Part shown: positions 1 to 45,317 of the stretch, piece by piece
How positions within the stretch are numbered: position 1 is the stretch's first letter
Layout of the letters: each line of letters begins with the position of its first letter
DNA from: Ruminococcus sp.
GTDB taxonomy: Bacteria > Bacillota > Clostridia > Oscillospirales > Acutalibacteraceae
Direction: 5' to 3'
NCBI GenBank assembly: GCA_017473955.1
Contig: JAFUIK010000042.1
Span: 1 to 45,317, forward strand
DNA: 45,317 nucleotides
Position numbers and translations under genes: made by a program
Notes under the pieces: generated by a model
Databases searched by the model: none
Told to the model about the DNA's origin: nothing
Seen by the model: the letters and a program-made list of their open reading frames with translations, nothing else

Positions 1-35
1 GCGTATTTTCTAAAAACTCGAAAAGGACTGATTAT

Positions 36-524
36 ATGTATACAGAAGGCTTTTTAAAATTGAGCAGGAATATTTTGCAATGGCGATGGTACAAGGATGC
101 AAACACATTGCGGGTGTTTTTGCACTTACTGCTTTGTGCTAACTACACAGACTGCGAATTTGAAATCCATAAAATAAAACGCGGACAGCTTGTAACAGGT
201 CGGAAAAAGCTAAGTGAAGCACTAAAAATGTCAGAACGTGAAGTGAGAACTGCTTTAAACCACTTAAAATTGACCAACGATATAACCATCCGCACAACCT
301 CAAAATACTCGATAATTACTATAGTTAATTACGAAGAGCTTCAAAATGCGACCAGCATTTCAACCAACAAGCAACCAACAAGTAACCAACAATCGACCAG
401 CAAGCGACCACAATATAATAAAGATAAGAAAGATAAGAAATATAATAATGCAATAAATGATGATGACTGTGAAACTAGTGAACTTGTTAAGATGCTTGAG
501 AGCAAGTCTGTATTCACAGATTGA
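36..524 (+). CDS. Phage-type replication (replisome organizer-like) protein, short or truncated
   Basis: This 162-residue protein resembles the N-terminal winged-helix region of Firmicutes phage and plasmid replisome organizer/DnaD-like proteins: it opens with YTEGFLKLSRNILQW, followed by RGQLVTGRKKLSEAL and a helix-turn-helix-like MSEREVRTALNHLK segment. After about residue 105 it becomes a low-complexity Gln/Thr/Ser and Lys/Asp linker. The DnaD-type C-terminal domain that normally follows is absent, so it is either a short form or a decayed remnant. AAAGGA lies upstream of the ATG. No other phage gene is seen downstream; sequence upstream is outside the window. By family it would bind origin DNA or load helicase; here the role is uncertain. 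Confidence 0.6.
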   Translation: MYTEGFLKLSRNILQWRWYKDANTLRVFLHLLLCANYTDCEFEIHKIKRGQLVTGRKKLSEALKMSEREVRTALNHLKLTNDITIRTTSKYSIITIVNYEELQNATSISTNKQPTSNQQSTSKRPQYNKDKKDKKYNNAINDDDCETSELVKMLESKSVFTD

Positions 525-583
525 AGCTGTATTATAATGAAATGTTGTGTTTTTTGAGTATTAGTGCTTAAATGCCAAAAAAT

Positions 584-609
584 AACCCGACAGATTGCTC
601 CATCGGGTT
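584..609 (-). terminator. Terminator of the phosphohexomutase gene
   Basis: AACCCGA (584-590) pairs with TCGGGTT (603-609). Read on the minus strand it follows the mutase stop codon and is followed by TATTTTTTGG. It may also stop transcription from the plus-strand gene at 36-524. Confidence 0.7.
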
Positions 610-624
610 TGATGTTATATAGTT

Positions 625-2127
625 TTAAATTTTGAGACCTGTAGTGGTTTTAAGGAAGGATTCAACTTTTTCACGGATGATAGCAACGCCGCCTTCGCTA
701 TCACTCTCGATGTTGAGCGGCATAATAGGGTCGTGAACAGATAGTCTTAATAAGAACCAGCCGTCGCCATCTTCTTTGCCGAATGAAACACGGATGCCCT
801 CGCGGTTATCATCAGCTACAATCCAGCCTTCGGTTTTTTCAGCATAAGCTGTGAGCTCGTCAATTACTCTAAGACCGCAAGCTTTGAAATCAGGCTCTAA
901 AATCTCATAACGAATCTCGATTGTTTCAACAGGCTCCTGAAGCTCTGCAACCAAATCGTCGATTTCCTTGCCCTCTTTTCTAAGCTGAGCTGCTTTGATA
1001 ATGAAGCGAGTGCAAAGGTAAGCACCGTCATCAAGGAAGTAGTTGTCTCTTAAAGCACAGTGACCGGAGGTTTCAGCAGCGATAGGACAGTTAATGCCCT
1101 GCTCGTTAAGCTCAATAGCTTTGTTGATGATATTTTTATAACCTCTGCGGTAACGATAGTGCTTACCGCCCAAGGTGTCTTCAATAAATGATTTAACGCC
1201 AGGAGATGTGATAGAGTCAGTAACGATTGTACCGCCGTCGTTGCCCTCGAGAGCGATAACTGATGCTAAAGCTACAAGACGATTGCGGTTGATTTCTCTG
1301 CCGTGTCTGTCAACTGCACCGCCTCTGTCAACGTCTGTGTCAAAGATTACGCCTAAGTCAGCGTTATTCTCAATAACAGCGTCGCAGATGCTCTTCATAG
1401 CGACAGGGTCCTCAGGGTTAGGAATGTGGTTAGGGAACATTCCGTCAGGGTCAAGGTACTTTGAGCCTGTTGTTACGGCACCGAGCTTTTCGAGCACGTC
1501 GGTAGTGTAGAAACCGCCAACACCGTTACCTGCATCAACAACAATATGGAAGCCCTTGAGAGGGAACATATAGTCATCAGCGTTAACCTCCTTGCGGATG
1601 AACTCGCAAAGATTGTCAGCGTACTGCTTCATATAGTTTACTTCGGTTACAGTGCCGCCCTGTACCTGTTCAGGTTTGTCGTTGTTTTGAGCGTGCAAGA
1701 GTATAGCCTCGATATCACAGCCGTCAAGACCGCCACCGCGTGTGAAGAATTTAAGTCCGTTGCGGTTAAATGGATGGTGGGATGCAGTAATCTGAACGGC
1801 ACCATCACAGCCTAAGTCAACAGTTGTCATAAACATAGACGGTGTTGAAGAAAGGTTTGTGTAAATAACCTGTACACCTGCGTTAACCATTTGTGGGATA
1901 ACACAATTAGCAATTCTCTCGCCTGAAATTCTGGAGTCTCTGCCAACAGAAACCTTGAGTTCGTTAACAGGCTTGTTAACCTTATTTGAAAGCCAGAGCA
2001 AGAAGCCGTTAGCCATACGCTCGACTCTCTCGTTAGTCATATTAACTTCGTAGCCAGCCACACCTTCACTTGCGACACCGCGAATGTCAGTACCACTTTT
2101 AAATACGCCATATTCTTTATTAAGCAT
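625..2127 (-). CDS. Phosphomannomutase/phosphoglucomutase (alpha-D-phosphohexomutase family)
   Basis: A 500-residue cytosolic phosphohexomutase that interconverts hexose 1- and 6-phosphates for sugar-nucleotide and glycogen or cell-envelope precursor supply. All four hallmark motifs are visible: the phosphoserine loop TASHHP (Ser116), the magnesium loop DTDVDR (Asp263, 265, 267), the sugar-recognition loop ETSGH (from Glu352) and the phosphate-binding loop RLSVHDP near residue 464. Length fits the PMM/PGM subgroup rather than GlmM. AAAGGAGAA precedes the ATG. It appears monocistronic, with its own promoter and terminator. Whether mannose or glucose phosphate is the main substrate cannot be told from sequence. 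Confidence 0.93.
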   Translation of the reverse strand: MLNKEYGVFKSGTDIRGVASEGVAGYEVNMTNERVERMANGFLLWLSNKVNKPVNELKVSVGRDSRISGERIANCVIPQMVNAGVQVIYTNLSSTPSMFMTTVDLGCDGAVQITASHHPFNRNGLKFFTRGGGLDGCDIEAILLHAQNNDKPEQVQGGTVTEVNYMKQYADNLCEFIRKEVNADDYMFPLKGFHIVVDAGNGVGGFYTTDVLEKLGAVTTGSKYLDPDGMFPNHIPNPEDPVAMKSICDAVIENNADLGVIFDTDVDRGGAVDRHGREINRNRLVALASVIALEGNDGGTIVTDSITSPGVKSFIEDTLGGKHYRYRRGYKNIINKAIELNEQGINCPIAAETSGHCALRDNYFLDDGAYLCTRFIIKAAQLRKEGKEIDDLVAELQEPVETIEIRYEILEPDFKACGLRVIDELTAYAEKTEGWIVADDNREGIRVSFGKEDGDGWFLLRLSVHDPIMPLNIESDSEGGVAIIREKVESFLKTTTGLKI

Positions 2128-2159
2128 AAGTATTCTCCTTTGTTTTTATCTTACGGGAT

Positions 2160-2189
2160 ATTATACCACAAAGTGTACCTTGGTTACAA
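2160..2189 (-). promoter_or_regulatory. Promoter of the phosphohexomutase gene
   Basis: On the minus strand TTGTAA (2184-2189) and TATAAT (2160-2165) are separated by 18 bp, about 33 bases upstream of the ATG. Confidence 0.6.
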
Positions 2190-2403
2190 CAGAAATACAA
2201 AAAACAAATTTGACGTTTTGTATGTTCTAATTTAGAAATAAAAGCTCTTTGTGTACAAAATCACGAAAGATATTACAGCGATATTTCAAAATTTAACTTT
2301 TTTGTCGCTTGTTATATGCATATCACACAAAAGAAATCAACTGCGGTTGTATATAATTGATATTTTGTCTAGCACAATGCACAAAGAAAACTGCTTGCTT
2401 TTG

Positions 2404-2431
2404 TTGACATTTACGAAAACTTAGCTATAAT
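2404..2431 (+). promoter_or_regulatory. Promoter of the 2546 small protein gene
   Basis: TTGACA (2404-2409) and TATAAT (2426-2431) have a 16-bp spacer. The implied leader is about 105 bases and contains the weak hairpin at 2463-2479. Confidence 0.7.
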
Positions 2432-2545
2432 AATAATTGTCAAGACAAAGTCCACTTGACTGCTGAACAAAAGGTTCAGTACTTTTTAGGAATATAGCCA
2501 AATGGTAAATGGTAGCACGAAAATATAATAAAGGAGGAGACATTT

Positions 2546-2809
2546 ATGATGACACCTATCATTAGTTTACACGACATCGATGTTTCTGAGTTTCTGACCG
2601 TGCTTGACACTTGCGAAGGCAACGTATTTCTCGTTACCCATGAGGGAGATAAACTTAATCTTAAAAGCAAGCTTTGTCAGCTCGTTGGTCTCACAAGACT
2701 CATCGAGGGCGGCAAGATTTCAGAAGCTTTCATAGTTTGTGAAAACAAAGAAGACGAGAGTAAGTTATTCAGATTCAACTTGCTCGGTGAATCAACAAAG
2801 ATTGCTTAA
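2546..2809 (+). CDS. Small conserved clostridial protein of unknown function
   Basis: An 87-residue soluble protein with no signal peptide or membrane segment. The central block GNVFLVTHEGDKLNLKSKLC and the C-terminal LFRFNLLGES are, from memory, typical of a small family widespread in Clostridia that is sometimes mis-annotated as polyA polymerase; no enzymatic motif supports that name. A strong AAAGGAGGAG precedes two consecutive ATG codons (2546 and 2549), either of which could start the protein. It stands alone between a consensus promoter and a terminator, so it is an independent transcription unit. No function is assigned. Confidence 0.75.
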   Translation: MMTPIISLHDIDVSEFLTVLDTCEGNVFLVTHEGDKLNLKSKLCQLVGLTRLIEGGKISEAFIVCENKEDESKLFRFNLLGESTKIA

Positions 2810-2864
2810 TTTAATATTAGCTAATTACTTTTTCACGTTAATTTCAAAAAATCCTAAAGCAGAG

Positions 2865-2886
2865 AACCACCCACACTCGGGTGGTT
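2865..2886 (+). terminator. Rho-independent terminator after the 2546 gene
   Basis: AACCACCC (2865-2872) pairs with GGGTGGTT (2879-2886) and runs into TTTTTCTG. Loop is ACACTC. Confidence 0.9.
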
Positions 2887-2907
2887 TTTCTGTTTACTTA
2901 AGCGTGT

Positions 2908-3088
2908 GAGGTCCGCAGCCCTCACAAAGTCAAGGGCGAGTCTGAATTTCCGTAGTTGACAGGGTCAACGTAGGAAATCAATGCGAGACTGTGGACTTTT
3001 GAGGAATAGCGGAGGACAACGAGGCGTGATATTTAAGCGTTTTTGCGTCCGAGGTCTTTAGCCCTCACAAAGTCAAGGGCGAATCTGA
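2908..3088. repeat. Structured intergenic repeat: one full and one partial copy
   Basis: A 38-base unit at 2908-2945 recurs at 3051-3088 with four differences; the shared core is AGCCCTCACAAAGTCAAGGG plus CGA/TCTGA. The first copy continues into a multibranch fold: GTCC 2911-2914 with GGAC 2993-2996, AGTCT 2939-2943 with AGACT 2986-2990, GCCCT 2918-2922 with AGGGC 2933-2937, and ATTTCC/GGAAAT (2946-2951, 2973-2978) enclosing GTTGAC/GTCAAC (2955-2960, 2964-2969). The second copy stops before the queT promoter. No protein is encoded. It occupies most of the gap between the terminator at 2886 and queT. Confidence 0.7.
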
Positions 3089-3126
3089 CCGGTTGTAGCT
3101 CTTTTTTGAATGATAGTGTAAAATTA

Positions 3127-3155
3127 TTGCAACTACAGGTGAATTGTGATATAAT
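3127..3155 (+). promoter_or_regulatory. Promoter of queT
   Basis: TTGCAA (3127-3132) and TATAAT (3150-3155) with a 17-bp spacer place the transcript start right before the candidate riboswitch. Confidence 0.75.
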
Positions 3156-3162
3156 ACCCCTC

Positions 3163-3202
3163 AGTCAGTTCGAAAACTTCCTGACTTAAAACAAAACTAA
3201 GT
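3163..3202 (+). promoter_or_regulatory. Candidate preQ1-I riboswitch controlling queT
   Basis: AGTCAG (3163-3168) pairs with CTGACT (3181-3186) as P1. The loop starts with TTC, as in preQ1-I aptamers, and its ACTT (3176-3179) can pair with AAGT (3199-3202) across an A-rich tail TAAAACAAAACT, forming the H-type pseudoknot typical of the class. The tail matches the AAAACTAAG ending of known examples. The ribosome binding site AGAGG (3206-3210) lies 3 bases beyond, suggesting translational control by the queuosine precursor. The downstream gene is a predicted queuosine-precursor transporter, which supports the call. Confidence 0.75.
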
Positions 3203-3219
3203 AAAAGAGGAAACTGAAT

Positions 3220-3756
3220 ATGAAAAACAAAAAGAGCGTTTATTACCTTGTTGAGGGTGCGATGATAGCGTCGCTTTACATCGTGCTTACATATGCACAA
3301 GAACTTCTGCTACCCGGCACAACATCAATGACGGTGCAGTTTCGCCTATCTGAAATACTGTGTGTGCTTGCGTTGTTCACTCCGTCTGCAATATGGGGTC
3401 TAACTACTGGAACGCTGATTTCAAATCTTTTAAGTGTAGGAGCACTGCCTTTAGACATCGTTTTCGGTACATTAGCTACCTTTGTTGCGGTGACGCTTGC
3501 GTATAAGCTTAAGGAGGTAAGATTGCTTAAACTGCCGATATTGTCCTGCTTGATGCCTGTTTTTGCTAATGGTATCATCATCGGATTGGAGCTGGAATTT
3601 TTTTTGATTGAAGGACCGTTTCACGTTATTAGTTTTCTTTTACAAAGCAGTACAGTAGCCCTTGGCGAGTTCGGTGTGTGCGTAGTGCTCGGACTGCCGT
3701 TTTTCAAGCTTCTTGAAAAACTCGATTTCTTTAACAAACTGCATAAACGTATTTAA
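3220..3756 (+). CDS. queT: QueT-family queuosine precursor ECF transporter S component
   Basis: A 178-residue polytopic membrane protein with about five to six hydrophobic segments. The block VQFRLSEILCVLALFTPSAI followed by GLTTGTLISNL, and the acidic pair ELEFF in a later helix, match the QueT family, the substrate-binding component of an energy-coupling factor transporter for preQ1 or preQ0. The shared EcfA1A2T module is not in this window. The gene is monocistronic, with a promoter, a candidate preQ1 riboswitch and a strong terminator, so it is probably repressed when precursor is abundant. Substrate is inferred from family and riboswitch, not shown. Confidence 0.88.
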   Translation: MKNKKSVYYLVEGAMIASLYIVLTYAQELLLPGTTSMTVQFRLSEILCVLALFTPSAIWGLTTGTLISNLLSVGALPLDIVFGTLATFVAVTLAYKLKEVRLLKLPILSCLMPVFANGIIIGLELEFFLIEGPFHVISFLLQSSTVALGEFGVCVVLGLPFFKLLEKLDFFNKLHKRI

Positions 3757-3760
3757 ATAA

Positions 3761-3802
3761 AAACGGGTTGTCTTACTACTTTGCTTTTAAGACAGCCCGT
3801 TT
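3761..3802. terminator. Bidirectional terminator between queT and the lipoprotein gene
   Basis: A 15-bp stem, AAACGGGTTGTCTTA (3761-3775) with its complement at 3788-3802 (one G-T pair), flanked by A and T runs, serves the two convergent genes. Confidence 0.88.
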
Positions 3803-3817
3803 TGTTTGCGTATTAAA

Positions 3818-4285
3818 TTAGTCAGCACTAAGCTGGTCAGGAGTGGCAACAGGGGATGACATAGCATCAATCTGTTTATTCACAAGCTCCTTGACATAAT
3901 CAAAGTCAAAGTCGGACACGATTTTGTAGCAATCGGTACCTGCTTCAAAGGTCATAATACCGTTTTTGTCAACAATAAGCTTAGACAATGTTGAGTTGCC
4001 GTTGCTGAAGGTAAAAAACAATACACTATCGACTGTCATCATATCAACGGTTTCGTCGGTTTTTTCATATTTAATATTATTAAATATCTCAACCATATCG
4101 TCGATGAAGTCTTGATTTGTAAAAACGTACATCCAACTTTCAGCGTAAGAACCGCTGACACAAATCTGGTCAACATTTTTTACGTTCTTAGTTTTTTTGG
4201 TGCAGCCTGCAAATGGTAGGCATAAGCATACGGATAGCATCAAAGCTATAGTGGCTTTAAAAATCTTACTCAAAGTCGAATTCAC
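3818..4285 (-). CDS. Small lipoprotein of unknown function
   Basis: Starting at the GTG at 4285, the protein has 155 residues with a short basic N-terminus, a hydrophobic stretch IALMLSVCLCLPFAGC ending in a lipobox (cysteine near residue 29), then TKKTKN and a soluble domain of about 110 residues. It should be lipid-anchored outside the cell membrane. AAGGAG lies 10 bases upstream of this GTG; an upstream ATG at 4342 would lie far inside the preceding gene and put extra residues before the signal peptide. It overlaps DUF1292 by 20 bases, so the two are translationally coupled. The soluble domain was not matched to a family. Confidence 0.75.
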   Translation of the reverse strand: MNSTLSKIFKATIALMLSVCLCLPFAGCTKKTKNVKNVDQICVSGSYAESWMYVFTNQDFIDDMVEIFNNIKYEKTDETVDMMTVDSVLFFTFSNGNSTLSKLIVDKNGIMTFEAGTDCYKIVSDFDFDYVKELVNKQIDAMSSPVATPDQLSAD

Positions 4286-4556
4286 CCTTGTACTTCTCCT
4301 TGAATACTTCGAAAACGTTTGAGAGAAGCTCTTCGTCGTCAATGCCGAAATACTCCTCGGTCTCGTCGTCGATACTCTCTATTTTAAGAATAGTAACGTC
4401 CTGAGCCTGTTCGTCGTTTTCAATAAGAACAATGTACTCTTCGTTATTGTATTCAACAACATCTAAAAGCTCGAACTCAACCTCATTGCCCTCGTTGTCC
4501 TGAAGAACAACAATTTCAGGCTCGTAAACTTCCATATTATCTTCATTATTAAGCAT
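4266..4556 (-). CDS. DUF1292 family protein
   Basis: A 96-residue, very acidic protein. The VLQDNEGNEVEFELLDVVEY and YIVLIENDEQ segments are typical of DUF1292, common in Firmicutes and often beside ruvX and mrpB-type genes; that context is missing here. AGGGAGGAA precedes the ATG. It is the first gene of a two-gene unit with the downstream lipoprotein, whose start overlaps its end. The biochemical function of the family is unknown. Confidence 0.85.
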   Translation of the reverse strand: MLNNEDNMEVYEPEIVVLQDNEGNEVEFELLDVVEYNNEEYIVLIENDEQAQDVTILKIESIDDETEEYFGIDDEELLSNVFEVFKEKYKGEFDFE

Positions 4557-4584
4557 AGTAATTCCTCCCTAAGATGATGTTAAA

Positions 4585-4613
4585 AGGATACACCATTTAT
4601 TAACAATTTGCAA
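4585..4613 (-). promoter_or_regulatory. Promoter of the DUF1292-lipoprotein unit
   Basis: On the minus strand TTGCAA (4608-4613) and TATCCT (4585-4590) are 17 bp apart, about 28 bases before the ATG. Confidence 0.6.
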
Positions 4614-4649
4614 GAGTTTTGTGTGCTGTGATATGCCACATAAAACAAA

Positions 4650-4674
4650 AAAGGTCGGAATTAATCCGACCTTT
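4650..4674 (-). terminator. Terminator of acpP
   Basis: AAAGGTCGGA (4650-4659) pairs with TCCGACCTTT (4665-4674); on the minus strand a T-rich run follows (CCTTTTTTGTTTT). Confidence 0.88.
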
Positions 4675-4687
4675 CGTTGAATTTAGA

Positions 4688-4915
4688 TTATGAATGTGAC
4701 TCGATGTATGAAACGAGAGCACCAACTGTTCTCAGCTTCTCGATATCTTCATCAGGAACTTCGATTTCGAACTCGTCTTCAAGCGACATAATAAGGTCAA
4801 CTACGTCGAGAGAATCGGCACCTAAATCGTCCTGAATATCTGTGTCCGCATTGATAGTATCCTCTTCAACCTCGAGTTGGTCAGCTAAAATCATCTTAAC
4901 TTTCTCTAAAACCAT
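4688..4915 (-). CDS. acpP: Acyl carrier protein
   Basis: A 75-residue acidic four-helix protein. The GADSLD motif carries Ser35, the 4'-phosphopantetheine attachment site, and [18 protein letters not shown] is the usual helix II recognition helix. It carries acyl intermediates for fatty acid and phospholipid synthesis in the cytosol. Length and motif are normal. GGAGG lies 6 bases before the ATG. It stands alone between its promoter and terminator, not beside fab genes, so it may be a second ACP copy or simply separated from the fab cluster; the sequence cannot tell. Confidence 0.95.
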
Positions 4916-4963
4916 TGTAATCCTCCAAAAAATAAAATACTGTAGTGTGCTTTCTAGACAAAC

Positions 4964-4987
4964 GACAGTATATTGTGGTATACTGTC
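4964..4987 (-). promoter_or_regulatory. Perfect 9-bp palindrome in the acpP leader (possible operator or RNA hairpin)
   Basis: GACAGTATA (4964-4972) and TATACTGTC (4979-4987) are perfect inverted repeats with a 6-base spacer, lying downstream of the likely acpP promoter and about 50 bases before the ATG. There is no run of T after it, so it is not a terminator. It could be a regulator-binding site or an mRNA leader hairpin. Confidence 0.5.
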
Positions 4988-5048
4988 AGTTAAAGCACTT
5001 TATACACAGAAAAGCCTTTTCGCTATTGCTGTGCTCATTTCATAATCC

Positions 5049-5077
5049 ATATTATTAGCAAACACTATCTTTGTCAA
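5049..5077 (-). promoter_or_regulatory. Promoter of acpP
   Basis: On the minus strand TTGACA (5072-5077) and TAATAT (5049-5054) have a 17-bp spacer. The leader would be about 125 bases and includes the palindrome at 4964-4987. Confidence 0.7.
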
Positions 5078-5121
5078 CAATTATGTCAATTTTTTAATTG
5101 TTCATTCTATAGGAGAAAATT

Positions 5122-5955
5122 ATGTCTACTAAAAAATACGCTGTAATCGGTCACCCAATCGGGCACTCACTCTCTCCGTTTATTCACGAAAAGCTTTTTT
5201 CACTTGATAATATAGATGCCACATATGTCGCCCTTGACGTAGAGTCTTTAGACAAGGACTATAATACCGTTTTAAAAGAGCTTGACGGCTATAATGTAAC
5301 TATCCCCCATAAACAGGATATTATAAGCAAGCTCCATCAAATCAGCGAAAAAGCTGAGCTTTGCAACAGCGTTAATACTGTCAAAAACGCTGATATTTGT
5401 GAGGGCTTCACAACCGACGGCTACGGCTTTGTTTCTGCCGTTAAAGCTAAGTGCAATGGTGTTATCCCAAAAGATGTGCTGATTTACGGCTACGGCGGAG
5501 CGTCGCGTGCAATAGCGTTTGAATGTATCTCAAACGGATGTAGTGTCAGCTTTGCCGTGAGAGAGAAAAGTATCGCTAACTGTAAAGCCTTGTGCAACGA
5601 AATATTTGAGAAAACAGGGATTAAAACCGAAGTTTACTCAATAGACAATATTCCTAGTAACAAGCACTTCTCGCTTTTAGTAAACGCTACTCCTGTCGGT
5701 ATGTACCCAAATATTGACGGCTGTATTGCAAGCGATGAAATTATCAAAAAGTGTGACGCGGTGTTTGACGCTGTTTACAATCCGCTTGAAACCGTGCTGT
5801 TAAGAAAAGCAAAAGAGTACAATAAAAACGCTATCGGCTCGATTGAAATGCTTGTGTACCAAGCGGCAAAAGCCCACGAAATCTGGGTTGGAGCAAAATA
5901 CAGCGATGACCAATTGCAGACAATATGCAGGCTGACAGAAGATAAACTCAGATAA
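5122..5955 (+). CDS. aroE: Shikimate dehydrogenase
   Basis: A 277-residue NADP-dependent enzyme that reduces 3-dehydroshikimate to shikimate. The substrate-binding GHPIGHSLSP, the catalytic-lysine motif NVTIPHK (Lys64), the catalytic aspartate in TTDGYGF (Asp99) and the dinucleotide loop YGYGGASRA (122-130) are all present. AGGAG precedes the ATG. It is the first gene of the six-gene aromatic operon; the next gene begins 9 bases after its stop. Confidence 0.96.
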   Translation: MSTKKYAVIGHPIGHSLSPFIHEKLFSLDNIDATYVALDVESLDKDYNTVLKELDGYNVTIPHKQDIISKLHQISEKAELCNSVNTVKNADICEGFTTDGYGFVSAVKAKCNGVIPKDVLIYGYGGASRAIAFECISNGCSVSFAVREKSIANCKALCNEIFEKTGIKTEVYSIDNIPSNKHFSLLVNATPVGMYPNIDGCIASDEIIKKCDAVFDAVYNPLETVLLRKAKEYNKNAIGSIEMLVYQAAKAHEIWVGAKYSDDQLQTICRLTEDKLR

Positions 5956-5964
5956 GGTGATAAA

Positions 5965-6468
5965 ATGAAAGGTATTGCTTTGTGCGGATTTATGGGTTGC
6001 GGTAAAACCACCGTGGCTTTGGCTTTATCCGAAAAGTACAACTTAAACCATATTGATACAGATAAATATATCGAAGAAAAAAGCGGTATGACAATCTCAA
6101 AAATGTTTGAGCTTTACGGCGAAGCATATTTCAGGGATAAGGAGTTTGAAGCTATCTGCACTCTGTGTGAAAACAGTGATAATGTGCTCGCACTCGGTGG
6201 CGGAGCTGTGCTTTTTCCCCGTAATGTTGAGGTGTTGAAAAACAGCGGATACAAACTTATATTCATAGACACTGATTTTGATGTCATAAAGAATAGGCTT
6301 GAAAGTGATAACAGCCGTCCGCTTTTAAAAACAAACGATATTAAAACCCTCTACGATACGCGTTATCCGATATATGAAAATGCGTGTGATATAAAACTAT
6401 CCTGCAAGGATGAAACAGGCGAACAGCTCGCCGATATTATAATTGAAACCATAGCAAAAGAAGGCTGA
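5965..6468 (+). CDS. aroK: Shikimate kinase
   Basis: A 167-residue P-loop kinase that phosphorylates shikimate at the 3-OH. Walker A GFMGCGKTT is at residues 8-16, the shikimate-binding DTD at 31-33 and the GGGAV loop near 80; a lid arginine follows in NSRPLL. AAGGTGAT lies before the ATG. It lies 9 bases after aroE and 4 bases before aroB, so the three are cotranscribed. Confidence 0.96.
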   Translation: MKGIALCGFMGCGKTTVALALSEKYNLNHIDTDKYIEEKSGMTISKMFELYGEAYFRDKEFEAICTLCENSDNVLALGGGAVLFPRNVEVLKNSGYKLIFIDTDFDVIKNRLESDNSRPLLKTNDIKTLYDTRYPIYENACDIKLSCKDETGEQLADIIIETIAKEG

Positions 6469-6472
6469 AAAA

Positions 6473-7522
6473 ATGAAAAAACTTAAAGTTGATGCAATGT
6501 CAGCTACGTATGAAATACTGATTGAAAGAGATATTTTATCAGAGTGTGATAAGTTCATCGCTCCTGTGGTAAGAGGTAAAAAAGCGATGATTATCACAGA
6601 CACAAATGTCGCACCTCTTTATTTAGACAAGGTTGAAACTGCACTTAAAAACGGCGGTTTTGAAGTTTACTCACACATATTCAAAGCAGGTGAGCAGTCA
6701 AAGCATCTTTTAACTGTCGCTGATATTTACGACTGTTTATCGCAAAATGAGTTCACAAGAAAAGACTTTATCGTAGCTTTAGGCGGCGGTGTTTGCGGTG
6801 ATATTTCGGGCTTTGCCGCTTCAACTTATATGAGAGGCATCGACTTTGTGCAAATTCCGACGACTTTGCTTTCTCAGGTTGACTCATCAGTCGGCGGTAA
6901 AACAGGCGTTGACACTAAGTACGGCAAGAATTTAGTCGGAGCCTTTTATCAGCCAAAGCTCGTTTTAATCGACCCGAACACACTGAATACTCTTACAGAC
7001 CACTATTTTGCCGACGGTATGGGCGAGGTTATAAAGTACGGCTGTATCAGAAATGCCGAGCTTTTTGATATGCTTGAAAATGTTGATGTTAAAGAAAACA
7101 TCGAGGACATTATTTTGGAGTGTCTTAAAATAAAGCGTGACGTTGTAAATGAAGACGAGCGTGAAAGTGGCATAAGAATGATATTAAACTTTGGTCACAC
7201 AGCAGGTCACTCAATCGAAAAGCTAAGTGATTTTAAACTTTCCCACGGCGAGTGTGTTGCAAAGGGTATGATGCTTATAACTTTAGCAAGTGAAAAGCTC
7301 GGCTTGACCGAGGGAGGGACTACCGTTAAGCTTATCCGTTTGTGCAGAAAATGCGGTCTTAACTCTGACATTGATTACTCAATTAAAGACATAGCCGAAA
7401 ATGCAAAAAACGATAAAAAAGGCAGCGGGAACAGCTTAAACATTGTTCTCATTTCAAAAATCGGTGAGAGCTTTATACACACTATTGATAAAAATGATTT
7501 TGAAAAATTCCTAAGCTTTTAA
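6473..7522 (+). CDS. aroB: 3-Dehydroquinate synthase
   Basis: A 349-residue NAD- and metal-dependent enzyme that cyclises DAHP to 3-dehydroquinate, the second step of the shikimate pathway. The NAD loop GGGVCGD, the PTTLLSQVDSSVGGKTGVD substrate region, and the metal ligands (Glu in GMGEVIKYG, His in NFGHTAGHSIE and SHGE) are visible. Length is typical. The DAHP synthase that makes its substrate is not in the window. Confidence 0.97.
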   Translation: MKKLKVDAMSATYEILIERDILSECDKFIAPVVRGKKAMIITDTNVAPLYLDKVETALKNGGFEVYSHIFKAGEQSKHLLTVADIYDCLSQNEFTRKDFIVALGGGVCGDISGFAASTYMRGIDFVQIPTTLLSQVDSSVGGKTGVDTKYGKNLVGAFYQPKLVLIDPNTLNTLTDHYFADGMGEVIKYGCIRNAELFDMLENVDVKENIEDIILECLKIKRDVVNEDERESGIRMILNFGHTAGHSIEKLSDFKLSHGECVAKGMMLITLASEKLGLTEGGTTVKLIRLCRKCGLNSDIDYSIKDIAENAKNDKKGSGNSLNIVLISKIGESFIHTIDKNDFEKFLSF

Positions 7523-7534
7523 GAAGGCGATATT

Positions 7535-8833
7535 ATGTCAACTGCAATAATACAAAAATCCACCCTTAGTGGCACTGTACAGGCACCGTCATCAAAAAGC
7601 GTAGCTCACAGAATTATGATTTGTGCCGCTTTGTCGCGTAGTAAATGCTATATAAAAAACGTAAGTGAATCAAACGATATGGATGCAACCATAGGCTGTT
7701 TAGAAGCCTTGGGAGCAAAATTCAGCCGTAAGGGTAAGACATTATACCTTGATGCAACAAACTTTGTTCAGGAAAACGCTACTGAACATTTTACGCTCAA
7801 CTGTAAAGAAAGCGGTACAACCCTTAGGGTTATTATCCCGATTTGTGCGGCTTTGGGTCTTAATGTTACATTCATAGGCGAGGGCAGACTGCCTTATCGA
7901 CCGCTTGATGAGTACCTTAATTTACTTCCAAAGCACGGGGTTAGCTGTACTATGGGCGAAAGCTTTTTACCGCTTACCATAAGCGGTAAGCTTAGCGGTG
8001 AAGTTTTCGAAATATCTCCGAAAGTCAGCTCGCAATATGTCACTGGCTTGCTTTTAGCGTTAAGCCTTTTAGATAATGACACAACACTTAAATTATCGTC
8101 AGCTTTGGTTGGTGGTCAGTATGTTGACCTAACAACCGACGTTATGCGTAAATTTTCGGTTGAAGCAACAAAAAGCGAGAATTCATACTCAATTAAAGGC
8201 AACAGCAAATTCACCTGTCAGCCTGATTATTCTATAGAAAGCAAAGGGCTCATTGTTGAGGGTGACTGGTCACAAGCAGGGTTTTTCCTGTGTGCAGGAG
8301 CTATAAACGGCGATATCACCGTTACAGGTCTTGATTTAAACTCAGCTCAAGGTGACAAGGCTATTCTGGATATTTTAAAAGCATATGGTGCTAAAATAAC
8401 CTTAGGAGAAAACTCTGTAAGGGTTGAAAAGTCAGCCTTAAAGGGTTGTGTAATTGATGCACTGGATACTCCTGATTTGGTGCCTGTTGTGGCTTTGACC
8501 GCTGTTTTTGCAGAGGGCAAAACCGAGATTACAGGTGTTGAGCGACTGAAATTTAAAGAAAGCGACAGACTGCTTTCAACCTCCGATATGATAAAATCGC
8601 TCGGCGGTAGTGCTTCTTATACTGACAGTTGTATGACTATTTGCGGTCAGGGCTATTTGACAGGGGGCACTGTCAAGGCATATAATGACCACAGAATTGT
8701 TATGGCATCTGCTGTTGGAGCATTAGAATGTGAAACTGACACAGTGATTGAAGATGCTCACGCTGTCAACAAGTCATACACAGACTTTTTTGACGATTAC
8801 CGTGACTTAGGAGGTAAGGTAAATGTTGAGTAG
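7535..8833 (+). CDS. aroA: 5-Enolpyruvylshikimate-3-phosphate synthase
   Basis: A 432-residue two-domain enzyme that joins shikimate 3-phosphate and phosphoenolpyruvate. Visible motifs are the N-terminal APSSKSVAHR substrate loop, SGTTLRV, LPYRPLDE, GDWSQAGFF, FKESDRL and the C-terminal DHRIVMA. AGAAGGCGAT precedes the ATG. Its 3' end overlaps aroC by 11 bases, indicating translational coupling. Confidence 0.97.
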   Translation: MSTAIIQKSTLSGTVQAPSSKSVAHRIMICAALSRSKCYIKNVSESNDMDATIGCLEALGAKFSRKGKTLYLDATNFVQENATEHFTLNCKESGTTLRVIIPICAALGLNVTFIGEGRLPYRPLDEYLNLLPKHGVSCTMGESFLPLTISGKLSGEVFEISPKVSSQYVTGLLLALSLLDNDTTLKLSSALVGGQYVDLTTDVMRKFSVEATKSENSYSIKGNSKFTCQPDYSIESKGLIVEGDWSQAGFFLCAGAINGDITVTGLDLNSAQGDKAILDILKAYGAKITLGENSVRVEKSALKGCVIDALDTPDLVPVVALTAVFAEGKTEITGVERLKFKESDRLLSTSDMIKSLGGSASYTDSCMTICGQGYLTGGTVKAYNDHRIVMASAVGALECETDTVIEDAHAVNKSYTDFFDDYRDLGGKVNVE

Positions 8834-9899
8834 CAGTTGGGGAAATAAAGTGAATTTAACCGTCTTTGGTGCGAGCCACGCTAAGGAAATCGGTGTTAAT
8901 ATAAACGGCTTGCCAAAAGGCTTTGAGCTTGATATGGACGCGATTTTATGTCAGCTAAAACGCAGAGCACCCGGTCGCTCAAAGTACGCAACACCGCGAA
9001 AAGAAGCTGATTTACCAATAATCAAAGAGGGTGTTATTAATAACGTAACAACAGGCGAAACCCTCAAAATGGTAATAGAAAACACAAACCAACATTCAAA
9101 GGACTACAGCTCGCTAAAGGTGTGCCCTCGTCCGGGTCACGCTGATTACACAGCTTTTCTTAAGTATAAGGGCGAGCTTGATATGAGCGGTGGCGGTCCG
9201 TTTTCGGGCAGGTTGATGGCTCCAGTAGTTTTTGCCGGCGAAATCTGTCGCCAGATATTAAATAAGGAGTACGGTATCGACATTGTATCGCACGTCGCTG
9301 AAATCGGCGGTGTTAAGGATAAGAGCTTTTTTGATACAGAAATTGACAGCGAGCTTTATTCAAAGCTTAAAGCTGACTCATTTCCGACAATCTGTGATAC
9401 TCAAAAAGCTAAAATGGAAAACGCAATTGAGGATGCTATGAAAGACAAGGACTCTGTCGGCGGTATCGTTGAATGTGCAGTACTCAATATGCCACAAGGT
9501 GTCGGTGGTCCGATATTTGACGGCATTGAAAGCGTTATTTCATCCGCTATGTTCTCAATTCCTGCGTGCAAGGGTGTTGAATTCGGCATCGGATTTGATG
9601 CTTGCAGATTAAGAGGCAGTGAAAATAACGACGAATTTGAATATAAAAACGGCGAGGTTGTTACAAAAACCAACAACTGTGGCGGTATTTTAGGCGGTAT
9701 CTCAAACGGTATGCCACTAACTTTCAGAGTAGGATTTAAGCCGACACCGTCTATTGCAAGAACTCAGAACACCGTTAATTTGCAGACTAAGGAAAACACA
9801 ACTATTGAGATAGTCGGACGACACGACCCGTGCATTGTCACACGTGCCGCTGTTATTGTCGAAGCAATGGCGGCTATCGCTATCATAAATATGCTCTAA
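8823..9899 (+). CDS. aroC: Chorismate synthase
   Basis: A 358-residue FMN-dependent enzyme that makes chorismate from EPSP. The GASHAKEIGV start, RRAPGRSKYATPRKE, the HADYTAFLKY region, SGGGPFSGR and the late RHDPCIVTRA motif are present. The start at 8823 has AGGAGG 8 bases upstream, inside the end of aroA. It is followed after 12 bases by pheA. All signature histidines and arginines expected by eye are there. Confidence 0.96.
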   Translation: MLSSSWGNKVNLTVFGASHAKEIGVNINGLPKGFELDMDAILCQLKRRAPGRSKYATPRKEADLPIIKEGVINNVTTGETLKMVIENTNQHSKDYSSLKVCPRPGHADYTAFLKYKGELDMSGGGPFSGRLMAPVVFAGEICRQILNKEYGIDIVSHVAEIGGVKDKSFFDTEIDSELYSKLKADSFPTICDTQKAKMENAIEDAMKDKDSVGGIVECAVLNMPQGVGGPIFDGIESVISSAMFSIPACKGVEFGIGFDACRLRGSENNDEFEYKNGEVVTKTNNCGGILGGISNGMPLTFRVGFKPTPSIARTQNTVNLQTKENTTIEIVGRHDPCIVTRAAVIVEAMAAIAIINML

Positions 9900-9911
9900 G
9901 GACTGATAAAA

Positions 9912-11042
9912 ATGGATTTAAACGATATCAGAAAAGAAATAGATGTAATAGACAGCGAGCTTATCAAACTGCTTGAAAAGCGAATGGACTGCACTAAAGC
10001 TGTCGGCGAGTACAAAGCATCTCACAACATTCCGATTTTAGACAAAGGCAGACAACAGCTCATTTTGGACAAGGTTGAGCAAAAGAGCGAGAAATACGGC
10101 ACACAGCTCAAGTTTTTATTCGAAGACATTATGCAGATTTCCCGTATGGCTCAAAACCGCATCATCGGCGAGTGCCCATTTCGAGAAACTATAAAGCACA
10201 TCCAGAGCAATATGAATTCTATGCCAAAAAGCGGCGTCAGAGTTGCTTGTCAGGGCATCAGGGGTGCTAACTCGCACATCGCGTGCAACGAGTTTTTCGA
10301 TGACCCACAGCTCAGCTTTTACAAGACTTTTGCAAAGGTTTTTGAGGCAGTACAAAACGACGAGGCTGACTTCGGCGTTCTCCCTGTTGAGAACACAAGC
10401 GGTGGTTCGGTTTCCGATGTTTACGATTTGCTTATGTCGCACAATTTCTACATAGTTTCTGCAAAAGCTATGTCAATCAGTCACAATCTGTGCTCACTAA
10501 GACAGAGCGAATTTTCGGATATTGAACAGGTGTGGTCACACCCACAGGCACTAACTCAGTGCTCATCATACATTTCTAAAAACGACTTCACTCCGATAGC
10601 CTACCCGAACACGGCTATTGCCGCTAAAAAGGTTATGGAAGAAAAGCGATTAAACTGTGCGGCTATTTGTACAACTCAGGCGGCACAAGAGTACGGACTC
10701 AAGGTGCTTGAGTGCGACATTCAGGACTACAACAAAAGCACAACCCGTTTTATAGTTATTTCTAAGAAGCCGTACATCAGCGAAAATGCTAATAAAATCA
10801 GCCTGTGCTTCAACGTTGAGCACGAAGAGGGTGCACTCTCAAAGGTGCTGAATATGTTCTCGCTGTTGGGACTTAACCTTACAAAAATTGAGTCACGTCC
10901 AATGAAAAACGCAGAGTTTGACTACTTGTTCTACATTGATTTCACAGGCAACCTGCGTGACAAAAGTGTGATGGATTTTTTGTGCACATTAAGCGAAGAA
11001 GTTAAGGTCTTCTCATTTATGGGCAACTATTACGAACACTAA
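9912..11042 (+). CDS. pheA: Bifunctional chorismate mutase/prephenate dehydratase (P-protein)
   Basis: A 376-residue fusion protein that takes chorismate to phenylpyruvate. Residues 1-85 are an AroQ-type chorismate mutase (IDVIDSELIKLLEKRMDC). Residues about 108-285 are the dehydratase, with RGANSHIAC, PVENTSGGSV, the catalytic threonine in STTRFIVI and SHPQAL. From about 294 to the end lies an ACT domain with GALSKVLNMFSLLGLNLT and ESRP, the usual site of phenylalanine feedback inhibition. It closes the aro operon. No clear terminator follows before proS. Confidence 0.95.
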   Translation: MDLNDIRKEIDVIDSELIKLLEKRMDCTKAVGEYKASHNIPILDKGRQQLILDKVEQKSEKYGTQLKFLFEDIMQISRMAQNRIIGECPFRETIKHIQSNMNSMPKSGVRVACQGIRGANSHIACNEFFDDPQLSFYKTFAKVFEAVQNDEADFGVLPVENTSGGSVSDVYDLLMSHNFYIVSAKAMSISHNLCSLRQSEFSDIEQVWSHPQALTQCSSYISKNDFTPIAYPNTAIAAKKVMEEKRLNCAAICTTQAAQEYGLKVLECDIQDYNKSTTRFIVISKKPYISENANKISLCFNVEHEEGALSKVLNMFSLLGLNLTKIESRPMKNAEFDYLFYIDFTGNLRDKSVMDFLCTLSEEVKVFSFMGNYYEH

Positions 11043-11072
11043 GTATTTTAGCGTTTTGGCTTCATTTATCAC

Positions 11073-11101
11073 TTGAAAAACTTTTGACATAATAGTATAA
11101 T
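11073..11101 (+). promoter_or_regulatory. Promoter of proS
   Basis: TTGAAA (11073-11078) and TATAAT (11096-11101) with a 17-bp spacer, 30 bases before the proS ATG. No T-box leader is present. Confidence 0.6.
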
Positions 11102-11130
11102 GTATTGGTTAATACAAAGGAGGGGCAAAA

Positions 11131-12570
11131 ATGGCAGATAAAAAGAAAATGGTCGAGGCTATCACAAGCCGCGACACCGATTTTGCTAAATGGTACACTG
11201 ACATCGTAAAGAAGGCTGAGCTTGTTGACTACTCAGGTGTTAAGGGTTGTATGGTTATAAGACCTTACGGCTACGCTATCTGGGAAAATATTCAGGCTGA
11301 TTTGGACCGTCGCTTTAAGGAAAAGGGACACGAAAATGTTTATATGCCGATGTTCATTCCTGAGAGCTTACTCCAGAAAGAAAAGGACCACGTCGAGGGC
11401 TTTGCTCCTGAATGTGCGTGGGTTACAATCGGCGGTAGCGAAAAGCTTAACGAAAAGCTGTGCGTCCGTCCAACATCAGAAACTCTTTTCTGTGAGCATT
11501 ACGCAAAGGTTATTAACACATATCGTGATTTACCAAAGCTCTACAACCAGTGGTGCTCTGTTGTAAGATGGGAGAAAACTACCCGTCCGTTCCTTAGAAC
11601 TTCCGAATTCTTGTGGCAGGAAGGTCACACAATGCACGAAACTCCTGAGGAAGCTCAAGAAGAAACACTTACAATGCTCAAGGTGTACGAGGATTTCTAC
11701 AGAGAAACTCTTGCTATCCCTGCAGTAGTTGGTAAGAAAACCGAGAAAGAGAAGTTTGCAGGTGCTCTTGCAACATACACAATTGAGCCTATGATGCACA
11801 ACGGTGTAGCGTTACAGGGTGGTACATCTCACTACTTTGGTGACGGCTTTGCTAAGAGCTTTGACATTACATACACAGGCAGAGATAACAAACAGCACTA
11901 TCCACACCAGACATCTTGGGGTGTTTCAACCCGTATGATTGGTGCTATCATTATGGTACACGGTGATGACGATGGTCTTGTTTTACCACCAAAGGTGTCA
12001 CCAATTCAGGTCGCAATTGTTCCTATCGCTACTCACAAAGAGGGCGTGCTCGAAAAGGGCGAGGAGCTTTACAACCGCTTAAAGGGACAGTTCAGAGTTA
12101 AGTATGACGATTCTGACCAGTCACCTGGTTGGAAGTTCAGTCAGTATGAGATGAAGGGCGTGCCTGTACGAGTTGAGCTTGGCCCTAAGGATATCGAGAA
12201 AAACCAGTGTGTAATCGTTCGTCGTGACACAAGAGAGAAGATTTTCGTTTCTCTTGATAACCTCGAGGTTGAAATTGAAAAGGCTTTACAGGCTGTTCAC
12301 GATGGTATGTACGAAAGAGCTTTAAAGAATATGCAGGAAAAAACCTTTGTTGCTACAACATTCGACGAGTTTGTGAAAACTGCTGAGGAGCACCCTGGCT
12401 TTATCAAGGCTATGTGGTGTGGCGACAAAGAGTGCGAGGAAAAGCTCAAGGAAGTTACAGGCGGTGTTAAGAGCCGTTGTATCCCGTTTGAGGAAGAGCA
12501 TCTTTCTGATAAATGCGTATGCTGTGGTAAAGAAGCTAAGCACATGGTATACTGGGGCAAGCAGTATTAA
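11131..12570 (+). CDS. proS: Prolyl-tRNA synthetase, compact (ProS type 3)
   Basis: A 479-residue class II aminoacyl-tRNA synthetase that charges tRNA-Pro. The class II core has [30 protein letters not shown] and motif 3 region GVSTRMIGA; an anticodon-binding domain follows from about residue 285, and a C-terminal zinc-binding-like tail with CGDKEC and CVCCGKE ends in YWGKQY. There is no editing insertion between motifs 2 and 3, which marks the archaeal/eukaryote-like form also found in many Clostridia. A strong AAGGAGGGG precedes the ATG. Confidence 0.96.
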
Positions 12571-12597
12571 TATTTAGGCAAATAAATTATCCATCGT

Positions 12598-12623
12598 AGG
12601 GGACGATGTAGGCATCGTCCCCT
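12598..12623. repeat. Short palindromic intergenic repeat
   Basis: AGGGGACGATG (12598-12608) and CATCGTCCCCT (12613-12623) form a perfect 11-bp stem with a TAGG loop, between proS and metA. No T-run follows, so termination is doubtful. Related but degenerate sequences occur at 13913-13940 (GGACGACC...GGTCGCCCC) and about 18352-18375 (AACGATGTAGGTATCGT). Confidence 0.65.
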
Positions 12624-12660
12624 ATCTATAGAGCAAGTTTTTAGAATAAGGAGGTGCCGA

Positions 12661-13611
12661 ATGCCGATTAAAGTTAAAAACGATTTGCCGGCTACAAAGA
12701 TTTTGGAGTCTGAAAACATCTTTGTTATGCCTGAAACTCGTGCTATGACACAGGACATCCGTCCGCTTAAAATCATCATAGTTAACCTTATGCCGACAAA
12801 AATCGTGACGGAAACCCAGCTTTTAAGACTGCTCGGTAATTCTCCGCTTCAAGTTGACATTGAGCTGTTGCAGATGGCTACTCATAAATCTAAGAATACA
12901 TCACAAAAGCACCTGACAACCTTCTACAAAACTTTTGACGAAATTAAGGACCAGAAGTTTGACGGTATGATTGTGACAGGAGCTCCTGTTGAGCTTTTGC
13001 CGTTTGAGGATGTTGACTACTGGGAAGAGCTTACACAGGTTTTTGACTGGGCGAAAAGAAATGTTTACTCAACACTGTATATATGTTGGGGTGCTCAGGC
13101 TGGACTTTATTATCATTATGGTGTTGAAAAAATCACATATGATAAGAAGCTCAGCGGTGTGTATCGTCATCGCCCGCTTAATATGTTGCATCCGTTGCTC
13201 AGAGGATTTGACGATGTGTTCTACTGTCCTCATTCACGAAACACAGGCGTTAACAGAGCTGACCTTGAGAAGATTGACGAGCTCGAGATTTTGGCAGCAG
13301 GAGATACCACAGGTGTGTCGATTGTAAGTAACAAAAACGGCAGACAGTTTTTTATACTCGGTCACTTTGAGTATGATGTTGACACTCTTGCAAACGAGTA
13401 TTTCAGAGATAAGAATAAGGGTATAAATCCTGAAATTCCGTACAATTACTTTCCGAACAACGATGTTACGAAAAAACCTGAGATGTGTTGGCGTAGCAGT
13501 GCGGCATTGCTCTACTACAACTGGCTTAACTACTACCTGTATCAGCAGACACCGTACGATTTGGAGGACTTGAAAAAGCTCTACGACGAGTCGGCTGAAA
13601 TTGAAGAATAA
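12661..13611 (+). CDS. metA: Homoserine O-acetyltransferase (MetA/HTS family)
   Basis: A 316-residue enzyme for the first committed step of methionine synthesis, acylating homoserine. Catalytic residues fall at family positions: Cys142 in ICWGAQ, and His235 and Glu237 in GHFEYD. Position 111 is Glu (GAPVE) as in the Bacillus cereus acetyl-CoA-using enzyme, where Escherichia coli has Gly and uses succinyl-CoA; acetylation is therefore predicted despite the common succinyltransferase label. AAGGAGG precedes the ATG. No SAM riboswitch is visible upstream; regulation is unclear. Confidence 0.94.
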
Positions 13612-13626
13612 CGTAATAAAAGAGAA

Positions 13627-13652
13627 ACAGCTCCTTTTTACAAGGAGTTGTT
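13627..13652 (+). terminator. Terminator of metA
   Basis: AACAGCTCCTT (13627-13637) pairs with AAGGAGTTGTT (13642-13652, one G-T pair) and continues into a T run. Confidence 0.88.
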
Positions 13653-13764
13653 TTTTATGGGTGAAGCACACGGGCCTTAGAAGTCGCCGACTCCTACGAA
13701 ATGCGGTTCAATGAGGTTAGATAAACAGAAAAAACGTTTGCTGTAATTGAAACGAAGATGTTAT

Positions 13765-13880
13765 AAAAGGCTCCCTTGTGTAAAGGGAGGACTCCCTCAC
13801 AGTGTGAGGGAGATGTCACGTAGTGACAGAGGGAGACTGGCTCTGTTAGAGTGTCAGCAAAGCTGACTGAGGGATTGTTA
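13765..13880. repeat. Multi-hairpin intergenic repeat element
   Basis: Between AAAAGGCTCCCTTG and CTGAGGGATTGTT lie four perfect or near-perfect hairpins: CTCCCTT/AAAGGGAG, CTCCCTCAC/GTGAGGGAG, TGTCAC/GTGACA and GTCAGC/GCTGAC. From memory, this GGCTCCCTTG...CTGAGGGATTGT pattern is a common interspersed repeat in gut Clostridia. It lies between convergent metA and sigF. Open reading frames through it are incidental. Confidence 0.7.
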
Positions 13881-13911
13881 ACATAATTTGTAATTGTGTG
13901 GGTGCTTTGCA

Positions 13912-13940
13912 CGCGGACGACCATTGGTCGCCCCTACGAG
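13912..13940. repeat. Short palindromic repeat of the CGACC/GGTCG type
   Basis: CGGACGACC (13914-13922 region) and GGTCGCCCC flank ATT, then TACGAG. It resembles the palindrome at 12598-12623 and lies immediately downstream of the sigF stop. The whole metA-sigF gap (13612-13945) holds only the metA terminator and these two repeats. Confidence 0.55.
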
Positions 13941-13945
13941 GTGAA

Positions 13946-14596
13946 TTACATTAATTTCTGTCGCATTGCCGTTAAAATTTTCTTCTCTTTTCGCGATACC
14001 TGAACCTGAGTTAAGCCAAGCTCTTTTGCGGTTTGAACCTGCGTTTTATGCTTGTAATAACGTAATGTTATAAGCTCTCTGTCGGTATCATCAAGCGAGT
14101 TGAGAATTGTTTCCAGCGACATTTTTTCTATCAAATTATCTTCAATAGAAACGGAAGGTATATCAAGCTCCTTTTCGCCGTCCTCGGTGTGAGCGGTGAG
14201 CGACATAACGGGAGTGGATAGGGATAAGGCTTCGCTTGCTTTGTAGATATCGACATTAAGCTTTTGAGCGAGCAAGGATATCGGAATGTCAGCACAGTGC
14301 TCTTTTTTGTAATCTTCGGCTATTTTAGTAGCTTTTAGCGACAGCTCTTTTAAGCTTCTGCTGACTTTTATCATACCGCCGTCGCGAAAAAGTCTTTTTA
14401 TTTCGCCTAAAATTACAGGCACGGCGTAGGTCGAGAGCTTGTACCCCAGCGTTTCGTCAAAGTTGTCGATAGCCTTAATCAGACCGATACAGCCTGCTGA
14501 ATAAAGGTCATCATACTCAATTGAGCGACCCATAAACTTTCTACAGCACGAGTGCACAAGACCGAGGTTTTTTTCAATCAGCTCATCTCTTGTCAT
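13946..14596 (-). CDS. sigF: Forespore sigma factor SigF
   Basis: A 216-residue sigma-70 family protein lacking region 1. Region 2 includes DLYSAGCIGLIKAIDNFD and the -10 recognition part LSTYAVPVILGEIKR; region 4 has LITLRYYKHKTQVQTAKELG followed by LTQVQVSRKEKKIL. It directs the first forespore-specific transcription after asymmetric division. It is the last gene of spoIIAA-spoIIAB-sigF and overlaps spoIIAB by 14 bases; its own ribosome binding site is weak, which suggests coupling. Confidence 0.95.
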   Translation of the reverse strand: MTRDELIEKNLGLVHSCCRKFMGRSIEYDDLYSAGCIGLIKAIDNFDETLGYKLSTYAVPVILGEIKRLFRDGGMIKVSRSLKELSLKATKIAEDYKKEHCADIPISLLAQKLNVDIYKASEALSLSTPVMSLTAHTEDGEKELDIPSVSIEDNLIEKMSLETILNSLDDTDRELITLRYYKHKTQVQTAKELGLTQVQVSRKEKKILTAMRQKLM

Positions 14597-15026
14597 AGTT
14601 TGTGCGGTATAAGGTTTTTTCCATGGTGACGGTTGTGCCTGTACCTGCTTTTGAACGGACTTTTACGTTATCTGTAAAGCTCTGCATAACCGCAAAGCCC
14701 AGTCCTGCACGCTCATCTGACGAGGTAGTAAAAAGCGGTTCCATAGCCTGCTTTATGTTTTCGATACCGACACCTTTGTCGCGAATTTTGATTATTATCT
14801 TGTTTTGGTCTGTGATTTTTACGTTTATGTAAACTGTGCCTATCGTGTCGGGATAGGCGTGGACAATACAGTTTGTGACGGCTTCGGATACCGCAGTTTT
14901 AATGTCTGCAAGCTCTGCTATAGTCGGGTCTAAGCACAAAACAAAGGCTGACACTGCCGAACGTGCAAAGCTCTCGTTTGAGCTTTTGGATTCAAAGCTT
15001 AAATTCATTTCGTTTATTATGTTCAT
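14583..15026 (-). CDS. spoIIAB: Anti-sigma F factor and serine kinase SpoIIAB
   Basis: A 147-residue GHKL-fold ATPase that binds and inhibits SigF and phosphorylates SpoIIAA. The N box EAVTNCIVHAY, G1 box DKGVGIE and G2 box ERAGLGFAVMQ are visible. It starts within the stop of spoIIAA (ATGA overlap) and its end overlaps sigF. The order and overlaps are those of the canonical sporulation operon. Confidence 0.95.
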   Translation of the reverse strand: MNIINEMNLSFESKSSNESFARSAVSAFVLCLDPTIAELADIKTAVSEAVTNCIVHAYPDTIGTVYINVKITDQNKIIIKIRDKGVGIENIKQAMEPLFTTSSDERAGLGFAVMQSFTDNVKVRSKAGTGTTVTMEKTLYRTNYDKR

Positions 15027-15325
15027 TTTAACACCCCCAGTGAGTCGATGCCCGAAAGGCTGATAATTTTTTGCAGGCTTTTGGGCACATTTATAACTTT
15101 AAGCTTACCGCCAATAAGCGATACCTGACGATATCTGCCCATAATCAGCCCGATGCCTGAGCTGTCCATAAATGATACACCCGAGAAATCCAGATGCAGT
15201 TCTTTAGGTCTAAGGCTCTCTGTTTGACCGTCAATTTTCTGTCTTATCGAAGGAGCCTTGTGGTGGTCGATTTCGCCGTAGAGTTTTGCTGTCAGCACGT
15301 TGTCACAAAACTTTGTTTCTACCAT
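15023..15325 (-). CDS. spoIIAA: Anti-anti-sigma F factor SpoIIAA
   Basis: A 100-residue STAS-domain protein. The phosphorylated serine is Ser55 in FMDSSGIGL; dephosphorylated protein binds SpoIIAB and frees SigF. GEIDHH near the N-terminus is typical. The ATG at 15325 is chosen because AGGAAG lies 8 bases upstream; the in-frame GTG at 15334 would overlap that site. The gene begins just 25 bases after the folC terminator. Confidence 0.95.
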   Translation of the reverse strand: MVETKFCDNVLTAKLYGEIDHHKAPSIRQKIDGQTESLRPKELHLDFSGVSFMDSSGIGLIMGRYRQVSLIGGKLKVINVPKSLQKIISLSGIDSLGVLK

Positions 15326-15349
15326 ATTTTTCACTTCCTAAATAAAAAT

Positions 15350-15379
15350 GCCTGTACTTAAAATTTTATAAGTACAGGC
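15350..15379 (-). terminator. Terminator-like hairpin between folC and spoIIAA
   Basis: GCCTGTACTTA (15350-15360) pairs perfectly with TAAGTACAGGC (15369-15379), followed on the minus strand by ATTTTTATTT. It should end the trmN6-rsmI-folC transcript. Confidence 0.85.
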
Positions 15380-15414
15380 TTGATTTTTTTGTTCTTTTTA
15401 GTTGTCGATATTAT

Positions 15415-16701
15415 TTAATTTGCAAGTTTTTTAAGAATATGAGGTCGAAGCTCACCCGCTAAATACAGCGAACCGCAGATTAAAAGTGAATAGTCGTTAT
15501 CGGTACATAGCGTGTACGCTGTGTCAAAAGCTAAAGACGGCGTACTGCAAACCACAACCTTATCAAAATACTTCTTGCATATGTCAGCGAGTTTGTAGCA
15601 ATCCATATTGCGAGGGTTAGGAACATCGGTGACAACTGCAACATCAAACATACCTTTTAAAAGCGACAAGGAGCTTTCAACGTCTTTGTCCTCCAGCATA
15701 CCGATGAGTAAGGCTCTCTTGTCCTGTGTGAAACGCTGTGTCGCGTTTTTGAACGCTGTCATACCGTTTACATTATGTGCACCGTCAAGGACGATTACAG
15801 GGGATTTTGAGAGGATTTCGAAACGTGCAGGGTTTGTGACGTTTTTCAGTCCGTTTGAAAGGTTGTCATCGTTATAATCAATAACGCCGTTTTCTTTGAG
15901 TGCGTTTAGTGTCGCAATAGCAGTTTTAGCGTTAGAAAGCTGGTGCTCGCCAATAAGCGGTAAAGAAAGCCTTGTGCCGCCATATGTAAACTCACTGCCG
16001 TCAATGCTCATAGAAATATCAGTAAAATCTATATCAGATGCAAGATAGAGCTTGTTGTTTTTACTTTTTGCGGTATCTTCGATTATTTCGCTTGAAATCT
16101 CATTTTGTATTGCGGATACGGTGATTGAGTTTTCTTTTATGATACCGCATTTTTGTTCTGTGATAAGCTCTATTGTGTCGCCTAAAATCGCTATGTGGTC
16201 GAGGTCGATTTTAGTTAAAACCGAGCACAGCGGTTTTTTAATCAGGTTAGTTGAGTCTAATAGCCCGCCCAGTCCTGTTTCGCATACGATGATGTCGCAG
16301 TTTTCCTGCTTGAAAATGTAAAAAGCGACGGCTGTTAAGAACTCGAATTCTGTGATGATAATACCCTGCTCGTTTAGCTTATCCAGCATAGGGCATAATT
16401 GCTCAACCGCTTTTGTCAGCACAGCTTTGTCAATCATTTCGTTGTTTATTTGAATACGCTCGCAAAAGTCGGTTATGTACGGAGAGATAAAAAGTCCTGT
16501 TTTGTAGCCGCTTTCCTTAAGAACATTTGAAAGCATAAAACAGGTTGAGCCTTTGCCGTTAGTGCCGGCTACGTGAATGAATTTCTGCTTAAGTAAGTCA
16601 TCGCCCAACATTTCAAAGAGCTTAGCTATTCTTTGAAGTCCCGGACGTGAGCCGAATTTGTCTAAAGAATGAATTTTATCTAGTGCTTGTTCGTAAGTCA
16701 T
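15415..16701 (-). CDS. folC: Folylpolyglutamate synthase/dihydrofolate synthase
   Basis: A 428-residue Mur-ligase-type enzyme that adds glutamate to folates and may also make dihydrofolate. The P-loop VAGTNGKGST, the SPYITDFCERIQIN segment, ETGLGGLLDSTN and the C-terminal VLDGAHN motif are all present. The ATG at 16701 (MTYEQAL) is chosen because it lies 4 bases after the rsmI stop; the longer reading frame would run back through the end of rsmI. Third gene of a minus-strand unit. Confidence 0.93.
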   Translation of the reverse strand: MTYEQALDKIHSLDKFGSRPGLQRIAKLFEMLGDDLLKQKFIHVAGTNGKGSTCFMLSNVLKESGYKTGLFISPYITDFCERIQINNEMIDKAVLTKAVEQLCPMLDKLNEQGIIITEFEFLTAVAFYIFKQENCDIIVCETGLGGLLDSTNLIKKPLCSVLTKIDLDHIAILGDTIELITEQKCGIIKENSITVSAIQNEISSEIIEDTAKSKNNKLYLASDIDFTDISMSIDGSEFTYGGTRLSLPLIGEHQLSNAKTAIATLNALKENGVIDYNDDNLSNGLKNVTNPARFEILSKSPVIVLDGAHNVNGMTAFKNATQRFTQDKRALLIGMLEDKDVESSLSLLKGMFDVAVVTDVPNPRNMDCYKLADICKKYFDKVVVCSTPSLAFDTAYTLCTDNDYSLLICGSLYLAGELRPHILKKLAN

Positions 16702-16705
16702 AATG

Positions 16706-17524
16706 TCAGACCAGTTCCTTGTAAATATCGTTTTTACGGATTTTTGTGATTTTAGCGGCTTCTTTAGCGGCATCTGTCGGACGCATACCGTCGTTTATAA
16801 ATTTTTCAGCCATTTTGACAGCATCTTCTAAGGTGAATTCTTCCTTTTCTACGTCTGTCTTGCCCTCTAAAATAAGGACAATTTCGCCCTTTAATGAGCC
16901 GTCACAATACTTTTCACACGCATCCTTTGTAGTGGTTCGGATAATCTCCTCGTGGAGCTTAGTAAGCTCTCTGGCGATTGTGAGCTTACGCTCGCCAAAG
17001 GCTTTGTATAAGTCCGTTAAAGTGTTAGGTAACTTATGCGGTGCTTCGTAGAAAATCATTGTGCGAGTTTCGTTTAACAGTGAGTCGAGATGCTCATTCC
17101 TGCTTTTTTTATTAACCGATAAAAAGCCCTCAAAACAAAAGCGACCGGTATAAAGACCTGACACGCAAAGTGCAGAAATAACTGCTGACGGACCGGGAAC
17201 TACAACAGTTTTGATTGAGTATTCTTCGCACTGTTTAATAAGCAATTCGCCGGGGTCAGATATGCACGGCATACCTGCGTCTGTGACTATAGCACAGCTT
17301 TCTCCCGCTTTAATTCGGTCACAAATAACTTGACCGCGATATTCTTTGTTGTGTTCAAAATAGCTCACCATCGGCTTTTTTATGCCGAAGTGGTTAAGGA
17401 GCTTTAGGGTAACTCGTGTGTCCTCTGCGGCGATAAAATCAACCTGCTCAAGAGTTTCAAGTGCACGCGGTGAGATGTCACCCAAATTTCCAATCGGAGT
17501 TCCGACAACGTATAAAATACTCAT
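16706..17524 (-). CDS. rsmI: 16S rRNA (cytidine1402-2'-O)-methyltransferase
   Basis: A 272-residue tetrapyrrole-methylase-fold enzyme that methylates the ribose of C1402 in the ribosomal P site. Motifs include YVVGTPIGNLGDI at the start, FIAAEDTR, VTDAGMPCISDPG and VPGPSAV. Its ATG overlaps the stop codon of the upstream methyltransferase gene (ATGA), so the two are coupled. Length is normal for the family. Confidence 0.95.
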   Translation of the reverse strand: MSILYVVGTPIGNLGDISPRALETLEQVDFIAAEDTRVTLKLLNHFGIKKPMVSYFEHNKEYRGQVICDRIKAGESCAIVTDAGMPCISDPGELLIKQCEEYSIKTVVVPGPSAVISALCVSGLYTGRFCFEGFLSVNKKSRNEHLDSLLNETRTMIFYEAPHKLPNTLTDLYKAFGERKLTIARELTKLHEEIIRTTTKDACEKYCDGSLKGEIVLILEGKTDVEKEEFTLEDAVKMAEKFINDGMRPTDAAKEAAKITKIRKNDIYKELV

Positions 17525-18279
17525 ATTCTGCCTTCTTTATATAATCCGTAAATTTCTTTCATTTCATTTGAGAAGTCGCCCTGCTCATTTTCTATAAAGA
17601 GAGTAGGGAGCACCTGCATAAAGCCTTTGTTTCCTTTATATCTGCCCTCAAGCAAAAAGAGCTTAGGCTCTTTATTTAGTCGCTGTTGTACAAGTCGCAG
17701 TCGTTTTGGCTCTATTTCAAATTTTCGCATACTTTCCATAACGTCAGTAAGTCTTTCAGGACGCTGACAGATACAAAATCTGCCCGAAAATTGCAGTAGC
17801 TTTGATGCTGCTTCGCAGATGTCATCAAGAGTACAGCTCTCTTCGTGTCTGGCGAGTAGCTTTTCCTCTTCGGGATTTACTATTCCTGTACCGCTTAGCT
17901 TATACGGAGGGTTACACACAACGAGGTTATAGTGACCAAAAGGAAGCGTACCCTTAAGGTTTTTTAAATCAGCGTTTAGCACAGTGATGCACTTGCAGTT
18001 TTCTCTGCCGTTTTCTATATTGTGAGCGATACTGCGACTAAGCATATCCACAGCGTTTTGCTGAATATCCAAAGCGACTATTTCCTCATACATTTTATCC
18101 CTTGTCCACAGTAGCGGCATAGTTCCGCAACCAGTGCCCAGTTCAACAACGCAGTCGCTTTTCTTAGGATTTGCAAAGTTAGCAAGTAAGATAGTATCTG
18201 TCGAAAAATGGTAGCTGTCGCTGACTATAATCTCGACACCGTTTCCTAGCGGTTCGAGCTTTTCAAACTCTTTTAGCAT
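17521..18279 (-). CDS. tRNA1(Val) (adenine37-N6)-methyltransferase-like protein
   Basis: A 252-residue SAM-dependent methyltransferase. ELGTGCGTMPLL is the SAM-binding motif I near residue 46 and VVCNPPY near residue 122 is the N6-adenine-methyltransferase catalytic motif. FSTDTILLANF near the start matches the TrmN6/YfiC (YabB) group, which often sits next to rsmI in Firmicutes as here. GGAGGTGAGC precedes the ATG. The exact tRNA target is inferred from family. Confidence 0.9.
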   Translation of the reverse strand: MLKEFEKLEPLGNGVEIIVSDSYHFSTDTILLANFANPKKSDCVVELGTGCGTMPLLWTRDKMYEEIVALDIQQNAVDMLSRSIAHNIENGRENCKCITVLNADLKNLKGTLPFGHYNLVVCNPPYKLSGTGIVNPEEEKLLARHEESCTLDDICEAASKLLQFSGRFCICQRPERLTDVMESMRKFEIEPKRLRLVQQRLNKEPKLFLLEGRYKGNKGFMQVLPTLFIENEQGDFSNEMKEIYGLYKEGRI

Positions 18280-18313
18280 CTGCTCACCTCCGAATTTCGT
18301 TTTAATAAAGTAC

Positions 18314-18342
18314 AGTATAACATATTAGAAAATTTATGTAAA
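18314..18342 (-). promoter_or_regulatory. Promoter of the trmN6-rsmI-folC unit
   Basis: On the minus strand TTTACA (18337-18342) and TATACT (18314-18319) are 17 bp apart. Confidence 0.65.
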
Positions 18343-18444
18343 TTAAAATTGTAGTAACGATGTAGGTATCGTCTAAAAAGCACTTCTTTTTGTGCTATAC
18401 ACACAGACAGCCACTCTATGTGACAATACTTTATTGCAAACAAA

Positions 18445-18474
18445 AAAGCCCGTGATAAAAATCACGAGCTCTTT
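18445..18474 (-). terminator. Terminator of the ferredoxin gene
   Basis: AAAGAGCTCGTGAT and ATCACGGGCTTT on the minus strand form a stem of about 11-12 bp with one mismatch, followed by TTTTTG. Confidence 0.82.
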
Positions 18475-18487
18475 GTACTAAGTAAAA

Positions 18488-18661
18488 TTAGCCCTCAGCA
18501 ATAGCTTCTACAGGGCACTGACCAGCACAAGCACCGCAGTCAACACAAGCGTCTGCGTCGATAGCGAACTTGCCATCATCCTCAGCGATAGCCTCGCAAG
18601 GGCACTGATCTGCACAAGCACCACAACCGATGCAAGTATCCTTATCAATTACGTAAGCCAT
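18488..18661 (-). CDS. 2[4Fe-4S] ferredoxin
   Basis: A 57-residue clostridial-type ferredoxin, MAYVIDKDTC at the start. It has two cluster-binding motifs, CIGCGACADQCP and CVDCGACAGQCP, in a tandem-duplicated fold, each CxxCxxCxxxC followed by a Pro. It carries low-potential electrons between oxidoreductases such as pyruvate:ferredoxin oxidoreductase and hydrogenases. AAGGAGG lies 10 bases upstream of the ATG. It has its own promoter and terminator, consistent with high independent expression. Confidence 0.96.
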   Translation of the reverse strand: MAYVIDKDTCIGCGACADQCPCEAIAEDDGKFAIDADACVDCGACAGQCPVEAIAEG

Positions 18662-18695
18662 TTAAATAAACCTCCTTATTAAATGATACAAGTAT

Positions 18696-18723
18696 ATTGT
18701 AGCATACTTTGCAAAAAAAGCAA
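18696..18723 (-). promoter_or_regulatory. Promoter of the ferredoxin gene
   Basis: On the minus strand TTGCTT (18718-18723) and TACAAT (18696-18701) are 16 bp apart; a TG two bases before the -10 suggests an extended -10. Confidence 0.55.
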
Positions 18724-18742
18724 TTATTTTGGAAAAAATTTT

Positions 18743-19609
18743 TTATTCCAAATCTTTGAGCTCGTCAAGCTCTTTCTTGTTAACCTTGATGTAGCCGTCT
18801 TTTAAGAGCTTAACTTCTTTAACCTTAAAGGTCTGCGGAGCGGCTTCGTCAGGGGTGTTATCCATCTTGACTTTAAGTGTTTGGGTAAGCAGGTTGTTTT
18901 CAACTACCAAGCCTTTTCCCATAGGAGTTTTGACGATAGCACCCACCTTAGGTGTACGCTTTAATAAATCAGTATATGCCTCCTGCTCATATTTAAGACA
19001 ACACATAAGTCTTCCGCAGGTGCCCGAAATTTTAACAGGGGAGAGGGAAAGTCCCTGCTCCTTTGCCATTTTGATGGATACAGGCTGGAACTCACCTAAA
19101 AAGCTCGAACAGCAAAACGGCTTTCCGCATACTCCAAGTCCGCCCAACATTTTAGCTTCGTCCCTGACGCCGATTTGTCTAAGCTCAATTCTTGTTCTGA
19201 AAACTGACGCGAGGTCTTTAACCAAAGCTCTAAAATCGACACGTCCGTCAGCAGTGAAGTAAAACATAATCTTTGAGTTATCAAAGGTATATTCAACGTC
19301 AACGAGCTTCATTTCGAGTCCGTGCTGGTTAACTAACTTCTCGCAGGTTTTTAAAGCATCCTTTTCTCTTAACTTGTTTTCTTCGAGATGTTTTAGGTCT
19401 TCATCAGTTGCTTTTCTAATAACCATTTTCAGCGGATGAACGATGTTTTCATCAGGTACTTCGCGATTACTCATAGCAACTTCGCCACACTCAACACCTC
19501 TGGCTGTTTCAACGATAACAGCTTCGCCTACATTGAATTTTATATCAACAGGGTCAAAGTAGTAAATTTTACCGACCTGTTTAAATCTTACTCCGATTAC
19601 CTCTGCCAT
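18743..19609 (-). CDS. ricT: PSP1-domain protein RicT (YaaT)
   Basis: A 288-residue cytosolic protein of the PSP1/YaaT family. In Bacillus subtilis RicT works with RicA and RicF in an Fe-S containing complex that aids RNase Y processing, sporulation and competence. Cysteine motifs GVCGKPFCCSSFL and GTCGRLMCCLKYE are conserved; VETARGVECGEV near the start is the PSP1 signature. AGGAGG lies 5 bases before the ATG at 19609; an upstream in-frame start is weaker. It overlaps holB by 13 bases, the order seen in many Firmicutes. Confidence 0.93.
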   Translation of the reverse strand: MAEVIGVRFKQVGKIYYFDPVDIKFNVGEAVIVETARGVECGEVAMSNREVPDENIVHPLKMVIRKATDEDLKHLEENKLREKDALKTCEKLVNQHGLEMKLVDVEYTFDNSKIMFYFTADGRVDFRALVKDLASVFRTRIELRQIGVRDEAKMLGGLGVCGKPFCCSSFLGEFQPVSIKMAKEQGLSLSPVKISGTCGRLMCCLKYEQEAYTDLLKRTPKVGAIVKTPMGKGLVVENNLLTQTLKVKMDNTPDEAAPQTFKVKEVKLLKDGYIKVNKKELDELKDLE

Positions 19610-20439
19610 GAAATCCTCCTGTATTCTCCGCACAGCCAAGTGGTCAAAAGTGCCATATTGACATTGCGGTCGGCTCTTATTATAGCTTTTGAACTCAGCT
19701 CAATAAGACCGATAATTCTTTGTCTTGTAAGTTTTTTTGCGATAGCTTTCGCTGTGTCGCTTTGTAAATTATTGCCGACTGATTGCGACAAGCCTTGTCT
19801 TAAATATTCACTCACCACGTTTAAGGTGTCCTTAAACACAACGCGGTTGTTAAGCTTTGCGGTAGCAAGCAGCAGCTTGTGCTCGTTTAAAGAAAGTATG
19901 CCCTCTACTATTTCGAGTGCAAGAGTAGAGGCTTGCTCATCAAACGCTTTTTCGTTTTTTAAAGTGAAAACCTGCACTCTCGATAGTATAGTCGAAAGCA
20001 TCTTTTTCTTGCTTTCAGCAGTTAGTATAAACAAGGTGCTCTGTGGCGGTTCTTCCAAAATTTTGAGAAAAGCGTTCTGCGAAATTTCAGGCATACACTT
20101 GTCCGTATCGTAAAGTATAAACACCTTGGTGTCAGCGTCATTCGGGATGATGCTCGCGTCCTTTATCAGTTCACGCACAGCTTCAACCGAGATTATGTTT
20201 GTTTTACCGCTTAGTTTTGGGGTGTAAATATCGCTGTGACCCATATTTTTAGCTTTGATGCAGTTTTTGCACACGCCGCAAGGACGAGTATCACTACTGC
20301 ACACAGCGTACATAGCTAAAAATTTTGCGGCATTTTGTCGCTTTTCTTGAGTACCGCCCTCAATCAAAACAGCGTGAGGCATACGGCGGTTACTTACTAA
20401 ATCGGAAAATGTGTCTTTGACATCTGAAAAATCGTTCAC
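19597..20439 (-). CDS. holB: DNA polymerase III delta' subunit
   Basis: A 280-residue clamp-loader subunit. The P-loop is degenerate (GGTQEKRQNAAK), as expected for a non-hydrolysing delta' subunit; the zinc module CGVCKNC, the KVFILYDTDKC stretch and LEEPP are conserved. The GTG at 20439 is preferred because GGGGAGG lies 7 bases upstream; a longer frame starts upstream of that site. It is coupled to ricT downstream. Confidence 0.9.
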   Translation of the reverse strand: MNDFSDVKDTFSDLVSNRRMPHAVLIEGGTQEKRQNAAKFLAMYAVCSSDTRPCGVCKNCIKAKNMGHSDIYTPKLSGKTNIISVEAVRELIKDASIIPNDADTKVFILYDTDKCMPEISQNAFLKILEEPPQSTLFILTAESKKKMLSTILSRVQVFTLKNEKAFDEQASTLALEIVEGILSLNEHKLLLATAKLNNRVVFKDTLNVVSEYLRQGLSQSVGNNLQSDTAKAIAKKLTRQRIIGLIELSSKAIIRADRNVNMALLTTWLCGEYRRISWQR

Positions 20440-20497
20440 CGCAATACCTCCCCTTGTTTTTTTTGAGTATAACATAAATAGCAATAAAAATCTATAA

Positions 20498-20965
20498 TTA
20501 TTTCAGTTTAACAATATTTGTAACAATGCCCTGCTCTGTGATGTCTATGTAAGCGTATGATGCGTAGTAACCACTCAAGGAACCGGGATTTAAGATGTAA
20601 AGCCCGTCATCATATTCACACAAAGCGTTGTGTGTATGACCATAAATAACAATGTCTGCCTTAGCCTCTCTTGCCGCACAGCAAAGCGGGTACAGGCTCA
20701 TTTTAACATTATACATATGGCCGTGGGTTATAAAAAGCTTTTTTCCTTCAATTACCCTTTCTTCAACAAGCGGTAGGGTTGAGCCTAAGTCGCAGTTGCC
20801 TTTAACGGCGATTACTGCCTTGTTTTGGTAGTACATTTTAATTTCGTCGAGCTCGTCCCTTGAGTCACCACAATGTATGATAATATCAGCGTCTTTTTGA
20901 GCATCAACAGCTTTTTTAAAATTGTAGAAATCTCCGTGGGTATCGGACACAACAAGTATTCTCAT
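20498..20965 (-). CDS. YfcE/MJ0936-type metallophosphodiesterase
   Basis: A 155-residue calcineurin-like phosphoesterase. Metal ligands are visible in order: SDTHGD near residue 7, HCGDS, GNCD, THGH and YGHTH. Short single-domain members cleave phosphodiesters; the natural substrate is unknown. AGGAGA precedes the ATG at 20965, which is preferred over an upstream in-frame start. It is 58 bases upstream of holB on the same strand and may be cotranscribed. Confidence 0.92.
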   Translation of the reverse strand: MRILVVSDTHGDFYNFKKAVDAQKDADIIIHCGDSRDELDEIKMYYQNKAVIAVKGNCDLGSTLPLVEERVIEGKKLFITHGHMYNVKMSLYPLCCAAREAKADIVIYGHTHNALCEYDDGLYILNPGSLSGYYASYAYIDITEQGIVTNIVKLK

Positions 20966-21022
20966 AAAATCTCCTGTCATAAAATGGGGCTTTGTGCATA
21001 GTATAATATCGAGGTGTTATAT

Positions 21023-21256
21023 ATGGCAAATAACGAGCAGATAAATTCACTCATAAACCAGCTCTCCCAGCGATTAAACGCTGATTCAAACGAAGTAAGA
21101 GCCGCTTTGCAAAAGGGCAATCTCGACAAGGTGCTTTCCAATATGGACAAAAAGCAGGCTGATAAAATCGGTGCTATTCTGTCAGACCCCGAGGAGTCCA
21201 AGAAGATTTTGTCCACTCCGCAGGCACAGGCTCTTATTAAAAAGCTAATGGGATAA
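21023..21256 (+). CDS. Small helical protein of unknown function (first of three)
   Basis: A 77-residue predicted all-helical soluble protein, starting MANNEQINSL. It contains DSNEVRAALQKGNLDKVLSN and ends STPQAQALIKKLMG. The ATG at 21023 follows GAGGTG by 6 bases. Its stop is immediately followed by the ATG of the next gene, so the pair are coupled. A TATAAT at 21002-21007 is a possible -10 but no -35 is clear. No family is recognised. Confidence 0.75.
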   Translation: MANNEQINSLINQLSQRLNADSNEVRAALQKGNLDKVLSNMDKKQADKIGAILSDPEESKKILSTPQAQALIKKLMG

Positions 21257-21628
21257 ATGGACGATTTATCCGCTAAAATAAGTCAAATTCTGAGTGACCC
21301 CCAAGCTTTACAGCAGATAAAAGGGCTTGGGGAACAGCTCGGTTTTCCAAGCACCTTAAATGAACCTAAGAAGGAAGAGCAAAAGGTTATAGAACAATCG
21401 CCAATAGGTAACGGCTTTTCGCCCGATATGCTCTCGATGCTGTCAAAACTTGCTCCTATGATGAGCAATATGAACAGCGAGGACGACACAACAAGGCTTT
21501 TAAAAGCTCTCAGACCTTTTCTTTCAGAAGAGCGAAAGAGAAAGCTAGATGAGGCATCAAAGCTCATAAAAATGCTGAAGCTCTTACCGCTTATAAAAGA
21601 TTTCGGTATACTCGATACACTGCTTTAA
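21257..21628 (+). CDS. Protein of unknown function (second of three)
   Basis: A 123-residue helical, soluble protein. Its N-terminal SAKISQILSDPQALQQIKGL resembles the ILSDPEESKKILSTPQAQAL stretch of the preceding protein, suggesting a shared short helical module. The middle is Pro/Gln/Asn rich, then Met-rich (SMLSKLAPMMSNM), and the C-terminus has RPFLSEERKRKLDEASKLIK. It directly abuts the gene before it and lies 9 bases before the next. Confidence 0.75.
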   Translation: MDDLSAKISQILSDPQALQQIKGLGEQLGFPSTLNEPKKEEQKVIEQSPIGNGFSPDMLSMLSKLAPMMSNMNSEDDTTRLLKALRPFLSEERKRKLDEASKLIKMLKLLPLIKDFGILDTLL

Positions 21629-21637
21629 GGAGGTATT

Positions 21638-21949
21638 ATGGCTGACAGGATGCAAGACGACGCGATGCAACGCTATAGACAGATGTACTCAAAAGCACAG
21701 CCCGAAAAAAGCCAAAATGAAACGGTATCGCATAATAAAAACGATAACAGCGACAAACCTCCTGTAGCACAAAAGGAAAATGTTAGCTTACATAAAGAGC
21801 AAAAGCCAAGTAAGAGTAAAAGCGACAGCGTGCTCGACATCTTTATGAAAGATAAAGAGAAGAGCTTAATTATTTTGCTGATAGTAATTTTGCTAAGCGA
21901 AAAGGCGGACACAACTCTTATTTTAGCGTTGATGTACCTAGTGATTTAA
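21638..21949 (+). CDS. Small C-terminally membrane-anchored protein (third of three)
   Basis: A 103-residue protein with a hydrophilic, Lys/Gln/Ser-rich N-terminal 75 residues and a C-terminal hydrophobic region (SLIILLIVILLSE, then TTLILALMYLVI). It looks like a tail-anchored or two-hairpin membrane protein. AAGGAGG precedes the ATG. It ends one base before the proA stop on the opposite strand, with no visible terminator between. No family is recognised. Confidence 0.7.
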   Translation: MADRMQDDAMQRYRQMYSKAQPEKSQNETVSHNKNDNSDKPPVAQKENVSLHKEQKPSKSKSDSVLDIFMKDKEKSLIILLIVILLSEKADTTLILALMYLVI

Positions 21950-23194
21950 TTATCTTACCTGACCGTCACCGCGGATAATGTACTTTGTAGAAACAAGGTT
22001 TTCAAGACCCATAGGGCCACGAGCGTGTAATTTCTGGGTTGAAATACCGATTTCGGCACCTAAGCCGAACTGTCCGCCGTCAGTAAAACGGGTTGATGCG
22101 TTTACATAAACTGCTGATGAATCAACGCGGTTTAAAAAGCTCTCAGCGTTTTTATAGTTTTCTGTTATTATTACTTCACTGTGACCGCTGGAGTACTCAG
22201 CGATGTGGTTAATAGCTTCATCAAGAGAAGCCACGACCTTAACAGCTAAGATGTAGTCTAAAAACTCGGTTTTATAGTCATCGTCAGTTGAGAGCTTTGC
22301 GTTATCGCCCAGAATTTTAACGGTTTTTTCGCAACCTCTTATCTCTACGTTCTTTTCTTTTAATTTATCGTAAATCGCAGGCAGAGCTTTGTCTGCGATT
22401 TTTTCGTGTACAAGTAAGGTTTCAAGTGCGTTACAAACGGAAACTCGTGAGGTTTTTGCGTTAAATACAATTGAGCTTGCCATTTCGATGTAAGCACTTT
22501 CGTCAACAAAAGCGTGGCAGTTTCCGACGCCTGTTTCAATCACCGGAACCTTTGCATTTTCTACAACAGCTCTGATAAGACCAGCACCGCCTCGTGGGAT
22601 AAGCACATCTAAGTATTCAGTAAGACCCATAAGCTCAAGGGAGCTTGTACGTGTTGTGTCTTCAACAAGGTTGATGCAGTCGCTTGGTAAGCCTGCTTTT
22701 TTTATAGCTTCTCTCATAACCTTGACGATAGCCTTGTTTGAGTTTATGGCTTCCTTGCCGCCTCTGAGAATTACGCAGTTGCCTGCTTTAAGGCACAGAG
22801 CAGCCGCATCAGCGGTAACGTTAGGACGTGACTCAAAAATGATGCCGATGACACCAAGAGGCACTGTCACCTTTGATATATCAAGACCGTTAGAGAGCTT
22901 GTTGCCACTAAGTACTTTGCCAACAGGGTCAGCCATAGCAACAATTTCATCAACACCGCAAGCGATGCCTTTAATGCGGTCTAAATCTAAACGCAATCTG
23001 TCAATCATAGCATCTGACAAACCGTTTTCCTTAGCGTTTTCAATGTCAATATTATTCTGCTCGATGATGTAATCAGCGTTTGCAACAAGAGCAGCAGATA
23101 TATTTTTTAAAGCCTCGTTTTTCTCTGGTTTTGCAACAGAAAGTACAGTAGATGCTTTTTTAGCGTTAATTCCGAGTTCTTTTACTGTTAACAT
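21950..23194 (-). CDS. proA: Glutamate-5-semialdehyde dehydrogenase
   Basis: A 414-residue NADPH-dependent enzyme of the aldehyde dehydrogenase superfamily, second step of proline synthesis. GVIGIIFESRPNVTADAAAL and LCLKAGNCVILRGGKEA are family signatures; the catalytic cysteine lies in SRVSVCNALETLL. AAGGTGAT precedes the ATG. It begins 4 bases after the proB stop, forming the proBA operon. No P5C reductase gene is in the window. Confidence 0.96.
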   Translation of the reverse strand: MLTVKELGINAKKASTVLSVAKPEKNEALKNISAALVANADYIIEQNNIDIENAKENGLSDAMIDRLRLDLDRIKGIACGVDEIVAMADPVGKVLSGNKLSNGLDISKVTVPLGVIGIIFESRPNVTADAAALCLKAGNCVILRGGKEAINSNKAIVKVMREAIKKAGLPSDCINLVEDTTRTSSLELMGLTEYLDVLIPRGGAGLIRAVVENAKVPVIETGVGNCHAFVDESAYIEMASSIVFNAKTSRVSVCNALETLLVHEKIADKALPAIYDKLKEKNVEIRGCEKTVKILGDNAKLSTDDDYKTEFLDYILAVKVVASLDEAINHIAEYSSGHSEVIITENYKNAESFLNRVDSSAVYVNASTRFTDGGQFGLGAEIGISTQKLHARGPMGLENLVSTKYIIRGDGQVR

Positions 23195-23198
23195 ATAA

Positions 23199-23987
23199 TC
23201 ACCTTTGTCCTTTGAATAATGTGCCGACCTTTTTGCCGTCTTCTAAAACATCGTATAAAATCTTAGGATTTTCACCGTTTAGTACAATGCAGTCGATGCC
23301 CTGAGAGGTAACGTGTTGTGCGGCTTTAAGCTTTGTAGCCATACCGCCTGTACCGCGGTTGGAGCCAGAGCCGTGAGCCATATCCATAATCTCGTCGGTT
23401 ATGTTATCAACCACATCAATATGTTTAGCATCCTTGTTAGTGCGAGGGTTGTCGGTGTAAAGTCCGTCTATATCGGTTAAGATAACGAGTGTGTCAGCGT
23501 TTATAAGATTTGAAACAATAGCTGAAAGCATATCGTTATCACCGAAGTTGTTGCCTTCTAACTCATCAATAGCAACGGTATCGTTTTCGTTTACAATAGG
23601 GATAATGCCCATCTTAAGAAGTGTGTCAAAAGTATTAAGTACGTTCTCCTTTTTATGGTCGGAGTCAACCGAATACTTTGTCAAAAGCACCTGAGCAACC
23701 GTGTTGTTGTATTCAGAGAAAAACTTGTCGTACATAAACATCAGCTCGCACTGACCAACAGCCGCCAGTGCCTGCTTTTCTCTTGTAGTATCAGGACGAG
23801 AGGGCAGTCCGAGCTTTCCCATACCGACACCGATAGCACCCGAACTAACAAGCACAACCTCGTGGCCGTAATTTCTTAAATCCGACAGCACCTTGCACAG
23901 TGTGTCAACACGTCTCAAATTTATCTTACCGTTTTCATATGTAAGGGTGGATGTACCAACCTTTATAACAATTCTTTTTTTATCCAT
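23199..23987 (-). CDS. proB: Glutamate 5-kinase (without PUA domain)
   Basis: A 262-residue amino acid kinase, first step of proline synthesis. Motifs are KVGTSTLT at the start, SSGAIGVGMGKLG, NENDTVAIDEL, FGDNDMLSAIV and GTGGMATKLKAA. It ends after the kinase domain; the C-terminal PUA domain present in many bacteria is absent, as in several other Clostridia. A hairpin AGCTAC/GTAGCT (24003-24021) lies in its leader. Feedback inhibition by proline is expected from the family. Confidence 0.95.
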   Translation of the reverse strand: MDKKRIVIKVGTSTLTYENGKINLRRVDTLCKVLSDLRNYGHEVVLVSSGAIGVGMGKLGLPSRPDTTREKQALAAVGQCELMFMYDKFFSEYNNTVAQVLLTKYSVDSDHKKENVLNTFDTLLKMGIIPIVNENDTVAIDELEGNNFGDNDMLSAIVSNLINADTLVILTDIDGLYTDNPRTNKDAKHIDVVDNITDEIMDMAHGSGSNRGTGGMATKLKAAQHVTSQGIDCIVLNGENPKILYDVLEDGKKVGTLFKGQR

Positions 23988-24039
23988 AGTAAACCTCTTT
24001 TTAGCTACAGCTATGGTAGCTCAAAATTCTCCACATATC

Positions 24040-24067
24040 ATTATACTATATATTTGTCAAAAATCAA
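24040..24067 (-). promoter_or_regulatory. Promoter of proBA
   Basis: On the minus strand TTGATT (24062-24067) and TATAAT (24040-24045) are 16 bp apart. An overlapping TTGACA lies too close to the same -10 to serve with it. Confidence 0.55.
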
Positions 24068-24107
24068 ATGATAAATTATCAAAGCATAATTGTGAACTAT
24101 TTGTATA

Positions 24108-24136
24108 TTTACAAAGGGGAAAACTTAGGCTATACT
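24108..24136 (+). promoter_or_regulatory. Promoter of hflX
   Basis: TTTACA (24108-24113) and TATACT (24131-24136) have a 17-bp spacer, 27 bases before the chosen start. Confidence 0.65.
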
Positions 24137-24163
24137 TAAACTATAAAAAGATTTGGAGTGCTT

Positions 24164-25411
24164 ATGGAAAATACATTGGAAGTAAAACCAACACGTGCCT
24201 TGCTTGTCAGTGTTGACACAGGTGATTTTGATGCAGAAAGTTCATTGTCAGAGCTGTTCGAGCTTGCTAAAAGTGCAGGAGCAGACCCGCTTTTAAGCAT
24301 TGAACAAAAGCTAAGCCACTTAGAGCCCGGCACTTGTGTAGGTAGCGGTAAGCTGATTGAAATTAAACAAGCGTGTGAGCTACACGAAATCGAGCTTTTG
24401 ATTTTTGATTTAGAGCTTTCACCTGTGCAAATTCGTAATATCGAAACAGCGACAGACGTTCGAACTATCGACCGCACAATGCTGATTTTGGATATCTTTG
24501 CCCAGCGTGCTAAATCCAAAGAGGGTAAGCTACAGGTTGAGCTTGCTCAGCTTAAATATATGTTACCGCGATTAACAGGTAAGGGTGTTGAGATGTCGCG
24601 ACTTGGTGGCGGTATCGGTACTCGTGGCCCTGGTGAAACAAAATTAGAAACCGACAAGCGTCACATCCGTCGCAGAATGGAAACTTTAAAAGAACAGCTT
24701 AAAGAGGTTGAACAGCACCGAGAGCAGCTTCGACGCAGACGCAAAAAAGACAATGTCATAACTGTAGCGATTGTCGGCTATACAAACGCAGGAAAGTCAA
24801 CCTTGATGAACTTTTTAACCGAGGCTGGGGTACTCGCTCAGGACAAGCTGTTTGCAACCTTAGACCCGACCTCGCGAGCTTTGAAATTGCCAAACGGTGT
24901 GTCGGTTATGATGATTGACACCGTAGGACTCGTCAGACGTTTACCACACCACTTGGTAGAAGCGTTCAAGTCAACCTTGGAAGAAGCGGCTTTGGCTGAC
25001 ATCATACTTAACGTTTGTGATGCAAGCAGTGACGAAGCATCACTTCATTTGGATGTTACAGAAAAGCTTCTAGTGAGCTTGGGCTGTGTTGATACACCGA
25101 TTGTACCTGTGCTTAATAAATGCGATTTGTTAAGCGACGATATGGATATTATGCGTATTTCTAATGCTGTTAAAATCAGTGCTAAACACGGCACGGGTAT
25201 TGACAAGCTTTTAAAAGCGATTGAAGATAACCTGCCTTTAAGAGTCAAGTGCGTTAAGCTTTTGTTCCCGTTTGATAAAGCAGGACTTGCGGCGGCTTTA
25301 AGAAAAAACTCAACCGTAAATTCTGAAGAATACACAGCGGACGGGGTAGAAGTTGAAGCGATTATCGACGAAGCAACCTACGGCAGGCTTAGAGAATATG
25401 TAATTGAGTAA
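24164..25411 (+). CDS. hflX: GTPase HflX
   Basis: A 415-residue ribosome-binding GTPase that splits stalled or heat-damaged 70S ribosomes. The N-terminal HflX domain includes LARLT-type PRLTGKGVEMSRLGGGIG and GPGETKLETDKRHIRRR, then a basic coiled coil, then the G domain with GYTNAGKST, DTVGLVRRLPH and NKCD. GGAG lies 5 bases before the ATG at 24164; the GTG at 24158 is too close to it. The next gene follows after 12 bases from the stop. Confidence 0.95.
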   Translation: MENTLEVKPTRALLVSVDTGDFDAESSLSELFELAKSAGADPLLSIEQKLSHLEPGTCVGSGKLIEIKQACELHEIELLIFDLELSPVQIRNIETATDVRTIDRTMLILDIFAQRAKSKEGKLQVELAQLKYMLPRLTGKGVEMSRLGGGIGTRGPGETKLETDKRHIRRRMETLKEQLKEVEQHREQLRRRRKKDNVITVAIVGYTNAGKSTLMNFLTEAGVLAQDKLFATLDPTSRALKLPNGVSVMMIDTVGLVRRLPHHLVEAFKSTLEEAALADIILNVCDASSDEASLHLDVTEKLLVSLGCVDTPIVPVLNKCDLLSDDMDIMRISNAVKISAKHGTGIDKLLKAIEDNLPLRVKCVKLLFPFDKAGLAAALRKNSTVNSEEYTADGVEVEAIIDEATYGRLREYVIE

Positions 25412-25423
25412 GGAGTGTGTATT

Positions 25424-25900
25424 GTGAAGAAAACAGCGATTATTGTGCTTTCTGTGGCTATGGTTATCTGCATTGGAATTATGGGAGCTTTTGCCGCTGA
25501 AAAGGACAGAAAAAGAGAACAAAAAGAAGCTTGCACAGCAGTTATTGAAACTCAAAATTGTAAGCTCAATTGCGAAACTCAAAGCTGTACTACAGTTTGC
25601 GAAACCCAAAATTGCAACGAAAACTGTGGTACAAATTGCAGTGATGAAAACTATGTCGATGCTGACAGTGACGGTGTGTGTGACAACAAAGCCTTAAACT
25701 GCAACAACAATAGCGAAAACAGTGTGAACTATGAAGACACTGACAGTGATGGTGTGTGTGACAACTACTATGATAATTGTGATAACGTATGTGACAGCGG
25801 TCAAAACTATGTAGACGCAGACAGTGACGGTGTGTGTGATAACTACCAAACCTCAAACCATCATCAAAACGGCAAGCACTGTAAAAACAGATGCCGGTAA
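25424..25900 (+). CDS. Secreted cysteine-rich protein with DxDSDGVCDN calcium-binding-like repeats
   Basis: From the GTG at 25424 (AAGGAG 8 bases upstream) the protein has 158 residues: a signal peptide (KKTAIIVLSVAMVICIG, cleavage likely after FAA), then three ETQ(N/S)C units with paired cysteines, then three copies of Y(V/E)D(A/T)DSDGVCDN separated by Asn/Cys-rich linkers, and a His/Lys/Cys-rich end. The DxDxDG pattern resembles dockerin and thrombospondin type 3 calcium loops. No catalytic domain is present. It may be a secreted metal-binding or disulfide-stabilised surface peptide. Function is unknown. Confidence 0.75.
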   Translation: MKKTAIIVLSVAMVICIGIMGAFAAEKDRKREQKEACTAVIETQNCKLNCETQSCTTVCETQNCNENCGTNCSDENYVDADSDGVCDNKALNCNNNSENSVNYEDTDSDGVCDNYYDNCDNVCDSGQNYVDADSDGVCDNYQTSNHHQNGKHCKNRCR

Positions 25901-25939
25901 CAGTAGCTTTCACTTTGAAAAGACAATATAAAAACTTTG

Positions 25940-25962
25940 CGGTGTGTCATAAAGGCACACCG
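25940..25962 (+). terminator. Terminator after the Cys-rich protein gene
   Basis: CGGTGTG (25940-25946) pairs with CACACCG (25956-25962), followed by TTTTCGTTT. Confidence 0.75.
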
Positions 25963-25993
25963 TTTTCGTTTACTATATCAGCTTTTAGTCACC

Positions 25994-26022
25994 TTGCTAT
26001 TTTCTAGTATATATGTTATTAT
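25994..26022 (+). promoter_or_regulatory. Promoter of the DUF951-prfA operon
   Basis: TTGCTA (25994-25999) and TATTAT (26017-26022) with a 17-bp spacer. Confidence 0.6.
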
Positions 26023-26055
26023 GTAATATGAATAAAATGGGAGAGAAGGCTTTTT

Positions 26056-26238
26056 GTGGACGTTAGAGTGAATGACAGACTCGTTATGAAAAAACCGCAC
26101 CCGTGCGGATGTAACACCTTTTTGGTGACAAGAGTCGGAATGGATTTTAAAATTAAATGCGAAAAATGCTCCCACGAGGTTATGGTGCCTCGAAAAAAGG
26201 TTGAAAAAAACATTAAGCAGATACTAAGAGAAGATTGA
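26056..26238 (+). CDS. DUF951 family protein
   Basis: A 60-residue protein with the family pattern VMKKPHPCGCNTFLVTRVGM, then IKCEKCSHEVMVPRKK. The four cysteines (CGC and CEKC) suggest a small zinc-binding fold, though zinc binding is inferred. The start is GTG at 26056 with GAGAGAAGG upstream. DUF951 genes commonly accompany translation genes in Firmicutes, and prfA follows here. Function is unknown. Confidence 0.9.
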   Translation: MDVRVNDRLVMKKPHPCGCNTFLVTRVGMDFKIKCEKCSHEVMVPRKKVEKNIKQILRED

Positions 26239-26262
26239 TAAAAGAGTAATTGAGGACAAATT

Positions 26263-27339
26263 ATGTTTGATAAACTAGAGATTTTTGACAAAAGATTTGA
26301 AGAGCTTAACAAGCGACTTTACGAGCCAGATGTAGCTAGTGACCCGGTGACTTTCAGGGAAGTAAACAAGGAGTTAAGCCAAATCACTCCAATAGTTGAA
26401 AAATTCAGAGAGTACAAGGCGGCTAAGGAGAGCATTGAGGATGCGTTATCGCTTTTAGAAGACTCCTCCTGTGATGAAGAACTCAAAAGCCTTGCCCAGC
26501 TTGAGCTTAGTGAAGCGAAAGACAGAATTCCCGTAATCGAAGAAGAGCTTAAAATTTTACTGCTTCCTAAAGACCCTAATGATGAACGCAACGTAATTGT
26601 TGAAATCAGAGGCGGTACAGGTGGCGAGGAGTCATCACTTTTCGCTTCTGACCTTTTTAGAATGTACACGATGTATGCTGAGAAAAAGGGCTTTTCAGTT
26701 GAGATTTTAAACGCTAACGAAACAGAGCTCGGCGGTTATAAGGAAATCTCCTTTATGATTAACGGTGATGGAGCTTACTCACGCTTTAAATTTGAGTCGG
26801 GAACACATAGAGTTCAGCGTGTCCCGCAGACCGAAAGCGGCGGCAGAATTCACACCTCAGCCGCAACTGTTGCTGTACTTCCTGAGGCTGACGACGTTGA
26901 AATTGACATCAACCCAAATGATTTGCAAATTGACACTTTCCGCTCATCAGGTGCAGGCGGTCAGCATATCAATAAGACCAGCTCCGCTATTCGTATCACC
27001 CATTTGCCTACGGGTATGGTAGTTGAATGTCAGGACGAACGAAGCCCGTATAAAAACAAGGATAAGGCACTTAAAGTTTTGAAAAGCCGACTTTTAAAGG
27101 TTGAGCAGGATAAACAAAATGCCGAAATTGCAAGCGACAGAAAAGCTCAGGTCGGCTCTGGTGACAGAAGTGAGAAAATCAGAACCTATAACTTCCCGCA
27201 AAGCAGACTGACTGACCACAGAATCGGTCTTACTTTATACAAGCTCGACGATATTTTAAACGGCAATCTGGACGAGGTTATTGAAGCACTAATTACCGCC
27301 CAACGTGCCGAGCAGTTAAAAGAAAGTATGGAAAACTAA
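26263..27339 (+). CDS. prfA: Peptide chain release factor 1
   Basis: A 358-residue class I release factor that reads UAA and UAG. The GGQ motif at 232-234 (SSGAGGQHIN) enters the peptidyl-transferase centre, and the PxT stop-recognition motif is PQT at 188-190 in RVQRVPQTES. Length is standard. It is followed after 4 bases by the threonylcarbamoyl-AMP synthase gene, a common prfA neighbour. Confidence 0.97.
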   Translation: MFDKLEIFDKRFEELNKRLYEPDVASDPVTFREVNKELSQITPIVEKFREYKAAKESIEDALSLLEDSSCDEELKSLAQLELSEAKDRIPVIEEELKILLLPKDPNDERNVIVEIRGGTGGEESSLFASDLFRMYTMYAEKKGFSVEILNANETELGGYKEISFMINGDGAYSRFKFESGTHRVQRVPQTESGGRIHTSAATVAVLPEADDVEIDINPNDLQIDTFRSSGAGGQHINKTSSAIRITHLPTGMVVECQDERSPYKNKDKALKVLKSRLLKVEQDKQNAEIASDRKAQVGSGDRSEKIRTYNFPQSRLTDHRIGLTLYKLDDILNGNLDEVIEALITAQRAEQLKESMEN

Positions 27340-27343
27340 GCTT

Positions 27344-28378
27344 ATGAATACACTTTTATTAGGCAACACTAAAGAAGATATCAAAACTGCCGCGAAATTT
27401 TTAAAAAACGGCGGTGTTGTTGCTATGCCTACAGAAACGGTATACGGCCTTGCCGCTGATGCTCTAAACGGTGATGCGGTTAAGAAAATCTTTCTTGCTA
27501 AACGCAGACCGATGGACAATCCGCTTATTGTCCATATTTCTGAAATAGAGGACATAAAGCGTTTTAACTTGGTGTCGGATTTTCCCCAAAAAGCTAAGAT
27601 GCTCGCAGAGCATTTCTGGCCCGGTCCGCTGACTATCATTATGAATAAGTCTGACATCATTCCTGATGAAGTAAGTGCAGGACTTTCGACCGTTGCTATA
27701 AGACTTCCAAGCCACGAGGTGGCAAGAAACCTTATTAAAGAAAGCGGTACGGTTTTAGCCGCTCCGTCAGCTAACCGCTCGGGTTCGCCAAGCCCGACAA
27801 CGGCACAGCACGTTTTAAATGACCTTTCAGGTGATATTGAGGCTGTTGTTGACGGCGGTATGTGTGACGTAGGACTTGAAAGCACCGTTATTACACTTGC
27901 TACAAAAACTCCGCGACTTCTGCGTCCGGGGCTTGTTACAGTTGAAGAAATCGAAGCGGTTATCGGCAAGATTGACGTCGACCACGCTGTGTTGTTTAAG
28001 CTTAAAAGCGACGAGAAGGTTGCATCTCCGGGCATGAAGTATAAGCACTATGCTCCGAAAGCTAAGGTTGTTTTATTAAATGGCGAAAGCGACAAGTTCA
28101 TAAGTTTTGTAAACGACGAGTATGCTAAAGACAGCACAGTCGGTGTTATCTGTTATGATGAGGATGTACAAAGCATTAACGCTAAAGCTATCCCAATCGG
28201 CAAAGCCGACGATTTGGAAACTCAGGCACATTTGCTGTTTTATGCCTTAAGACAGGTCGATGAGCTCGACTCATTTACAACCGTTTACGCTCATTGTCCG
28301 ATTAAAACGGGTGTGGGTATGGCTCTTTATAACAGGCTTATCCGTGCCGCGTCATTTGAGGTGATTGACCTTGAGTAA
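27344..28378 (+). CDS. L-threonylcarbamoyladenylate synthase (Sua5 type)
   Basis: A 344-residue enzyme that makes threonylcarbamoyl-AMP from threonine, bicarbonate and ATP for t6A37 in ANN-decoding tRNAs. The N-terminal YrdC domain has VVAMPTETVYGLAADA, KRRPMDNPLIVH, FWPGPLT and SAPSANRSGSPSPT; the C-terminal Sua5 domain starts near residue 225 with SPGMKYKHYAPKA. The two-domain form corresponds to YwlC/Sua5 rather than the shorter TsaC. It overlaps the start of coaE. Confidence 0.95.
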   Translation: MNTLLLGNTKEDIKTAAKFLKNGGVVAMPTETVYGLAADALNGDAVKKIFLAKRRPMDNPLIVHISEIEDIKRFNLVSDFPQKAKMLAEHFWPGPLTIIMNKSDIIPDEVSAGLSTVAIRLPSHEVARNLIKESGTVLAAPSANRSGSPSPTTAQHVLNDLSGDIEAVVDGGMCDVGLESTVITLATKTPRLLRPGLVTVEEIEAVIGKIDVDHAVLFKLKSDEKVASPGMKYKHYAPKAKVVLLNGESDKFISFVNDEYAKDSTVGVICYDEDVQSINAKAIPIGKADDLETQAHLLFYALRQVDELDSFTTVYAHCPIKTGVGMALYNRLIRAASFEVIDLE

Positions 28379-28973
28379 AGCGTTTGTTGTAGGACTAACA
28401 GGACCGATAGGTTCCGGCAAAAGTGCTGTGGCTGAAATTTTCCAAAATAATGGCTACAAGCTAATTGATGCCGATAAGGTAGCTCGAGAGGTAGTGAAGA
28501 AAGGCTCTCCTGTTTTAGATGAACTCTCGAAAAATTTCGGCGAAGATGTTATTAACGAAGACGGCACATTAAATCGCAGACTGTTAGCTCAAAAGGCTTT
28601 TTCGACCAAAGACGGTACTGCTTTGCTGAATTCGATTACCCACCCTGCCATAGTTTCTCTTGTAAAAAAGAGAATAGCAGGTTTCAAAGCACAGGGCTTT
28701 GATAAAATAATCTATGATGCTCCGCTTTTGTTTGAAAGCGAGACAGATAAGCTGTGTGATAGCATAGTTTCGGTTATCGCTCCTAAAGAAGTGAGAATTG
28801 AGCGAGTCAAAGCACGCGATAATATGCCACTTCCCGAAATCGAAAAACGTATTAAAGCACAGCACGATGAGAGTTATTATACAGAAAAATCAAACTATGT
28901 GATTTACAATAACAGCACGTTAAAGGAGCTCAGGCTAAGAACTCAAAGCGTAGTCAGAGCTTTACAGAGGTGA
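28371..28973 (+). CDS. coaE: Dephospho-CoA kinase
   Basis: A 200-residue P-loop kinase for the last step of coenzyme A synthesis. GLTGPIGSGKSAVAEIF holds Walker A, IDADKVAREVV is the substrate loop, and YDAPLLFES and RVKARD follow in family order. A TTG at 28371 is chosen as start: GAGGTG lies 7 bases upstream, and the codon overlaps the stop of the preceding gene. An in-frame TTG at 28365 is also possible. Confidence 0.94.
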   Translation: MSKAFVVGLTGPIGSGKSAVAEIFQNNGYKLIDADKVAREVVKKGSPVLDELSKNFGEDVINEDGTLNRRLLAQKAFSTKDGTALLNSITHPAIVSLVKKRIAGFKAQGFDKIIYDAPLLFESETDKLCDSIVSVIAPKEVRIERVKARDNMPLPEIEKRIKAQHDESYYTEKSNYVIYNNSTLKELRLRTQSVVRALQR

Positions 28974-28976
28974 ACA

Positions 28977-29600
28977 ATGGCACGATATGAAAAAACAGGA
29001 AAAAAAGGGCACGGCTGCTGTGGCTCAATATTTACGCTGTTTATAGTAGTTGTCATAATACTTTTATTGCTTGCCTTTTCGACAAATACGCTCGACTCGA
29101 TTAAAAGACGGGTGCTGATGGAATTTTACCCTCAGCAGTACAGCAGTGAGGTTGCGTACTACAGCGAAATGTACGGAGTTGACGAAACTCTTGTTTACGC
29201 CGTTATACGAACCGAAAGCGGATTTAGAGCAGAGGTGGAAAGCAGTGCAGGAGCGATGGGACTAATGCAGATTATGCCATCTACCTTTGAATGGTTGCAA
29301 AATTTAAAGGACGGCGAGATAACGCACTCGACATCGGAGTTGCTTACCCCTGAAGTCAGCATTGAGTACGGAACGTATTTTCTAAGCTATTTGCTTTCCC
29401 ATTATGATGGTAACGAAATGCTTGCCGTAGCGGCTTATAACGCAGGTATGACAAATGTAGACAATTGGCTGGAGGATGAGCAATATTCATTAAACGGTAT
29501 AACCTTAAACGAAATACCGTACAGCGAAACATCCCAGTATGTAAAGCGTGTTGAAAAGACTAAGGCGATGTATGAATCGCTTTATTATGACAATAATTAA
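28977..29600 (+). CDS. Membrane-anchored lytic transglycosylase (SLT domain)
   Basis: A 207-residue protein with a short basic N-terminus, one membrane segment at about 17-35, and a Slt-type catalytic domain from about 60. The catalytic glutamate is Glu80 in IRTESGF; GLMQIMP (95-101) and AVAAYNAG complete the family signature. It would cleave peptidoglycan on the outer face of the membrane. It lies 3 bases after coaE, an arrangement also seen in other Clostridia. Confidence 0.94.
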   Translation: MARYEKTGKKGHGCCGSIFTLFIVVVIILLLLAFSTNTLDSIKRRVLMEFYPQQYSSEVAYYSEMYGVDETLVYAVIRTESGFRAEVESSAGAMGLMQIMPSTFEWLQNLKDGEITHSTSELLTPEVSIEYGTYFLSYLLSHYDGNEMLAVAAYNAGMTNVDNWLEDEQYSLNGITLNEIPYSETSQYVKRVEKTKAMYESLYYDNN

Positions 29601-29629
29601 CCATAGAATTTAATATTGGAGGAATAGAT

Positions 29630-31027
29630 ATGTCTGAAAAAACAAAAGCACAGATTTTAAAAGAAGAGCTTATGATGAAGGAAAGAAAAGGTGCGGCTGA
29701 TTATAAGCAGGAAGATTTAGCAAAGGCAGACGAGTTCTGCGTTGAGTATAAAAAGTTTCTTGACTTTTCCCGTACCGAGCGTGAGGCTGTAGTATATTCC
29801 GTTGAGCTTGCTAAACAGTATGGCTTTACTGAATACGACAACACAAAAACCTATAAGGCAGGCGACAAGGTTTATATCGTTAACCGTGACAAGGCTGTCG
29901 GCTTTGCTGTTATCGGTAAAAATGGCACTAAAAACGGCGTAAAGCTCGCTATCGCTCATGTTGACTCACCTCGTATTGACTTAAAGCCTAACCCTCTTTA
30001 CGAGGATAACAACCTAGCACTTTTCAAAACTCACTACTACGGCGGTATCAAAAAGTACCAGTGGACTACAATTCCGCTGTCACTCCACGGCACAGTTGTA
30101 AAACTCGACGGCACAAAGGTTGATATACGTCTTGGCGATGATGAGAGCGAGCCTTGCTTCTGCATCACTGACTTGCTCCCACACCTTGACCGTGAACAAG
30201 CTACAAAGACTATGAACAAGGCGTTCACAGGCGAAGACTTGAACATTCTTGTTGGCTCACGTCCTTACTCTGATGATGATGACAAGGGTTTAGTTGCACT
30301 CAATGTTATGAGCATTTTAAATGAGAAGTACGGCATCACTGAGGACGATTTCCTTTCAAGCGAGCTGTCCTTTGTCCCTTGCTACAAAACACGTGACATC
30401 GGCTTTGACCGTTCTTTAATCGGCGGTTATGGTCACGATGACCGTTGCTGTGCTTATCCTGCACTTATGGCGGCTTTGAATACCGAAATGCCTGAAAGTA
30501 CAGTTATCACATATCTTACAGATAAAGAGGAAACAGGCTCTGACGGTAACACAGGTATGCAGTCAGATTTCTTAAGATATTTTATCTACGATTTAGCAAA
30601 AGCTGACGGCGAAGAGGGTTATCATGTATTATCAAAGAGTAAGTGCCTTTCAGCCGACGTTAACGCGGCTTTTGACCCGACATTTTCCAGTGCTTACGAG
30701 CCAAAGAACGCAAGCTTTTTAAACGAGGGCGTTGTTATTTCTAAGTACACAGGTCACGGCGGTAAGTATGATACATCCGATGCGTCCGCTGAGTATATGG
30801 CAGAAATCAGAGCTATGCTTGAGAACGGTGGCATCAAGTGGCAGATTGGCGAATTAGGTAAGGTTGATATCGGTGGTGGCGGTACAATCGCTAAGTACGT
30901 TGCCAATATGAACGTTGACGTAGTTGACCTTGGTGTAGCTGTTTTATGTATGCACGCACCGTTTGAAATTATATCAAAAGCCGATATTTATATGGCGTAC
31001 AAGGCATTTTATGCACTGTTTAACTAA
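29630..31027 (+). CDS. M18 family aminopeptidase
   Basis: A 465-residue zinc aminopeptidase of the aspartyl aminopeptidase family, of the length usual for the clostridial ApeA-type enzyme. Metal and catalytic residues lie in IAHVDSPRIDLKP, GGYGHDDRCCAYP, TDKEETGSDGNTGMQ and the late MHAPFEIIS. The protein is cytosolic, with no signal peptide. GGAGG lies before the ATG. It may be cotranscribed with the transglycosylase gene 29 bases upstream. Confidence 0.94.
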   Translation: MSEKTKAQILKEELMMKERKGAADYKQEDLAKADEFCVEYKKFLDFSRTEREAVVYSVELAKQYGFTEYDNTKTYKAGDKVYIVNRDKAVGFAVIGKNGTKNGVKLAIAHVDSPRIDLKPNPLYEDNNLALFKTHYYGGIKKYQWTTIPLSLHGTVVKLDGTKVDIRLGDDESEPCFCITDLLPHLDREQATKTMNKAFTGEDLNILVGSRPYSDDDDKGLVALNVMSILNEKYGITEDDFLSSELSFVPCYKTRDIGFDRSLIGGYGHDDRCCAYPALMAALNTEMPESTVITYLTDKEETGSDGNTGMQSDFLRYFIYDLAKADGEEGYHVLSKSKCLSADVNAAFDPTFSSAYEPKNASFLNEGVVISKYTGHGGKYDTSDASAEYMAEIRAMLENGGIKWQIGELGKVDIGGGGTIAKYVANMNVDVVDLGVAVLCMHAPFEIISKADIYMAYKAFYALFN

Positions 31028-31042
31028 ATTTTTCTAAAACAC

Positions 31043-31071
31043 TTGCAATTTTACAAAAAGTGTGTTAGTAT
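31043..31071 (+). promoter_or_regulatory. Promoter of tRNA-Arg
   Basis: TTGCAA (31043-31048) and TAGTAT (31066-31071) have a 17-bp spacer. A perfect hairpin TGCGGTC/GACCGCA (31078-31095) with an AAAA loop lies between it and the tRNA. Confidence 0.65.
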
Positions 31072-31099
31072 ATCACTTGCGGTCAAAAGACCGCACCCT

Positions 31100-31176
31100 G
31101 CGCTGATAGCTCAGCCGGATAGAGTGACTGGCTACGAACCAGTAGGTCGGGGGTTCGAGTCCCTCTCAGCGCGCCA
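31100..31176 (+). tRNA. tRNA-Arg (anticodon ACG)
   Basis: A 77-base cloverleaf with encoded CCA. The acceptor stem GCGCTGA pairs with TCAGCGC, the anticodon stem ACTGG with CCAGT around loop CTACGAA, and the T loop is TTCGAGT. The A of ACG should be edited to inosine to read CGU, CGC and CGA. Confidence 0.97.
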
Positions 31177-31180
31177 AAAC

Positions 31181-31206
31181 AAAGCACCGCAATTTTGCGG
31201 TGCTTT
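31181..31206 (+). terminator. Terminator of tRNA-Arg
   Basis: AAAGCACCGCA and its complement TGCGGTGCTTT form the stem, followed by TTGTTTTGG. Confidence 0.85.
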
Positions 31207-31220
31207 TTGTTTTGGCACGC

Positions 31221-31391
31221 AGCTAAATTCGATAAATCGAGCTAAATTGAGCGAGCTCAGCTAAATTTTTTTGAAAGCTAAATGTGCCTACGGCACGCTG
31301 ATTGAATTTAATTTAGCTGTGAGTGAAACGAATAATTTAGCTATCGAGCAATGCGAGATAATTTCATTACTGTTATTACAGTAATTTAGCT
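31221..31391. repeat. Palindromic AGCTAAATT repeat cluster
   Basis: AGCTAAAT(T/G) occurs at 31221, 31240, 31259 and 31276, then its complement AATTTAGCT at 31310, 31334 and 31383, with a variant AATTTCATT at 31360. Between the words lie different small palindromes: CGATAAATCG, GAGCGAGCTC, GTGCCTACGGCAC and ATTACTGT/ACAGTAAT. The cluster fills the gap between the tRNA-Arg terminator and the four-helix-bundle gene; no gene is seen in it. Confidence 0.75.
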
Positions 31392-31441
31392 AATGACAAG
31401 TTGTACGTTTTATGCTAATATTGTGTAAAGGGAGTGTTAGT

Positions 31442-31798
31442 GTGGCTGATAGTATTATGCTTGATAAAGCAAAAGATTTTGCTGTAGATATCGTTAATTT
31501 ATGCCGAGAGATTAAAACTACCCATCGTGAGAGCGTGTTAACTAACCAATTGTTACGCTGTGGCACATCTATTGGTGCTAACATTCACGAGTCGAAATAT
31601 GCTCACGGGACTGCTGATTTTATTGCAAAAATGCAAATAGCTCTGAAAGAGTGTTATGAGTCTGAATATTGGCTTGAGCTTTTGTGTCGTACAGGATATA
31701 TTGACGAACCTATATATAACACGTTAAAAAATGCTTGCGGTTCAATCCGAAGAATGCTCATATCTTCTGTTAATACTGTTAAAAGTAAAACAAAATAG
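31442..31798 (+). CDS. Four-helix-bundle protein of the S23/23S rRNA intervening-sequence family
   Basis: Starting at GTG 31442 (AAGGGAG 7 bases upstream) the protein has 118 residues. DKAKDFAVDIVNLCREIK, then LTNQLLRCGTSIGANIHESK, FIAKMQIALKECYESEYWLE and the closing helix match the S23 (IVS) four-helix-bundle family, which also includes Avd of diversity-generating retroelements. No reverse transcriptase, variable repeat or rRNA is nearby, so it is a freestanding copy. Such proteins probably form pentamers and bind nucleic acid; the role here is unknown. Confidence 0.88.
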   Translation: MADSIMLDKAKDFAVDIVNLCREIKTTHRESVLTNQLLRCGTSIGANIHESKYAHGTADFIAKMQIALKECYESEYWLELLCRTGYIDEPIYNTLKNACGSIRRMLISSVNTVKSKTK

Positions 31799-31828
31799 TC
31801 CTTATATACTATCCTTGAGGTGACTACT

Positions 31829-32173
31829 ATGACTTACGGTATAAAAGTTATGTACACTTATTCTGTTGAAGATAATTATTTCTATGAAGAAAGTATACTT
31901 TCGTTACAAGCTGATAGCTTTAATGAGGCACTTAATAAAGCAGAAGTTTATGCTAAAGAGCGTGAAGTTAGTTACATTAACTTTGATGATAAAACAGTAC
32001 AGCTTATAAAAAGCGAAGTTGTTGATAGTTTCTTAGTTTATGAAGATGATAAGATTACTGAAGTTTACTCGTCTTTTTGTATAAATAAAAGCGAAATGAA
32101 TGACAATGATTTTTATATTGCTTTGACAAGTGTTGCGGATGTAAAAGAGCTTTATCCATTAAGACACAAGTGA
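31829..32173 (+). CDS. Small protein, possibly DUF4288-like
   Basis: A 114-residue soluble protein starting MTYGIKVMYTYSVEDNYFYE, with EESILSLQADSFNEALNKAE, a pattern reminiscent of DUF4288. GAGGTG lies 6 bases before the ATG at 31829; the in-frame GTG at 31820 is part of that site. It follows the S23 gene by 30 bases on the same strand and precedes a bidirectional terminator, so both form one unit. The family match is tentative and the function unknown. Confidence 0.65.
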   Translation: MTYGIKVMYTYSVEDNYFYEESILSLQADSFNEALNKAEVYAKEREVSYINFDDKTVQLIKSEVVDSFLVYEDDKITEVYSSFCINKSEMNDNDFYIALTSVADVKELYPLRHK

Positions 32174-32188
32174 CATAATTATACAACA

Positions 32189-32219
32189 AAAGCCTGACAA
32201 CGCTACATTGTCAGGCTTT
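32189..32219. terminator. Bidirectional terminator
   Basis: AAAGCCTGACAA (32189-32200) pairs with TTGTCAGGCTTT (32208-32219), between convergent genes; T-rich on both sides. Confidence 0.88.
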
Positions 32220-32237
32220 AACTTTTACTTTATTCCG

Positions 32238-33674
32238 TTAGCACTGCTTAATAAGTCTGATGTAAAATTCAACAGCTTTTAAAGCACAGTCAACTCTTAT
32301 ACGCTCGTTGTTGCCGTGGATTGTTGCACGTTCTTCTGCTGTTAAGTCCATCGCTGAGAAGCGATACACCTTGTCGGAAATCCTTCCGTAGTGACGGCTG
32401 TCCGAACATTGAACCATAAGATACGGTGATACGATACATCCTTTCCACGTTGAGGCAACCGCTTTTGCCACCTTGTCATATGCCTCGCAGTCGGTCTGTG
32501 AGATTCGTGACGGCTCCATTGAACTGATGATTGAAAGCTTTACAGAGTCGTCGTTGATGGTTTTTTTCAGGTAATCCAAAGCAGAAGCAACACTGTCGTT
32601 TGGGTTAAGTCTGATGTTAGAAACCATTGAAGCTTTTGGCGGAATGACGTTAGCAGCGTCACTGCCCTGCATTTGAGTGAAAGCAACTGTTGTTCTAAGT
32701 AACGCGTTCATTTCGCCGCCCTGAATCTTGCCTAAAAGTGCAAGCACAGGAGAGAATACCCAAAGGTTTGAAAATATCACCCTGTATAAAAATGTTGAGT
32801 GTCGACCAAGTGTGTCGAACATTTCAGCAACAGGTTTTGTGATGTGAGTTTTAAACGGATTGTCCTCAATTTTTGTACACGCTTTTGAAAGTACGCCCAC
32901 AGGAGTGTGAGGCTTTGGAGCAGATGCGTGACCTCCTGCTGATTCTACCTCGTACTTTACGTCAACCATACCTTTTTCAGCGATGCCAATTAGTCCGCAC
33001 GGCTCTTTAACTCCCGGAAAAACATTCTCAACAACCGCACCGCCTTCGTCTACAACGAGAGCGAGTTCGATGCCGTTTTCTTCGAAGTAGTCAACAATGT
33101 TTGACGCACCTTTGCCGTTGATTTCTTCTCCGCCTGAAAACGCAAAGTAGATGTCGTTTTTAGGAGTGAAGCCTTGAGCGATTAGGTGGTCGGCTGAGCT
33201 TAATACACCGTTAAAGGTAACCTTTGTGTCAAGTGTTCCGCGACCCCAGATTATGCCGTCTTCGAGTATCGCTTCAAAAGGAGGTTTTTCCCACATTTCT
33301 TCGTTTACGGGAACAACGTCGTAATGTGCCATCAGTACGGTGGGCTTGCCGTCTTCTTGACCACTCCATTTAAACAGCAAGGCTCTGTCGGGGAGCTGTT
33401 GGAACTCACATTTTGCAAATACGTTAGGATAAAGCTCTGGAAGCTTTTCGATAAGCCCCGAAAATTCTTTGTCGTCTTCTTTGCTTTTGTCGCGATAGGA
33501 TACGGTTTTAAAACGCACTAAAGTACGCAAGTTTTCAATAGCTTTGTTTTTGTCGAAGTCTTCCTCGTTATTAAAAATTTCAACATCAGGTTTTTTCTTG
33601 AACATTGCTGTTCTTATGAAAATAACCGCAAAGAATAAAACGAGTAAGCCTAAAATAATATATAACGCTAGCAT
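32238..33674 (-). CDS. Membrane-anchored M20 peptidase (PM20D1/carboxypeptidase S-like)
   Basis: A 478-residue protein with an N-terminal membrane segment (residues 3-21) and an M20 zinc peptidase domain. LMAHYDVVPV, WGRGTLDTK, FSGGEEINGKG with the general-base Glu, VVDEGGAV and the final TIHGNNER supply the metal and active-site positions; the dimerisation lid lies in the middle. Layout and motifs fit the carboxypeptidase S/PM20D1 branch, which acts on N-acylated amino acids or dipeptides. It follows two membrane-protein genes by 3 bases, suggesting linked uptake or export and hydrolysis. Confidence 0.9.
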   Translation of the reverse strand: MLALYIILGLLVLFFAVIFIRTAMFKKKPDVEIFNNEEDFDKNKAIENLRTLVRFKTVSYRDKSKEDDKEFSGLIEKLPELYPNVFAKCEFQQLPDRALLFKWSGQEDGKPTVLMAHYDVVPVNEEMWEKPPFEAILEDGIIWGRGTLDTKVTFNGVLSSADHLIAQGFTPKNDIYFAFSGGEEINGKGASNIVDYFEENGIELALVVDEGGAVVENVFPGVKEPCGLIGIAEKGMVDVKYEVESAGGHASAPKPHTPVGVLSKACTKIEDNPFKTHITKPVAEMFDTLGRHSTFLYRVIFSNLWVFSPVLALLGKIQGGEMNALLRTTVAFTQMQGSDAANVIPPKASMVSNIRLNPNDSVASALDYLKKTINDDSVKLSIISSMEPSRISQTDCEAYDKVAKAVASTWKGCIVSPYLMVQCSDSRHYGRISDKVYRFSAMDLTAEERATIHGNNERIRVDCALKAVEFYIRLIKQC

Positions 33675-33677
33675 AGT

Positions 33678-34343
33678 TTAAAGCATTCCTTTTTTGTACA
33701 TAATTCTTGCAACACCTACGGTGAAAAGCACTCCAACCGGTACCATAATTCCGACTGTGCCTGCGTTTAACGCTGGTACAAAGATAAACAGCACAAGCAT
33801 CAAAAGAATAGGAAGGATAGAAAGCTTTAAGTTCTTTGAGATGAACACTACCGCAAGCCCGCCGAATAGAGCAGGAAGAATCATTGAGAATGCAGGCTCG
33901 AGTACAGGTGATTCAAGGATAGGTGTCAACGGGATGATAAGGATAACACCGACTAAAATTATGAGTGTTGTGACAATGCTTGATACAGCAATTGAGATGG
34001 TTGATATAACCTCGCCTTCTTCGGAAGACGCCTTGACGTTGGCACGCTCCATAGCATCAATCGCACAAGGGAGCTTTAAGTTTGAGATGTTGCCTGTTAC
34101 AAATGACAGATATGTACCGCCTGCACCAAGCATCGGAACGTAAGTGAAGACTTCAACGATACCTACAGCCCAGTACATAGGAAGTGTTGCGAGCAAGCCC
34201 TTAGCTAGTGCTGCCCAGTCAGGAACACACGAAAAGATGATGCAAACAAGAAGCGGAAAAGCAAAAAGTATAGCACAAATTGACAATCCCCAGATTTTTC
34301 CGTAACGATGGACAGAATCCATATATGACATATTCTTTTTCAT
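33678..34343 (-). CDS. Polytopic membrane protein, partner of the DUF5058 protein
   Basis: A 221-residue protein with about six hydrophobic segments. The loop YVPMLGAGGTYLSFVTGNIS and then LKLPCAIDAMERA between membrane segments looks like a transport or substrate-binding region. Its ATG overlaps the DUF5058 stop by one base (TAATG) and the M20 gene follows after 3 bases. From memory this pair of families co-occurs in Firmicutes; no substrate is known. It probably forms half of a two-part transporter. Confidence 0.8.
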   Translation of the reverse strand: MKKNMSYMDSVHRYGKIWGLSICAILFAFPLLVCIIFSCVPDWAALAKGLLATLPMYWAVGIVEVFTYVPMLGAGGTYLSFVTGNISNLKLPCAIDAMERANVKASSEEGEVISTISIAVSSIVTTLIILVGVILIIPLTPILESPVLEPAFSMILPALFGGLAVVFISKNLKLSILPILLMLVLFIFVPALNAGTVGIMVPVGVLFTVGVARIMYKKGML

Positions 34344-35119
34344 TATTTAGCCACCTCCGAAAGCATCTGTGCGGTGATTTCGTAACCACCGAAAATATCG
34401 GTGAAAAGTATAGCTGACGCCATACCGACAATAAGCGAAATAGGCAAAGCGTAGTCAGTTAACCAGCGTATTTTTAGCTTTGTGGCGAGTAAACCGAGCA
34501 CCGCCATAACAACGGCTGAAACAGCCATTACGCACACAGGTGTAAGACCCTGCAAAAAGCCTTTGCCGATGTATGTAACGTCACAGAAAACGTAGCCTAA
34601 AAATGCGGAAATCATACCAAGGAACATTGCGTTGTTGAAAATTTCACTCCACTTTTTGTCCTTTAAACCGATTTTGGTCATACCGCCCTGAATTTTCTTT
34701 GTGACAAGCGGAGCGAGCACAAGGCTGGCTGCGATACCTAAAGTCATAACCCACAGCACGGTTACATATATTTTAGGGTCGGTGATTGTTGTTCCGGCAC
34801 TTTGCCCCAAAGCCTCGAGTGCGTTACCTGCGGCAACGGTTTCGTAGGTGATGGAACCGATTACCGAAAGTCTTAACCACGGAAGCGGAATTCCCAAGCT
34901 TTTTGACAGAGCTACTACACCAACAAGCACCGCTATAGCAGGTGCTATTGTGAAAACCGCTGATGATGTGATAGTCTTTTTTATTGTAGTGCCTGCAATT
35001 CCTAACTCTTTAGCACGTTTTAAAGCACGCACTAAAAAGAACACGGATTGTGCCAGCACTACAGCGATAATGATGCCGACCATAATGTACAAAATCGGAC
35101 TGTTAACAGAAAAATCCAT
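34343..35119 (-). CDS. DUF5058 family membrane protein
   Basis: A 258-residue protein with about six to seven hydrophobic segments. SVFFLVRALKRAKELGI, then VFTIAPAIAVLVGVVALS and GIPLPWLRLSVIGSITYE are the DUF5058 signature. It is the first gene of a tightly packed three-gene unit with the second membrane protein and the M20 peptidase. AAAGGAGAA precedes the ATG. The family is uncharacterised; a transport role is inferred from topology and context. Confidence 0.85.
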   Translation of the reverse strand: MDFSVNSPILYIMVGIIIAVVLAQSVFFLVRALKRAKELGIAGTTIKKTITSSAVFTIAPAIAVLVGVVALSKSLGIPLPWLRLSVIGSITYETVAAGNALEALGQSAGTTITDPKIYVTVLWVMTLGIAASLVLAPLVTKKIQGGMTKIGLKDKKWSEIFNNAMFLGMISAFLGYVFCDVTYIGKGFLQGLTPVCVMAVSAVVMAVLGLLATKLKIRWLTDYALPISLIVGMASAILFTDIFGGYEITAQMLSEVAK

Positions 35120-35216
35120 ATCGTTCTCCTTTTTAGTTTGATGATTTGATTATAATACACGAAAGCTTTGTTTTCAATAATGACATAGATGTTGTCGAAA
35201 AAATCTGAAAAAAATC

Positions 35217-35245
35217 TTGACAAATTAAAAACGGTGTTGTAATCT
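35217..35245 (+). promoter_or_regulatory. Promoter of the TPP riboswitch-thiT unit
   Basis: TTGACA (35217-35222) and TAATCT (35240-35245) with a 17-bp spacer, upstream of the riboswitch. Confidence 0.65.
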
Positions 35246-35265
35246 AGTCTTGCAAATTAAAAAAC

Positions 35266-35376
35266 ACCACAGGGGGTGCCGACGCAAAAGTCGGCTGAGA
35301 TTGGAATAGCTGTTTTCCTGACCCTGCGACAAGGTCGCGAACCTGATACGGATAATGCCGGCGTAGGGAGTAGTAG
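35266..35376 (+). promoter_or_regulatory. TPP riboswitch (THI element)
   Basis: The conserved blocks are all present: GGGGGTGCC (35272-35280), GGCTGAGA (35293-35300), GACCCTGCGAC, GAACCTGATACGGATAATGC and GCGTAGGGA (ending 35369). It binds thiamine pyrophosphate and is followed by a terminator, so it should stop transcription when TPP is plentiful. The downstream thiamine transporter gene thiT fits. Confidence 0.96.
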
Positions 35377-35387
35377 TTAAAGTGCTT

Positions 35388-35415
35388 AACACCATACGCA
35401 AGTGTGGTGTTTTTT
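35388..35415 (+). terminator. TPP-controlled terminator
   Basis: AACACCATAC (35388-35397) pairs with GTGTGGTGTT (35402-35411) around a GCAA tetraloop and runs into TTTTTATTTA. The 3' arm plus T run (35404-35415) is also perfectly complementary to 35259-35270 just upstream of the aptamer. Confidence 0.88.
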
Positions 35416-35418
35416 ATT

Positions 35419-35696
35419 TAGAGCGAATCAAGGATATCTAAACCAGCCTAAATCATAGTGCTTTCGCCTATTTTGGGCGTATCGAGCACCCCAATGCGTC
35501 AGCATTGCGATGTTCTCAGCCACCCAAAATCGACTGAAACTCCAAATGATTTAGGTCGTAGATTTTTTGAGTGAAGGGCTTTGGTTCAATCTAGGCGAAA
35601 ATGCAGTGAATTTTGAAGGGTTCACGAGTACTTTAACAAAGAGTGAGCAAGCATAGTTTCTCAAAAATCTGATTTTGACATCCTTGACTCGCTCTA
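35419..35696. repeat. 278-bp element with nested inverted repeats (MITE-like or structured RNA)
   Basis: The ends TAGAGCGAATCAAGGAT (35419-35435) and ATCCTTGACTCGCTCTA (35680-35696) are inverted repeats with one mismatch. Inside are two arms: CCTAAATCAT (35447-35456) with ATGATTTAGG (35546-35555), enclosing ATTTTGGG/CCCAAAAT; and AGATTTTTTGAG (35560-35571) with CTCAAAAATCT (35660-35670). It fills the space between the riboswitch terminator and thiT and abuts the thiT ribosome binding site. No open reading frame in it is convincing. Confidence 0.75.
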
Positions 35697-35710
35697 GAGG
35701 AGTGTTTTTT

Positions 35711-36358
35711 ATGACAAATGTAAGCAAGAAAACTTTACGACTGGTAACTTCGGGTGTGCTCATCGGTTTAGCCTCGGTGCTGTCTGTTATCAAGGTGTTC
35801 GCACTGCCGTTTGGCGGTTCTGTCACTTTGTTTTCAATGGTGCCTATTTTAGTGCTGGGCTATATGTACGGAGTGAAATGGGGCCTTTTGAGCGGTTGTG
35901 TATACGGTGTGCTCCAGATGATTCTGGGTGCTACTATGAGCCAGGCTTTTGCAGGACTTAACGGCTTTTCAATAGTTATTATGGCTTTGCTCGACTATAT
36001 TGTTGCGTATGTCGTAGTAGGTATGTCGGGAATGTTTAAGGATAAGCTGAAAAATCACACAGTCTCTTTTGCTTTAGGTTCAACTGTTGCTATTCTTTTT
36101 AGGCTTGTTTGCCACTTTTTATCAGGCTGGATACTCTGGGGCGGTTACGCATCAAGCTATTTTGAAGAGATGAACAACTCTTTTGGTAACTATATGTTAA
36201 GCTCATTTGACGGCCAGCTTTTAGCGGCACTTTATTCACTTGTTTACAACGCTTCTTATATGCTGCCAGAGCTTGTAATGTCAGTAATTGGCGTTGTAGC
36301 TTTGATGGCTGTGAAGCCTTTAAGAGAGCGTATGATAAACGGCAACAAAGCGTGGTAA
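35711..36358 (+). CDS. thiT: Thiamine ECF transporter S component ThiT
   Basis: A 215-residue membrane protein with six hydrophobic segments. GGSVTLFSMVPILVLGYMYG, WGLLSGCVYGVLQM and the late YNASYMLPEL are ThiT signatures, the last including residues of the thiamine pocket. It works with the shared EcfA-EcfA'-EcfT energising module, not encoded here. The ATG at 35711 has AGAGGAG 8 bases upstream; an earlier in-frame start would lie inside the repeat element. Expression should be controlled by the TPP riboswitch. Confidence 0.95.
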   Translation: MTNVSKKTLRLVTSGVLIGLASVLSVIKVFALPFGGSVTLFSMVPILVLGYMYGVKWGLLSGCVYGVLQMILGATMSQAFAGLNGFSIVIMALLDYIVAYVVVGMSGMFKDKLKNHTVSFALGSTVAILFRLVCHFLSGWILWGGYASSYFEEMNNSFGNYMLSSFDGQLLAALYSLVYNASYMLPELVMSVIGVVALMAVKPLRERMINGNKAW

Positions 36359-36418
36359 TGACAATTTTTTCTAAATTGTGAACATTTTCAACTCTTTGTA
36401 AATTAACATGAATTTAAC

Positions 36419-36447
36419 TTGATTTTGTAAGGATTTGTAAGTATACT
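36419..36447 (+). promoter_or_regulatory. Promoter of the 36471 membrane protein gene
   Basis: TTGATT (36419-36424) and TATACT (36442-36447) with a 17-bp spacer, 24 bases before the ATG. Confidence 0.65.
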
Positions 36448-36470
36448 TTCAATAAAGAAAGGGAAGACTT

Positions 36471-36890
36471 ATGGATTCTGACAGTAAAAAAGTACCACTT
36501 AAATCAAGAATATATAAAACGATTAAAAAATGGATTATGGTTGTGCTTAATCCACGGCTGTTGTTGTGCCTGTTTGTTGCGTGGATGATAACAAACGGCT
36601 GGAGCTATGTTTTCACGGTTGTGGGGACAGCGTGCGACATTACGTGGATGGTGGTAACGGGCACAACGTATATGAGCTTATTGTGGGTTCAGTTTACACC
36701 AGAGAAAATACTTACAGTTATTATTGCGTTGTTTTTGATGCGTTTGATTTTTCCAAAAGATAAGAAAACTATCGGAGTGCTTCACGATGAACTTGTAAAG
36801 CTCAAAGCGGCGTACATAAGACAGCGTGACAAACGCAGAGCTAAACGAAATGCAAAAAAATCTTCCGTTTTAAAAGTGAATATGGAATAA
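36471..36890 (+). CDS. Small membrane protein of unknown function
   Basis: A 139-residue protein with a basic N-terminus, two to three membrane segments (about 27-48, 55-72 and 80-95) and a strongly basic helical C-terminus (LVKLKAAYIRQRDKRRAKRN). AAAGGGAAG precedes the ATG. It has its own promoter and terminator. No family is recognised; the basic tail could bind nucleic acid or phospholipid head groups, but this is only a guess from composition. Confidence 0.75.
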   Translation: MDSDSKKVPLKSRIYKTIKKWIMVVLNPRLLLCLFVAWMITNGWSYVFTVVGTACDITWMVVTGTTYMSLLWVQFTPEKILTVIIALFLMRLIFPKDKKTIGVLHDELVKLKAAYIRQRDKRRAKRNAKKSSVLKVNME

Positions 36891-36894
36891 GAGT

Positions 36895-36926
36895 AGGACT
36901 GCCTTGAATATTAACAAGGCGGTCCT
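36895..36926 (+). terminator. Terminator after the 36471 gene
   Basis: AGGACTGCCTTG (36895-36906) pairs with CAAGGCGGTCCT (36915-36926, one G-T pair), followed by TTTTGTG. Confidence 0.85.
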
Positions 36927-36972
36927 TTTGTGATTTATGGCTATGCGTATTTTGCTTGTTTATACAAAGCAA

Positions 36973-37001
36973 ACAACCCGATGTGTAACGCATCGGGTTG
37001 T
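36973..37001 (-). terminator. Terminator of the two-component operon
   Basis: ACAACCCGATG (36973-36983) pairs perfectly with CATCGGGTTGT (36991-37001), downstream of the kinase gene on the minus strand, followed by TTGCTTTG. Confidence 0.78.
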
Positions 37002-37036
37002 TCTTTAGGGGAGCACTGTTATGATTTTTGGGAGAA

Positions 37037-38848
37037 TTATTTATGAAAAACAATGGTGAATGTGATAGTGTTGTCGATGAGTGTAATATCAAGCTTGAAG
37101 CTGTGAGATTCAACAATTGATTTTACTATTGAAAGTCCGAGCCCGTCGCCCTTGCTTTCGCGGTTTTTCTCAACACGATAATATGGCTCTGTTAGGTGCT
37201 TTATGTCTTCAGTGGTTATGTTTGAACACTTGTTTGAGATAGAAAGCGAGTTTTTGCTGAGCTTAATATCAATGTCCGAGTTTTTGTCAGAGTGTTTGAT
37301 TGCGTTGTCGAGTAAGTACGACACAGCACGAAGCATAAGAGCTCTGTCTGCATTTATAGTACAATCGGCATTGGTGTCGCGTGTGATATTCTTTTTCTGC
37401 GGTAAGGTTTCGTAATCTTTCAAAACATCGTCTAAAAGTCGGTTGAGGTCAACGTTTTCCAAATTCAGCGTGTTGTCAACCGATGACAGCTTTGAAAAGT
37501 CGAGCATTTTGTGTACAAGCGAGTTCACTTCGTTTGTACGCTCTATAATCCTGTCGCAATAGTGGTCTTTTTTCTCTTCATTTACGCTGTCTTTCAAATT
37601 CTGGGCATAACCCGAAATGATAAATAGCGGTGTTTTAATATCATGGGCAAGAGCGTTTGTTATTTCTCTGCGTTTTTGGTCTTCTTCAATTTGTGTTTTT
37701 GCTATTTTCCACAGCATTGTTGCAAGTATGGAACCGATTATAAACAAAACAAGAGTGATGAGTGATATGCCAATGATTAAAGTTCTTTTACTTTCATCTA
37801 GCACATTAATTCTTTTAGCGAAATTTAGGTTAATTGTTATATTCAGATTATCTGTGTCAGAAACTCGGGATAGATAATCGTTGTATCCTGTGAAATACTG
37901 ACCGTGAACATCAGGAGAGCTTAACGTTATTGTATCGAAATCGTAATAAACGTAGGTGAAAAGTTTATCTATTAGGCTCGTCTGTACAGACGGCTCGTAA
38001 TAATCAGTTGAGGTGTACGGCTCTTTTATGAGTCCGCCACTTGAAAATGTTCCGAGAACAAATTGACCGGGGATAACGTTTTTCTTGGTATTATCTATTA
38101 CACCAAGTGGTAGGTTGTCAACGTTTTTTGGAGTGAGCTCGTATGTTTTTACGGCTTTATCTATTTTATACCACGGTTGGTTTTGCTTTGTAGTAGTAAT
38201 CTCTACAGTTTTAGGGATAATTTTTTCAGCTTTATTATCGTAGTAGAATTCAGTGCATCTAAGCTCATAGTAGCGTCCGTCGGCATCTTTTTTAGTGTTG
38301 AGATATTTGCTGATGCTTTTATATTGCTCATCGCTTATAGAATCTCTGAAGCTTTGGTAATCTATAAGTCCTGAAACTACGGCTGGAACGTTAGACGTTG
38401 CTGTTTCGCTTGCTTTTTTTGAAAAAAAGTCGGGTATTTTAGAGAAATAAGTGGTGTAAATAGACTTGTCGCTGTCCATAATCAGGAAATCCTCGTTACC
38501 CGGTATATATGCCACGATTTGAATATCACTGTCGTATGAGCCGTCTGCACCACAGGTGGTTTCGAGAGCTTTGTCAATTGTGAATACATAATCCAAATTG
38601 CATTTGGTTATGTTGATATTATGATTTACGCAATCATAAGACACAGGAACATTTGCATCAATTCTCTCAACAAGTGCGTCAAAAGATTTTTGAGCTGTGT
38701 TGCACATATTGTTTTTGGTTGTGTTTATTGCTATTACACAGAAAACACTTGAAATAACAAGCCACACAGAAATCATTATCGCTGAAACAGCAATGATTAT
38801 GCTGTGCTTGGCAATATTCTTCTTATCCTTTTTATTTGTCTTTTTCAA
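37037..38848 (-). CDS. Membrane sensor histidine kinase
   Basis: A 603-residue kinase with membrane segments at about 15-40 and 356-380 enclosing a 310-residue extracellular sensor domain of no recognised family. The cytoplasmic part has the H box ALAHDIKTP (His402), an N-box region LLDNAIKHSD and the G2 box GDGLGLSIVKSIV. A TTG start with GGAGG 7 bases upstream is used. It lies 2 bases after the response regulator stop and forms its cognate pair. Confidence 0.92.
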   Translation of the reverse strand: MKKTNKKDKKNIAKHSIIIAVSAIMISVWLVISSVFCVIAINTTKNNMCNTAQKSFDALVERIDANVPVSYDCVNHNINITKCNLDYVFTIDKALETTCGADGSYDSDIQIVAYIPGNEDFLIMDSDKSIYTTYFSKIPDFFSKKASETATSNVPAVVSGLIDYQSFRDSISDEQYKSISKYLNTKKDADGRYYELRCTEFYYDNKAEKIIPKTVEITTTKQNQPWYKIDKAVKTYELTPKNVDNLPLGVIDNTKKNVIPGQFVLGTFSSGGLIKEPYTSTDYYEPSVQTSLIDKLFTYVYYDFDTITLSSPDVHGQYFTGYNDYLSRVSDTDNLNITINLNFAKRINVLDESKRTLIIGISLITLVLFIIGSILATMLWKIAKTQIEEDQKRREITNALAHDIKTPLFIISGYAQNLKDSVNEEKKDHYCDRIIERTNEVNSLVHKMLDFSKLSSVDNTLNLENVDLNRLLDDVLKDYETLPQKKNITRDTNADCTINADRALMLRAVSYLLDNAIKHSDKNSDIDIKLSKNSLSISNKCSNITTEDIKHLTEPYYRVEKNRESKGDGLGLSIVKSIVESHSFKLDITLIDNTITFTIVFHK

Positions 38849-38850
38849 GT

Positions 38851-39525
38851 TTATTCCTCCAGAATGTATCCGCGTGATCGGATTGTTTTAACTAGTTTTG
38901 CGTTGTCGCCTAAGGATTTTCGAAGGTTTTTGATGTGGGTGTCAACAATTCTCTCGTCAACATCGGAGTCGTAGCCCCAAAGAACTCTGATAATCATATC
39001 TCTTGTGATTATTCTGCCCTTGTTTTCAAAGAGAAGCTTCAGGATTGAAAACTCCTTTGAGGTGAGAGTAACCTCCTCGCCGTTAGACTTGACCTTGCCG
39101 TTGTTTGGGTTTAGTGTCAGACCGCCTAAGTAAAACTGCGGTGTTCTGATAAGTCCTTTTGAACGCTTTATGAGTGCATTGACTTTCTCGAATAACACAG
39201 GAAGAGGGAACGGCTTTACAACATAGTCGTCACAACCTAAGCCGTAGCCTTTCAGCATATCGCTTTGTGCGGCTCTGGCTGTCATAAAAATAATCGGCAC
39301 ATCGCTTTCGCTTCTAACTTCCTTGCAAATTTCAAAGCCATCAAGCTCAGGGAGCATTATATCAAGTAACAGCAGGTCATAAGCGTTTTCGTACGCTTTT
39401 TCAACACCTTGCTCGCCGTCTGTTGCTATGTCGATAGTGATGTTGCCCTCGCTTTTGGCATCAAAGTAGTCACAAATCACCTCTCTGATGTCTGCATCGT
39501 CCTCAACGAGTAAAATTTTATACAT
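38851..39525 (-). CDS. OmpR-family response regulator
   Basis: A 224-residue two-domain regulator. The receiver has the acidic pocket VEDD, the phosphoacceptor Asp55 in LLLLDIMLPE, Thr in FMTARA and Lys in YVVKPF; the C-terminal winged helix has LTSKEFSILKLLFENKG and VDTHIKNLRKSL. It should be phosphorylated by the adjacent kinase and control unknown targets. No target gene is evident in the window. Confidence 0.95.
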   Translation of the reverse strand: MYKILLVEDDADIREVICDYFDAKSEGNITIDIATDGEQGVEKAYENAYDLLLLDIMLPELDGFEICKEVRSESDVPIIFMTARAAQSDMLKGYGLGCDDYVVKPFPLPVLFEKVNALIKRSKGLIRTPQFYLGGLTLNPNNGKVKSNGEEVTLTSKEFSILKLLFENKGRIITRDMIIRVLWGYDSDVDERIVDTHIKNLRKSLGDNAKLVKTIRSRGYILEE

Positions 39526-39669
39526 CCTCTTTCCACCTCCGATTATAGGGTATCACGCGAATTTGTGTTTTCTGTGGAGAATAATTGTATTTTAACAAAT
39601 TCTATTGAAAATTAAAATGATTTGATACAAAATAATTAAACATAATTACACGGCAATATCAGTTTATGA

Positions 39670-39698
39670 TTGACAAATCGTTTTTTTGTAGCTATAAT
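39670..39698 (+). promoter_or_regulatory. Consensus promoter of the CAU tRNA
   Basis: TTGACA (39670-39675) and TATAAT (39693-39698), both perfect consensus, with a 17-bp spacer. Confidence 0.88.
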
Positions 39699-39715
39699 AT
39701 AACATACGCCAGTGA

Positions 39716-39792
39716 GGGCCATTAGCTCAGCTGGTTAGAGCAACCGGCTCATAACCGGTTGGTCCGGGGTTCGAGTCCCTGATGGCCCACCA
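39716..39792 (+). tRNA. tRNA with CAU anticodon (elongator Met, or Ile2 if lysidine-modified)
   Basis: A 77-base cloverleaf with encoded CCA. Acceptor GGGCCAT pairs with ATGGCCC; anticodon stem ACCGG/CCGGT encloses CTCATAA; T loop TTCGAGT. It is not initiator tRNA, because position 1 pairs with 72 and the anticodon stem lacks three consecutive GC pairs of the initiator type. Elongator Met versus Ile(CAU) cannot be settled by eye. Confidence 0.93.
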
Positions 39793-39796
39793 TACA

Positions 39797-39825
39797 ACAG
39801 AGCACATCTATTTGATGTGCTCTGT
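39797..39825 (+). terminator. Terminator of the CAU tRNA
   Basis: ACAGAGCACATC (39797-39808) pairs perfectly with GATGTGCTCTGT (39814-39825), then TTTATT. Confidence 0.88.
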
Positions 39826-39862
39826 TTTATTATGAAGATATATTGCTTTAAGTGACAAAAAA

Positions 39863-40060
39863 TTATGTATTGTTTTTTGACTTGTTTTTAAGTGCTTCAA
39901 AAATTGAATGTGTGTCAACGCGTTTTTCTTCTACTGTGAGAATAATAGCGTCACCTTCTTTGGCGTTATCTACAAGCACGGCAGGAATGGTAAGCATTTG
40001 CCCGTTTTCCAGCTCTATAACTGCTGTGTCTTCTTCGATTCTGTCAATCACAAATCTCAT
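39863..40060 (-). CDS. DUF3006 family protein
   Basis: A 65-residue protein starting MRFVIDRIEEDTAVIELENG, the DUF3006 pattern, with a small beta-barrel-like acidic core and a basic tail. GGAGGGA precedes the ATG. In other Firmicutes such genes lie next to metallo-beta-lactamase-type ComEC-like genes; here it is alone. Function is unknown. Confidence 0.88.
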   Translation of the reverse strand: MRFVIDRIEEDTAVIELENGQMLTIPAVLVDNAKEGDAIILTVEEKRVDTHSIFEALKNKSKNNT

Positions 40061-40078
40061 ACTTATCCCTCCGAGTAA

Positions 40079-40107
40079 ACTTTACAACATAGGTCAAACT
40101 TTGTCAA
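40079..40107 (-). promoter_or_regulatory. Promoter of the DUF3006 gene
   Basis: On the minus strand TTGACA (40102-40107) and TAAAGT (40079-40084) with a 17-bp spacer. Confidence 0.6.
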
Positions 40108-40121
40108 TCTTGTAATTACTC

Positions 40122-40150
40122 TTGAATAACTAACGATTTCGCTATATAAT
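40122..40150 (+). promoter_or_regulatory. Promoter of the PAP2-hexapeptide unit
   Basis: TTGAAT (40122-40127) and TATAAT (40145-40150) with a 17-bp spacer, divergent from the DUF3006 promoter. Confidence 0.7.
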
Positions 40151-40177
40151 AATACATATATGTGTTTTGGAGGTAGT

Positions 40178-40747
40178 ATGATAGACTACATTACTCAAAT
40201 TGATTTTGCTGTGCTTGATTTTATTCAGCAGAACTTAAGAAGCGACTTTCTTGACCATGTTATGGTGTTTTTAAGTTTAATAGGTGAGGGCGGTTTTGTG
40301 TGGTTTCTTATTGCCTTGCCGATGTTGTTTTTTAAGAAAAGCCGTGTCTGTGGAGTTGTAGTGATACTATCAATGGGGGCATCGCTTTTGCTCGGTGAGT
40401 TCTTTCTCAAGAATCTTATCGGCAGAGTCCGCCCGTGTAATATAAACACTGAAATTGAAATGCTTATCGAAAGGCCCAAAAGCTTCAGCTTTCCGTCAGG
40501 ACACACAAGCTCGTCGTTTGCTTCTGCTACGACCGTTTTTCTGTGGAACAAGAAGTGCGGTGTTATAGCGTTGGTGCTTGCCTTTTTAATCGCATTTTCA
40601 AGACTTTATAACTATGTTCATTTTCCGACAGACGTACTTTGCGGTATGCTGTTCGGTGCTTTTATATCTTTACTTTGCTATCATTTTGTAAAGAGATATA
40701 AATTAGATAATAAAATTGAGAACCTCAGGTTTTCAAGAAGGGGCTAA
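40178..40747 (+). CDS. PAP2-family membrane phosphatase
   Basis: A 189-residue membrane protein with five to six hydrophobic segments and the three phosphatase motifs: KNLIGRVRP, PSGHTSS and SRLYNYVHFPTDVLCG. Such enzymes dephosphorylate phosphatidic acid, undecaprenyl pyrophosphate or phosphatidylglycerol phosphate. TGGAGG lies 5 bases before the ATG at 40178; an earlier in-frame ATG at 40160 precedes that site. It is followed after 2 bases by the hexapeptide protein gene. Confidence 0.93.
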   Translation: MIDYITQIDFAVLDFIQQNLRSDFLDHVMVFLSLIGEGGFVWFLIALPMLFFKKSRVCGVVVILSMGASLLLGEFFLKNLIGRVRPCNINTEIEMLIERPKSFSFPSGHTSSSFASATTVFLWNKKCGVIALVLAFLIAFSRLYNYVHFPTDVLCGMLFGAFISLLCYHFVKRYKLDNKIENLRFSRRG

Positions 40748-40749
40748 TT

Positions 40750-41415
40750 ATGGAAAAATTAACTGTTAAAAAGCTTTATGACCTTGACCACACAATTGCT
40801 AAGAGTCTTTTTGAGACTATTACTTATCCGTGGGAAGCTCTGCCAAAGATTAAGGATTATATCTTAGAGCTTGGTGCAACTCTCGATGCTGAAAAGTTTG
40901 ACAAAATTGGCGACGACATCTGGGTTGCTAAAAGTGCTAAGATTGCACCATCAGCATCTTTAAACGGTCCGCTCATTATTGATGAAGAAGCAGAAGTCAG
41001 ACATTGTGCGTTTATCCGCGGTTCTGCTATCGTTGGTAAAAATGCAGTGGTTGGTAACTCAACAGAGCTCAAAAACTGCGTGCTTTTCGACAATGTTCAG
41101 GTTCCTCATTATAACTATGTTGGCGATAGCATCTACGGCTACAAGTCACACACAGGTGCAGGCGTAATCGCTTCTAACTTAAAGAGCGACAAGTCTTTGG
41201 TAACTGTTATGTGCGACGGCGAGAAGGTTGAAACAAACGTTAAGAAGTTCGGTGCTATGATTGGCGACTTCGTTGAGGTTGGTTGTAACTCTGTTATGAA
41301 CCCTGGTACAGTAATTGGATGCAACTCAAATGTTTACCCGCTTTCATTTGTTCGCGGTTACGTTGAAGAGAACTCAATCTACAAGCGTTTAGGCGAAGTA
41401 GTAGAGAAAAGATAA
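40750..41415 (+). CDS. Left-handed beta-helix (hexapeptide) protein, GlmU C-domain-like
   Basis: A 221-residue soluble protein. After an N-terminal helical part, residues about 55-215 carry hexapeptide turns (IWVAKSAKIAPSASLNGPLI, AEVRHCAFIRGSAIVGKNAV, then VPHYNYVGDSIYG). The block HYNYVGDS and the following asparagine-rich turns resemble the acetyltransferase half of GlmU. There is no nucleotidyltransferase domain, so it is a stand-alone sugar-phosphate acyltransferase-like protein, often annotated UDP-N-acetylglucosamine pyrophosphorylase. Substrate is unknown. Confidence 0.88.
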   Translation: MEKLTVKKLYDLDHTIAKSLFETITYPWEALPKIKDYILELGATLDAEKFDKIGDDIWVAKSAKIAPSASLNGPLIIDEEAEVRHCAFIRGSAIVGKNAVVGNSTELKNCVLFDNVQVPHYNYVGDSIYGYKSHTGAGVIASNLKSDKSLVTVMCDGEKVETNVKKFGAMIGDFVEVGCNSVMNPGTVIGCNSNVYPLSFVRGYVEENSIYKRLGEVVEKR

Positions 41416-41438
41416 TTTTATAATACTTATGTATTTAG

Positions 41439-41461
41439 AAGGAGCTGATTATCGGCTCCTT
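41439..41461 (+). terminator. Terminator after the hexapeptide gene
   Basis: AAGGAGC (41439-41445) pairs with GCTCCTT (41455-41461), then TTTGTTTTA. Confidence 0.8.
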
Positions 41462-41513
41462 TTTGTTTTATCAAGGCATTTTTGTCGATAATAGATAACC
41501 TTATGTGAGAATA

Positions 41514-41542
41514 TTGACGAATTGTGTTGCAGTTGTTATAAT
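41514..41542 (+). promoter_or_regulatory. Promoter of the TIR-GDPD unit
   Basis: TTGACG (41514-41519) and TATAAT (41537-41542) with a 17-bp spacer, 36 bases before the chosen start. Confidence 0.72.
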
Positions 41543-41578
41543 TTGAATAGTTTATTCTGGTTTTGTGGGGGTTATTTT

Positions 41579-42664
41579 ATGCCTTATCAGGTGTTTATCA
41601 GCTATAGGCGCCGAGGGGGAGAGGCACTCGGATATTTAATCAAGGAAAAGCTACAAGCAGCGGGATATATTGTCTTTTTTGATATAGAGTCATTAAGTAG
41701 CGGAAAATTCAATACAAAATTGATGGATGTTATTGATACCTGTAATGATGTGATTCTTATTTTGAATCCTGGTGGTCTTGATAGATGTGTAAACGAGGAT
41801 GACTGGGTACGTAAGGAAATATCTTACGCTTTATCTAAGGAGAAAAAAATTATTCCAATCTTTATGGACGGTTTTGAGTGGCCAAATACTTTGCCGGAAG
41901 ATATCAGCGAATTGAAATACTTTAATGGCATTCATGTGAATTATGAGTTTTTTGATGGTTTTATTCACAAGTTGCAAACTCAGATTTCTAATAAAAGCTC
42001 AAAAAATACAATTGCTCAAAAAGAGCTCAATCACATTCTTGTCTGGGGTGATTTTAATCGCAGTTATCTGAAAAAGATAATTAAGAGAATGAATCTGCCA
42101 GAGGAATATTATATTGAGATTTTGGAGGATCCGCTGGCTCTTATGTCAAAAGACCTGTCTGCTGTAGATACTATTGTCTTAATAGATACAGATGTTACTA
42201 AGCTGTCTAACAATGACTTTACAATAGACCGCATAAATAAAGAGTTGGAAAAATACGTTGATCAGGGTGGTAAGCTGGTAGCGACTCATGATATCATTTA
42301 CAGAAGAACACGTAACGAAGCTTTGCAGGGAATGTTCGGCTGCAAAATCGCCTATTTTAAACAAGTTGAGTCTGTAGAGTATATCAAGGATGAGAATTGT
42401 AACGATTTTGATGTGTTTACGCAGTTGCCGGATAGTTTTGTTTTGCACGATGATGAAATTTGCTGGGGCGACACATCTCCTGATATTGATGTCTATTTCA
42501 AAACTAAAGAAGGTACCCCGCTTGTATTTAGTCGTGAATACGGTAAGGGCCTTTGTGTGTGGTTGAATTCAGGTGATTTTAAATACTATCCTTCGTTGTC
42601 TATTTCCAAACCTGAGAGCCACTTTGTTTTGATGCTTAAAGAAGCGATTTTGATGAAATGGTGA
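41579..42664 (+). CDS. TIR domain protein with a C-terminal ThuA/GATase-like domain
   Basis: A 361-residue protein. Residues 3-135 form a TIR domain: YQVFISYRR at the start, FFDIESLSSG as the BB-loop region, and DDWVRKEISYAL, where Glu80 lies four residues after Trp76 as in the catalytic WxxxE of NAD-cleaving TIR proteins. After a linker, residues 150-361 look like a ThuA/class I amidotransferase-like fold: DTIVLIDTDV, LEKYVDQGGKLVATHDIIY and PLVFSREYGKGLCVWLNSGD. The ATG at 41579 has only a weak GGGGG upstream site; an earlier frame start adds an unlikely Cys-rich leader. The next gene follows after 9 bases. NAD cleavage or a defence role is inferred, not shown. Confidence 0.82.
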   Translation: MPYQVFISYRRRGGEALGYLIKEKLQAAGYIVFFDIESLSSGKFNTKLMDVIDTCNDVILILNPGGLDRCVNEDDWVRKEISYALSKEKKIIPIFMDGFEWPNTLPEDISELKYFNGIHVNYEFFDGFIHKLQTQISNKSSKNTIAQKELNHILVWGDFNRSYLKKIIKRMNLPEEYYIEILEDPLALMSKDLSAVDTIVLIDTDVTKLSNNDFTIDRINKELEKYVDQGGKLVATHDIIYRRTRNEALQGMFGCKIAYFKQVESVEYIKDENCNDFDVFTQLPDSFVLHDDEICWGDTSPDIDVYFKTKEGTPLVFSREYGKGLCVWLNSGDFKYYPSLSISKPESHFVLMLKEAILMKW

Positions 42665-42673
42665 GGTAGTGTG

Positions 42674-43504
42674 ATGGTTGCATTGTTTGTAATTGCAGTT
42701 GTTATAGTCTTATTGTTTCTGGCTTACATATTGGCGATTAAGCCTAACACAAAACGTGGTGAGCAGATGGCACCGTTTGAGAAACAATATATAGCTCATA
42801 GAGGATTCTTTAACAACATCGATGTGCCAGAGAATTCAATGACTGCTTTTGCTTTGGCTGTGAATCGTGGGTATGGAATAGAGTTGGATGTACAACTTAC
42901 GACAGATAATCAGTTGGTAGTGTTTCATGATACGGATCTGGACAGAATGTGCAAAGAGCAGGGACGCTTGTTTGAACGTAGTTATAGCGAATTGTGCTCA
43001 TACAGCCTACTTGATACTGATGAGAAGATTCCGCTGCTGAAGGATGTTCTTAAGTTAGTTAACGGTAGAGTACCTCTTATAATAGAAATTAAATCCGATG
43101 GTCGTTATATTGATACAGCTGTTGAGGTTTCAAATTTGCTATCGACCTACTCTGGAATATACTGTATAGAGTCTTTTCATCCGTTTGTTGTTAGATGGTT
43201 CAAAAGAAATCGACCTGGAGTGGTAAGAGGACAGCTTTCTACTGATTACTATAAAGATGATGAAAAGCTTATTTGGTATAAAAAATTGGTTCTTGCTAAT
43301 TTGTTGCTGAATTGGTTAGCAAAACCTGATTTTGTAGCATATAATCACAAGCATTCAAATCAAGTTTCATTTAAGCTGTGCCAAAAGATTTACAAGGTGA
43401 AAAGTGTTGCTTGGACTATCAAAAGCCAGGAGGAACTGGAACACTCAAAAGATTGCTTTGAAATCTATATTTTCGATAGTTTTATTCCAGACCATAATGC
43501 ATAA
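42674..43504 (+). CDS. Membrane-anchored glycerophosphodiester phosphodiesterase (GDPD)
   Basis: A 276-residue protein with an N-terminal membrane segment (residues 2-21) and a complete GDPD barrel. Catalytic and metal residues are in place: AHRGFFN (His42, Arg43), PENSMTAF (Glu53), GIELDVQLTTD (Glu70, Asp72), VVFHDTDLDR (His85) and IEIKSD. The closing SVAWTIKSQEEL is the usual last strand. GAGGTAG precedes the ATG; a GTG three bases earlier is possible. It is cotranscribed with the TIR gene. Known relatives cleave glycerophosphodiesters; anchoring suggests a lipid-derived substrate. Confidence 0.93.
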   Translation: MVALFVIAVVIVLLFLAYILAIKPNTKRGEQMAPFEKQYIAHRGFFNNIDVPENSMTAFALAVNRGYGIELDVQLTTDNQLVVFHDTDLDRMCKEQGRLFERSYSELCSYSLLDTDEKIPLLKDVLKLVNGRVPLIIEIKSDGRYIDTAVEVSNLLSTYSGIYCIESFHPFVVRWFKRNRPGVVRGQLSTDYYKDDEKLIWYKKLVLANLLLNWLAKPDFVAYNHKHSNQVSFKLCQKIYKVKSVAWTIKSQEELEHSKDCFEIYIFDSFIPDHNA

Positions 43505-43509
43505 CTGAA

Positions 43510-43544
43510 AAAGGTCACACTGACAAGCTGTCGGTGTGACCTTT
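43510..43544. terminator. Bidirectional terminator after the TIR-GDPD unit
   Basis: AAAGGTCACACTGACA and its complement (one G-T pair) form a stem of about 16 bp with loop AGC, with A and T runs on both sides; it separates two convergent genes. Confidence 0.88.
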
Positions 43545-43550
43545 AATACA

Positions 43551-44027
43551 TTATTGCTGTGTTTGTGTGGCACATAGCTCTGTAATATTTGAAAATAACG
43601 GCATAAATATTTCATTGACATTCACGCCTGTGCAGATTACATCCAGATTGTCTGGTGCATTTGATAGGAAGTCGTGAACTTCTGTTTCGAGTAGAAAGCC
43701 TTTTTCTACTGCATCGAAAACTCCGTCTAGTACAAGCATATCAAATTTTCTGGTCAGCACGGTGACAACTGCTGAATCGAACAGCTCTCTGAAAACCTTT
43801 CCCACCTGAGCCTTGTTTTCGTTTAGCGAGTCTGTCATAAGCTCAAGGTCTACAGGAGCACTTGATACGGTGATATACGCACTTTCCAAAGCTTTTCTGT
43901 CGGATAACTCATTTTGCCTGATAAATTCAACGAAAAGCACTTTCTTATCTTTTGACGAAGCTCTTAAAGCTGTACCGATTGCACAGCAGGTCTTGCCTTT
44001 TCCATCTCCGTAGTATAAAGCGAGCAT
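43551..44027 (-). CDS. Divergent CobO/BtuR-like P-loop protein
   Basis: A 158-residue protein opening with LALYYGDGKGKTCCAIGTAL, the P-loop of the CobO/BtuR corrinoid adenosyltransferase family (GDGKGKT at 7-13), and VLFVEFIRQ. The usual VILDE motif reads VLDGVFDAVEKGFL and the usual TGR reads TGV, so two conserved positions differ and adenosyltransferase activity is doubtful. The ATG at 44027 is preferred because AAAGG lies 9 bases upstream; the ATG at 44036 abuts it. No cobalamin genes or riboswitch are nearby. Confidence 0.75.
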   Translation of the reverse strand: MLALYYGDGKGKTCCAIGTALRASSKDKKVLFVEFIRQNELSDRKALESAYITVSSAPVDLELMTDSLNENKAQVGKVFRELFDSAVVTVLTRKFDMLVLDGVFDAVEKGFLLETEVHDFLSNAPDNLDVICTGVNVNEIFMPLFSNITELCATQTQQ

Positions 44028-44072
44028 AAGCACCATCCTTTCAACTTGTATTTTACATCAAAAATAGCCGAT

Positions 44073-44101
44073 TTGCAAACATTTGAACAAAGATGTATAA
44101 T
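44073..44101 (+). promoter_or_regulatory. Promoter of the 44138 micropeptide gene
   Basis: TTGCAA (44073-44078) and TATAAT (44096-44101) with a 17-bp spacer, 36 bases before the ATG. Confidence 0.65.
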
Positions 44102-44137
44102 ATATATTACATTATATATAGGGAGAATTGTGTTGAA

Positions 44138-44236
44138 ATGAAAGATAAAAGAACCCTTTTTATACGAATAGTAGCACTATCCTGTGCGGCTCTGATTTTT
44201 CTTTCAGTGTTCGCAACAGCCATCTTTGTTCGGTAA
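44138..44236 (+). CDS. 32-residue single-pass membrane peptide
   Basis: The short frame encodes MKDKRTLFIRIVALSCAALI followed by FLSVFATAIFVR: a basic start, one hydrophobic helix and a terminal Arg. GGGAG lies 12 bases upstream, a somewhat long spacing, behind a good promoter. It resembles, from memory, very short membrane peptides seen in other Clostridia. It could also be an inactive frame. No function is known. Confidence 0.5.
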   Translation: MKDKRTLFIRIVALSCAALIFLSVFATAIFVR

Positions 44237-44503
44237 AAGAAAAATAACAGCAAATTTGGTCTGTTTTTGGTGTAAAAATTAGACCACTTGTGAGATTTTT
44301 TAAAAAATTTCAAAATTGTAGCAATTGATGCCTCGAAAATTTAATACCAAACACTTTGAAAATGATACACAAAAACCTTTAGAAACCGCATAGATATCAC
44401 ATTTTTGAGCAAAATTGACTGTTTTGCAGCTTTTGGTGAAAATGCACAAAAAGTATGCTGTAAATTCTCTGTATTTTCTACACAGCAAATTTCAGCGTTT
44501 TTA
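44237..44503. other. AT-rich region without a recognised gene
   Basis: This 267-base stretch before the rpsJ promoter shows only a weak hairpin GGTCT/AGACC (about 44258-44284). Minus-strand frames here have no ribosome binding site or recognisable protein features and are treated as chance. Confidence 0.55.
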
Positions 44504-44532
44504 TTGATTTTGCTTTATATATATAGTATAAT
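44504..44532 (+). promoter_or_regulatory. Promoter of the S10 ribosomal protein operon
   Basis: TTGATT (44504-44509) and TATAAT (44527-44532) with a 17-bp spacer, 275 bases upstream of rpsJ. Confidence 0.8.
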
Positions 44533-44539
44533 TCTCACT

Positions 44540-44807
44540 GCGTGACTGCAATAGATATGCGATGAAGCGGGAGGTTGCGGCCAAATGGTCGGTTTTTCCG
44601 TGGAGTATGTCCGATTTTAAACCGGGCGAAAGAATAATGTTTGTGTGTAAGGTGACATTGGGGTTGCTATGTCATTATGCATCAAAGTGCTTTTCACTAT
44701 CCGGTTAACAAGAAAAGTTAATCGGTTTTTTAATGGATGGGGTGGAAACACCCGGCAAGGTGGAAGGCTTTAACGCCCGCCAACTAAATTTTTAAGGAGG
44801 CGACGAT
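44540..44807 (+). promoter_or_regulatory. Structured leader of the S10 operon with a terminator-like attenuator
   Basis: The long leader carries GCGGGAGGTTGCGG, then several short stems. CCGGTTAAC (44701-44709) pairs with GTTAATCGG (44717-44725) and is followed by six T residues, an intrinsic terminator inside the leader. A GGGTG/CACCC hairpin with GAAA loop (44740-44753) follows. Autoregulation by a ribosomal protein such as L4 is a plausible role by analogy with other bacteria. Confidence 0.65.
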
Positions 44808-45119
44808 ATGGCAGTCAAGGAAAAAATCAGAATAAGACTTAAGGGTTACGATCACCAGCTGGTAGACCAGTCTGCTGAGCGTATCGTAGCAACAGCAAAG
44901 AGAACAGGTGCCAGAGTTTCAGGTCCAGTTCCACTTCCAACAGAGAAGCAGGTTGTTACAATCCTTAGAGCTGTCCACAAGTATAAGGACAGCCGTGAGC
45001 AGTTCGAAATGAGAACTCACAAGCGTCTTATCGACATTTTAAGACCGTCAAACAAGACAGTCGAGGCTCTTATGAGCTTAGAGCTCCCTGCTGGCGTTGA
45101 GATTGAGATTAAGTTATAA
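44808..45119 (+). CDS. rpsJ: 30S ribosomal protein S10
   Basis: A 103-residue protein, full length. [30 protein letters not shown] and [12 protein letters not shown] are the S10 signature. It is part of the 30S head and, as NusE, of antitermination complexes. AAGGAGGCGA precedes the ATG. It is the first gene of the S10-spc operon, with rplC following as usual. Confidence 0.98.
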
Positions 45120-45190
45120 TCTTTCCCAACCAACCACAGTGTGATCATGTCGGCATTGCCGACCAATAATCTATCAAGGAGGAATAGATG

Positions 45191-45317
45191 ATGCAGAAAG
45201 CATTAATCGGAAAGAAGATCGGTATGACTCAGATCTTCGACGAAAAGGGAAAAGTTGTTCCCGTAACTGTTGTTGAAGCAGGCCCATGTGTTGTTTCAAT
45301 GAAGAAGACAGTTGAAA
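45191..45317 (+). CDS. rplC: 50S ribosomal protein L3 (5' part, cut by the window edge)
   Basis: The first 42 codons are present: [20 protein letters not shown], then [14 protein letters not shown], the start of ribosomal protein L3. AAGGAGG lies 8 bases before the ATG at 45191; another ATG at 45188 directly precedes it. A GTCGG/CCGAC hairpin (45149-45163) lies between rpsJ and this gene. The remainder is outside the window. Confidence 0.96.

Follow-up and report, generated by a model that had tools for sequence, protein, structure and literature searches.

Overall architecture of the locus

The union of a TIR and a ThuA-like domain in one protein, followed by a glycerophosphodiesterase (GDPD) with a membrane anchor, raises the question of whether the two proteins work together, which part of the arrangement is its core, and whether its role is immunity. 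The window, by which we mean the whole stretch of DNA that was analysed, is a single contig of 45,317 bases from a Clostridia genome of 1.6 Mb that is 83% complete. On its + strand, positions 41579-42664 encode a protein of 361 residues and positions 42671-43504 a protein of 277 residues. The features of the region are as follows.

41437..41463, + strand: terminator of the upstream nucleotidyltransferase-like gene (terminator scan and fold; same element in L014, L015 and L016)
41471..43575, no strand: insertion, approximate extent, between two convergent conserved genes (blastn against the loci of 29 relatives)
41514..41542, + strand: likely sigma-70 promoter, TTGACG-17-TATAAT, with TG ahead of the -10 (11/12 matches)
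41579..42013, + strand: TIR domain, residues 1-145, SARM1-like, with W76 and E80 (Pfam TIR_2, PDB SARM1 match, W and E kept in 13/13 aligned TIRs)
42014..42664, + strand: ThuA-like domain, residues 146-361, a distinct family with an HD elbow and GD replacing GH (Pfam ThuA, hhalign, signature)
42671..43504, + strand: GDPD with one N-terminal span and the motifs AHRG, PENS, IELDV, FHD and EIK (Pfam, PDB 2pz0, motifs, hydropathy)
43510..43544, no strand: hairpin of 16 bp in the space that separates the GDPD gene from the convergent gene, probably a host terminator (fold; similar hairpin in L011)

The GDPD gene starts either at the GTG at 42671, 6 nt past the TIR-ThuA stop, or at the ATG at 42674, 9 nt past it, and the distance of 9 bases given in the first-pass annotation holds for the ATG. 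The fusion of the TIR and ThuA-like domains, the intact-looking GDPD and the reading of the two genes as one unit were also supported. That annotation had further described a closed unit with one promoter and one terminator, which is only partly supported: the promoter is plausible, and the terminator is probably not the pair's own. The site at 41514..41542 was the best of 11 in our scan, a number that is not above chance (shuffles give 10.1, sd 3.0), and its sequence makes it a plausible promoter. The hairpin at 43510-43544 folds with -25.2 kcal/mol (z -7.1), was not among the terminators listed by the scan, and has a weak T tail on the + strand. Since the corresponding gap of L011, a relative without the gene pair, contains a similar hairpin, this element probably belongs to the host and not to the pair. 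The terminator at 41437..41463 likewise occurs in relatives that do not carry the pair (the three named above).

The gene pair occupies an insertion

The block is an insertion of about 2.1 kb between conserved convergent genes. When the window was compared by blastn with the loci of 29 relatives, the alignments ended at 41415-41471 and restarted at 43574-43627. The ten nearest relatives, which are 88-98% identical in the nucleotidyltransferase-like gene, were the informative ones. In seven of these ten the gap to the convergent ATPase gene is 49-85 nt, compared with 2139 nt in the window; L012 (1128 nt) and L013 (838 nt) carry other cargo, and L018 has an acyltransferase-like gene, the ATPase gene being absent from its piece. 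The remaining 19 of the 29 loci have no such ATPase gene. The nucleotidyltransferase-ATPase gap (window 41415-43551) takes varied cargo, namely an acyltransferase-like gene in L012 and L018 and a small regulator with a membrane protein in L013.

The nucleotidyltransferase-like gene upstream is shared by most of the genus (136 of 150 genomes). Full-length TIR-ThuA occurred in none of 97 other relatives sampled (partial match in 5), and a GDPD search of the genus gave matches, all weak, in 47 of 149 other genomes (best 2.8e-12); in the genus as sampled, neither protein is matched over its full length. The G+C content is 36.7% in the block and 38.8 and 39.4% in the flanks. The rare and scattered occurrence of the pair and the empty site in relatives fit horizontal spread. 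No defence neighbourhood was seen: the flanks are housekeeping genes, and when seven other window proteins were compared with defence models, none matched save one histidine kinase, whose kinase end hit the candidate model PDC-M43B (1.8e-7). Elsewhere in the window, positions 25415-25900 encode a protein of 161 residues with repeated cysteine- and asparagine-rich units.

The TIR domain resembles SARM1

Pfam TIR_2 matched residues 5-116 (E 4.9e-12). A PDB search with the window TIR retrieved 19 sequences at E<=0.001, all of them SARM1 or its worm homologue tir-1, with a best value of 4.4e-31. The stretch DDWVRKE aligns on DWVHKE of SARM1, so that Trp76 and Glu80, which had been noted as a WxxxE pattern, fall at the claimed positions on the WxxxE of SARM1. 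We take the glutamate of that motif to be the catalytic residue of SARM1. The TIR tree was largely without resolution (1 of 10 inner branches starred), and other TIR proteins of Clostridia have quite different second halves. One of them (L071 1492-3078, G511) combines its TIR with leucine-rich repeats of the BspA type and a CutA1 domain. The window genome itself contains a second SARM1-like TIR protein (L076 6496-7497, G000:C49), which is 39% identical over 131 residues and whose second half is different and has no Pfam name; by eye, L065 (G457) resembles this second protein.

A preprint, as far as its available portion goes, groups the SARM1 TIR within a clade that is mostly bacterial (PMC13142454). 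A gut survey, in its accessible part, detected NADase activity in vitro in only 28 of 152 bacterial TIRs and may have missed some active ones (PMC9092222), so that NADase activity of the window TIR cannot be assumed. Judging from its sequence, we consider it probable that the window TIR is an active NADase.

The ThuA-like domain belongs to a divergent subfamily

The C-terminal half had been called ThuA-like, and our comparisons support a distant likeness, although the window protein itself lies just under the cut-off of Pfam ThuA PF06283 (E 1.2e-7, 32.7 bits versus 33.4). Two homologues that lack a TIR passed it (G510, 38.4 bits; G747, 37.1 bits), two others fell under it (G478, 25.6 bits; L078, 23.3 bits), and the fragment from G460 gave no match in the same search. 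These six sequences, the window included, make up the family as found here. A profile of all six aligned over 192 columns with six ordinary ThuA proteins, at an hhalign probability of 95%.

In a tree with 17 ordinary ThuA proteins, the six domains formed one clade (100/98, with a long-branch warning), G460 filling 41% of the columns. The match to the ThuA family extends across the domain, and the elbow His is conserved, being kept in all five members with letters there and in 16 of the 17 ordinary proteins. The family differs in two respects. First, the residue after the elbow His is Asp in the same five of five members and in 0/17 ordinary ThuA proteins. Second, the terminal GH is GD in 6/6 members, whereas the H is present in 16/17 ordinary proteins; the pattern of elbow His and terminal GH was derived here from those 17. 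By tree and signature, the ThuA-like domains form a divergent ThuA subfamily. Five further candidates (G837, G993, G1207, G1156 and G087) were weak matches outside the clade, and G401 was dropped because, by eye, its frame encodes a protein of the flagellar type.

Ordinary ThuA proteins occur commonly (in 22 of 58 genomes sampled from the class, E<=1e-10), and to our knowledge no ligand or function has been assigned to them. According to the portion available of one report, a ThuA-domain mutation was common to three phage-resistant Cutibacterium acnes isolates, among several mutations (PMC12733950).

The GDPD and the single membrane anchor

The second protein had been described as a GDPD with an N-terminal anchor and all catalytic residues, and our results agree. 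It matched Pfam GDPD PF03009 with 76.6 bits (cut-off 23.6, E 4.3e-21), the HR, E-x-D, H and E-x-K motifs are present, and a profile of five members matched PDB 2pz0 at 7.8e-26. The motifs are complete in 4/4 whole GDPDs. A Pfam scan of the window GDPD found no added ligand domain, only the catalytic barrel and one span. This hydrophobic span covers residues 5-23.

We compared the anchors by the best 19-residue hydropathy mean. In the window this value is 3.34 for the GDPD and 1.09 for TIR-ThuA; it is 1.24 for the GDPD and 2.07 for the ThuA-like protein in G510, and 1.19 and 2.27, respectively, in G747. Exactly one protein is spanned in each of these three pairs, the ones in which both proteins are whole. 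L078 agrees so far as it is readable (GDPD 3.07, ThuA-like front missing), and G478 was excluded from the comparison as its gene starts are lost. GDPDs outside pairs can be anchored too, as in L101, which is spanned (3.21) yet unpaired. By eye, Lys and Arg residues past the spans hint at domains on the cytoplasmic side.

The ThuA-like domain and the GDPD recur together

The ThuA-like domain is accompanied by a GDPD in five of the six loci, from at least four families. The genes are adjacent in the window, G478, L078 and G510, so that the pair is not limited to one strain. G478 (Hominisplanchenecus faecis; Clostridia, Lachnospiraceae) has the gene order of the window with 52-55% identity in both genes, in a broken copy that has lost the TIR start and the GDPD start (L072 8810-10500). 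In L078, a MAG from goat caecum, the ThuA-like gene is open at the first base of the contig, which begins after any TIR, and the GDPD follows 15 nt past the ThuA-like stop (52-53% identical). The two remaining pairs are of another type, with no TIR, the anchor on the ThuA-like protein and not on the GDPD, and the gene order reversed relative to the window. In G510 the GDPD gene comes first and the ThuA-like gene, with a span at its front, overlaps it by 11 nt; in G747 the GDPD gene is followed after 1.9 kb by a spanned ThuA-like gene on the same strand. Frames that look transposase-like by eye lie between the two genes of G747 (L085 8124-11662), and another transposase-like gene is at 6616-7887.

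The TIR was confirmed in only two members, the window and G478. Based on these observations, we take the ThuA-like domain and the GDPD to be the conserved core, with the TIR as an added output. The sixth locus, G460, begins inside the ThuA-like gene, and a search of the whole genome with the G510 GDPD found none; its assembly consists of 400 contigs and is 95% complete, and the case would speak against universal pairing unless the GDPD is missing from the assembly.

Members of the ThuA-like family are rare. In five overlapping genome samples they were found in 4/391 genomes of the class (window, G478, G510 and G460), 2/398 of the phylum, 1/299 of the family of G478, 1/37 of the class of G747 and 2/22 of the family of G510. 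Of the 144 pattern matches from a profile scan of genome contigs, four were relatives; G747 was not picked up, so that the scan is not exhaustive. Single-sequence scans of genome contigs and viral contigs gave no relatives, nor did phage records, and four matches in plasmid records covered the TIR half only.

The partner GDPDs fall into two branches

The GDPD profile matched 69 of 391 genomes of the class at E<=1e-25. Among the best 30 GDPD loci from these 69 genomes, three have a ThuA-like domain and 27 have none within about 1.5 kb, which indicates that this GDPD does not need a ThuA-like gene. The GDPD tree comprised 34 rows, five paired and 29 unpaired, the latter taken from the 27 best unpaired loci of the 69 matching genomes (two loci yielding two rows). 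The partners of the TIR type grouped with L101 (97/94), and those of the type with a spanned ThuA-like protein grouped with L100 and L106 (96/95). The two branches are separated by branches of 100/98 and both hold unpaired members, the forks within each not being settled. Forcing the five paired GDPDs into one clade cost 116 log-likelihood units (p-AU 7e-65). When the N-terminus, the partial G478 row and L121 were left out, the four remaining still cost 105 units (p 3e-65), and the idea that the GDPD pairing arose only once was rejected. GDPDs of the window's own genus were dropped as background for this tree; against them the paired ones seemed one clade only because near relatives were missing.

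Since the ThuA-like domains are one clade and their partner GDPDs belong to two branches, the GDPD was, according to these trees, recruited twice or replaced beside the ThuA-like domain, which argues for functional coupling. We regard this second recruitment or replacement as the strongest sign that the ThuA-like domain requires an adjoining GDPD, and on the sequences compared here we regard coupling of the two as very likely.

Comparison with known systems

In the literature searched, which covered few subscription papers, we found no description of a TIR-ThuA/GDPD or a ThuA/GDPD link, in agreement with the earlier remark that no described system with this pair was known to its author. The closest known systems each share part of the arrangement. 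First, the SARM1 and TIR-1 NADases share the TIR sequence, the SGKF on the BB-loop side and the WxxxE alignment, but the window protein contains no ARM or SAM domains, is fused to a ThuA-like domain and is paired with a GDPD. Second, Thoeris (a ThsB TIR plus effector) also combines, within a small operon, a TIR protein and a partner linked to the membrane, whereas Pfam finds in the window pair no effector of the SIR2/SLOG, Macro or caspase type. PADLOC models matched only the TIR half of TIR-ThuA, the scores for ThsB_TIR (15.7 versus 21.2) and for the NCBIfam model ThcB4 (40.1 versus 220) are under the curated cut-offs, that for ThcB4 by far, and an adjacent ThsA-type effector is absent, the partner matching GDPD and no PADLOC model. 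Third, SpbK, a single-gene TIR NADase of Bacillus subtilis, is similar in that its own second part could sense the trigger; it has no GDPD partner, and its sensing part is apparently not ThuA-like, as far as the available part of that report describes it (PMC12847820). Finally, the small GDPDs of Clostridia and 2pz0 share the barrel and the catalytic motifs, but the paired ones adjoin a ThuA-like gene, unlike the 27 unpaired loci above. The recurrent ThuA-like/GDPD pairing, the loci without a TIR and the two GDPD branches, as read from these genomes, are new here, and the ThuA-like protein and the GDPD would be an undescribed two-protein system.

Proposed mechanism and alternatives

The domains, motifs, insertion, recurrent pairing, two GDPD branches and exchanged anchor are features of the sequences themselves, and we suggest a mechanism built around them. 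The locus would be a module of two genes gained by horizontal transfer and built on a partnership, tethered to the membrane, of a divergent ThuA-like protein and a small GDPD facing the cytoplasm. The ThuA-like domain may bind or act on a small ligand of the glycerophosphodiester or lysolipid type, which the GDPD would make or remove at the inner face of the membrane. In the window subtype, the ThuA-like protein would carry a SARM1-like TIR at its front instead of the anchor, and the state of the ThuA-like/GDPD pair would control NAD+ cleavage by the TIR. The most likely purpose would be to answer a disturbance of the membrane lipids with a stress or abortive-infection response. The physical contact, the facing side, the ligand, the NADase activity and the defence role in this scheme are all what we infer. 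The whole chain, from ligand handling by the pair to NAD+ cleavage by the TIR, is tentative, and it is more likely than not that it does not hold in full. A main role in phage defence is plausible and falls just short of an even balance, given the few and partly broken copies, no match to a known system and no defence neighbourhood.

The pair could instead be a unit of lipid turnover, in which the ThuA-like protein and the GDPD are consecutive enzymes, or an enzyme and its regulator, that recycle glycerophosphodiesters or teichoic-acid-like polymers, the TIR serving as a scaffold or having been added late, without a part in immunity. The TIR-less versions in G510 and G747, the membership of the GDPD in a common small-GDPD group and the housekeeping genes on the flanks are in line with this, but the rare, scattered occurrence with empty sites is unlike housekeeping, and the TIR retains its catalytic W and E. 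We consider this explanation unlikely.

The GDPD may also act as a guard that keeps the TIR-ThuA NADase silent in the manner of a toxin-antitoxin pair, its loss or inhibition freeing the NADase. The tight gene order with the GDPD second and the single anchor per pair would suit such an arrangement; however, the GDPD of G510 and G747 partners a ThuA-like protein without any toxin-type domain, and we find the guard improbable.

In a Thoeris-like scheme, which we judge even more doubtful, the TIR would make a signal of the cyclic ADP-ribose type that switches on the membrane GDPD as an effector damaging phospholipid. The TIR adjoins a membrane enzyme and resembles ThsB models (7.4e-11), but the GDPD has no extra ligand domain in Pfam beyond its bare barrel and span, the ThuA-like/GDPD pairing is found without a TIR, and four unrelated TIR fusions match the NCBIfam ThcB4 model, for which the window reached 40.1 bits against 220, at 23.6-49.2 bits. 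Since TIR-less pairs exist, we favour a GDPD that partners the ThuA-like domain over one that serves as the effector of a TIR signal. The interpretation in the first-pass annotation is partly supported: its two-gene unit stands, and its GDPD effector is the less likely role.

That the genes are chance neighbours in a slot accepting varied cargo, as the other contents of L012, L018 and L013 might suggest, is very improbable, as the pairing is repeated in five loci with GDPDs from two branches.

Returning to the lipid-linked module, we propose that the ThuA-like/GDPD pair might be a membrane-tethered sensor of lipid metabolites with an exchangeable front end and, in gut Clostridia where that front end is a SARM1-like TIR, an immune system in which phospholipid turnover is sensed and NAD+ is destroyed in reply, a proposal that we rate as possible and rather unlikely. 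The TIR-less pairs offer a ready control for the ThuA-like domain and the GDPD alone. Were the proposal to hold, TIR immunity would gain a trigger linked to lipids, two kinds of protein for which we found no link in print would acquire a role, and the switching on and off of a SARM1-like NADase could be dissected in a small system from bacteria.
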